Assembly (NCBI GenBank): GCA_002457595.1
Contig: NTJR01000004.1
Span: 1 to 42,751 of the forward strand
Direction of reading: 5' to 3'
From: Marine Group II euryarchaeote MED-G36
Lineage (GTDB): Archaea; Thermoplasmatota; Poseidoniia; Poseidoniales; Thalassarchaeaceae
Length of the DNA: 42,751 nt
This document shows positions 1-42,751 of this stretch, in pieces; positions within the stretch are counted from its first letter, which is position 1, and every line of letters starts with the position of its first letter. Made by a program: the position numbers and the translations under genes. Below the pieces are notes generated by a model. The model had not been told where the DNA came from. It made no database searches and worked only from the letters and a program-made list of their open reading frames with translations.

Positions 1-299
1 ATGGTAGTTCCCCAAGCAACACTGCATGCAGGAGACCCTCCATCTGCAATGTCATCAATCCACCAGCCTCCCATATCGACTGCAGATTCTGTGGGGTTGT
101 GAATCTCAACGAATTGATTTGAGTATCTGCTAATCTCACCATCACCATTCCAATCAATTCCTCCATATTGCTCAGTATTGGGTGAAACGTAGATTTCATT
201 GATGATTAACGAATTACCTGTTTCTTGCGCATAAGTCGTCATCATAGGAGCAGTTGACATCAAAAGCATCAGCACTACGAAGACAAGGCTATGGCGCAT
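1..299 (-). CDS. Secreted lamin-tail-domain protein, partial (C-terminus outside window)
   Basis: An open frame starts with ATG at 299 on the minus strand and runs off the left edge, giving about 99 residues. The first 24 residues form a signal peptide (MRHSLVFVVLMLLM, then a small-residue stretch ending TYAQE). The mature part contains INEIYVSP, an Asn/Gly/Asp-rich loop (DWNGDGE), then FVEIHNPTE and GGWWIDD. This is the usual pattern of a lamin tail (LTD) domain, an Ig-like fold common in secreted surface proteins and nucleases of marine prokaryotes. The protein is probably exported and the LTD may be its first module, but the rest and therefore the function are not visible. It is divergent from the lipoprotein at 418. 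The 118-base gap between them has a TTATAT element at 317-322 that could serve either gene, but its spacing is not ideal for either. Confidence 0.72.
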   Translation of the reverse strand, partial: MRHSLVFVVLMLLMSTAPMMTTYAQETGNSLIINEIYVSPNTEQYGGIDWNGDGEISRYSNQFVEIHNPTESAVDMGGWWIDDIADGGSPACSVAWGTT

Positions 300-417
300 T
301 GTCGTGAGACGATTTGTTATATGTCTTGAATCCAACTACGGAATGAACTGAGATTTATCCTTGAACATTCCATGAAAGGGGCGAAATACTGACCAACCTC
401 GCCGTAGTCGGAGTACT

Positions 418-1887
418 ATGCAGCGTAGCCTTCGAGTTATCAGCGCGGCCCTCATGGTAATCACCATGACTTTCGCTGGATGTTTAGGAGGTGGCTCGGG
501 GGGGAATAGCAGTTCTGATATTCCCGATTGGGAGAAAGGAATGGAATATATCGACCTACCCTCTAGCTATTCTGATTCTTGTTTTAGCACTCCTTGTGTG
601 AGACCTTTCGATGTAGGAGACCCTAATTCGAACACGACTTGGGGCAATTCCAGTTGGGTAGTTTTTGGTAATGAGGAAGGTGGAAATTGCTGTGAGCATT
701 ATCTTGCTGCAACCAAGGAGGGATGGATTCTCAATTTTGGAGGCGAGTATCCTACTTGGTCAGAGGATAGAGGACACACTTGGCAAGAGTATCGTCCTTC
801 TATACTAAGCCAGATTGGTTGTCTAGAACCAAAACCGACAGTTCCGGGACAAGAAGGTCTTGGTGAAGGAAGTATTGTACAAGCAACAAATGGCGACTTG
901 ATTTCTATGGGTTGGTTCCCTTATCCTAGTTCAAGTGGTGCTGATCAATTCTACGCATTTTTCTATGATGCAGAAGATCAAGAGTGGAGTTGGTGTTTCA
1001 ATCGTACTCCTGAACCATTCTATGACCGTTCATGGCAGGTTGAGGTGGTTGGGCCAATCAATGGTGGAATTTATGGAAATGGACCTTGGGCTAGCCTAGT
1101 CATTTCGAATTTCTGGCATCAGTCATCAAACATAGGTGGGCAGATTTCTACAGATGGCCTAAATTATGATTATTTCAGTTTCCCTGATAGGGATGCAAAT
1201 CTCGATTCAATCGAAGTCGATCTCAATCCCGAATCACTTGGTGTAGAATGGGATTTCACTAAGCCACATAAGGAAATGCGCTCATTTCCTGTGCCTTCTG
1301 GAGGCCTATATTTTCCAAATTATTTCCTTGATGGAACTGATGCATATGTTGACACTGCTCTGAATTGGTGGGCTGCAACTACCTTGAATGGTTCATCTTT
1401 GCCAACTGAATACTGTGCATTTGATTCATCAACAGCATTACATTGTTTTGAGAAGATGTCCAGTGGTGTTGGATTACACCATTATGTTTCGTGGGATGGC
1501 GGAGAATCTTGGGATACTAAGGATTACAATTTGAATGGAACTGCTAGTGAATTAGAAGAATGGGAATGGCACTCTAGTGGTGTTCACGATCTTCTTGTGG
1601 TGAACATAAGATACCAATCTTCAGAGGGTCCAGATGTAGACTTAGCATACCATGTCAGAGGCTTCTCAGAATCTCTTGAACCAGACATCAAGGTTTACCT
1701 TGGTTTAGGTGATCTTGATTCAACATCGGGTGCTGGAAATGATATCCGCTTTGACTTCGCTAGTATGGGTATTCTACCAGATGGTGGTGCCTTCATCGCT
1801 TATCATGATTCATCTGATCCAGACCCTCTATTTGGGGTCGAATTGATGTTGCCGACTGAATACGGCTTACATGTCGCAGTAATTTGA
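418..1887 (+). CDS. Sialidase-like (Asp-box) membrane-anchored lipoprotein
   Basis: This is a 489-residue exported protein. Residues 1-22 form a lipoprotein signal with hydrophobic core and lipobox TFAGC, which puts the lipidated cysteine at 22; a Gly/Ser linker follows. Two Asp-box motifs of the S-x-D-x-G-x-x-W type are visible, SEDRGHTW at about 115-122 and SWDGGESW at about 358-365. These mark beta-propeller blades of the sialidase/BNR superfamily. Several cysteines (residues 55, 60, 91, 92) suggest disulfides outside the cell. I do not see the arginine triad or FRIP motif of true sialidases, so glycan cleavage is not supported. A surface binding or structural propeller is as likely. The gene converges on ileS with a 39-base gap. 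Confidence 0.72.
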   Translation: MQRSLRVISAALMVITMTFAGCLGGGSGGNSSSDIPDWEKGMEYIDLPSSYSDSCFSTPCVRPFDVGDPNSNTTWGNSSWVVFGNEEGGNCCEHYLAATKEGWILNFGGEYPTWSEDRGHTWQEYRPSILSQIGCLEPKPTVPGQEGLGEGSIVQATNGDLISMGWFPYPSSSGADQFYAFFYDAEDQEWSWCFNRTPEPFYDRSWQVEVVGPINGGIYGNGPWASLVISNFWHQSSNIGGQISTDGLNYDYFSFPDRDANLDSIEVDLNPESLGVEWDFTKPHKEMRSFPVPSGGLYFPNYFLDGTDAYVDTALNWWAATTLNGSSLPTEYCAFDSSTALHCFEKMSSGVGLHHYVSWDGGESWDTKDYNLNGTASELEEWEWHSSGVHDLLVVNIRYQSSEGPDVDLAYHVRGFSESLEPDIKVYLGLGDLDSTSGAGNDIRFDFASMGILPDGGAFIAYHDSSDPDPLFGVELMLPTEYGLHVAVI

Positions 1888-1926
1888 GGGGATGCAAATG
1901 GAGAATGGATTAGACTTTGATTCATT

Positions 1927-4900
1927 TCAAGATACTGAGAAATGAACTTCAATGCCATCGACGTTGAATGAGTCAATGCCTGCAGGAGGTGAATCAAGGC
2001 TTAATTCAGCACCAGTTGCTCGAGTTTCATTAACTAGATGATTCCAATCATTTTGCGAAATTTCAGGTGCATTTTCATCTAACCAAACCGTTAACTCGAT
2101 GTTTGCTTCCATTTCCAAATCAAGTTCTTTTCTCTTAGCCTGTATGCGGCGAATAATATCTCTAGTCAGGCCTTTGGATATCAACTGATTATCAAGACTC
2201 ATGTCTAGTACTAGAGACACATCTCCGACGTCATCATCTGATATTGTTGAAGCAGCAAAACCATCCTTCTCGACATATCTAATTTCTATATCTTCCATTG
2301 TGATATCATATCCTTCGAGGATGCAAATTCCTGCATCAATTTCTAGAAGTATATTATCCGGATCTGCTTGAGCTAAAAGATCCAAAACTGCAGGTAGGTC
2401 TTGTCTACATTTACTACCTAATGTCTTACGATTTGGCTCGATTACCATGCGTTGGAAGCGCTCAAGATTTTCTTCCGCAGTCAATACTTCTACATTCAAT
2501 TCATCGGCAAGAATATCGTGGAATCTCGAAATATCAGGTCCACCTACAATCCAACCAGAACGGCACGGCAAACGCTGTCTGCGATTAGCCTCAACTCGGA
2601 CTCTTCGTCCAGTTTCGGCAAGTGTTCTAACCAGAGCCATTTCTTGCTCAAGAGCCCAGTTTTGAGGGGGGAGTGTTGATTCGACAAGTTTGGAACCAAC
2701 CGGCCAGTCTGCAAGATGGACAGAGATTCCTGTTAAGTCTCGGTGGATCTGATCAGGCATGAATGGAGCTACTGGAGCCATCAATTTACAGACAGTTAGT
2801 AGAACTTCATGAAGGGTATGTTGACAAGAACGTTTGTCCGAAGAATCTGCTTCATCCCAAAGTCTCCTACGACTTCTTCGAACATACCAATTTGAGAGGT
2901 CGTTAACAACGAATGTCTCAAGGTCTCTACCTGCCTTATGGAAATCCCATGCAACAAATTGGTCTTGGTAATCTTGTGCTACTGAATGTAATCTTGAGAG
3001 AATCCATCGATCTAGGGGGCTGCGCTCAGCGACGGGAACATATCCACTTTCATCATCTGGATCAAAGCCATCCAGTGCTGCGTATTCTGAGTGGAAGCGG
3101 TGAACATTCCACAGAGTGAGGAACATCTTTGCGTAGGATTCTCTAACCCCATTAGGGTCAAAGTTAGTTGGTGACCAAGGTGCGCTTTGTGTCATCATAT
3201 ACCATCGGATTGAATCGGAACCTTCCTTGTTGAAATGATCCCAGGGGTTGACTACATTTCCGCGCGACTTCGACATTTTCTTCCCCTCCTTGTCTAAGAT
3301 ATGGCCTAGGGACAGACATCTTCGATAACTAATGCTATCGAAAACTGTAGTTGAGACTGCCAATAAGGAGTAGAACCAGCCACGAGTCTGGTCTACTGCT
3401 TCACAGATGTAGTCAACAGGGAAGCTCCCGTCAAACTTGTCAGTGTTTTCAAACGGGTAATGCCATTGTGCAAATGACGCACAGCCAGAGTCGAACCAAC
3501 AGTCCATCACATATGGTTCGCGTACCATCTCACCCGAGCAGCCGCTTGATGGGCAGTTCAGTTTGACGTCATCGACGTAGGGACGATGTAGTTCAGGAGG
3601 CATTTGAGAATCTGTGGTCTTCATTTCTTCCATCTCTGCAATACTACCGATACAGTGCTCTTTTTCGCATTCTGGACAAATCCATACTGGAATTGGTGTA
3701 CCCCAGTAACGTTCTCGACTAATAGCCCAATCTTTGATGTTAGAGAGCCATTCTCCCATTCTTTTTTCTCCAGTCCAAGATGGAGCCCATTCGACTTCAG
3801 AGTTATACTGTGTGATTTGCTCTTTTACAGCAGTCATCTTAACGAACCAACTATCCATTGCGTAGTAAAGAAGTGGATGATCAGTTCGCCAACAATGTGG
3901 GTAATCGTGAGTGTAAATATGTTCACGGTAAAGCTTGTTTTCCTCAGTTAGCAAATCGATAATATCCTCGTCACAATCTTTGACGTATCGACCATCTAAT
4001 TGACTATGAGTTCCTTTTACAAAGCGCCCATCCATACCAACGGTATGCTGGGCTGGAAATCCTTCTTTCATTCCTAGATTGTAGTCATCCTCTCCATACA
4101 TAACAGCAGTATGGACTACTCCTGTTCCATCACTAGTGGTTACGAAATCTGCTCCAACTATTGTCCAAGCAGATGGATGGTTAGTTCCATCGATTGCATC
4201 TGGGAATAATGGAACATAGGATTTTCCGACTAAATCAGAACCTGGGATTTCTTCAATAATATCAGCGTGATGACGCAATACTGCTCCCATCAAATCCTTT
4301 GCTAGAATGACTTCCTCACCAATATCTGAGCCTCCTCTTCCTTCCCACGACTCAGAGGGTGGTGCCGTGATTCTTACTCGAACATATGTGACATCAGGAC
4401 CCACTGCAAGCCCTACATTACCCGGTAGTGTCCAAGGGGTTGTAGTCCAAGCAAGGACTGATGCGTTTTCATCAGCCAGTTTGAACTTCACGAAAACAGC
4501 AGGCTCTGCAACTTCTTTGTAACCTAGAGCCACTTCATGACTAGAGTAACTAGTTCCAGTTTGTGGGCAGTAAGGTAATACTTTGTGACCCCTGAATAGA
4601 AGTCCCTTGTCGAACATTTGCTTGAGTGACCACCATGCTGATTCGATATATTCGTCATGTAAGGTGACATATGGGTCATCTAGATCTACCCAGAATCCCA
4701 TGCGTTCGGTCATCTCTCGCCAAGCGGCCTCGTATGTCCAGACACTTTCCTTACACTTCTGGTTGAAGGCTTCCATCCCAAACGCTTCAATAGCCTCATT
4801 ACTCATCAAATCAAGCTGTTTTTGCACTTCAATTTCAACCGGAAGACCGTGAGTATCCCAACCAGCCTTCCGCTCAACAATGTGACCTTCCATTGTCTTC

Positions 4901-5118
4901 CATCTGCAAACCATGTCCTTGAATAGACGAGAAATCACATGATGAATTCCTGGTTTCCCGTTTGCGGTAGGAGGTCCTTCAAGGAAGGTGAATGGTGTAG
5001 CACCGTCTCGGCGCGCCTCAATGCTCTGAGCGAATGTGTTCTCATCGCTCCAGATTTGCATTAGGCTAGTTTCTAGAGAGACCGGGTCAAGGTCTCCAGC
5101 GGGTTTAGGCGCGGCCAT
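1927..5118 (-). CDS. ileS: Isoleucyl-tRNA synthetase
   Basis: Class I aminoacyl-tRNA synthetase that charges tRNA-Ile. Numbered from a possible TTG start at 5166, the protein has the HIGH-type signature GKPGIHH at 70-76, the adjacent GWDTHGLPVE at 101-110, a CP1 editing domain from about 200 to 440 with the TTPWTLPGN motif, WFDSG at 556-560 and GKKMSKSRGN at 627-636. A helical anticodon-binding domain and a C-terminal extension follow. The length of about 1,060-1,080 residues fits the archaeal/eukaryotic IleS type. I prefer the ATG at 5118 (MAAPKPAG) because the TTG at 5166 has no ribosome binding site and lies in a short palindrome (5160-5172). The gene is divergent from the HMA protein at 5224 and stands alone on its strand here. 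Confidence 0.95.
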   Translation of the reverse strand: MAAPKPAGDLDPVSLETSLMQIWSDENTFAQSIEARRDGATPFTFLEGPPTANGKPGIHHVISRLFKDMVCRWKTMEGHIVERKAGWDTHGLPVEIEVQKQLDLMSNEAIEAFGMEAFNQKCKESVWTYEAAWREMTERMGFWVDLDDPYVTLHDEYIESAWWSLKQMFDKGLLFRGHKVLPYCPQTGTSYSSHEVALGYKEVAEPAVFVKFKLADENASVLAWTTTPWTLPGNVGLAVGPDVTYVRVRITAPPSESWEGRGGSDIGEEVILAKDLMGAVLRHHADIIEEIPGSDLVGKSYVPLFPDAIDGTNHPSAWTIVGADFVTTSDGTGVVHTAVMYGEDDYNLGMKEGFPAQHTVGMDGRFVKGTHSQLDGRYVKDCDEDIIDLLTEENKLYREHIYTHDYPHCWRTDHPLLYYAMDSWFVKMTAVKEQITQYNSEVEWAPSWTGEKRMGEWLSNIKDWAISRERYWGTPIPVWICPECEKEHCIGSIAEMEEMKTTDSQMPPELHRPYVDDVKLNCPSSGCSGEMVREPYVMDCWFDSGCASFAQWHYPFENTDKFDGSFPVDYICEAVDQTRGWFYSLLAVSTTVFDSISYRRCLSLGHILDKEGKKMSKSRGNVVNPWDHFNKEGSDSIRWYMMTQSAPWSPTNFDPNGVRESYAKMFLTLWNVHRFHSEYAALDGFDPDDESGYVPVAERSPLDRWILSRLHSVAQDYQDQFVAWDFHKAGRDLETFVVNDLSNWYVRRSRRRLWDEADSSDKRSCQHTLHEVLLTVCKLMAPVAPFMPDQIHRDLTGISVHLADWPVGSKLVESTLPPQNWALEQEMALVRTLAETGRRVRVEANRRQRLPCRSGWIVGGPDISRFHDILADELNVEVLTAEENLERFQRMVIEPNRKTLGSKCRQDLPAVLDLLAQADPDNILLEIDAGICILEGYDITMEDIEIRYVEKDGFAASTISDDDVGDVSLVLDMSLDNQLISKGLTRDIIRRIQAKRKELDLEMEANIELTVWLDENAPEISQNDWNHLVNETRATGAELSLDSPPAGIDSFNVDGIEVHFSVS

Positions 5119-5223
5119 CGAGTCTTCGACCTGTGTTTCCTTCTTGAACGTGAGGGAGTCGCCCAAAGGGCGATTAGTATTGTTTGCAAGGTTTCAAAGA
5201 GTATCGGCCCCGCATTAGACCTG

Positions 5224-5913
5224 ATGGCAGAGACGATTCAGTTGAATGTGGGCGGAATGACCTGTGATGGTTGTGCTGGTAGAGTACGAGATGCCATCGA
5301 AGGCGTATCTGGTGTGGAGTCAGCTGTTGTGTCTCATGAACAAGGAACTGCGGTGGTTATTCATTCGGGAATTTCTCGTGATTTACTAACCGGTGCGGTT
5401 AGAGCCATAGGTTACACTGTTGATGGCCAAGGAGATGATTTTCATTGGGGCGATGGTTCTGTTTGGAAGCAATCAGCAAACAATACCAAATGGTGTCTAA
5501 TTGGTTGCTCAATAGGTGAGTTTGGTACGCTTGCCGCATACCAATACTATGGAATCCATCATCACGTGAGTTGGGATTTAATCAATCCGTATTCCAGCAG
5601 CTTTGACTTGTACATTATTTTCCTATTTTTATTACCACTAATTAACGGGCTTGCAACAAGCGTGATGTTGGAGACTACGATTCTTATGCGTGGTCAGATG
5701 GACTTCAGAAATGCTCTCTCAACCGCATTTGGAATGTCATTTATTTCAATGCTAATGATGGAAATTGCAATGGAAATAACTGATTTAATTTACACAGGTG
5801 GTCAATTGGGCCTCGATCCTATGGCAGTCATTCCAATGCTATTTGTCGGTTTCATTACACCATGGCCTTACAACTACTGGAGATTAAAGAAATACGGTAT
5901 GGCGTGCCACTGA
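5224..5913 (+). CDS. HMA metal-binding domain fused to DUF4396-type membrane protein
   Basis: This 229-residue protein has two parts. Residues 1-70 are a heavy-metal-associated domain with GMTCDGCAGR at about 10-19, where the CxxC pair binds Cu(I), Zn or similar soft metals. After a short linker come about four hydrophobic segments. The C-terminal part (LETTILMRGQ, then TPWPYNYWRLKKYG and MACH at the end) matches the DUF4396 family, which often sits beside or is fused to metal-handling proteins. A role in metal sensing, binding or transport at the membrane is inferred; there is no P-type ATPase core. It is the first gene of a tight cluster: nadE follows after 16 bases with its own GGAGG site at 5917-5921. 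Confidence 0.78.
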   Translation: MAETIQLNVGGMTCDGCAGRVRDAIEGVSGVESAVVSHEQGTAVVIHSGISRDLLTGAVRAIGYTVDGQGDDFHWGDGSVWKQSANNTKWCLIGCSIGEFGTLAAYQYYGIHHHVSWDLINPYSSSFDLYIIFLFLLPLINGLATSVMLETTILMRGQMDFRNALSTAFGMSFISMLMMEIAMEITDLIYTGGQLGLDPMAVIPMLFVGFITPWPYNYWRLKKYGMACH

Positions 5914-5929
5914 AAGGAGGAATTATTGA

Positions 5930-6727
5930 ATGCAAGACTTAATCGATCTCAGTGACGAAATTACTGATTGGATTCGTGACTATGCCCAGAATGCAGGTAT
6001 ATCGACTCTTGTTGTTGGAGTCTCAGGAGGTATCGATTCCGCAGTCACCTCGACACTGTGTGCAAGGTCTGGGCTACGAACTATAGCACTCAATATGCCA
6101 ATCCATCAGGCTCCAGATCAATATGAATTATCAAATCGACAGATAGATTGGCTGAAGTCTAGATGGGAAAATGTGGAGAGTCAACAAATCGATCTCACGG
6201 GCACATTTGATTCTCTGATGAAGGAATTGGGTGATGGCATTACCACAATGGCTGCTGCTAATTCTAGAGCTAGGATCAGAATGACCACACTCTATGCTAT
6301 TGCATCTTCTAGCAATGGGATAGTCGTTGGAACGGGCAACAAAGTGGAGGATTTCGGAGTCGGCTTTTTCACGAAATACGGCGATGGGGGTGTGGATATT
6401 TCTCCTATTGCCGACCTTTACAAAACCGAGGTATATGCTATCGCTGAGGCTTTGGGAATAATTCAGGAAATTCGAGATGCAGCCCCCACTGATGGACTAT
6501 GGGATGATGGCCGAACTGATGAAGACCAAATTGGTGCTTCGTATGCTGAAATCGAGTGGGCTATGGATGAATTAGAAAATCCATCAGGAGAGCGACTTTC
6601 AGAAAGGCAAAAAGAAGTCTTGGATATTTATCATAAATTCCACAATGCGAATTTACACAAAATGATTCCAATTCCAATCTTCAAAAAGAATAGCAATAAT
6701 GATGATCATACAAACGATGGAAACTAG
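5930..6727 (+). CDS. nadE: NH3-dependent NAD+ synthetase
   Basis: This 265-residue enzyme performs the last step of NAD synthesis: ATP-dependent amidation of nicotinic acid adenine dinucleotide. The PP-loop for ATP pyrophosphate binding is SGGIDS at 32-37. Later blocks typical of NadE are GTGNKVEDFGVGFFTKYGDG, then DISPIADLYKTEVYAIA, and PTDGLWDDGRTDEDQ near the substrate pocket. There is no N-terminal nitrilase (glutaminase) domain, so ammonia is the expected nitrogen donor, as in many archaea. The ATG at 5930 has a GGAGG site 8 bases upstream. The next gene starts 3 bases after the stop, so co-transcription is likely. nadM, for the preceding adenylyl transfer, is at 30126 in the same window. 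Confidence 0.94.
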   Translation: MQDLIDLSDEITDWIRDYAQNAGISTLVVGVSGGIDSAVTSTLCARSGLRTIALNMPIHQAPDQYELSNRQIDWLKSRWENVESQQIDLTGTFDSLMKELGDGITTMAAANSRARIRMTTLYAIASSSNGIVVGTGNKVEDFGVGFFTKYGDGGVDISPIADLYKTEVYAIAEALGIIQEIRDAAPTDGLWDDGRTDEDQIGASYAEIEWAMDELENPSGERLSERQKEVLDIYHKFHNANLHKMIPIPIFKKNSNNDDHTNDGN

Positions 6728-6730
6728 GTT

Positions 6731-7462
6731 GTGAGTATTTTGTCAATGCAAAAATGTGGTGCTGTAGAGGTGTTACAGGCTATGGATGAGGGAGAAAAAA
6801 TAACTCTTATCCTTGTTAAAAGAGATCATAATTCTGCCAAAATAACTAATCTAGTGCGTCAGGCTGAATCTTTGGGAATCAGGGTGATTGAAGGTTCTCA
6901 AAACGACCTATGGCGCATGTCTAGAGATAATAGTCAAGGCACTCCTGAGATACTTGCTTTGGTAGGTCGTGATCCCTTGGCAAACTTTGAGGATGTGCTG
7001 AAATCAGGAGGCCTCATTTGGCTTCTTGATGGGGCTAAATATCCAGTCAACATAGGTTTCTGTATTCGAACCGCTGAGGTCTCCGGAGCCGATGCGGTAA
7101 TTGTCAATGGAGAACTCAATAATGAAGAGCGAAGTGCTGCAAAACGTGCTTCAATGAAGGCTCATAGATTCCTCCCCGTTCTTTGGCAAGATGCAGCATC
7201 TTCAATTGAGTTAGCAAAATCTTTCGGATTCCGAATTATTGCTTTGGAGGACGTTGGTGAATCTAATCCGTGGGATGTAGACTTAACTGGAAATGTGATT
7301 CTGATTGTAGGTGGTGAGCGTGAAGGAATTTCCTCTGAAGTTCTGCAATTAGCTGATGAAATAATTAGAATCCCAATGACTGGTTTTGTTCCTTCATTCA
7401 ATCTTCAAGCACCTCTTAGCGCAGTGGCAATTGAAGCACAGCGTCAGCGTTCAGGGAATTAA
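6731..7462 (+). CDS. SpoU/TrmH-family RNA 2'-O-methyltransferase
   Basis: A 243-residue SPOUT-class methyltransferase. The N-terminal 85 residues look like the small RNA-binding substrate domain found in TrmH/RlmB-type enzymes. The C-terminal knot domain carries the three SpoU motifs: NIGFCIRTAEVSGAD (N107, R113), IVGGEREGIS at about 192-201, and IPMTGFVPSFNLQAP ending the knot (N224). These residues bind S-adenosylmethionine and the target ribose. Whether the substrate is tRNA or rRNA cannot be told from sequence. The start is GTG at 6731 or the in-frame ATG at 6746 (MQKCGAVE). It sits 3 bases after nadE, which suggests operon membership rather than shared function. Confidence 0.88.
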   Translation: MSILSMQKCGAVEVLQAMDEGEKITLILVKRDHNSAKITNLVRQAESLGIRVIEGSQNDLWRMSRDNSQGTPEILALVGRDPLANFEDVLKSGGLIWLLDGAKYPVNIGFCIRTAEVSGADAVIVNGELNNEERSAAKRASMKAHRFLPVLWQDAASSIELAKSFGFRIIALEDVGESNPWDVDLTGNVILIVGGEREGISSEVLQLADEIIRIPMTGFVPSFNLQAPLSAVAIEAQRQRSGN

Positions 7463-7518
7463 TGACCTGAAGGATGTTCAGCCTAGATGTCATTGATTGA
7501 GTCAAATCTCGGCGAATC

Positions 7519-9294
7519 TTGAAGGAGTCCGGCATCTGGGCTTCAATCGTGGAAGTCCCTACAGAACTCCAGTCGATGCTTGAAGGCAAGCAAGGGCCAA
7601 CTAAGCAGAAGGCCGCTCGTTTGGTTGTTGATTTGGCTTCTTCAGCAGGTGCGAGTGAATTCGTTAGATGTTCACACGCCCATGTATCAGGAGTAAGTGT
7701 AATCACAGGTGGGCATGGACTTCGTCGTTTCCTCTCCGATATTTCGGGTGATTCTGAAGGAATCGTTGCAATACCAACAACTCTGAACTCTTCGGGCTGT
7801 GATATGGATAAAATCGACCAAATGGGAATTGATTATCCAGATTTTCTCAAACACCAATTTGAGATTATTCATGCCTATTCTGAATTGGGAATTGATTCAA
7901 TCCTATCCTGCACGCCATATGATAGTGGAATTGAATTAGCCGAAGGAATAGGTTCTTGGGCAGAATCTAATGCTGTTTGTTTCTCCAATTCATACACATC
8001 TCTAATTACAAACAGAGAATCTGGACTTTCTGCATTAGCCACAGCACTTACGGGATGGGCTCCTCTTTGGGGCTTGCATATTGAAGAGAATCGTCGCCCT
8101 AACATTCTGGTCACGATTGAAGCAGACATGGGAGATACTGCCGATTGGTCGGTTTTGGGTGATTGGATAGGTAAACAAATTCGGCCAGAGTGGAATATGC
8201 CTTGGGGCATGATGCCGCATATCGTGGGATTGCCAGAAAATAATGACTTTGAGATGCGTAAGGCACTTACTGCTGCCGCAGCGAATTATGGCTGTCCTAT
8301 GTTATGGGCAGATGGAATAACTGGAGACCCACCATCTACTGAATCATATGAGGGTGAATTGATTTTTTCAGATGAAAATTTGACAAAGAGATACGATGAA
8401 TTGGCGCCTTCGGGAATTGTCGATTTAGTTGTAATAGGCTGTCCTCAGGCCAGTGTTGGTGAAGCAAGAGCGACTGCGGCCGCAGTTAGAGCGAGAATGG
8501 AATTGGGACAGCGAATACCTAATCAGCGTCTGTGGCTTTTTACCAGTGCTGCAAATTACGAAATGTTAGACGCCGATGGAACTGTATCAATTCTTGAAGA
8601 GGCTGGTGCTTTAGTTCTCAAAGACACTTGTCCCGAGGTTACTCCATACAATCGTTCCCACTACAACCACCTTCTGACTAATTCTCTCAAAGCTGAACAT
8701 TATCTAACCAGTGGACTGAATAGAATGCCAACTAGTGTTGCACCAATTTCACAGTGTGTAGCCCATGCCTTTGATCCAGGTCTCGTTACAGGAGAAAGAC
8801 CAGTTCTTGGCACAAAGAAGGCAAAACCCATTGCTACAAACAAATCACATCAATTAGGCGATGCCAATGTGTCTGGAAAGGGCCTACCAAGCCAAGAAGA
8901 ATGGGTAGTCTCTGGAAAGGCAATGGTGACTGATGTTCCAATAACTTACCTTGGATACGTCAACCGGGATACGGGAGTTATAGAGGAACCTGGACATCCT
9001 CTCGATGGTGTTTCGATTAAGGATACAGTTCTTATTTACCCAAAAGGCTCTGGGTCAACGGTTGCCCCTTTTGTCCTAATGGGATTAATCTATACTGGCT
9101 TCGGTCCTAAAGTAATATTGAATCGAGATGTTTGTCCGTTGACACTTCCCGCAGCAAGCCTTCTAGGTCTGCCATATGCTCATGGATTTGACCAAGACCC
9201 TACTATTGCAATCAATAATGGAGATGAGGTTGAAGTCGTTCTAAATGATGGTAAAGTCTCCTTGAAAGTACTCTCGCGCGTTGGCGAGGATTGA
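7519..9294 (+). CDS. Aconitase X with fused swivel domain (candidate phosphomevalonate dehydratase)
   Basis: This 591-residue protein joins the large AcnX domain (about 1-440) to the small swivel domain, DUF126 (about 462-591). In many archaea these are two separate subunits. The catalytic half contains HVSGVSVITGGHG, a GCPQAS cysteine block (C308), DTCPEVTPY (C371) and SQCVAHA (C413), candidate ligands of a [4Fe-4S] cluster. The swivel half has VVSGKAMV, then PKGSGSTVAP with the expected catalytic serine region. In archaea the family includes mevalonate 5-phosphate dehydratase of the modified mevalonate pathway; bacterial relatives act on hydroxyprolines. The archaeal context favours the former, by inference. 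The start is uncertain: TTG at 7519, GTG at 7549 and ATG at 7576 are in frame, and alignment to family N-termini favours one of the first two. Its TGA overlaps the next ATG by one base. Confidence 0.86.
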   Translation: MKESGIWASIVEVPTELQSMLEGKQGPTKQKAARLVVDLASSAGASEFVRCSHAHVSGVSVITGGHGLRRFLSDISGDSEGIVAIPTTLNSSGCDMDKIDQMGIDYPDFLKHQFEIIHAYSELGIDSILSCTPYDSGIELAEGIGSWAESNAVCFSNSYTSLITNRESGLSALATALTGWAPLWGLHIEENRRPNILVTIEADMGDTADWSVLGDWIGKQIRPEWNMPWGMMPHIVGLPENNDFEMRKALTAAAANYGCPMLWADGITGDPPSTESYEGELIFSDENLTKRYDELAPSGIVDLVVIGCPQASVGEARATAAAVRARMELGQRIPNQRLWLFTSAANYEMLDADGTVSILEEAGALVLKDTCPEVTPYNRSHYNHLLTNSLKAEHYLTSGLNRMPTSVAPISQCVAHAFDPGLVTGERPVLGTKKAKPIATNKSHQLGDANVSGKGLPSQEEWVVSGKAMVTDVPITYLGYVNRDTGVIEEPGHPLDGVSIKDTVLIYPKGSGSTVAPFVLMGLIYTGFGPKVILNRDVCPLTLPAASLLGLPYAHGFDQDPTIAINNGDEVEVVLNDGKVSLKVLSRVGED

Positions 9295-11459
9295 TGACTA
9301 CAAGGCCGAGCAGCGATACTGTGGCTGTACGTCCAGACCCCAGTCCCTGCCGGCCGCAGGACCTTGGAAAGTTCGAGGTCACTGCACGTGATGGAGCAGC
9401 ACGATTGGGTCTATTGTACACCAATCACGGAGTTCTAGCAACCCCAATGCTACTACCTGTGGTAAATCCGAATATTCGAACAATAGAACCGCGTGAAATG
9501 TGGGAGCGTTATCACGTAAATGGATTGATTACGAATTCATATGTTACATGGAAACATGAAAAGTTACGTGACCCAGCTCTCAAAGATGGAATCCATGCTC
9601 TATTGGATTATCCAGGAGTGATAGTTACCGATTCGGGTACCTTTCAGTCATATGTCTATGGAGATGTAGAAGTTGGCGTTGAAGAGATTGTTGAGTTTCA
9701 GAGAAATATTGGTGTTGATATAGGGACAATGCTCGATGTATTTGGCCGCCCGGATATGACTAGAGAAGAACTGGAGAATGCAGTTGTTGAAACCGCGGAT
9801 AGAGCCACCCCATCCCTGACAGTTGCAGGCGAGGAGTTACTACTCAATGGACCAATTCAAGGAGGTCTACATGAAGATTTGAGAGCCCATGCTGGCGACT
9901 TGATGGGTAGTATGGAAGGTGAGCATAGAGGTTTTGCAATTCACCCTATTGGAGGCATAGTTCCTCTAATGGAAAAACAGCGGTATCGAGAATTATTTCA
10001 GATTCTATTGGCGGCTCGTGCTACAATTCCTCCAAATCGACCAATCCATCTCTTTGGTTGTGGTCATCCCTTGCTATTTCCTTTGGCAATTGCCTTAGGG
10101 ACTGATTTGTTTGATTCAGCCGCCTATGCATTGTTTGCTCGCGACGATCGTTTGTTAACACCCGAGGGGACGGTAAAGCTGGGTGAACTTACTGAATGGC
10201 CTTGTCACTCAAGTGCTCTTTTTCATCACACTCCGAAAGAAGTTCGTGAGATGGAAAAGGAGGAGCGGTCTGTTCTTCTTTCTCATCATAATCTTGAGAT
10301 TACGCAGGTTGAACTTGCTAGATGCAGAGAGGCGATTAGAAATGGAACAATTTGGCGTTTAGCCGAACAAAGAAGTCATGCCTCCCCTCAACTAAGGGAG
10401 GCCTTTGAATGGGTAATAGAACAGTTGGTAGATCCTGATGAAGGACCCGTTGGCCAGAGTGCTTTGAGAATAATTTCCTCAACAAATCCCGTACGTGGTA
10501 CTGCGGAGCATTTCGGCAATGATATTGACTACCGTCCACATCTCCTCCACCTAAATGCAATGTTAGCCACAAGATGGCGTGCCCCTGGGTCATGGTGGGA
10601 TGACTCAGTGTCTTCTCCAGAGAGAGTTGTAATTTTGACTGGCGCGGCTCCTCCTTGGCGCAATTCCGCTCTCGGGACTGCGGTGGAGGCACTTCGTGAG
10701 GAACCTCGTTCTGTAATCCTAATTTCTACCCCCATTGGGCTTATTCCATTCACTCTCGAAGATGTCTCACCATGGTGTCATATTGATGGTTCAGACGATC
10801 TATGGAGGATGGTAATTTCTGAGAATGAAATTGATGCATGGCTTGATGACTTGAGCTTGTCCAATTTACCATTGGATATCCACGAATGCCTACCTGATCC
10901 AGATGAGATCGCTGGAGGCGATAAGCGTCAGATAATCCGTGATTGGATAGATCGTTGTACAGTTGTTGACAAACTCTCCTTATTCTGTGGAATTAATCCA
11001 AAATTATCCTGTGATTTAACTTCTAACATGAGTGCTCGAAGATCGAGAACCGACCGTATGGTTAACGTGAATTTTGATGATCAACATTGTTTGTCACCTA
11101 GGCTTCCTGATGGTGCTCTATCTTTGACTCTGAATGGAGCTAGAGCTCTCCACGAATTAAATCCAAATCCTCCTCGTAAATTCCAGTCTGAGATGGAATA
11201 TATCGAGGGAGATCATCTAGGTATTCCACGAGTACTTCTTCACGATGACGCAATACCTTTCGTTGGTCAAGGACGAAATGTCATACATGGATTTGTCTTA
11301 GGTGCAGATTCTCATCTAATAGTTGGTCAGCCTTGTTTAGTGGTAGATTCTGAGGGGAATTTAGTTGCACATGGAATAGCAAATGCTACCGCTGATGACA
11401 TGTCATTCTTCACAAAAGGAATTGCTGTAAAAGTTCGTGATGGTGCAATGAAGCAATGA
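9294..11459 (+). CDS. tgtA: Archaeosine-type tRNA-guanine transglycosylase with ArcS-like middle region and PUA domain
   Basis: This protein exchanges guanine-15 in the tRNA D-loop for preQ0, the first step of archaeosine formation. It has 721 residues, longer than the usual 490-590. The TGT barrel (about 25-370) keeps TDSGTFQ with nucleophile D113, YGDVEVGVEEIVEFQ and GTMLDVFGRPD. Two of the three zinc cysteines are missing: the family pattern PCSCPVC reads PCHSSAL at 303-309, leaving only C304 and the later H332. Around 445-520 the ILISTPIGLIPFTLEDV block resembles the DUF5591 module of archaeosine synthase ArcS, but the PCxxxKPY motif is not present. Residues about 640-715 are a PUA RNA-binding domain. 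The ATG lies in TGATG with the aconitase X stop, so translation is probably coupled. Confidence 0.88.
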   Translation: MTTRPSSDTVAVRPDPSPCRPQDLGKFEVTARDGAARLGLLYTNHGVLATPMLLPVVNPNIRTIEPREMWERYHVNGLITNSYVTWKHEKLRDPALKDGIHALLDYPGVIVTDSGTFQSYVYGDVEVGVEEIVEFQRNIGVDIGTMLDVFGRPDMTREELENAVVETADRATPSLTVAGEELLLNGPIQGGLHEDLRAHAGDLMGSMEGEHRGFAIHPIGGIVPLMEKQRYRELFQILLAARATIPPNRPIHLFGCGHPLLFPLAIALGTDLFDSAAYALFARDDRLLTPEGTVKLGELTEWPCHSSALFHHTPKEVREMEKEERSVLLSHHNLEITQVELARCREAIRNGTIWRLAEQRSHASPQLREAFEWVIEQLVDPDEGPVGQSALRIISSTNPVRGTAEHFGNDIDYRPHLLHLNAMLATRWRAPGSWWDDSVSSPERVVILTGAAPPWRNSALGTAVEALREEPRSVILISTPIGLIPFTLEDVSPWCHIDGSDDLWRMVISENEIDAWLDDLSLSNLPLDIHECLPDPDEIAGGDKRQIIRDWIDRCTVVDKLSLFCGINPKLSCDLTSNMSARRSRTDRMVNVNFDDQHCLSPRLPDGALSLTLNGARALHELNPNPPRKFQSEMEYIEGDHLGIPRVLLHDDAIPFVGQGRNVIHGFVLGADSHLIVGQPCLVVDSEGNLVAHGIANATADDMSFFTKGIAVKVRDGAMKQ

Positions 11460-11491
11460 TGCAACTCAATCTCTGTCGGGGATTGTTTCAA

Positions 11492-11535
11492 GTGGTTTCT
11501 GTTACCACATAGATTCGACTCCCTTAGGGGAGTCG
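11492..11535 (+). promoter_or_regulatory. Two tandem hairpins upstream of the ABC operon
   Basis: The 95-base gap between the TGT gene and the first ABC ATPase contains two inverted repeats. The first pairs GTGGT (11492-11496) with ACCAC (11504-11508) around a 7-base loop. The second pairs CGACTCCC (11516-11523) with GGGAGTCG (11528-11535), 8 base pairs around the loop TTAG. A GGAGGGTG ribosome binding site follows at 11542-11549. The stronger stem could end the upstream transcript or act in the leader of the ABC operon. A T-run follows only after the ribosome binding site, so a simple terminator is not clear. Confidence 0.4.
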
Positions 11536-11541
11536 GTTAAC

Positions 11542-11549
11542 GGAGGGTG
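11542..11549 (+). promoter_or_regulatory. Strong Shine-Dalgarno site that fixes a TTG start
   Basis: GGAGGGTG is followed by a short T-run and the TTG at 11555-11557. There is no in-frame ATG nearby, so the site supports TTG as the initiation codon of the first ABC ATPase. Confidence 0.65.
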
Positions 11550-11554
11550 TTTTT

Positions 11555-12541
11555 TTGAGCGAAGACTTAATCATTCAAACACAGAATCTGCGCAAATTGT
11601 ATGGTCCTCATCTTGCCCTAGATGATGCTAATTTATCCTTATCGAGAGGGGCAATTGGAGTACTTGGGCCAAACGGTGCTGGAAAATCTACTCTGTTCAA
11701 GTGTTTACTCGGACTGATTACAACAACCTCTGGTAATGGAACGGTTCTAGGATTTGATATCCGTACTCAAGGAGATTTGATTCGTTCACGGATTGGTTAC
11801 ATGCCTGAATATGATTCCCTTGACCCAAGTCTAAACGCTATTGATCAAGTTCGTTATTCGGGAGAATTGTTGGGGATGAATCCTGCACAGGCTATGCAGA
11901 GAGCCCATGAGGTTCTCGAGTATGTTGGTCTTCGCGATCAAAGGTATCGAAAAATCGAATCATTTAGTACTGGGATGAAGCAGGCAACAAAGCTTGCTTG
12001 TGCACTGGTTCATGACCCTGAAATTCTAATTTGTGACGAACCAACTAATGGGTTAGATCAGCGTTCACGAAAATTCATGCTAGAAACTCTGAAACGTACA
12101 GTAGATGATGGAGGTGGTACTGTTCTGATGTCCAGTCATGTGATGGATGATGTCCAAGAAGTATGTGACAGAATTGTCATGATGCATAAAGGGAAAATTG
12201 TGGTTCAACGTTCCATAGAAGATTTAGCCCGCCAGATAGATCGTGAAATCGAGGTGGTAATTTGGGGTGGTGCAAGTACGATGGAAAATGCTCTCAAAGA
12301 GTCCGGCTTGAGCGTACGCCGTCTAGGTCGAGTGATGAGAGTAACAATTGAAGATGAGAACACTATCGGATTGGTTATTGAAACTGCTGCAAAAGTCGGT
12401 GTGCAGGTTAGAGAACTTCGTGAATATGAACCTGATCTTGAAGATATATTCCTTCTCATTATGGAGAGATTAGGCTCTCACGTAAAGGGCACTGCAGATT
12501 TGATGACAGAGGCTCACACAGGAGGTGAAAGAATTGTCTGA
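11555..12541 (+). CDS. ABC transporter ATP-binding protein (first of two)
   Basis: A 328-residue ABC-2 type ATPase on the cytoplasmic face of the membrane. Walker A is GPNGAGKST at 38-46, the signature is FSTGMKQ, Walker B is ILICDEPTNGLD, and the switch histidine is in SSHVMDD. The last 90 or so residues form the C-terminal extension common in the CcmA/NatA-like group. Its partner is the permease that follows, with which it overlaps by 8 bases when the TTG start at 12534 is used. The substrate cannot be assigned. Start is TTG at 11555, supported by GGAGGGTG just upstream. This is the first gene of a five-gene run to 17358. Confidence 0.9.
   Translation: MSEDLIIQTQNLRKLYGPHLALDDANLSLSRGAIGVLGPNGAGKSTLFKCLLGLITTTSGNGTVLGFDIRTQGDLIRSRIGYMPEYDSLDPSLNAIDQVRYSGELLGMNPAQAMQRAHEVLEYVGLRDQRYRKIESFSTGMKQATKLACALVHDPEILICDEPTNGLDQRSRKFMLETLKRTVDDGGGTVLMSSHVMDDVQEVCDRIVMMHKGKIVVQRSIEDLARQIDREIEVVIWGGASTMENALKESGLSVRRLGRVMRVTIEDENTIGLVIETAAKVGVQVRELREYEPDLEDIFLLIMERLGSHVKGTADLMTEAHTGGERIV
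12521..12528 (+). promoter_or_regulatory. Shine-Dalgarno site inside the upstream gene, selecting TTG at 12534
   Basis: GGAGGTGA lies within the last codons of the first ATPase. It is 5 bases before TTG (12534-12536). A GTG at 12525 is also in frame but lies inside this site, so TTG is the better start for the permease. Confidence 0.65.
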
Positions 12542-13541
12542 AGATCTTGCTCTAGCTAATGGTCAAACTAGGATGGAAGTCGCCTATGGGGCAGGTGACG
12601 GAGATGATGATGCTCAGGCTGTCGTCGCTCAACGAGCAAGTCTTGGAGTAGTCTTCGAACAGGTGTATCGTCCTTGGAATGGAACTCTAGGTCCACGATG
12701 GGTACGTAATTATGCGATTTTTCGACACCACGTATATGGATTATTTTCATCAAAAGGACATAGATACTACAATCCTTTTGTTCGTCTAACTATTCTGGTA
12801 ATTCTACTATCATCTCTAACGCCAATTGCTATGATTTTCTTATCTTCAACACTCCCTGGTGATGCCTCCGATTGGTTGACTAGGATGTGGGGGATTAACA
12901 GATACAATTTGTGGGGTCAAGTACTAGGGTACTATCCGAGAAACCTCTGTATGTGGCCTCTTCTAACTGCTCTTGTTGTAGGGGGAATGATTTCTGATGA
13001 TAGGAAAAATGGAACTAGTGCTATCTACTTTTCACGGCCAGTAACGAGAACCGATTATACAATTATGAAATTCTTGAGTGCAGCCTTTGTTCTTACCTTC
13101 GTTATCGTATTCTCCTATGTATTGTATTATTCCACCTCTATCGTCTTTAGAGGTGAGGGCTGGGCGTTTTTGATTGATACTTTACCTATGTTCTTAGGAG
13201 GATTAATTGCTGGCCTTTTACTTGTATTCACATATACATCAATTGGAATGGCTCTTTCTAGCATTAGTCAGAGTCGCTTCTTTGCAGCTGTGGCCTTCTT
13301 AGCAATAATTTTCGGCACTAAACTCACTGCATTATTAGTTGAATTAGTTTTTCAAACATCAATAATTTACATCCTTAGTCCTTATGACGCACTTGCCCAT
13401 ATAGGGCAATGGCTAGTTGGAATTCCTCCAAATTATGAGCATTCTCTTGCCTTTTCTATTGTTTCGGTTTTGGTCTATAATGCGGCATCAATTGCAGTTC
13501 TAGTCAATAGAGTTAGTAGTTTGGAGGTGACTAGAGAATGA
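12534..13541 (+). CDS. ABC-2 type transporter permease (first of two)
   Basis: A 335-residue membrane protein. After a soluble acidic N-terminus of about 55 residues come roughly six membrane segments, near residues 85-103, 139-155, 180-200, 215-237, 248-270 and 305-325. The block ISDDRKNGTSAIYFSRPVTR between segments two and three is characteristic of ABC-2 permeases, in which a charged cytoplasmic stretch precedes a GT-x-x-x-x-x-S-x-P-x-x-R motif. It pairs with the ATPase encoded just upstream. Start is TTG at 12534, chosen from the GGAGGTGA at 12521. Its stop overlaps the ATG of the next ATPase (ATGA). The substrate is not predictable. Confidence 0.86.
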   Translation: MSEDLALANGQTRMEVAYGAGDGDDDAQAVVAQRASLGVVFEQVYRPWNGTLGPRWVRNYAIFRHHVYGLFSSKGHRYYNPFVRLTILVILLSSLTPIAMIFLSSTLPGDASDWLTRMWGINRYNLWGQVLGYYPRNLCMWPLLTALVVGGMISDDRKNGTSAIYFSRPVTRTDYTIMKFLSAAFVLTFVIVFSYVLYYSTSIVFRGEGWAFLIDTLPMFLGGLIAGLLLVFTYTSIGMALSSISQSRFFAAVAFLAIIFGTKLTALLVELVFQTSIIYILSPYDALAHIGQWLVGIPPNYEHSLAFSIVSVLVYNAASIAVLVNRVSSLEVTRE

Positions 13542-14479
13542 CTTCAAAAAGTACTCCTACTGTTGTAATTGATCATTGTTCCAAGTGGTACGGGAATGTA
13601 ATAGGTATCAACGATGTTTCATTAGCAATAGATGGAGGTGTTACTGGAATATTAGGGCCGAATGGTGCAGGAAAATCAACTCTATTCAAACTTCTAATGG
13701 GCAGACTAAAACCAAGTGGTGGTTCTGTCAGATTATTCGGAATTGATCCTTGGGAAAGCACATCACCTTATCGACGAGTCGGGTATGTATCGGAAACTGA
13801 AAAATTGTATGATTGGATGACTGGCCATGATTTCGTCTCAACCCTAGCGCGTTTGCATGGAATGACTAGAGAAGAAGCAAGTGCTAGAGCAGAACATGTT
13901 CTGGAATTCGTCGGATTGTCTGATGTCCAACATAAGGAGATTGGAAAATACAGCAAGGGAATGAGACAGCGAATCAAGATTGCTCACGCTTTAGTTCATG
14001 ATCCTGATTTGATTATTCTCGATGAACCTCTTCATGGTTGTGATCCAATCGCTCGAACAAGTATTATGAGCGTGATAAGAGATTTAGGTGCACAAGGTAA
14101 AACGGTTCTAGTTTCAAGCCATATCCTAGATGAAATCGAGAGAATAACTGAACAAATTGTGATTCTGCATAATGGTCGACTTCTAGCGTTGGGTAATCTA
14201 CATGCAATTCGTGATTTACTCGATAAACATCCACATAGAATTCTAATCAAGACTGAGAAACCAAGAGAATTAGCATCATCATTCATCATCGAGGATCCTG
14301 TATATGGAGTGCGTTTTTCGGGAGAGGGTGCTCTTGAAATCCTAACAAATGACTTATCAGCTGCACATTCTATACTTCCTCGTGTAATTGTCAATTCAGG
14401 AGTTAAAATAAATTCTATTGAAAATCCGGATGACAACTTAGAGTCTCTGCTAAAGTATCTCGTCGGAGGTGATAACTGA
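13538..14479 (+). CDS. ABC transporter ATP-binding protein (second of two)
   Basis: A 313-residue ABC-2 type ATPase, a paralogue of the one at 11555. Walker A is GPNGAGKST, the signature is YSKGMRQR and the switch histidine is in SSHILDE. Walker B and D-loop read LIILDEPLHGCDP, where the usual wording is EPTNGLDP; the catalytic glutamate is retained, so ATP hydrolysis should be intact. Start is ATG at 13538, with GGAGGTGA at 13523-13530 inside the upstream gene and ATGA overlap. Its TGA overlaps the ATG of the second permease. Tight coupling suggests that the four ABC products form one system or two related exporters made together. Confidence 0.9.
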   Translation: MTSKSTPTVVIDHCSKWYGNVIGINDVSLAIDGGVTGILGPNGAGKSTLFKLLMGRLKPSGGSVRLFGIDPWESTSPYRRVGYVSETEKLYDWMTGHDFVSTLARLHGMTREEASARAEHVLEFVGLSDVQHKEIGKYSKGMRQRIKIAHALVHDPDLIILDEPLHGCDPIARTSIMSVIRDLGAQGKTVLVSSHILDEIERITEQIVILHNGRLLALGNLHAIRDLLDKHPHRILIKTEKPRELASSFIIEDPVYGVRFSGEGALEILTNDLSAAHSILPRVIVNSGVKINSIENPDDNLESLLKYLVGGDN

Positions 14480-16134
14480 TGGATAAACAAGGTAGAGGGT
14501 TGTCAGAAACCGTATGGACGCGTCTTGATAGGAAAGCCGGTGCAATAACTGAGTTAACAGTCCGTCAATTGCGACACCGTATGTCAACATGGGTAGTTCT
14601 AGGTGTTGGAACTTTACTTATCCTAATGTTATTGGCATTCTATGTAGATGCTGTTCGAGATGGATTTGAACCTATTGATAATGATGGCGATTCTGAAGAT
14701 TGGGACGGAGATGGTTATCCTCTTGGTCAAGAAAGGAAATATGGTACTGATGATTGGGATCCAATGCAATATCCCGGTTCTGGATATTATGTCAGAGATG
14801 GTGAGGTTCACTGGAGCGACCAAAATAGAACACATTCTGGAAATCAAACTTGGATTGATGCTACTGGTATTTTTTCCCCTATTTGGATAGATGAAGATTT
14901 CCAATACAATCGGTGGGACGATGTTGATTTTTCTGATTTAGATGACTGTACACAGAATGGAGAATTTGGAGTTGATTGGTGGATATCATGGGGTGATGCT
15001 TGTCAGCAAAGCAATGGGGATATCGCGTTGATGAGTGTGAATTTCCGAGGAGAGGGCACTCTGAGAGTTTTGGAAGAGTATTATTCTGAATGGGGTCATT
15101 TTACAGATCAATATTACGTTGAACCTGAGCCTGCTTCAAACTATATTGATGAGGACGACATTGACTGGGATGGAAATATCTTATCTTCTTCACAAGGATT
15201 TGATGATGATGGCGATTGTCTAAGAGTGGATTGGATCGAATTAGATTTCTGGTTTGAGGAAGATGATTCCAATAGAAATGGAATTCCTTGTGATGTTGTT
15301 TGGATTATTGGCTCTGATGGAGAAACCATAATTGATATCAGAGCAGATGAAAATGTAGATGAAGATCCTGATGATGAAAAGCTCTCTGGAGAATCTATAC
15401 ATCGTGTTTTCATTATTGCAGTTGGAAAGATTGCTTTTATCATGATTCTCTCAATCTTCCTTCCTCTGTTTTTGGCTCTAGGTTTAGTTAGAGATGAAAC
15501 CGAAAATGGAACCTTACATTATCTTCTTTCTAAACCAATACATAGAGGTGAATTCATTGTTTACAGAATTCTTGGATATCTTCTAATAGCCGGCAGTTTC
15601 GTATTATTAATGTCATTTCTGATGGGTATTTTTACTTCATTATTAGGTCCTGGAGATTCAATAATTAGATTCAGAGATATTCTGATATGGTTAGCCATTG
15701 GATTAACTACCGTTCTCGCTCTTACTGCATATGGTGCGGTTTTCAATACTCTTGGTCTAGTTTCACCTAAATATGGTGTGTATATTGCACTAATTATTGG
15801 AGTCTGGGAATTCATGATGGCTGTATTAACCTTAATCGGAGGTGGTTCAACTACAATTCAATATGCGTCATCTCTCTCAATATCTCATTGGTCTCTACAA
15901 CTTGTTGACTCTCTTGTTCTAATTATATGGCCAGATACATTGACCATGCACTTAATGGCTGAAGCATTTAATCTAGACACCGGTTTGGATGTTATCTGGA
16001 GCCCTCCAGCACATACATTGGAAACGGGGAACCCTTATGTTTCGGCAATAATTTCAGTAGTGATTCTTTCTCTAATCACCACATTGATGATTTTCCTGGC
16101 TCAATCAGTTTTCAAGCGTCGAGAGATTATGTGA
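14479..16134 (+). CDS. ABC-2 type permease with large acidic calcium-loop ectodomain (second of two)
   Basis: A 551-residue membrane protein. One membrane segment (about 37-55) is followed by an extracytoplasmic domain of about 255 residues, then about five further segments from residue 320 on. The ectodomain begins with Asp-rich loops (DNDGDSEDWDGDGYP at 67-81, then KYGTDDWDP), very like thrombospondin type 3 calcium-binding repeats, and has three cysteine-bearing stretches. The membrane part contains RDETENGTLHYLLSKPIHR, the ABC-2 permease signature. GGAGGTGAT at 14465-14473 precedes the ATG, which overlaps the preceding TGA by one base. A permease with so large an ectodomain may act on surface or exported substrates rather than small solutes; that is inference. 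Confidence 0.86.
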   Translation: MDKQGRGLSETVWTRLDRKAGAITELTVRQLRHRMSTWVVLGVGTLLILMLLAFYVDAVRDGFEPIDNDGDSEDWDGDGYPLGQERKYGTDDWDPMQYPGSGYYVRDGEVHWSDQNRTHSGNQTWIDATGIFSPIWIDEDFQYNRWDDVDFSDLDDCTQNGEFGVDWWISWGDACQQSNGDIALMSVNFRGEGTLRVLEEYYSEWGHFTDQYYVEPEPASNYIDEDDIDWDGNILSSSQGFDDDGDCLRVDWIELDFWFEEDDSNRNGIPCDVVWIIGSDGETIIDIRADENVDEDPDDEKLSGESIHRVFIIAVGKIAFIMILSIFLPLFLALGLVRDETENGTLHYLLSKPIHRGEFIVYRILGYLLIAGSFVLLMSFLMGIFTSLLGPGDSIIRFRDILIWLAIGLTTVLALTAYGAVFNTLGLVSPKYGVYIALIIGVWEFMMAVLTLIGGGSTTIQYASSLSISHWSLQLVDSLVLIIWPDTLTMHLMAEAFNLDTGLDVIWSPPAHTLETGNPYVSAIISVVILSLITTLMIFLAQSVFKRREIM

Positions 16135-16152
16135 ATTTATCGAGGGTGAAGA

Positions 16153-17358
16153 ATGCAGAAATTTGGCGGAGATTTGCGGAATTTCTGGCGTTTTGATCTA
16201 ATGCCTCCTTTATCCCGTTTATCTTGGTACTGGTGGTGGGTACTTGTTCTGCTTCCTGATCCTAAAAACCCAGGTCGCTCTAAACAATTGATGGTTTTGT
16301 GGTCTTCCAAAGAGACTCCTGCTATACGAGTAAGCGGACATTGGTGGATTCCTAAAGGAAGAATGAATGTAGACAAAGATCGTGGGAATCTAATGCAGGG
16401 AATGGTTTGTGGATGGTGGTATGACGGTGAGAAAATGTACGAACCACTAATTATGAAGGAATGTAGGATGATTTCAATTGACGACAAGCATCCTCTTTGG
16501 CCTTCTGAATCAGTCGGTGAAGGCCAAGGAGGTGGTGCCATAGTCCCGTTGTCAAGTGAGGACTTATCATTCGGTCTTCGTCCCGGAAATGATTCGTTTT
16601 GGCTAAACTTATCTAGTGATCCAGAAATGATAGTTGAGGGTGCTCCCAAAGAATTCAAGCTTGAGATGACTCCTTGGTGGGAAGGACCGAGTTCTGCCAC
16701 ATACAAGAATAATGTATTTGGTCTAAATATGGGTTATGATATTCTCAGAGTACATGGAACTAAAGCGGTACTGGAATTTGATGGCGAATCCTTTGAGGGT
16801 TCAGCTTACATTCAGAAGGTTGGGGTTCAAGCACCTAGCTTCCCTTGGTTTTGGGGTATGCTACATTTTGATGATGGTTCATACATAGACTGGTTTATGC
16901 CTCATATTTCTCCTTCATTTACGATGAAGGATGATACACCTTGGTCATTACGTGATTTCTTCCGCTTGTCAAATGCGGGCTCTACTTCAGGTAGTGGAGG
17001 ACTTTTCCATGATCGGAAGAGGGGGCGTACCGAGAGCTTCAAACGCTGTGAAGTAGAACTAGAGAAGCAAGATGGAGATGACGCACTGCGTGATGAAAGA
17101 GGCAATATCCTCCCTCGATTTAAAGTCAAAGTTTGGAATGGTCGAACACAGATTTCTATTCATGTCCGAGCTACTAATCGTGCTAGATGGACTTTTGATC
17201 AACCTACTCGTGCTGGTTTTGTCAGTCATCTAACCTACAACGAATATCCTCTAGAAGTTGAAAAAATAGCAATTCTTGACGAACATGGTCTGCGAACTAA
17301 AGATGATTACGAGTGGATGAGAGGTAATGCCGAACACGCTTGGGGAATTCTAAATTGA
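16153..17358 (+). CDS. Conserved hypothetical protein, possibly lipocalin-like (CrtC/AttH type)
   Basis: A 401-residue protein, tryptophan-rich (WYWWWV near residue 25; PFPWFWG-like run near 235). It has no signal peptide and only one weak hydrophobic stretch near the N-terminus. Alternating short beta-like segments, together with the block AYIQKVGVQAPSFPWFWG and HFDDGSYIDWFMPH, recall the double-lipocalin fold of the AttH/hydroxyneurosporene synthase/tocopherol cyclase group. I can only suggest this; no catalytic residues are evident. Start is ATG at 16153 with GAGGGTGA at 16142-16149. It lies 18 bases after the second ABC permease on the same strand, so it may belong to that operon and help with a lipophilic substrate. 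Confidence 0.6.
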   Translation: MQKFGGDLRNFWRFDLMPPLSRLSWYWWWVLVLLPDPKNPGRSKQLMVLWSSKETPAIRVSGHWWIPKGRMNVDKDRGNLMQGMVCGWWYDGEKMYEPLIMKECRMISIDDKHPLWPSESVGEGQGGGAIVPLSSEDLSFGLRPGNDSFWLNLSSDPEMIVEGAPKEFKLEMTPWWEGPSSATYKNNVFGLNMGYDILRVHGTKAVLEFDGESFEGSAYIQKVGVQAPSFPWFWGMLHFDDGSYIDWFMPHISPSFTMKDDTPWSLRDFFRLSNAGSTSGSGGLFHDRKRGRTESFKRCEVELEKQDGDDALRDERGNILPRFKVKVWNGRTQISIHVRATNRARWTFDQPTRAGFVSHLTYNEYPLEVEKIAILDEHGLRTKDDYEWMRGNAEHAWGILN

Positions 17359-17442
17359 AGCCGAATATTGAGATTAAACACGGGTGATTGGGCCGCACCG
17401 TTCATAACTAACTTCTACCGAGCAGTTACCCGAGGAATCACA

Positions 17443-17991
17443 ATGAGTCAAGAGGATGTAATTACTGAGGCCGCTCAACTAATCACTGTTGGTGATTATA
17501 TGGGCGCTATGAACGTATTTGATCAATACATTGCAGCAAATCGAGACGACCCCGCTGGATATCATGGTTGGGCGGAAGCAGCTCTATTCGATATTCAAGA
17601 GAATGGTAATCTAGACGATAAGGGGAATGACCGAATAAATGAGGGACAGATTGCAGCATATTTCCGTAAAGCAGCAGGCTTAGCACCTGATAATGCGGAT
17701 TATAATGCAGCATACGCCAATGCTCTGGTTGAGTTTGATAGAATTCCAATGGCCGTTCGCCAACTACACAAATTGGTTGAAATTGGTAAGGCATCTGATG
17801 AAGTAGATGTTTCATTCCATTTGTATGAAGCGGCGCGTGGACTTATTGATGCCATTGATTTGAAGACAAACTTCGACCGCAGTACTCCTATTGCTCAAGA
17901 ATACATCAAGGAGGCTGTTACTTTTGCTCTTCTTGGACTTGGATTCAGTTCAGTCGAAGAGGCATTAGAGTGCCTCGGTTTCGAAGAATGA
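17443..17991 (+). CDS. Small helical (TPR-like) protein of unknown function
   Basis: A 182-residue, acidic, probably cytoplasmic protein with no signal or membrane segment. The pattern of paired helices with Ala, Gly and Tyr at repeat-like spacing (GDYMGAMNVFDQYIAANRDD, then AAYFRKAAGLAPDNADYNAA) resembles tetratricopeptide repeats; two to three repeats could be present. Such proteins normally mediate protein contacts. I chose the ATG at 17443 (MSQEDVIT) over an upstream in-frame start at 17368, whose 25 extra residues do not look like part of the fold. truA begins 13 bases after its stop. I know of no specific function. Confidence 0.62.
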   Translation: MSQEDVITEAAQLITVGDYMGAMNVFDQYIAANRDDPAGYHGWAEAALFDIQENGNLDDKGNDRINEGQIAAYFRKAAGLAPDNADYNAAYANALVEFDRIPMAVRQLHKLVEIGKASDEVDVSFHLYEAARGLIDAIDLKTNFDRSTPIAQEYIKEAVTFALLGLGFSSVEEALECLGFEE

Positions 17992-18004
17992 GTGAGGGAT
18001 CGAA

Positions 18005-18877
18005 TTGTCTAGCGACCTCTTCATGGTCGCCTTCGGTTATCATGGAGGATCCTTTCATGGTTCTCAGATACAGAATGATGTTAGAACTGTACAAGGCGAG
18101 TTAATCCATGCTTTGAGACGCCTAAAATGGTGGTCTGAAGGTTGTTTGGAAATCTCTAGTAGAACTGATGCTGGAGTCAACGTTAGAATGAATTTGGCAA
18201 CTATAAAACTCCCAGATGGAATGGGCTCTAATGTTGAGGCCTCAATGTTAACCAAGGCGCTAAATGATCATACACCAGTAGAATTGTCTGTTTGGGGGGG
18301 TTGTCATGTTCCAGAAGGTACGAGTCCTCGCTTAGCAATATCACGGACTTACTTATATCGAACTGAGATTCTGCAGTTTTGGCCTTCAGAAGTTGATGTA
18401 GATTTGTTTGCTGAGGCCTGCTCAATAATAGTGGGCGAACATAATTTTACTAATCTATGTAGACTGGATTCAGATAGGAACCCAGTTCGAACTATTGACT
18501 CATGCATACCTTGGTTAAACTCTAATGGTGAAGTAGTGGGATTTAGTGTCACAGCACAGTCTTTCCTTTGGAATCAAGTCCGAAGAATAGCTTCTTCATT
18601 TGAAGGAGTAGTTGTTGGCCGAATAACTATCGATGAATTACGTAGGGCTCTAGAAGAACCAAATACAAAAGTTGACTTTGGAAGAGCGCCATCTGATGGA
18701 TTGATTCTATGGTCAATAAGTCACCCAAATTTTCCAATGAAAGATTCAGGTTTACCTTCAGCTGATGTATTCATTAGACCCCCGGAGGGCTCGCGACAGA
18801 GAATTCGTTGGAGGTCATTGGCAAAGTTTGAGGCTTCGTATTTGTTAGAGAGAGAATGGCTAAAGTTGCTTAATTAA
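18005..18877 (+). CDS. truA: tRNA pseudouridine synthase TruA
   Basis: A 290-residue enzyme that isomerises uridines at positions 38-40 of the tRNA anticodon arm. The catalytic aspartate is D55 in SRTDAGV (52-58). Other family features are the N-terminal FGYHGGSFHGSQ strand, TVQGELIHAL, and the later FLWNQVRRI block that frames the active site. The length is within the TruA range, with a C-terminal tail of about 40 residues. The only reasonable start is TTG at 18005, preceded by the purine stretch GTGAGGGA. The 3' end overlaps the convergent riboflavin kinase gene by 8 bases; the two stop codons lie within the palindromic TTAATTAA. Confidence 0.9.
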   Translation: MSSDLFMVAFGYHGGSFHGSQIQNDVRTVQGELIHALRRLKWWSEGCLEISSRTDAGVNVRMNLATIKLPDGMGSNVEASMLTKALNDHTPVELSVWGGCHVPEGTSPRLAISRTYLYRTEILQFWPSEVDVDLFAEACSIIVGEHNFTNLCRLDSDRNPVRTIDSCIPWLNSNGEVVGFSVTAQSFLWNQVRRIASSFEGVVVGRITIDELRRALEEPNTKVDFGRAPSDGLILWSISHPNFPMKDSGLPSADVFIRPPEGSRQRIRWRSLAKFEASYLLEREWLKLLN

Positions 18878-19304
18878 ATTTAAGCCACACTCTTTCACCA
18901 TCCATACAAGGTAGGATCTCTCGTAGGAAAGAACTTGAGATTATTTCAGCAGTTTTGGTGTGGCGAGTTAAATCAGGAATCAGAACGGCGCAAGAAATCC
19001 AATTCTCTTGATTAATTGAAATCTCACTAGTAAAAGCAGTAGCCCCTCCAAATGATTTTCCATCTCTCTCAAAACCAGCAATTCTTATTCCCTCTGGACC
19101 ATTTACAACTTCACCTTCATCGAGCCCAGCAATTACTCGTAGATTTTGGTATTTTAAGAGGTCTTCCTGGTCCAAATCAACATTTAATGTCCCAGGCCAA
19201 GCACCACTTCCAAGAATTGATTTGAACTGCTCTTGGTAGTGAGTTTGGGCCATGAAGACATGGGCTCTTCCGAGTCCACTTGAGACTGCTCCCGAGAAGT
19301 TCAT
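18870..19304 (-). CDS. ribK: Archaeal CTP-dependent riboflavin kinase (DUF120 family)
   Basis: A 144-residue single-domain protein. It matches the archaeal riboflavin kinase that phosphorylates riboflavin to FMN using CTP instead of ATP. Supporting features are the Gly-rich start SSGLGRAHVFM, Y23xxQF as in the family, the PGTLNV motif at 37-42, and the ending LREILPCMDGERVWLKF, which matches the LRExLxLxDGDxV pattern. It is at the short end of the family's usual length because it lacks the DNA-binding domain some archaea fuse to it. It is a lone gene that converges on truA; the PqqB-like gene is 44 bases upstream on the same strand. Confidence 0.82.
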   Translation of the reverse strand: MNFSGAVSSGLGRAHVFMAQTHYQEQFKSILGSGAWPGTLNVDLDQEDLLKYQNLRVIAGLDEGEVVNGPEGIRIAGFERDGKSFGGATAFTSEISINQENWISCAVLIPDLTRHTKTAEIISSSFLREILPCMDGERVWLKFN

Positions 19305-19348
19305 GAAGCCGCGTGTTGCCTATCACAAATAAGCATCAGCATGAGGTA

Positions 19349-20239
19349 TTACAACTCAATTGTCCATCCACGTTCTGCAACATTCCAACCCATTTGCTCA
19401 ATTGTGGCTCGCTGGTTACTACTAGGGTTGTTTAGAGGATTAGTATGATTCAGGTGGAATAGATGAATTTCAGGATCATCATCTTTTCTTTCTCCTAACA
19501 TTTCTAGTGTTTCTGTAACAGTCGGATGGGGTACATCGGACATATTCCTTCCTTGTAATTCATTAGTATCCCAGAAGGTAGCATCAATGAAGGCATGAGA
19601 TATTTCTAAAGTTCTAAACCAATCTCTAATATTGTCAAAATTGTGCAAAGCAAGTGTGTCTTTCCAATCATCATGATCTGGAAGGAATAAGATTCTATTT
19701 TTTGGCCCAGAAACTAAGATTGCATGTGTATCTGAATTTTCATCACGATGAGGTACTCTAATGAATTCAATATCAACTAATTCGCTAGTGAAACCAGTAG
19801 TGTGGATTTTATTATCGAATGGTAAGGGTTTGAAGGGAGTGAGTGCACCTCTTTTTGAGAGGAAATATAGAACCTTATCTGAGGCAATGAGTTTGACATT
19901 TTTTACACCCATTGCCTCTTTACCGAACTGTCCAATTCCTTCTATATGTCCTAGATGAACATGGGTTAGAGCAAGGTGTGTAGGTATTATGGGGCATTCT
20001 AATTCTTGTTTATCCCCCCAAATCATCAGTTGATGTGGTAGAGCCCTACTTGCTTCCAATAGTATATGTTCTCCATGTCCTGTACTCACACCTGCTGCGA
20101 CAGGATAGCGTGCGAGTTGTTTTTCTGAGTGTGCTGCTATACAATTTGGACAACTACAACCGGCCTGGGGGATGCCCCCGTCTTGGCCAGTTCCTAGAAT
20201 GGTAAAGGAGGGGCTACGAATCTGCGGTGAGCCCTCCAT
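19349..20239 (-). CDS. PqqB-like metallo-beta-lactamase-fold protein
   Basis: A 296-residue hydrolase-fold protein. It opens with LGTGQDGGIPQAGC and CSCPNC (C28, C30, C33), the cysteine cluster seen in PqqB and related proteins. The metal site reads LTHVHLGHIEG (H93, H95, H98), in which the usual HxHxDH has Gly in place of Asp, as in the PqqB branch. Later candidate ligands are in VPHRDE and LPDHDDW, and the protein ends with HLNHTNP. No other pqq genes are nearby, so PQQ synthesis is not implied. A stand-alone hydrolase or oxidase of an unknown substrate is more likely. It is upstream of ribK and divergent from the synthase at 20307. Confidence 0.75.
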   Translation of the reverse strand: MEGSPQIRSPSFTILGTGQDGGIPQAGCSCPNCIAAHSEKQLARYPVAAGVSTGHGEHILLEASRALPHQLMIWGDKQELECPIIPTHLALTHVHLGHIEGIGQFGKEAMGVKNVKLIASDKVLYFLSKRGALTPFKPLPFDNKIHTTGFTSELVDIEFIRVPHRDENSDTHAILVSGPKNRILFLPDHDDWKDTLALHNFDNIRDWFRTLEISHAFIDATFWDTNELQGRNMSDVPHPTVTETLEMLGERKDDDPEIHLFHLNHTNPLNNPSSNQRATIEQMGWNVAERGWTIEL

Positions 20240-20306
20240 GACTCTGCGAAAACAGATTGGCTGAAAGAGTCGTCGGGAGCGATGAAATCATCAACGTACC
20301 ACTATT

Positions 20307-21497
20307 GTGGGGCATGTGACTGGTGACACCTCGTGGATGAAAGAGAGGTATGCGGCTTTGAGAAGTCAAGGTCTAGACTGGAACCCACCTATACTGGAGA
20401 CGGCCAATGAACCCCGCTGTGTGATGAATGGGCGTTCGACAATTATGCTATCTGCTAACAACTATCTGAACCTCACAAATCATCCAAAGGTAATCGCCGC
20501 GATGATTAATGCTACACAGAAGTATGGTGCTGGTAGTGGTTCTGTTCGTGCTATCGCAGGTACCATGGACATACATCTTGAAGCTGAAAAAAAAGTTGCT
20601 GAATTCAAAGGTGTTGAAGCCTCTCTGATTTATTCTGCCGGTTATACGGCAAATGTTGGATTGATTCCGACATTAGTTCAGGGTAAACAAGATGTGATCA
20701 TTAGTGATGAGTTAAATCACGGTTCAATTATAGATGGTGTTCGACTAACAAAGGCTCAGCGAGGAGTATATTCTCACAATGATATGGGTGCCTTAGAATC
20801 TGTACTAAAGGAACATCATGATGCTGAGCGTAAATTGATTATTACTGATGGTGTTTTCTCTATGGATGGAGATATTGCACCCTTAGATGAAATCGCCGAG
20901 TTAGCTGGAAATTATGGGGCGATGGTCTATGTTGACGATTGTCATGGTGAAGGTGTGCTTGGAGAAACAGGAGCGGGAATTGTAGATCACTTCAAACTCC
21001 AAGGAAAAGTTGACTTCGAAATCGGTTCTTTTTCTAAGGCTCTAGGTGTTCAAGGTGGAATTGTAGCTGGTTCAAGCGATGTTCGCACTCATGCCTTGAA
21101 TCATTCTCGCTCATGGCTATTATCCGGTAGTCAGCCCCCTGGTGTGGCTGCAGCACAAAAAGCCGCAGTTGAGGTATTGATGAGTGAACCTGAGCATCAT
21201 TCTAGACTCTGGGATAATACGAATTATTTCCGTGGAGAACTTCAGAATTTGGGTTTTGACACGGGTAAGTCTGAAACACCAATTATTCCAGTAATGTGCG
21301 GTGAATCTACTATTGCTAAGGAGATGTCTACAGAATTAGCAAAAGAAGGGGTGATGGCAGGCGCCATTGTCTTCCCGATGGTGTCTAGGGATGCAGCTCG
21401 CATACGCACACAAATATCAGCAGGTCTTACTCGAGATGATCTTGAGGAAGTCCTACGTATTTTTGAGAAAGTAGGTCCAAAATTAGGATTAATCTGA
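20307..21497 (+). CDS. Alpha-oxoamine synthase (2-amino-3-ketobutyrate CoA ligase/BioF-like)
   Basis: A 396-residue PLP enzyme of fold type I that condenses an amino acid with an acyl-CoA. Features are SANNYLNLTNHP at 49-60, GSGSVRAIAGT, the cofactor-stacking NHGS (H138), YVDDCHGEGVLG with the PLP aspartate, and SFSKALG with the Schiff-base lysine K244. The strongest resemblance is to Kbl (glycine plus acetyl-CoA, threonine breakdown), but BioF and serine palmitoyltransferase share these motifs. There are no bio genes around it. The start is GTG at 20307 or ATG at 20337. Its TGA directly abuts the stop of the convergent membrane protein with no spacer base. Confidence 0.85.
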   Translation: MGHVTGDTSWMKERYAALRSQGLDWNPPILETANEPRCVMNGRSTIMLSANNYLNLTNHPKVIAAMINATQKYGAGSGSVRAIAGTMDIHLEAEKKVAEFKGVEASLIYSAGYTANVGLIPTLVQGKQDVIISDELNHGSIIDGVRLTKAQRGVYSHNDMGALESVLKEHHDAERKLIITDGVFSMDGDIAPLDEIAELAGNYGAMVYVDDCHGEGVLGETGAGIVDHFKLQGKVDFEIGSFSKALGVQGGIVAGSSDVRTHALNHSRSWLLSGSQPPGVAAAQKAAVEVLMSEPEHHSRLWDNTNYFRGELQNLGFDTGKSETPIIPVMCGESTIAKEMSTELAKEGVMAGAIVFPMVSRDAARIRTQISAGLTRDDLEEVLRIFEKVGPKLGLI

Positions 21498-22175
21498 CTA
21501 TACTTCATCGACCACTTCATCGACTTGTTCATCAGATTCCTGCTCTTCTTCATTCTTTGGTATAGGATCTATTGTTCTGGACATTCCTTCAAAGGGTTGC
21601 AACCCTCTGTCAATTCTATCAAGAATTCTCCAGCGTGGTGCATAAGAGAGATGGACGTAGAGTGGACCGGGTAAAATTGCACAAATCCATCCTATTTGAG
21701 TAATAATCGGATTGATGTCATTTACCATAGAAAAGGTGATAATTACCAAACCAATAAATGGAAATGGAAACAGATAACGACGTCTATTTTCTAACCGAAT
21801 CGGGGGTCTTTTCATAATTTGAGAAATCAAGAGAGATGTCCCGCCAAGTATAGCAGAAATTGTAATCACAAAAATTGCCATTACTCCCCATTCATTTGCG
21901 ATTTGATTCATTGCGACTGAATCCATCCAACCCGCATATGCAAATGGGAGAATGAGTGTAAAGGAGGTTAGGATTCCGTATAACGCACCGATAAAGACCG
22001 GATGACAAACGGTCATTGGATAGCCAAGGAACATACGGCTTAAGGCCCCTCCCTCTAACATCAATCGATGTTCCTCGTCGAGTTCTTCAACGAACTCACG
22101 CCATCCTGCCATCGTCCCTTCGCGATGCGCTTGAAATATGACCGTTGCGCCCCAAAAAATACCTGAAATCAACAT
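21498..22175 (-). CDS. Hypothetical membrane protein with acidic C-terminal tail
   Basis: A 225-residue protein with about four membrane segments (near 58-80, 96-120, 135-152 and 157-177). A soluble N-terminal stretch carries WREFVEELDEEHRLMLEGG. After the last segment comes a basic patch (APRWRILDRIDRG) and then a strongly acidic tail rich in Glu, Asp and Val (QVDEVVDEV). The tail is encoded by a short direct repeat around 21502-21530. I do not recognise the family. The start is ATG at 22175, two bases after the TAA of the DUF309 gene (TAATAATG), or ATG at 22112. Coupled translation with DUF309 seems likely. Confidence 0.65.
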   Translation of the reverse strand: MLISGIFWGATVIFQAHREGTMAGWREFVEELDEEHRLMLEGGALSRMFLGYPMTVCHPVFIGALYGILTSFTLILPFAYAGWMDSVAMNQIANEWGVMAIFVITISAILGGTSLLISQIMKRPPIRLENRRRYLFPFPFIGLVIITFSMVNDINPIITQIGWICAILPGPLYVHLSYAPRWRILDRIDRGLQPFEGMSRTIDPIPKNEEEQESDEQVDEVVDEV

Positions 22176-22177
22176 TA

Positions 22178-22636
22178 TTATCTATTTTGAGAGTTAATTT
22201 TAATTTTCTTTGTATCTATGTCCCATTTTGGTTCGTCACTAGCTGCGTCTCTAATGTATGGGATTAGGTCTACTCTTAATTGAGCGACATCAATACCCCA
22301 AATCCCATGCTCTATTTTCGATAGTTTGCTAATTAGTTTAGATGCCATATTTACTACACCTCTTATTTTCCTTTTCTCATAATTGAAAAGCAGGGCCGAA
22401 ATTTGAATAATTCCCTGAATCGCATCAGTTTCATTAGGACGTTCCAACGTCTTGAGGTATTTCCATAATTCCTCCCAAGACTCATGTGCGTGCCAAAAAT
22501 CTCCATTATCAAAGAGTTCAATTCCGTCAATTAGCCATTTTTTTTTCTCATCATCAAGACTATTCCATTCTAGTAAATCTGAATCATGAGGTGTTGCATT
22601 TCTCTCACTCAAGCAGCATCCCTCTACAGTCTCCAT
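22178..22636 (-). CDS. DUF309 family protein
   Basis: A 152-residue soluble helical protein. The central stretch GIELFDNGDFWHAHESWEELW, followed by AIQGIIQISALLFNYEKRKIRG, is the signature of DUF309. In that family the His and Glu residues of the first helix pair and the QGxIQ helix are conserved and form a small helical bundle. The biochemical role of the family is not established to my knowledge. It is followed within two bases by the membrane protein gene, so the two may work together. It is divergent from citrate synthase, 42 bases away. Confidence 0.82.
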   Translation of the reverse strand: METVEGCCLSERNATPHDSDLLEWNSLDDEKKKWLIDGIELFDNGDFWHAHESWEELWKYLKTLERPNETDAIQGIIQISALLFNYEKRKIRGVVNMASKLISKLSKIEHGIWGIDVAQLRVDLIPYIRDAASDEPKWDIDTKKIKINSQNR

Positions 22637-22678
22637 GTACGATGAGATTATGATGGGTTCCCTTTCAAGTGCGGTTGA

Positions 22679-23863
22679 ATGGTGGTAGATGGGATGACTG
22701 AGGATGATACATTGTTCACAATAAAGCAGTCAAATCTAGACTCAGGGATGCGAGGTGTTCCTGTTGGAACCTGCAGAACCTCATTTGTTGATCCACTCGA
22801 AGGAGTTCACTATGTGGGGTATCCTGTGGAGGATCTCGCTAATCTTGAGGAAGAGGACGTAGTCTATCTTTTGATGAACAAGAGACTTCCAACTGAAGAA
22901 GAGTCTGAAGCATTTCGAACAGAGTTGGCTCATCGAGCTATGGATATGCCAACTGGGGCTCTAAGAGTTCTTGAATCTCTTACTCCGGGTAGCGGGCATC
23001 CTATGGACTGGCTATCAATGGGAATCATGGCTCTTGGGGCTGCTGATACAACGGGTGATGTACGCACAGATTCGATGAATCTGATTGCTCGAATGCCGGA
23101 ATTAATGGCTCGTATTTTCTTGCTCCGTGATGGAAAGAAAGAGAATCTCCAACCTAGTCGGCCCGAACTTGGATTAGTAGAAAATTTCGTTCACATGTTG
23201 GGCATGACAGGGGATGAGGCTGAGAGAATGAATAGAGTTCTTCGTTTCTTTTTTATTCTACACCTAGATCATGGAGGTGGTAATTTATCCACTTTTACAG
23301 GTAAGGCCGTTGCCAGTGGTCGAGCGACAGTCTATGCCTCAATCGCTTCAGCAATGAACGCTCTTTCGGGTCCCCTTCATGGCCGAGCAAACCAAGCTTG
23401 CCTTGAGTTTGTTCAGAGAATAGGGACCTCTGATCCAGATGAAGTAGAAGCCTTTGTCCGAGCGGAGTTGGCTGCTAAACGCCCAATTTTCGGTTTCGGA
23501 CATGGCGTTTTAAGAGCCGAAGATCCACGTGCTCGGCTACTTATTGGATTGGGTACAGAAGTTTGCCCCGATGATGAAAACTACAAGATTGTTAAGACTC
23601 TGAGAGAAGTTGTTCCACCGATACTCATGGAGCATCCCAAAATAAAGAACCCGTATCCGAATGTCGATTTAGGTAGCGGTTCTCTCCTTTATGCAATAGG
23701 ATTCCGTAAACCAGAGTATTTCACCACATTCTTCGGTTGGGCTCGAGTTGCAGGAATTTGTGCTCAAATAATGGATGAGAGAAATGCAAGAGATGGGCGT
23801 GGGACACCAATCTATCGACCAAAATACATCGCAAAGAATCAACCACATAGAAGACTAGAGTAA
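22679..23863 (+). CDS. gltA: Citrate synthase
   Basis: A 394-residue enzyme that condenses acetyl-CoA and oxaloacetate, the entry to the TCA cycle. The catalytic triad can be read: H234 in GPLHGRAN, H275 in GFGHGVLR and D330 in NPYPNVD. LHLDHGGGNLSTFT is the block just before the large helices. The C-terminal third (VVPPILMEHP, KIKNPYPNVD, FFGWARVAGICAQIMDERN) is closer in wording to the mitochondrial-type enzymes than to the short archaeal and Gram-positive type. The start is ATG at 22679 or 22694. The stop codon directly abuts that of the convergent phosphodiesterase. sucC and sucD, for a later TCA step, are at 39085-41216. Confidence 0.94.
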   Translation: MVVDGMTEDDTLFTIKQSNLDSGMRGVPVGTCRTSFVDPLEGVHYVGYPVEDLANLEEEDVVYLLMNKRLPTEEESEAFRTELAHRAMDMPTGALRVLESLTPGSGHPMDWLSMGIMALGAADTTGDVRTDSMNLIARMPELMARIFLLRDGKKENLQPSRPELGLVENFVHMLGMTGDEAERMNRVLRFFFILHLDHGGGNLSTFTGKAVASGRATVYASIASAMNALSGPLHGRANQACLEFVQRIGTSDPDEVEAFVRAELAAKRPIFGFGHGVLRAEDPRARLLIGLGTEVCPDDENYKIVKTLREVVPPILMEHPKIKNPYPNVDLGSGSLLYAIGFRKPEYFTTFFGWARVAGICAQIMDERNARDGRGTPIYRPKYIAKNQPHRRLE

Positions 23864-24970
23864 TCATTTACTATGTGTTTTCCCTGCTCCTCTATGACCA
23901 ATGATTCTAGGACTCCCCCAAGGAACTCCCCGTTCTGCTTGTTTAACCCAACTTTCTTCTGAACCAGACCAGTGCATTCTATTACCTTGTTCTATTACTA
24001 TTGAATTTCTGCGTAAATCATCTATTTCGCTCCATTTTGGCAGAGAATGAGAAGCTTCTTTGAAAAGATCCGGGCGCTCTGAATCAGTTGCCGAATCCAG
24101 AATTCTCCTCCATTCGTCATCTAATGGTTGACTTGCCGGACGCATCCAACGAATACTCCCATCAGGTTTTGTCAGCACATCTGGGTTCATATGGTCCGTG
24201 ACTAAAGATAATCCCGCATCTAACATCAAATCCTCAAGTTCTAGTGGTGCAGGCCAAACAAATGCCCCCATCCCTGCTCTTTTCTTGTTTAGCCGACTTA
24301 GAGCTGCTCCTTTGAGGCCTAATGGAATTCCAGGACTAATCCATCTTGTCCATCCATTCAAGAATTCCAGAGCAAGCCCGATTGCTGGCATTTCGTTCTT
24401 TCTAGAATGTCTGATCATTGATGACACGGTTGTTCGAGCAAAATGAGGCATTCCCATCATCCTCTTAATTCTCCAAACTCCCCAGGGTCTGAGGTGTGGC
24501 ATGAGTCTTGTAATTGGAAATTTGAATTCATTGGATTTAGCAACGGATGCAATTTTTGGAGAGAAACTGTAGATGACTGTAGACCTCTCAGGTAGTTCTA
24601 GCGGTTCAAGTTTATTTTCAATTAATTCCATCATTTTAGCAATATATGATTCATGTTTTTTCTTTGAAACCGGGTGGGGCATTTTGAATTCTATACAAGC
24701 AGTTTTCCCTCCTTCTTGCCATGAGTCTGTGAACTTTCTACTCGCTAGCAATTCATCAAATGTCGGAATACCAATTGATTTCAATTCATCAGTTCCTAGT
24801 AATTCGATACATCTATCTCTTTTTGATTTACCATTTGGCAATAAGTCGTCATGGAAAATCACCAAGTCTCCGTCCCTACTCATTTTCAAATCGAATTCTA
24901 CTCCGTCTGAAAATAGCATGCCATGTTCGAGGGCCGCGACTGAGTTCTCAGGTGGTTGCTGCCAAGCCAT
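23864..24970 (-). CDS. Glycerophosphodiester phosphodiesterase family protein, apparently circularly permuted
   Basis: This 368-residue protein has the TIM-barrel GDPD motifs in rotated order. The N-terminus starts at PPENSVAALEHG (6-17), then VEFDL (E25, D27), VIFHDD (H40), ACIEFKM (E94) and the barrel-closing LVTDHMNPD (257-264). In normal GDPDs, HRG comes about ten residues before PEN. Here that motif is the last thing in the protein, RIIGHRGAGKTHSK (355-368), after an extra stretch of about 85 residues. Joining the end to the start gives a perfectly normal GDPD N-terminus. No HRG is encoded between the upstream in-frame stop at 25016-25018 and the ATG. If folded, the active site would be complete, hydrolysing glycerophosphodiesters or a related phosphodiester. 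There is no signal peptide. Confidence 0.82.
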   Translation of the reverse strand: MAWQQPPENSVAALEHGMLFSDGVEFDLKMSRDGDLVIFHDDLLPNGKSKRDRCIELLGTDELKSIGIPTFDELLASRKFTDSWQEGGKTACIEFKMPHPVSKKKHESYIAKMMELIENKLEPLELPERSTVIYSFSPKIASVAKSNEFKFPITRLMPHLRPWGVWRIKRMMGMPHFARTTVSSMIRHSRKNEMPAIGLALEFLNGWTRWISPGIPLGLKGAALSRLNKKRAGMGAFVWPAPLELEDLMLDAGLSLVTDHMNPDVLTKPDGSIRWMRPASQPLDDEWRRILDSATDSERPDLFKEASHSLPKWSEIDDLRRNSIVIEQGNRMHWSGSEESWVKQAERGVPWGSPRIIGHRGAGKTHSK

Positions 24971-25076
24971 GACATATGTGCGAGAACAAAACAGCCCAAA
25001 AACACACTCCCAATCTTATCTTACTCTCTCCCCAATGCTCAAACCCCCTCTCGTATACCGAGGTCTAGGTAGCACC

Positions 25077-27041
25077 ATGTCCGAGACAGTAGAATTAGAC
25101 CGAGCATCAGACCCGCAAGCAGTACGTGGATACGCCTTCTATGATTGGGCGAAATCATCCTTTGAGACTTCAGTAACAACAGCAGTATTGCCTGCTTGGT
25201 TCGCTTACCTATTTCTGAAAGCCAACGGATTGGAAACCGAAATTCTTGGTTTAGATATGACTAGAGATGCCGTTTGGTCGTTTGCTGTAACCATCGCTGC
25301 ATTACTAGTCGCAATCGCTAGCCCATCTTTGGGTGTTATTGCTGATCGGCGTGCAATCAAAATGTGGTGGTTAAGGATACTCACTTACTTGGGAGCAGGT
25401 TCAACATTTGCTCTTGCTTTTGCTCCAGTTTTTGATATCTCAATGCAATGGGTATGGATATTCATCATGTTCCTTCTCGCAAATATTGGATTGAATGGTG
25501 CCGGAGTGTTCTACAATGCGCTTCTTCCACATATGGGGACTGATGATGAGATGGATGGCATATCAAACAAGGCCTTCGCCTATGGATATCTAGGTGGTGG
25601 ACTCCTTTTACTCATTCACCTAGTAATGGTCATGATGATTGTTGATGAAAATGGTTCTAACCCAGACTGGGTAATTCCGTTTGTAATGGCATCTTCGGGT
25701 GCTTGGTGGATGGGTTTTGCTTTACTCACATTCAAGCATGTGCCCGAACCTCCTATTGAAAATGAAATGGAGAGTCTTGGAGTAGCAGATTCTGCTAGAC
25801 TCGCTTTTAGTGAACTACGCAAGACGTTTGGTCAAGTTGATAGATTCAAGACACTATTTGTCTACATGCTAGCATACTTCTTCTTCATTGATGGTATTAA
25901 TTCTGTAACTGCACTTGCTGGGATTTACGGGATTACGGTATTAGGTTTGACAACCACGGCCCTAATCACAACAATCCTTGTCATACAATTTGTTGCTGCT
26001 CCATGTGCTATATTATTCACAAAACTAGCAGAGAGGACATCTACCAAATATGCATTGACACTTTCACTTGTTGGTTGGGTGGTTGTTATTGTAGGCGCTA
26101 TGTCATTTGCCCCCCTTGCTCTAACAGATCATTCAGAATATGATGTTCAATTCGATTGGGATTCTGATGGGGATGGTTTGGCCGATTCAGATAAGAATGA
26201 ACTCAATATCGATGGAGACTGGTATACGAACGAAGAAGAAATAGCCGCAGGAACTGACCCATATGACCCTTCTAGTCACCCATCTGGTTTACAGTCAAAA
26301 TGGCAAGAGATGCGAATTGAAAATACGGGTCAATATATTATCACAGTTGGGGACAATGCGTTTGAATTAGATTTGGCAGTAGAAGGAGATGAACAGGATT
26401 GGGCCAACGAATGGTTGTCTTTACTACCTGTACATCAGAATGATAATTATGATCAAAAGGTAGTCTGGGCATTTAATGATCCTACTGATTCATCTTTAGA
26501 GACAACTACTCAAGATACAGAAATGATGCAGCAATTCTTCGATTCCGGATTCGATAAAGATAATCGATTCAGTTACAGTGTTAACGGCGGTCCAATGTCT
26601 ACTTCGACAGGTATGGGCGAAGCACATCCAACCAGTCTTGGAGATGGCCCTCTCGATTTCATTCCAGACAAGGTTCGCTCGATTGTTTGGGAACCCCTAG
26701 GGTTCAATGTGTTCTTGCAATTTGTTCTACTAGGGTGCATGGCCGGAGCTCTGCTCGGCGGCTCCCAAGGATTAGCGAGATCGTTATTTGGACAGATGGT
26801 CCCTGAAACTCGAAGTGCCGAATTCTTCGGCTTCTTCGGCTTCTTTGGAAAGGTTGCAGCATTGTTAGGTCCGATGATTTATGGAATAATGACAGTGGCT
26901 TATGACAGTCGAGTAGGTGTTGCCAGTCTGTGTGTTTTGATTATCATAGGTACTGTGATGATGCGCTATGTCGATGTAGATGCAGGTCGAGCCGATGCTC
27001 AGGCTGAGGATGCACGTAATCGCGGAATCAGTATAGAGTGA
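25077..27041 (+). CDS. MFS transporter of the UMF1/Atg22-like type with calcium-loop insert
   Basis: A 654-residue membrane protein. The N-terminus RGYAFYDWAKSSFETSV (17-33) and the first segments match the UMF1 (Atg22-like) major facilitator group. About ten segments run to residue 350. A hydrophilic insert of about 190 residues (351-540) precedes the last segments. It starts with DWDSDGDGLADSDKNE and NIDGDWYTNEEE, which are thrombospondin type 3/EF-like calcium loops, followed by GTDPYDPSS. The insert is probably outside the cell. The start is ATG at 25077, or ATG at 25035. A much longer in-frame extension upstream is antisense to the phosphodiesterase and is not credible. The substrate is unknown. 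The 3' end is 2 bases from convergent tatC. Confidence 0.85.
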   Translation: MSETVELDRASDPQAVRGYAFYDWAKSSFETSVTTAVLPAWFAYLFLKANGLETEILGLDMTRDAVWSFAVTIAALLVAIASPSLGVIADRRAIKMWWLRILTYLGAGSTFALAFAPVFDISMQWVWIFIMFLLANIGLNGAGVFYNALLPHMGTDDEMDGISNKAFAYGYLGGGLLLLIHLVMVMMIVDENGSNPDWVIPFVMASSGAWWMGFALLTFKHVPEPPIENEMESLGVADSARLAFSELRKTFGQVDRFKTLFVYMLAYFFFIDGINSVTALAGIYGITVLGLTTTALITTILVIQFVAAPCAILFTKLAERTSTKYALTLSLVGWVVVIVGAMSFAPLALTDHSEYDVQFDWDSDGDGLADSDKNELNIDGDWYTNEEEIAAGTDPYDPSSHPSGLQSKWQEMRIENTGQYIITVGDNAFELDLAVEGDEQDWANEWLSLLPVHQNDNYDQKVVWAFNDPTDSSLETTTQDTEMMQQFFDSGFDKDNRFSYSVNGGPMSTSTGMGEAHPTSLGDGPLDFIPDKVRSIVWEPLGFNVFLQFVLLGCMAGALLGGSQGLARSLFGQMVPETRSAEFFGFFGFFGKVAALLGPMIYGIMTVAYDSRVGVASLCVLIIIGTVMMRYVDVDAGRADAQAEDARNRGISIE

Positions 27042-27043
27042 GA

Positions 27044-27805
27044 TTACGATTTCCAAACGGTTCTCTCAATCAGAAGTGCTAGTTCAAGAAGAACTAGCAT
27101 AGGTCCTCCTACGAGGAACATAGAGAGTGGATCTGGTGGGGAGAGGAAAGCGCCTATTGCAAATGCTGCAAACCATAGGAATCCTCGATTATCAGTGAAT
27201 GCAGAGCGATTTACTACGCCAGTTCTAACTAACATTACAGCCACTAGTGGAACTTGAAAACTGAGTGCTGAACCAATGTATAGTCCTAGAATGAAACCAA
27301 TCCATGAACGTAATTGCCATGTTGAATCTAACCCAGCAGCTCCTGCATCTGCGGCTAGATAATCGAGAAGGAACGGTATGAGAATGATGTGGGCGTAGAA
27401 TAATCCAAGTCCTCCAAGTAGAAGCATAGTCAATAGAGCCATCACGAATCTAGCAAAACCACCTCTTGAATTTTCAGTCACAACACGTTTTCCCTCAGAA
27501 ATAATCCTTCGACCATTCCAAGCTAAATCGGAGATTAATGTGATTAGAAAAATTGCAATACCAATTTGGCTTGCGATTCTTAATTTTAGAAGAATAATCT
27601 CCATAGGTTGTAATACGATTATCTCCACTCCAACCGGCCTATACCCCTCAGCATCAAGCAGCCACTCAATCGCATATTCTGCTATGGGGTATCCTACTAT
27701 GAATCCAATTAGGAACATTGAGAGAAGGAGTTGAAACCTACCTCGAAGATGGGAAAAAATGGCGCGAATCTCTGCTCTTGGCAGTAGGTCTCCGGATTCG
27801 CCCAT
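27044..27805 (-). CDS. tatC: Sec-independent protein translocase TatC
   Basis: The polytopic core of the twin-arginine translocase, which recognises RR signal peptides and exports folded proteins. About six membrane segments are visible. The N-terminal block IFSHLRGRFQLLLS corresponds to the HLxELRxR motif, and SPPDPLSMFLVGGPMLVLLELAL near the C-terminus matches the PPD...P...LYE region. The length of about 253 residues is normal. I chose ATG at 27805 (MGESGDLL). A TTG at 27859 and a GTG at 27823 are also in frame; using TTG would overlap the upstream GTPase gene by 14 bases. No tatA is seen in the window. Confidence 0.88.
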   Translation of the reverse strand: MGESGDLLPRAEIRAIFSHLRGRFQLLLSMFLIGFIVGYPIAEYAIEWLLDAEGYRPVGVEIIVLQPMEIILLKLRIASQIGIAIFLITLISDLAWNGRRIISEGKRVVTENSRGGFARFVMALLTMLLLGGLGLFYAHIILIPFLLDYLAADAGAAGLDSTWQLRSWIGFILGLYIGSALSFQVPLVAVMLVRTGVVNRSAFTDNRGFLWFAAFAIGAFLSPPDPLSMFLVGGPMLVLLELALLIERTVWKS

Positions 27806-27845
27806 GGGTCTCGGTGTATGCACCCATTGGTGAATACATCGCTTC

Positions 27846-28961
27846 TCACCTGCGCACAATTACCGATAACAAATCACCATCTTTCAGACGATGATCCAAT
27901 CCTACTCGCTGCCAGTCAAACTTTGCACTTGGCCCTTTTACTCTTGCATATCTGAATTTTCTAACAAAATCTCGATGTAGTTTCTGGCATACATTTCGAA
28001 CGGTTGATGTATCTTTGATAATCAATGGTTCAATGAGGTCTGCTTCTTGTCCTTGAGGTTTGAGATATATCGACATAAAATGTAGATTATTGAAGATAAA
28101 ATCTTTCATTTCTTCAATTCCTTCTCCTGTTTTTGCAGATACAGGAAGAATTGGCCAATTTTCTGGAAGCATATCATTTGCTTTCTTCAGGTCTTTTTTT
28201 GTTGCAAGGTCAATTTTGTTCAGAACAACAACTGCATCGGAATAAACACGGTTGCCTGCTAAAGTATCTACAATGTTATCATCAGTTACATCAGTTCGTA
28301 AAGTGACATTTGCTGAGACAATCCCAAAACTTCGAATAATTGCTTGAATTTCCTCTTCGGTAAGATTAGTTTGTTCAAGCGTAGATCTAACAACCACTCC
28401 TCCTCGTTCTGTGCGATCAATGAAGACTTGCGGCTTTTGTTGATTCAGTCTCATTCCCGCTTTCCATAATTCTAAATCTAGAATGTCAAAATGAGATTCT
28501 TGGAACGGATCAACAACATAGAGTACCATATCACAACTACGAATTACATTGAGAATTTCTCTTCCTCGACCTTTACCTTCCGAAGCTCCCTTAATGAGTC
28601 CAGGCAAATCAAGAATCTGAATGGTAGCTCCACGATGGTGTAGAACTCCAGGTATACAGGTTAGTGTGGTGAATTCGAAATTACCGGTATCTGACTCTAC
28701 ATCGGTTAATTGAGAAATAAGACTCGATTTACCAACACTCGGGAATCCGACTAGTGCAACCGATGCGTCTCCTGATTTTTTTACTTCAAAACCCGGCCCG
28801 CCTCCGCTAGATTTAGCGTGTGCTTGAGCCTTCTCTCTACGTTCCCTTAGGGCAGCAATCTTAGCCTTCAGTTTGCCAATGTGGCCTTGTGTGGCCTTGT
28901 TGTACTTGGTCTTGGAAATTTCTTCTTCGAGGGCTTTAATCTGCTCCTCGATGGTTGCCAT
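27846..28961 (-). CDS. DRG family GTPase with TGS domain
   Basis: A 371-residue translation-associated GTPase of the Obg/DRG superfamily. Residues 1-50 form a basic helical N-terminus. G1 is GFPSVGKSS at about 72-80, G3 is DLPGLIKGASEGKGRG with the family's Gly-rich insert, G4 is NKID and G5 is SAKTGEG. An insert in the G domain and a C-terminal TGS domain (about 295-371, ending DHRLKDGDLLSVIVRR) complete the DRG architecture found in all archaea and eukaryotes. The start at 28961 (MATIEEQIK) fits the family and has GGAGAG just upstream; an ATG at 28991 is also in frame. tatC follows on the same strand. Confidence 0.93.
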   Translation of the reverse strand: MATIEEQIKALEEEISKTKYNKATQGHIGKLKAKIAALRERREKAQAHAKSSGGGPGFEVKKSGDASVALVGFPSVGKSSLISQLTDVESDTGNFEFTTLTCIPGVLHHRGATIQILDLPGLIKGASEGKGRGREILNVIRSCDMVLYVVDPFQESHFDILDLELWKAGMRLNQQKPQVFIDRTERGGVVVRSTLEQTNLTEEEIQAIIRSFGIVSANVTLRTDVTDDNIVDTLAGNRVYSDAVVVLNKIDLATKKDLKKANDMLPENWPILPVSAKTGEGIEEMKDFIFNNLHFMSIYLKPQGQEADLIEPLIIKDTSTVRNVCQKLHRDFVRKFRYARVKGPSAKFDWQRVGLDHRLKDGDLLSVIVRR

Positions 28962-29084
28962 AACAATCTCTCCGACCCCGTGCTGGGACATTCCGATGCG
29001 TCGGCCTAGAGTTCTTCAACCCGATGTAGTGATTGATAGTCAAGAGTGGGAAGCGTTGTATCTTAGTGCAGTCTCGACGGATTT

Positions 29085-29429
29085 ATGGAGTGGGTAAAAA
29101 ATCCGGCTCATCTCCCCCTCTGGGAGAGACTTCGACATATTGCTATGCGTCATGAAGAGGTTCTTGATTTACACACGGACGAACCGGGATATTACAAATT
29201 AGTCAAATTTCAAACAAAGTCTCAATTTACTCCATTTCTCGCAATATGTATTCAGCGACGTCACGTATCTTTGTATCTGAATTCATTATATCATAATCTA
29301 CATTTAATGGATGACGTACCTGAGATTCTCACTCGGCGAAAGAGTGGTAAATGCACATTCCATTTCCGTTCAGAAGACGATGAAGCGATTGAACATGTTG
29401 CAGCATTGCTCGATTCATGCTTAGTTTAG
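29085..29429 (+). CDS. Small DUF1801-like protein
   Basis: A 114-residue soluble protein. The second half (RRHVSLYLNSLYHN, then RRKSGKCTFHFRSEDDEAIEHV) resembles the DUF1801/YdhG fold: a KxHVSLYL strand, a GKxxxxF strand and a C-terminal helix. The resemblance is by pattern only. Function is unknown. It opens a short plus-strand series toward nadM. The 58 bases after its stop hold the GGAGGGG site of the next gene. Confidence 0.5.
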   Translation: MEWVKNPAHLPLWERLRHIAMRHEEVLDLHTDEPGYYKLVKFQTKSQFTPFLAICIQRRHVSLYLNSLYHNLHLMDDVPEILTRRKSGKCTFHFRSEDDEAIEHVAALLDSCLV

Positions 29430-29481
29430 TGGCTAGATGATGGTGTGATATGTTAATCGAGGGCTAAGCACAGGGTCTTTT

Positions 29482-29488
29482 GGAGGGG
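29482..29488 (+). promoter_or_regulatory. Shine-Dalgarno site for TTG at 29494
   Basis: GGAGGGG is 5 bases before a TTG (29494-29496). The GTG at 29488 that would lengthen the reading frame overlaps the site itself, so TTG is favoured. Confidence 0.55.
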
Positions 29489-29493
29489 TGAGG

Positions 29494-30129
29494 TTGGCTG
29501 AAGTGATATTGCGGCTTGTTGACCGAGATACCTTCAGAAGACTTTCAGCAATGTCGGTTGAACAATTGGTCTGGGGCTTCGAAAGTGGTGATCTACGAAC
29601 TAGCCGCCCCGCTGGTGATTCCCGCTTTCATCGTGGATTCGATGTAGATATTGAGGGGGATTTTCTTGAGTGGGCGGATTCAGCCAAAGATTCCGAACTC
29701 GATTCCGAATCGCTACTTATCCTAGCTAATTGGTCTAGTGTAGCGGAATGGCGCTGTTGGGATGGAAGATTGTTCCTTTACATTGAGCCTACGATTCAAA
29801 ATTCAGTAGAGAATGTTGATGAATTTCTTTCGACTTCATTGTGGGACTCATTTTCAACCGCGTTGAATTCTATAGATGGTGAGTCTTTTTCAGAATCAGT
29901 TGTATTAGATTGGATGAGGAGACGACAAGAATTGGGTGAAACCTTGAATCCAGATGAAGATCCTCGAATTCTTCCTACAATGGAATCTCATAAGTCCTTG
30001 ACAAGTTCATTATATGATTTCATAGAACTTTCTCGGGATAATCAAATGATGCTAATGATTGGCAGAGAATATCTTGAACCTGAGTCATGGAATTTAGAGG
30101 GTATTACCCTAGAGGGTGTGGTACAATGA
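29494..30129 (+). CDS. Hypothetical acidic protein upstream of nadM
   Basis: A protein of about 211 residues with no signal peptide or clear membrane segment. It is rich in Ser, Asp and Glu, with Trp in LVWGFESGD, EWRCWDGRLFLYIEP and LDWMRRRQELGE. I do not recognise a family. The TTG at 29494 (AEVILRLVDRDT) has a GGAGGGG site 5 bases upstream; GTG at 29488 is an alternative. Its stop overlaps the nadM start (ATGA), so the pair is translationally coupled and may share a pathway. The strict coupling is the only functional hint. Confidence 0.6.
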   Translation: MAEVILRLVDRDTFRRLSAMSVEQLVWGFESGDLRTSRPAGDSRFHRGFDVDIEGDFLEWADSAKDSELDSESLLILANWSSVAEWRCWDGRLFLYIEPTIQNSVENVDEFLSTSLWDSFSTALNSIDGESFSESVVLDWMRRRQELGETLNPDEDPRILPTMESHKSLTSSLYDFIELSRDNQMMLMIGREYLEPESWNLEGITLEGVVQ

Positions 30130-30740
30130 CAGACTTGCCAATGATTCCAAATCCTCCTACCAATGCACCTAATTCTGGTGTAGTCGTTATTGGAAGATTC
30201 CAACCTCTACATTTTGGGCATGAAATCCTCTTGAATTCAGCAGCCGATTATCGTGATTCAAATCATCCCGATTTAACTTTGATAATCTGTATTGGTTCAT
30301 CTAATCGGCCGCAGTCATTGACCAATCCGTGGTCTGCAGATGAGAGGTCTACAATGATTGAAAAATGGGCTGAAAGTAATGAAATTACTAACATCCTCAT
30401 TTGTCCAATACCCGATATTGAAGACCCTCCAAATTGGGTAAGTCATGCAGAGCAGTACCATGGTTCTAGTGGGGTATTGGTTACTACTGACCTTGGTACA
30501 AAAGAACTCTATCGTGCTTCTGATTGGGACGTCATCCTAAATCCTCTTGAACAGCGTGAGAGATTTGAGGGCTGGAGAGTTCGTGAAACTGCTCGCATGC
30601 TCAGTACTATTGCTAATGATGAAGCAATTAGGGAGGTGCTTGGATCCCTCATCCCTACAGTTGTGTTGGAGCACCTGATTGAAACAAATGGGCTTCACCG
30701 TCTAGCTTTCCTTGGAGAAGGTGGAGAACCAGTCGGCTAA
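30126..30740 (+). CDS. nadM: Nicotinamide-nucleotide adenylyltransferase
   Basis: A 204-residue archaeal-type NMN adenylyltransferase that makes NAD from NMN and ATP (or the deamido form, which NadE then amidates). The nucleotidyltransferase motif is GRFQPLHFGHE at 23-33, matching (H/T)xGH. ICIGSSNRPQS, NPWSADERSTMIEKW and CPIPDIEDPPNWV follow the archaeal family order. The C-terminal block would normally read SGTxVR; here it is FEGWRVRETARM, consistent with the ISxxxxR signature being modified. The start is ATG at 30126, overlapping the previous stop. The stop directly abuts that of the convergent lipoprotein gene. Confidence 0.9.
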   Translation: MTDLPMIPNPPTNAPNSGVVVIGRFQPLHFGHEILLNSAADYRDSNHPDLTLIICIGSSNRPQSLTNPWSADERSTMIEKWAESNEITNILICPIPDIEDPPNWVSHAEQYHGSSGVLVTTDLGTKELYRASDWDVILNPLEQRERFEGWRVRETARMLSTIANDEAIREVLGSLIPTVVLEHLIETNGLHRLAFLGEGGEPVG

Positions 30741-32807
30741 TCACCAAGTTCCTTCAAAATAACATTCACCTTCACATGTGTCTGTGATTGAACCTGAAGT
30801 TAGATATTCATTTGCTAGAGCGACAGCCGCTTCTTGCCATAATACTTGATTATGTGCTAATGAATGGTATTCCATTGGCCCTTGGATATTGCCAGATGGA
30901 ACCTCAGGGAATTCTCCATCAAAGTAAACTATTGCAGAACCGGCTATTGGTGCTTGACTTACTTGTAATCCATGAGGGTGGTATGTAGAGTTAGCCAATA
31001 CAGGAATATCTGAAGTTCTAGATGCTCTGTCTGCAGAAAGTGTAGTTACTTGTGCATCATTAATAGAAACGATGTATAGCAATTCATAGGGGTGCAAGTT
31101 CCCGTTTAGCCCACCATCTGTGAAAGGAAGGTAAGTCTCTGGTTCGGTGGTATCCCACATAGATTGCATCAATGAAAGTAGAATAGACCTATCCATTGTT
31201 GAAGTATATGAAACTGCAAACAATTCCTCAAATTGTGTATATTGTGTTGATCTCTCTGCAATAAAACTGAATGATGACCCTGCTACCCAGAGTACTCCTC
31301 TATCCATTTCAGGAATTAATGAAAGCATAGAAGGTCCTCTAATTCCTCCAAGTGATACTCCCATGTAATCAATATTACTTGAGTCAACAAGATTGGTTCC
31401 ATCATGATAGAACTCATCTAAATCTGAACAGACTCCTTGAATAGTTCTGACCATTGCTAGATGATTAATTACTGATTGTTGAAGTCTCTCTGCCTGATGT
31501 TGAAGATAATTTACATTCATCAGTCCAAATGTTACTGCATCAAAATCACCATCTGAACTCCATCCTTTGAAGTCAGTCCCAATAGTCGCAAATCCAGTTT
31601 GGTTTGCCCATCCTCTAAACCCAGAGACCATGCCCTCTCCATTCCCAAGGAAACCATGTCCAAGTACAATTAGAGGTGCAGATTGATTTGAATCTGCAGC
31701 AGATTGAGGAATTGATAATGTGAAAACTACCTCTGTATTGAAGTTAAACTGAGGCAATCCATTTTCATCCCTTTTCATTGGAGTTGGAGGATTAACTTCT
31801 TCTAGATAATGTGGAGTAGTGATTGTACCTTTTATTATCTTGAATGTGCTGTTATCGCCTCCATGATTTTCCTCAACTGAAGTGATACTGCAGCTAATGC
31901 CTCCATCTCCTAATCGCTGGTTTGCGTCGTCACGCATGGAAAGAATATCTCTAGTGATTGATTCTGTTGATGAGGTATGAAACCACCAAGCCGACTGAAG
32001 TGAGGCTCTTTCGAAGCCAACTTCTGAAAGTGCTGAAAACATTGTTTCAAATCCTCCTCTACTATTTTCAATTTGAGATGAATCAGTCACAATGTCATCT
32101 CTAAGTGCTCTAAATGCATCAAAAGATTCTATCGAATTTCCATCAACATCCATTAATCCGCGAAAAGCCACAGCATACTGTGTATCATGCTCAAGACCTC
32201 TAGTAGTACGAAGGTGGACAAGAGTTTTTTCTCCTTCCTGAGTTCTTGCTGAGACTTCAATCCAGTGCTCTACAATCTCGCCCGTATCCATGTTCAAAAG
32301 CACTGAACCATGATTTTCCTCAAGTGATATGGAAATGTCATCCTGTGAGGCAAGATTGGATGTGCTTGGTAAACTTGAGAAAGTTGTAAAAATCTGTGTA
32401 GCGGGAGAGTTGCCATCTCTTGAGTTAATTATAGAAAATTCCTCAGATGTTGCAAAAATAGAATCTGGAATTGCCTCACCTGATATACTCATTCTAAATC
32501 CTGTAACTGTTGATTCATCTTCAACTAGAAAAGCACCAGATGGGAATGGTAGTAGGCAGTGATCAGGATTTGTATTATCACATACATTATTGTTAGGTAT
32601 TGAGAGAACTTCTTGTTCAGGTTCAGGGTATAAGCATGAATCATCTGATATTGTTGCCTCTGGATTGTAGTTTGAAGCATCTAAGTTCATACAACCAGCA
32701 ATTTCCTCTGGTTCGGGAGTAGGTTCAGGTTCCGTACTTGTGCAACCTGAAAGTAGCATAGAGAGTGTCAGAATTATTGCAAGGTTCTTTTTCAATCGTG
32801 GGTTCAT
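30741..32807 (-). CDS. Lipoprotein with alpha/beta-hydrolase domain
   Basis: A 688-residue exported protein. The lipobox MLLSGC sets the lipid anchor at C22, followed by a Pro/Glu-rich spacer (TEPEPTPEPEE). Residues 38-58 (AGCMNLDASNYNPE, then SDDSC) are a copy of the GC-x-D-x-xAxNYNPxA...DxSC cysteine motif frequent in marine secreted proteins. A beta-rich region runs to about 370. The C-terminal third is an alpha/beta hydrolase: GHGFLGNG at 383-390 (oxyanion region) and GVSLGG at 483-488, with the nucleophile at S485. A surface esterase or peptidase is likely, with substrate unknown. The ATG follows a run of eight A and has no clear ribosome binding site. It is 47 bases after grpE. Confidence 0.8.
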   Translation of the reverse strand: MNPRLKKNLAIILTLSMLLSGCTSTEPEPTPEPEEIAGCMNLDASNYNPEATISDDSCLYPEPEQEVLSIPNNNVCDNTNPDHCLLPFPSGAFLVEDESTVTGFRMSISGEAIPDSIFATSEEFSIINSRDGNSPATQIFTTFSSLPSTSNLASQDDISISLEENHGSVLLNMDTGEIVEHWIEVSARTQEGEKTLVHLRTTRGLEHDTQYAVAFRGLMDVDGNSIESFDAFRALRDDIVTDSSQIENSRGGFETMFSALSEVGFERASLQSAWWFHTSSTESITRDILSMRDDANQRLGDGGISCSITSVEENHGGDNSTFKIIKGTITTPHYLEEVNPPTPMKRDENGLPQFNFNTEVVFTLSIPQSAADSNQSAPLIVLGHGFLGNGEGMVSGFRGWANQTGFATIGTDFKGWSSDGDFDAVTFGLMNVNYLQHQAERLQQSVINHLAMVRTIQGVCSDLDEFYHDGTNLVDSSNIDYMGVSLGGIRGPSMLSLIPEMDRGVLWVAGSSFSFIAERSTQYTQFEELFAVSYTSTMDRSILLSLMQSMWDTTEPETYLPFTDGGLNGNLHPYELLYIVSINDAQVTTLSADRASRTSDIPVLANSTYHPHGLQVSQAPIAGSAIVYFDGEFPEVPSGNIQGPMEYHSLAHNQVLWQEAAVALANEYLTSGSITDTCEGECYFEGTW

Positions 32808-32854
32808 GTTTTTTTTCGAAATCGGTCAAACTAATGAACTTCTTTATTCAGTTC

Positions 32855-33367
32855 TTAGGATACAACAATCACTTTTGCCGGCCTAAGCACACGGTCATGA
32901 TGCATGTATCCTGCTTCAATTTCTTCAATTACAGTGCCTGATTTTTCTCCATCTGGTGCAGACACTGTTGCGACTGCCTCCATTCGAGTGGGGTCGAATT
33001 CAATCCCCATTGATTCGACTTTTGATATTCCTTCTGCTTCTAAAGCGCTGTTTAATGCCGAGAGAGTCATTCTAACTCCTTCTAGAATGGATTCAGAATC
33101 TCCATTTCCATTCAGTAAAGCCTTCTCTAGGCTGTCAATTGCCGGAAGAATCCGGTTTGCTAGATTTGTTGCTCCAAATTTAATCGCTTCAGACTTGTCT
33201 CTCTGTCCGCGCTGTCGTGCATTCATTGTCTCGGCATGAGCGTATTGCAAGTCACTCATTAGTTCCTGAACTCGATCTTCAAGTATTGTCAAGGGGTCTT
33301 CTACTATCGCCTCAACTTCTTCTTTCACCTCATCGGGTGCATCAACCTCGTCGTGCGACACGAGCAT
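32855..33367 (-). CDS. grpE: Nucleotide exchange factor GrpE
   Basis: A 170-residue co-chaperone that releases ADP from DnaK. An acidic N-terminus leads to a long coiled coil (about 25-90), with the family block ARQRGQRDKSEAIKFGA, and then the four-helix and beta region that contacts DnaK (GIEFDPTRMEAVATV and GYMHHDRVLRPAKVIV). dnaK and dnaJ are not next to it in this window, which is unusual since they commonly form a cluster. The start is ATG at 33367, with a GTG at 33361 also possible. It lies between ABCE1 and the lipoprotein on the same strand. Confidence 0.9.
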   Translation of the reverse strand: MLVSHDEVDAPDEVKEEVEAIVEDPLTILEDRVQELMSDLQYAHAETMNARQRGQRDKSEAIKFGATNLANRILPAIDSLEKALLNGNGDSESILEGVRMTLSALNSALEAEGISKVESMGIEFDPTRMEAVATVSAPDGEKSGTVIEEIEAGYMHHDRVLRPAKVIVVS

Positions 33368-33419
33368 CGGGTTCTAAGCACCCTTCAAGAATCCAATGGT
33401 CGAAGTTGTTTCCACTTAC

Positions 33420-35198
33420 TCATTCAATGTAGAAATATTCACCGCTAGTTTTCTGTTCCCTATCTTTCCTACTTCCTAATTTATTGATGCGTGGTCTATG
33501 TGATTCATGGTCTCGGCGGAAGGTCACATCTACATCTTCTAGGAATCGGTTCATCCCTTTGCGTAGAGACATGGGGCCTACTGCATTTCCGTGTGAACCA
33601 CCTTGTCCATCAAAGACTAGCAGTGAATCACTAACAATGTCGATGAAGTAAATGTCGTGATCAATCACCATTGCTGCTTTCTCATTACTTTCCATAGTTC
33701 GACGAATAGCCTTAGCAGCCTCCATTCGTGCATTTGCATCTAGGTGCGCGCTAGGTTCATCCAAGAGATAGAGGTCGGCTTCTTTGCCTAGGCAGATAGC
33801 AATGCTAACTGCCTGTAATTCACCACCAGAGAGTTTCTTTGCACGTAGCTCCAGTAATTGATCGACTTGTAATGGACGAATTACTTGCGTGTGGAATTCC
33901 CCACTACGCCACTTAACACCTAACTCAGTATCAAGCCAATCCTGTACAGAACCATCAAAGTCTGTTCTGACATGTTGTGGCTTGTATGATACAGAGGCTT
34001 CCATAGTGCACCAACCTTGATCTGGTTCAAATTCACCAGCAATCATCTTGACCATCGTTGTCTTTCCAGTGGCGTTAGGGCCAACTACGCCCACAACTTC
34101 AGCACTACGGACTTCTCCCTGACCAGTCTTCAGATGGAATTCGCCGAGAGTTTTTTCCATATCTCCCCATGATAGAATTGGTGACCCAATTTCCTCTCCT
34201 CTGACTCTTCCTCGCAGGAATTGAATTGGTTTATCGCGAATACGAACATTTTCTTCAGGAAGGAAACCATCGAGGTATGCATTGATCGCAGTTCTTGTTG
34301 AGCGTGCAGGAGTAAAGATTCCGAATGCAGCACGCTCTCCATATACAACATGCAGCAGATCACATAGAACATCAAGAATAGCCAAATCGTGTTCAATAAC
34401 TAGAATTCTCTTGCCTCTTTCGACTAGGCCCTGTATTATTCGAACTACACGCATACGTTCGTGAATGTCTAGATATGAAGAAGGCTCGTCAAAGAAGTAA
34501 ACATCAGCCTCCTTTAGTAAAGTAGCAGCCATTGCTACTCTTTGCAACTCTCCTCCTGAGAGTTGAGTCAATGTTCTGTCAAGGATATGATCAATTGCTA
34601 ATAATTCAGCATAATGTTGTAATTCATCACGATCATCAACTCGTTCTAGTAATTCACGAGCTTTACCATCGAAAATCTTTGGTAACTTATCGATATATTG
34701 AGGTTTTACCGCTATTTTCACACCTTCGTCTGCTACAGTCTGCAGATAATCTCTTAATTCCCCTCTGGGAAAAGAATCGATGATTTCATCCCATTCTTTG
34801 GAATCTATAGTCCAGTCGCCTAAATTCGGTCTAAGCGCCCCTGAAAGCAAATTGATTGCAGTGGATTTACCCATTCCATTGGGTCCGAGAATTCCAACAA
34901 CTTGCTCTTCTCTAGGGGCCGGTAATCGGAATAAACGGAAGCCATTTTCACCATATCGGTGAGTCATTTCTCCGTCTAATTCTTCAGGGAGATTGGTAAT
35001 AATTAGTGCATCAAATGGGCATTTATTAACGCAAATCCCACAGCCTATGCATAGAGGTTCTGAAATTACGGGTTTACCATTTGAACCATCTAAAACAATA
35101 CATTCTATCCCATTTCGAACAGGAGGGCAAAATGCCCAGCATTCTGCGTTGCATTTCTTTGGTTGGCAGCGGTCTTCAAGTAGAACAGCAACCCTCAT
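33420..35198 (-). CDS. Ribosome recycling ATPase ABCE1 (Rli1)
   Basis: A 592-residue Fe-S ABC ATPase that splits ribosomes after termination and is essential in archaea and eukaryotes. Eight cysteines (11, 16, 20, 24, 50, 53, 56, 60) in [14 protein letters not shown] and [12 protein letters not shown] bind two [4Fe-4S] clusters. Two nucleotide-binding domains follow, each with Walker A (GPNGMGKST near 105 and GPNATGKTT) and an LSGGELQ signature. DEPSSYLD and DEPSAHLD are the Walker B/D-loop segments. The start at 35198 ([11 protein letters not shown]) fits the family exactly and has GGAGGGAGAT at 35201-35210. An upstream start at 35255 would add 19 residues not found in the family. It lies 69 bases downstream of the hpnD-like gene. 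Confidence 0.95.
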
Positions 35199-35200
35199 CC

Positions 35201-35210
35201 ATCTCCCTCC
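35201..35210 (-). promoter_or_regulatory. Shine-Dalgarno site deciding the ABCE1 start
   Basis: On the minus strand GGAGGGAGAT lies immediately upstream of the ATG at 35198. It supports this start over the in-frame codon at 35255. Confidence 0.6.
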
Positions 35211-35267
35211 TGTTTCTGTCGTTCGATAATCTTCCCTTGAGGCTTTCCAAAGCAAATCGCCTTTTGC

Positions 35268-36518
35268 TCAAAGAGCAAGGAAGCGGTAGCGCACGTATAC
35301 TGATCCGGCTAGAGATATTTTCTCTGCCTTTGAAAGTTGAATTCTTTCTGTGAATACATCTCCATTTTTCTTCCTTATTTTCTTTAGGATTGAACTATAG
35401 AAAGCAACCATTGCAGCAGGTGAATATCTGGATTGCTTGTCTAACATTGGTAAGAGTCTGAATGCTTTATCACGATATGATTCGGCCTTAGTTATGTATT
35501 CCTCAACGAATGGTTGCCATCCTGGGTGATTTAGTAATTCTACTCCAGAGTGAACGTCCTCCTCGGTGATTCCAAAACGACGAAGATCTTCCATTGGGAG
35601 GTAGATTCTATCTCTCTCAGAATCCTCTGCGACATCACGAAGTATGTTCGTCATCTGCATGAAAATCCCCCAGGCCTCAGCACATTCTCTAGCCGCATGA
35701 TTTTCATAACCATATATCTCAATGCAGACGAGCCCTACTGTAGAGGCTACTCGATAACAATAGGAATAGAGTTCCTCAAAATCTTCGTAACGATTCCTAT
35801 GCAAATCATCTTCCATACCACTAATCATCTCGTCTAATAATTGTCGTGGTATGTTGTAACGACGAATTGTGTCCTTAAGTGCGATGAAAATAGGATCTGT
35901 GGAGGTTATCTGTGAGTAAGCAGTAGAGAGTTTCTTTCTGTAATAGAATAACTGAGACATTTTATCTTCGTAATAACTACGCTCAACTACAGGTGAGGAG
36001 CCTGTTAGCCGCTCGATATCGGTCCGATATTCAACAGATTCAGGGTCTTCTGAAGAACCACCAGGAAATTCATCAACGTAATCTCCATCAGCAATATCAT
36101 CTGCTCTTCGACAGAATGCGTAATAAGCACAAATCGAGCGAAGTGCTTCCTTTGGTAAATACTTGAATGAGTGATAGAAATTTCCGGCTTCAATTTTTGT
36201 TAATTCTTCACAGTAATCATATGCTGCATCAACCAAATATTCGGGGACATCTGATTCTGACCAAATAGCAGCATCAAGGTGAGAGAAGGGATTCAGTAAT
36301 TCTCCTCTAGGGCCAATGACACCCATAAATCTAGCACCTTCTCGTAATGTTTCTAGAGTTGTAATACTAATTGCTCGGGCGGCATCACGAGTGACGCTAA
36401 CAGCAGATCTTACAATCTCAATATTTTCGGAGTTAGATTCCGCCTCAACTAGAGATACGCTACGCCCAACATCGTAGCGAATTCCGGATGCGGAATCGGT
36501 CTTCTCTCTCTGAACCAT
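35268..36518 (-). CDS. hpnD: HpnD-like presqualene diphosphate synthase
   Basis: A 416-residue squalene/phytoene synthase-fold protein. The two metal-binding Asp motifs are DDIAD at about 140-144 and DVAED at 295-299. The surrounding text (CEELTKIEAGNFYHSFKYLP, YYAFCRRADDIAD, NILRDVAEDSERDRIYLP) fits HpnD or phytoene synthase. HpnD condenses two farnesyl diphosphates into presqualene diphosphate. HpnD is preferred to CrtB because hpnC- and hpnE-like genes lie upstream on the same strand. The first 95 or so residues precede the normal family start and are not recognised; an internal ATG such as M65 may be the true start. It is the last of the three genes, upstream of ABCE1. Confidence 0.78.
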   Translation of the reverse strand: MVQREKTDSASGIRYDVGRSVSLVEAESNSENIEIVRSAVSVTRDAARAISITTLETLREGARFMGVIGPRGELLNPFSHLDAAIWSESDVPEYLVDAAYDYCEELTKIEAGNFYHSFKYLPKEALRSICAYYAFCRRADDIADGDYVDEFPGGSSEDPESVEYRTDIERLTGSSPVVERSYYEDKMSQLFYYRKKLSTAYSQITSTDPIFIALKDTIRRYNIPRQLLDEMISGMEDDLHRNRYEDFEELYSYCYRVASTVGLVCIEIYGYENHAARECAEAWGIFMQMTNILRDVAEDSERDRIYLPMEDLRRFGITEEDVHSGVELLNHPGWQPFVEEYITKAESYRDKAFRLLPMLDKQSRYSPAAMVAFYSSILKKIRKKNGDVFTERIQLSKAEKISLAGSVYVRYRFLAL

Positions 36519-36585
36519 GGTTCTTACAGAACCAAGCCAACATCTTTCACTCTTGAATCCGACGGCTACTCGTTAGAACTTTGAT

Positions 36586-37551
36586 TCATATACTGAGTTT
36601 CAGAGCAGCCTTCCATTTCCTACGTGCTTTCATCAGTAGAATTAGCTGTTTGAACTTGCTAACTTTGGGTCTTTTCCGCCAAGTGTCGTAACCCTGCCGC
36701 CTAATGGCTTCTAGAACCGCTTGGCCACCCCAACTAAACATCATCAAATCAACAGCCAATTTCGGGTCACATTTAGTCCAAAGTTCGGTACCTTTGTCAA
36801 ACCATTCTTGAGCTCGTTCAACTTCTTCAATCATTAGTGCTTTCCATCTATTATCAAAAACTCTTGAGTTGTAATCTTCGTATGAATATCCATGTCGAGT
36901 CATGGTGTCTTCTGGCATGTAGATTCGATTCTGTTCTAGGTCTCGTGAAACATCCTGCCAGTGGTTTGCTAATTGAAGAGCAGTACAGGTCCAATCGGCA
37001 AGTTTTCTGAGTTCTTCATCGTCATGACCGTAAATATATAGGAACAAATGGCCAACAGGGTCGGCACTATAGAAGCAATATTCGCGTAATTCATCAAAAT
37101 TAGCAAATCTTTTCTTTGTTTGATCCATTTTGAAAGCCTGAATTAATTTCCAAAATGGTTCTTTTGGAATGTTTCGTTCTTTGGCAGTATACTGAACGGC
37201 ACGTAGAATTGGATGTCGAGGATTTCCTGACCAATTGTCCTTTGCCGCCTCTTCAAGATCTTGTTCCCAAGCATCGAGTAGATTCCATCTGATTTCGTCA
37301 CTAAATGGAGCATCATCACCAAGATCGTCACCATAGCGACTGAATGCGTAAATATTCTGTATGTGTTGAACATGCTCTTCAGGTGTGAAGTGATTTGTGA
37401 CAACAAAATTTTCGTAATGTGATTTTGTAATTAATGTGCAATATGCGAGTGCCTCTTCTTGGCTCGGTTTGGAATCCCAACCGGCTAGGTGTGTCACAGT
37501 TCCGTCCTCGGCCACTCTGTGCTCTCCAAAGTCAAATTTTTCTCCCATCAC
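36586..37551 (-). CDS. hpnC: HpnC-like hydroxysqualene synthase
   Basis: A 321-residue member of the same fold. It has the HpnC-type opening AYCTLITKSHYENF at about 36-49 and the first Asp motif DDLGD at 75-79. The KMDQTKKRFANFDELREYC block and ALQLANHWQDVSRDLEQNRIY (second Asp motif DVSRD at 200-204) follow. The LQLxNxWQDV wording is typical of HpnC rather than of phytoene synthase. HpnC turns presqualene diphosphate into hydroxysqualene. The basic C-terminal tail (RKRPKVSKFKQL, MKARRKWKAALK) is longer than usual and may bind membrane. The start is GTG at 37551 or the next-codon ATG at 37548. It is 6 bases after the hpnE-like gene. Confidence 0.8.
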   Translation of the reverse strand: MMGEKFDFGEHRVAEDGTVTHLAGWDSKPSQEEALAYCTLITKSHYENFVVTNHFTPEEHVQHIQNIYAFSRYGDDLGDDAPFSDEIRWNLLDAWEQDLEEAAKDNWSGNPRHPILRAVQYTAKERNIPKEPFWKLIQAFKMDQTKKRFANFDELREYCFYSADPVGHLFLYIYGHDDEELRKLADWTCTALQLANHWQDVSRDLEQNRIYMPEDTMTRHGYSYEDYNSRVFDNRWKALMIEEVERAQEWFDKGTELWTKCDPKLAVDLMMFSWGGQAVLEAIRRQGYDTWRKRPKVSKFKQLILLMKARRKWKAALKLSI

Positions 37552-37557
37552 GATAAC

Positions 37558-39021
37558 CTACCATTCTTTCCAGTTCTCTGCGCCTCTTTTTGGTGCTTCA
37601 GGCCAGTCCGGCCATGACTTATCGTGGTGCCACTCTGTGATAGTAGAATCTCCTCTCTGTTTGATGACAACTGAGGCCGCAGTTAGCCCTGATCTAGTTG
37701 CTCCTTCCATTGTGCTCGGCCAATCAATGTCAAGCCAATCTCCGCCAAGAATCACTCCATCTCCTACATCTAGAGGTGAAGGTCGGTTTCGTTGTGAACC
37801 TGTCCTCAGAGCTGTTGTGGCGCGTTTGGCGCGAACCACATGAAAATCATTGATCATTGGTGCATTAGGAAATGCAGTCTGAACTACACGCTCATATTCT
37901 GTGCGAATCATTTCATTATCCCAATCAATGTATGAATCTGCATGTGAAACTGGTACTGAGATCCAATATCCGGGCAGTCCCATTTGATGTCCATCATCTA
38001 ATTCGGAGGTTCTGTCAAACAGCATCTGTATCAGAGGTTCATCACAGCAGGTGACGAATGGAATCCCATCTGGAAGCACAGGGCCTTCATGGAATGCGTG
38101 AATCCCAATTAGTGCTGTATTCCCTAGATTGGCTAATCTATCTGCTACCTCAAATGATGCGACCCCCGCATCTTTACCAGTTAGCAATCTTGCAGTCGTC
38201 GATATAGGGGTGCAAAGTACCACTGCCGATGCAGGAATTACTCCTTCGCGTGTTATTACTCCTGTGACTTTTCTTTCTTCTCGGAAAAGTTCTGTAATCG
38301 GCATTGAGGTCCTTACATCAACTCCAGTTCTAGCTAGAGTTCGACGTAATGCAGGTGCGATTGAATTTGATAAGTCTGAAGTGAAAGATGCAACATCAAA
38401 TGCATCTTTCTCTCCGAAAATCCCGCGTTGGAAAAGGAAAGATGCGGCAGAGGTACTAGCTTCCTCACAACCAATGTTCAACGCGGCTTTAACCAAAGGG
38501 TCCCAAAAGCGACGAATGGTTCTCTCAGTCTGTCCATTATGTTCGAGCCATTCCAGGAAGGGCATGTCGTCGAGCGAACGGCGTTTTTGTTCATCCATTT
38601 GTTTGAAGGCCTTCAGGGCTTTTCGTAAAGGAATCTTGTCATTCAGACTAAGAAAATTAACCTTCATCAACGACATAGCGAGGTGATAAGGAGGCGGAAG
38701 ACTGCCCGATTTGACTATGCTAATTTTTCCATTATCTACCTCTAAGTATGGCAGTTTTGTCTGTTTTTGCAATTTTAATGCATCTCTGGCATCACAGGTT
38801 GCCAACAATTGCAGAAATCTACCATAAATTCTGAACGCCGCATGCTGACAATTATCTATGGGGTGTTCGATCCCTTTCAGATTGACACTCTGAACGCGTC
38901 CACCAAGTACTGATCCTGCCTCGAAAAGAATCACTGGAATACCACGTCCAGCCATGGCTAGAGCACAGGCGCAACCTGACAGGCCACCACCGACAACGAC
39001 CACAGGGAGTTGTTCAGTCAC
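37558..39021 (-). CDS. hpnE: HpnE-like hydroxysqualene dehydroxylase (FAD amine-oxidase fold)
   Basis: A 487-residue flavoprotein. VVVVGGGLSGCACALAMAG with the later E34 is the FAD dinucleotide-binding fold, and GGRV follows at 40-43. IDNCQHAAF corresponds to the HpnE DNGQH motif, with Cys in place of Gly. WLEHNGQTERTIRRFWDPLVKAALN is the most characteristic HpnE block. HpnE reductively removes the hydroxyl of hydroxysqualene to give squalene. CrtI-type phytoene desaturases share the fold but not this block. The C-terminus (VILGGDWLDIDWPSTMEGATRSG) closes the FAD site. It is the first of the three squalene genes, 63 bases after sucD on the same strand. Confidence 0.8.
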   Translation of the reverse strand: MTEQLPVVVVGGGLSGCACALAMAGRGIPVILFEAGSVLGGRVQSVNLKGIEHPIDNCQHAAFRIYGRFLQLLATCDARDALKLQKQTKLPYLEVDNGKISIVKSGSLPPPYHLAMSLMKVNFLSLNDKIPLRKALKAFKQMDEQKRRSLDDMPFLEWLEHNGQTERTIRRFWDPLVKAALNIGCEEASTSAASFLFQRGIFGEKDAFDVASFTSDLSNSIAPALRRTLARTGVDVRTSMPITELFREERKVTGVITREGVIPASAVVLCTPISTTARLLTGKDAGVASFEVADRLANLGNTALIGIHAFHEGPVLPDGIPFVTCCDEPLIQMLFDRTSELDDGHQMGLPGYWISVPVSHADSYIDWDNEMIRTEYERVVQTAFPNAPMINDFHVVRAKRATTALRTGSQRNRPSPLDVGDGVILGGDWLDIDWPSTMEGATRSGLTAASVVIKQRGDSTITEWHHDKSWPDWPEAPKRGAENWKEW

Positions 39022-39078
39022 GAGACTCCGTACACTTCCTCTCGTCTAAGACTCTCGCTGATTTGAGTTCTAATCGAG

Positions 39079-39097
39079 CGGTCTTCATAGAAGACCG
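39079..39097 (-). terminator. Hairpin over the sucD stop codon
   Basis: CGGTCTTC (39079-39086) and GAAGACCG (39090-39097) form a perfect 8-base-pair stem with a 3-base loop. It overlaps the sucD stop codon (39085-39087). No T-run follows on the minus strand, so it may be an mRNA 3'-end stabiliser or a processing site between sucD and the hpnE-like gene rather than a terminator. Confidence 0.35.
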
Positions 39098-40008
39098 GAT
39101 TCTTCGAGAGCCACCTTGAGGACGGCTCCAATTTCGGAAGGATCTCTTGCGATGTGAATACCTGCTGCCTCGAATGCTGCAAATTTCTCCGCTGCAGTTC
39201 CCTTGCCTCCAGAGATAATCGCTCCTGCGTGTCCCATACGCTTTCCGGGAGGTGCTGTTGAACCTGCTACGAAGCCAACAATTGGCTTAGTCATGTTTTC
39301 AGCAGCCCAGGCTGCTGCATCTTCTTCAGCTGTTCCACCGATTTCACCAATCATCACCACTGCAACGGTTTGTGGGTCCGCTTCGAAAGCGGATAGGCAA
39401 TCGATGAAGCCAGTGCCATTTACGGGGTCTCCTCCAATTCCTATGCAGGTCGATTGACCTTCATTGATACTCATTGTCTGCGCTACCGCTTCATAGGTTA
39501 GAGTGCCGGACTTTGAGATAACACCAATTCTTCCTTTGGCGTGGATATGTCCGGGCATGATACCTATCTTACAACCACCATTTTCTCCAGGTGTAATAAT
39601 TCCTGGACAATTTGGTCCAATTAGTCGGATACCGGGTCGATCATTAACGTAAGACACAGCCTTAACCATGTCAAGAGTAGGAATCCCTTCTGTAATGCAG
39701 ACTACTACTCCTTCGCCTTTCAGTCGGTCGAATGCGTCAGCGGCTTCCATGATTGCTTCTGCTGCGAATGGTGGTGGCACATAGATTACTGAAGCATCGG
39801 CCTCAGTAGCCTCAATTGCTTCAATCATGCTGTTGAAAACAGGAAGATTATGTTCAGAGATTTGAATATTTTGCCCTCCTTTCCCAGGAGTCACTCCTCC
39901 TACAACATTTGTTCCATATTCAATCATTTTTCCACCATGAAAAGTTCCTTGACTTCCTGTGATGCCCTGAATTAGAAGTTTCGAATTTTCATCAATCCAA
40001 ATAGCCAT
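39085..40008 (-). CDS. sucD: Succinyl-CoA synthetase alpha subunit
   Basis: A 307-residue subunit of the TCA-cycle ligase that interconverts succinyl-CoA and succinate with formation of ATP or GTP. The CoA-binding Rossmann domain starts with [13 protein letters not shown] at 13-25. The phosphorylated histidine is H260 in [27 protein letters not shown] and KSGTLTYE are further family blocks. The ATG lies in TAATG with the sucC stop, with a strong site (GGAGGTGGT, minus strand 40014-40022) inside the end of sucC. The two subunits are therefore translated together. Confidence 0.95.
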
Positions 40009-41216
40009 TATTGACCACCTCCGATTAGATTCACAATTGCTTCAGCACCTTCGGCTAATGTTTCAACGGAATGGCAATCTAGATTCGAATTCTCAATTAT
40101 TGCCCTTCCCTCTTCAAAATTGGTCCCCGAAAGGCGGATTACAAGAGGGACATTCAACCCCATCTTTTCAGTCGTATCTAGTACAGCACTAGCAACAACA
40201 TCACATCGTTGAATTCCACCAAATATATTGACTAGAATTCCTTTGACATTTTGATCTTCAAGAATAATTTCAAAGGCTTCTTGGACAACATCTCTCTCAG
40301 CTCCTCCTCCAATGTCTAGGAAATTTGCAGGCTCGCCGCCATAGAGTTTGATTACATCCATAGTGGCCATTGCTAGACCAGCACCATTGACCAGACAACC
40401 TATGTTGCCATCGAGTTTGACATAAGATAGTCCTGCCTTTTTGGCTCGAATTTCTGTTGGTTCCTCTTCAGAAAGGTCACGGAGTTCATTCCAATTCTTG
40501 TGCCTGAAGGATGCGTTTTCATCAAAACTAACCTTCGCATCGAGTGCAACAATTTCTTCATCCTCAGTTCGTACTAGTGGATTGATTTCAACCATAGAGC
40601 AGTCATTTGAGATGAAGAAATTGTATAGTGAATCAATGATACGGAAAAATGACTTGAGAGAAGCACCAGATAGACCTAGAGAATTACCGAGGTTACGCTT
40701 TTGGAATCCCAATAGGCCCGCATCAATATCCACCCAAATTTTGTGTATTTCGTCAGGGGTATTTTCGGCGACTTCCTCTATATCCATGCCTCCTTCTTTA
40801 GAGGCCATGATGAGAACTGCCTTTGCTTCACGATCAACAAGAAGTGCTAGGTAGTATTCGTGAGCAATAGCACAACCGGCTTCGATGTAGAGATTGTTAA
40901 CCATTTTTCCTTCAGGGCCAGTTTGTTTGGTAACCAAACGGTGTCCTAGGATGTTTCCTGCATAATTCTCTACCTCTTCACGAGAGAAGGCGATTTTCAC
41001 GCCTCCTTCCATCAGTAGTTCTCCCGTATCTGGGCAGAATAGGCTACCTTTGCCACGGCCACCTGCGTGAATTTGACTCTTAACAGCGACAACTTTTGAG
41101 CCTAAGGAATCGTATGCATTCAGTGCATCTTCAACACTCTTACAGTGCACTCCCTCGAGTACCTTGACCCCTGCTTCGCGGAAGAGTTGCTTTCCCTGAT
41201 ACTCGTGAATGTTCAT
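40008..41216 (-). CDS. sucC: Succinyl-CoA synthetase beta subunit
   Basis: A 402-residue subunit with an N-terminal ATP-grasp domain and a C-terminal CoA-ligase flavodoxin-like domain. Blocks that identify it are [17 protein letters not shown] at the start, [48 protein letters not shown], and [18 protein letters not shown] use the ATG at 41216, since family members start MNIHEYQ; an in-frame codon at 41267 would add 17 unrelated residues. It is divergent from the nucleotidyltransferase at 41321. The 104 bases between must hold both promoters; I see no convincing TATA box there. Confidence 0.95.
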
Positions 41217-41320
41217 AGCGACGAGCCGCCCACTCGACACCTGTCTTTCAACGATGCGCTTGTGCAATGTGGTTGTCTTGTACGCGAAGCGCTCAAAGTC
41301 AACCCCATATCCCCAATGCC

Positions 41321-42277
41321 ATGGAAGTCATTGTCCTAGCCGGTGGATTCGGAACTAGACTGCGTCCTCTGACTGAAGATCGTGCTAAACCACTACTTCC
41401 GATTCTAGATCAGCCACTGCTACAGAGAGTGGTGGAAGTAGTTCCATCTGAATTGATCGATAGAGTCATTGTGGCTGCAGGATTTGGTATCGAAGAGATG
41501 CGTGATTGGGCCACAAATGCAGAGCTCCCATACGAAGTAGTTCTGTCAGTAGAGGATGAGGCAATGGGAACAGGTGGAGCCATAGCCTTGGCTCGAGAAC
41601 ACTTGAGTGGCGAAGGGCCTGTTTTGGTATTGAATGGAGACCTTGTATCCAGTGTTGAAGTAGAATCGCTTCTCAAACATCACAAAACAACAGGTGCGCT
41701 TGCTACGCTCTCACTTTGGGAGGTTGAAGATCCAAGTCGATTTGGAGTATGCGAATTGGATAACTCGGGCTTCATCAGGCGATTTCAAGAGAAGCCTGCA
41801 CCAGGTACTGAGTTCTCAAATCTGATTAATGCAGGTTGTTATCTTGTTGAGAGAGAGATTTTGGATAATTTGAGATTAGAAAACCATTCTATGGAGAGGG
41901 AAGTATTTCCAGGAATCGCTGCTTCAGGAAATATGGCGGGCATTTCTTTCACTGGTTATTTTGTCGATGCAGGAACTCCGTCATCCTTCATTCAGGCTGC
42001 AAAGGTCTGCATCGAATCTAAGCGATTTTCTAGTGGATTCAAATGCTGTGAATCGTGGTTTGCAGATGGTGCAAGATTTGGGGATGTCACTCGTTCATCA
42101 ATAGGTAAAGGAGTCCATCTAGGTGATTCCTCATCTATTACCGATTCTGTAATTATGGATAGTGCTTGGATTGGTGATGGTTGCAAACTAGAAGGTTGTA
42201 TCGTTGGAGAAGGCGCGCGAATTAGTGCCGATTCGAAACTTAGTGAAACAGTAGTAGGACATCATTCCAATGTGTAA
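41321..42277 (+). CDS. Sugar-phosphate nucleotidyltransferase (mannose-1-phosphate guanylyl/glucose-1-phosphate type)
   Basis: A 318-residue protein. The Rossmann-like nucleotidyltransferase domain begins with IVLAGGFGTRLRPLTEDRAKPLLPI (6-28, the signature GGxGxRLxPLT plus the KP lysine). VLNGDL carries the metal aspartate. GFIRRFQEKPA, NAGCYLV and YFVDAGTP finish the sugar pocket. The C-terminal 80 residues contain hexapeptide-like repeats (IGKGVHLGDSS, IMDSAWIGDG, IVGEGARISAD) of a left-handed beta helix. It supplies activated sugars for glycans; GDP-mannose and UDP- or dTDP-glucose are all possible. The start is ATG at 41321 (MEVIVLAGG). Confidence 0.88.
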   Translation: MEVIVLAGGFGTRLRPLTEDRAKPLLPILDQPLLQRVVEVVPSELIDRVIVAAGFGIEEMRDWATNAELPYEVVLSVEDEAMGTGGAIALAREHLSGEGPVLVLNGDLVSSVEVESLLKHHKTTGALATLSLWEVEDPSRFGVCELDNSGFIRRFQEKPAPGTEFSNLINAGCYLVEREILDNLRLENHSMEREVFPGIAASGNMAGISFTGYFVDAGTPSSFIQAAKVCIESKRFSSGFKCCESWFADGARFGDVTRSSIGKGVHLGDSSSITDSVIMDSAWIGDGCKLEGCIVGEGARISADSKLSETVVGHHSNV

Positions 42278-42319
42278 TGTATCCGTCAGCGTCAAAGCGG
42301 CTCGTCACTTCGCACAACC

Positions 42320-42751
42320 GTGACTCGCCCCCTAGTCGTGGTCAATCTGAAGACCTATGAGACTGCTCATGGCGCTGCAGCTGAGGATTTGGCAAGGGCC
42401 ATAGCGAGTGTAGAGACTGATGCTAGAGTTGTGGTTGTAGTATCTGCTTTTGATTTAGCAGCAGTAGTTGCAGCCGCCCCCGATTTGGAGGTTTGGTGTC
42501 AGCATCTTGACCCGGTTGGTTTCGGATCTTTTACAGGATGGTTACATCCATCTACAGCTGTCGAAAGAGGTGCATCTGGCACGCTAATCAATCACGCTGA
42601 GCATAAGGTCAGTATCGAACATGTTGCGATGCTTCTGGATACGGTTCCCGAGAGCTTCACAGTTTGTGCCTGCGCCGCGGATATTGAGGAAGCACGTGCT
42701 CTCACTGCCCTACAGCCCGATTTTGTTGCTGTTGAGCCACCCGAACTAATT
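42320..42751 (+). CDS. tpiA: Triosephosphate isomerase, archaeal type, partial
   Basis: The frame opens with GTG at 42320 and runs off the right edge, giving 144 residues. It has VVVNLKTYE near the N-terminus (substrate N9 and K11), VCACAADIEEA, INHAEHK with the catalytic histidine, and VAVEPPELI with the catalytic glutamate region. These match the short archaeal TIM, which interconverts dihydroxyacetone phosphate and glyceraldehyde 3-phosphate. The last third, including the phosphate-binding loops, is outside the window. It starts 42 bases after the nucleotidyltransferase stop, so the two may be co-transcribed. Confidence 0.9.
   Translation, partial: MTRPLVVVNLKTYETAHGAAAEDLARAIASVETDARVVVVVSAFDLAAVVAAAPDLEVWCQHLDPVGFGSFTGWLHPSTAVERGASGTLINHAEHKVSIEHVAMLLDTVPESFTVCACAADIEEARALTALQPDFVAVEPPELI

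Follow-up and report, generated by a model that had tools for sequence, protein, structure and literature searches.

Glycerophosphodiester phosphodiesterases (GDPDs) of the Pfam family PF03009 share an active site in which the His and Arg of an HRG motif at the top of β1 are combined with an E-x-D motif on β2, a second His, an E-x-K motif and a divalent metal. In canonical GDPDs a PEN motif comes after the HRG motif, and their barrels close within their own chain. Natural permutations of a TIM barrel in which the active site is kept are, to our knowledge, few. In two such pairs of enzymes, GH70 with GH13 and transaldolase with class I aldolase, the cut points differ from that of the protein described here. 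These known cases are the GH70 glucansucrases as compared with GH13 (PMC6274110), and transaldolase as compared with class I aldolase, a pair discussed in PMC2213659. They resemble our protein in being natural permutations of a (β/α)8 barrel that retain the active site, but they belong to other enzyme families. A literature search that covered few subscription journals found no report of a permuted GDPD, which may therefore be new.

The window is a stretch of 42,751 nucleotides of a contig of the Marine Group II euryarchaeote MED-G36. It contains, on its minus strand, a frame of 368 amino acids that runs from an ATG at 24970 to a TGA stop codon at 23866-23864 (coding sequence 23864..24970, stop codon included). 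An earlier sequence-only reading of the window had described this frame, with PEN near its start and HRG at its end, as a circularly permuted GDPD. The frame and its motifs are real, the minus strand being a detail absent from that reading, and the residue numbers that it gave (E25, D27, H40, E94, H359 and R360) were all correct on translation. The protein matched PF03009 with an E-value of 2.9e-9 and 37.9 bits (cut-off 23.6) over profile positions 9-165. Its closest solved relatives are likewise PF03009 GDPDs (2pz0, 2otd, 1o1z and the archaeal 7e0v and 4oec), with which it shares the HRG, PEN, E-x-D, H and E-x-K motifs and the T-D at β8 and is predicted to share the barrel. The GDPDs in the PDB that were aligned to it all have the conventional order. 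In the window protein, by contrast, β1 with the HRG motif is C-terminal, a linker follows β8, and 7-8 extra residues span the broken loop.

Along the chain, the PEN motif (residues 7-9; 24944..24952, minus strand, as are all positions in this paragraph) lies at the start of α1, judging by the phmmer alignment with 2otd. Among members of the permuted family with a residue at the site, E8 was conserved in 68/71 and N9 in 71/71. Strand β2 (residues 23-30; 24881..24904) carries the metal-binding residues E25 and D27, which were found in every member that has a residue at these sites. H40 (24851..24853), the second catalytic His of GDPDs, is invariant in the permuted family, and so are E94 and K96 of the E94-F-K96 motif (24683..24691) on the strand of residues 90-95, which aligns with the canonical E-x-K. 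A linker (residues ~263-350; 23921..24184), without a canonical counterpart in hhalign, leads from β8 to the moved β1 (residues 352-363, GSPRIIGHRGAG; 23882..23917), with the catalytic H359 and R360. The frame ends in PRIIGHRGAGKTHSK, and the stretch IIGHRGAGKTHSK at its C-terminus contains both catalytic residues.

In the 73 sequences first aligned, E25, D27, H40, E94, K96, D259, H359 and R360 were invariant wherever the residue was present, and in the permuted-family alignment the same held for W351, R355, H359, R360, G361 and G363. Hence the family has the full catalytic set of GDPDs, i.e. the HR of HRG, the Glu and Asp of β2, the second His and E-x-K; the HRG strand, however, does not stand at the N-terminus ahead of PEN. 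As this displacement is the permutation itself, we call the window protein a permuted variant of the PF03009 family rather than an ordinary member. Inspection by eye revealed neither a clear signal peptide nor a clear membrane segment, and the protein is therefore provisionally taken as cytosolic.

Joining the C-terminus to the N-terminus recreates a canonical-like N-terminal region, as the sequence-only reading had proposed. The spacing across the join is slightly off normal, however: H359 and E25 are 34 residues apart, against 27 in typical canonical relatives. The 7-8 extra residues are expected for two free ends at a broken β1-α1 loop. The added stretch between the barrel end and the HRG strand also exists, but its limits are about 263-350 rather than 270-355 and its length varies among genera.

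Profile comparison was used to examine the order of parts at the level of families. A canonical profile (31 canonical GDPDs of the same phylum) and a permuted-family profile (35 members) were compared by hhalign. In the natural order, query 6-262 aligned with canonical 20-228 (score 145.5, E 1.9e-20), and a second match placed query 352-363 on canonical 6-17, with an E-value of 9.5e-4 by itself. With the C-terminal block put first, both were replaced by a single co-linear match over canonical 6-228 (score 168.1, E 8.7e-24). When the columns of the moved segment were shuffled, none of the 20 controls scored above 150.7. Rotation thus yielded one co-linear match to the whole domain that was better than the match in natural order, as is characteristic of a circular permutant. 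The PF03009 score likewise increased from 37.9 to 45.5 bits upon rotation, with the match now starting at profile position 1, whereas a scrambled segment gave 38.0 bits. Furthermore, phmmer split the alignment of the protein with the solved structure of the GDPD 2otd into two segments whose order was permuted (query 351-364 with chain 4-17, and query 6-46 with chain 19-60).

Tests on single sequences gave a similar but less pronounced result. The second match at the C-terminus, starting at profile position 6-9, was found in nearly all of the 66 members, and the mean gain upon rotation was a modest 2.6 bits, compared with -1.8 bits for shuffled segments. Many sequences of the second family, which have a longer tail behind HRG, gained little or nothing. 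This longer tail (L067 (G066) and L036-L041) is conserved and reads roughly GK[TS]xRP[VI], in place of KTHSK/KTHG in the first family; it would lie near the active site.

A structure was predicted with AlphaFold2 from an alignment of four close relatives and canonical viral GDPDs cut to the part from PEN to the TD of β8. The cut canonical rows are silent on the moved strand, save for two end residues that were aligned at the very C-terminus. In the resulting model (pLDDT 66, pTM 0.65), strands lie at residues 23-30, 90-95, 131-135, 153-157, 198-202, 236-241, 256-260 and 355-359; that is, β2 to β8 in order and then an eighth strand running into HRG, with low confidence at the C-terminus (pLDDT 29-44 for residues 331-368). 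The linker is predicted to form helices at 285-293, 299-309, 318-332 and 338-346. Foldseek comparison of the model with the PDB gave GDPDs as the best matches (2pz0, E 2.6e-9). An earlier model from five sequences was poor (pLDDT 43) and was not used. A barrel fold is thus predicted for the permuted GDPD. The sequence-only reading had expected H359 and R360 to sit next to E25, D27 and H40; the predicted strand order agrees with this, and homology predicts that both residues contact the rest of the catalytic set, but at pLDDT <50 for residues 340-368 the model supports such a placement rather than demonstrating it.

Mean-field couplings were calculated from a shallow alignment (132 rows, ~83 effective). 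The pairing of the C-terminal strand with β8 ranked in the top 1% of windows and that with the strand of residues 90-96 at 2.4%, while β2 was uninformative because it hardly varies. These couplings weakly suggest that the C-terminal strand lies beside β8.

The permuted gene was found in 139 of the 146 sampled genomes of Ca. Poseidoniales. A relative with 92% identity, found in a contig scan with a single-sequence query, belongs to Ca. Thalassarchaeaceae, a family of the order Ca. Poseidoniales in the class Ca. Poseidoniia of the Thermoplasmatota. Judging by the rank structure and by PMC6461757, f2 (the second family) would be Ca. Poseidoniaceae and f3 would be Marine Group III. In 131 of the 133 members read, the HRG motif was C-terminal, its His standing 8-19 residues from the end of the chain, and none of the 133 had an in-frame HRG before PEN. 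The marine archaeal orthologues hence have the same order of parts and lack a canonical N-terminus; the sequence-only reading had named orthologues with an N-terminal HRG as a finding that would refute it. Of the two exceptions, one (L074) is truncated where its contig stops, whereas the other (L073) loses its frame before the C-terminus. The same permuted order was found in a 2.06-Mb single-contig genome (G002, L062). In one locus (L023) the reading frame opens one codon ahead of the start Met, which leaves no room for an N-terminal strand. A search for HRG in all three frames of the 180 nt before PEN, to include frameshifted copies, gave scattered matches in five loci, mostly attributable to chance and not conserved.

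A few copies deviate in other ways. In L073 (G005) the frame is lost ~40 residues ahead of the HRG strand and no GHRG follows downstream, which may reflect decay of the copy, a frameshift or misassembly. Otherwise intact orthologues in L009 (G116), L027 (G067) and G120 are each interrupted by a single in-frame stop (TAA or TGA), which may reflect sequencing error, decay or an upstream stop. The linker is ~30-40 residues shorter in several genera with HRG kept, which fits a mere connector; W313 is nearly invariant within this otherwise length-variable stretch.

When 390 genomes of the phylum were searched with the permuted-family profile, members of the order matched with E-values of 1e-66 to 1e-162. 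Outside the order, the best match had an E-value of 1.3e-10 and all matches were canonical GDPDs. Within its phylum, the permuted GDPD thus appears to be confined to Ca. Poseidoniales as sampled; other phyla, covered by one contig scan with a single-sequence query, may also contain permuted GDPDs. Two other groups of GDPDs are of interest here. The f3 GDPDs (L096-L101), from the same class but outside the order, have a PRIISHRG strand that resembles the moved PRIIGHRG strand; however, they have the normal order in frames of 230-247 aa without the linker, and they fall outside the permuted clade in the tree. Many first-family genomes encode a short second GDPD (~190-200 aa; L102-L110, e.g. L104; 42.5 bits to PF03009) that occurs in the same organisms as the permuted one but has the normal order, with HRL (GHRLGASGT) in place of HRG; it was not detected in the second family. 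Two frames on viral contigs (L195 and L169) look similar to this HRL type. In IMG/VR, the family search found no permuted relative, and among 95 GDPD-like frames from motif searches none was recognised as permuted. With tblastn, the phage collection gave no match and the plasmids gave one, which was ordinary and partial.

A tree of the barrel core, in which the moved strand was left out, joined 18 permuted sequences in one clade with support of 100/100, at the end of a long branch of 1.88 changes per column from the canonical GDPDs. The permutation therefore most probably arose a single time, ahead of the split between the two families of Ca. Poseidoniales, and would be old; nearly all of the order carries it. 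The locus is conserved as well. The convergent neighbour in the window is a citrate synthase gene (22679..23863, plus strand), whose stop codon abuts that of the GDPD gene; citrate synthase was found in 20/20 neighbourhoods, as the direct convergent neighbour in all but one (L255). The divergent neighbour is a major-facilitator transporter of the ATG22/UMF1 type (25077..27041, plus strand; Pfam ATG22, E 4.1e-51), and such a transporter holds this position in most of the 20 neighbourhoods, consistent with synteny; a TatC gene is near in most. The transporter contains a large insert with repeats of calcium-binding type (DWDSDGDGLADSDKNEL...), unusual for a major-facilitator protein; the insert has a weak TSP3_bac match below the cut-off. 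Elsewhere in the window, inspection by eye suggested a frame that resembles a fusion of an aconitase-X type protein with a small swivelling domain (7519-9294), an adjoining frame like archaeal tRNA-guanine transglycosylase (9291-11459), and, on the minus strand at 35268-39021, a tandem pair of squalene/phytoene-synthase-like frames with a desaturase-like flavoprotein after them.

Our preferred reading, to which we assign a probability of about 0.87, is that the gene encodes a cytosolic metal-dependent GDPD whose (β/α)8 barrel has been circularly permuted by one strand, in a natural event that cut the β1-α1 loop. The chain would run α1-β2-...-β8-linker-β1. Both new ends would lie in the former β1-α1 loop, at the catalytic face. 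A mostly helical linker of roughly 50-90 residues would join the old ends and return the chain from β8 to the barrel's bottom, where the C-terminal strand starts. This strand would then insert between β8 and β2 and bring H359 and R360 beside E25, D27, H40, E94 and K96. Catalysis would follow the usual acid-base chemistry of GDPDs, with a pair of His residues, Arg on the phosphate and a divalent metal on Glu and Asp, and would release glycerol phosphate from glycerophosphodiesters. Since its single origin, the permutation would have been kept at a fixed locus.

Several other explanations were weighed against this reading. The source genome is a draft that is 57% complete, and the order of parts might in principle be an artefact of assembly or recombination in this metagenome-assembled genome; the same order in 131/133 sequences of two families, including the single-contig genome, refutes this and leaves it a negligible chance. 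The weak overall family match, beginning only at profile position 9, would also suit an inactive GDPD that lost β1 and was joined to an unrelated C-terminal region. An HRG at the C-terminus by chance is rejected by its conservation in 131/133 orthologues. Moreover, the twelve residues that match canonical β1 do so alone, at E 9.5e-4 and in the expected register, the six invariant positions from W351 to G363 fall in or next to them, and the active-site residues on both sides are kept order-wide. A truncated enzyme is therefore very improbable.

The simplest reading is a barrel that closes within its own chain. The sequence would equally fit closure between chains, in which the HRG strand completes the barrel of a partner subunit and two chains share an active site, and the long linker ahead of the strand and the low model confidence in that region leave room for such a swap. 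We nevertheless consider it quite unlikely: a linker of such length easily reaches its own barrel, it may drop ~30-40 residues in several genera with HRG retained, and canonical GDPDs are established to close within the chain. A modest chance should be given to a permuted GDPD fold with another reaction, acting on a different phosphodiester such as an intact lysophospholipid or a phosphoglycerol polymer. Its β1-α1 loop is cut open, the branch of 1.88 changes per column separates it from canonical GDPDs, and the fold includes phospholipase D-like enzymes, of which 7ymq was among the Foldseek matches. Conversely, the permuted family has every catalytic motif of ordinary GDPDs in invariant form, and among the 39 genomes of the second family for which a match was listed, the permuted GDPD was the only PF03009 protein found.

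The cut of the permuted GDPD goes through the catalytic loop itself and moves two catalytic residues into the last 8-19 residues of the chain. Its near order-wide presence, with linkers of varied length, provides a natural series for the tolerance of barrels to permutation. Searches that need HRG first, or a full-length GDPD match, will overlook or misinterpret this GDPD in archaea that rank among the most abundant of the surface ocean. The enzyme could release glycerol phosphate from lipid head groups, either scavenged or the cell's own. It is rather improbable, but would be of consequence, that the permutation serves Poseidoniales as a functional trait, in which the cut loop and the free tail after HRG make the active site accessible to phosphodiesters that are larger or of another kind, and the enzyme supplies glycerol 3-phosphate to archaea without glycerol-1-phosphate dehydrogenase, which are thought to build membranes that are G3P-based or mixed. 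The enzyme for the glycerol 1-phosphate backbone was found in 0/270 genomes of Ca. Poseidoniales, while G3P dehydrogenase is encoded in all genera but one (PMC6461757; see also PMC6962369). An enzyme that releases glycerol 3-phosphate would bear on the membrane question of these archaea without glycerol-1-phosphate dehydrogenase.
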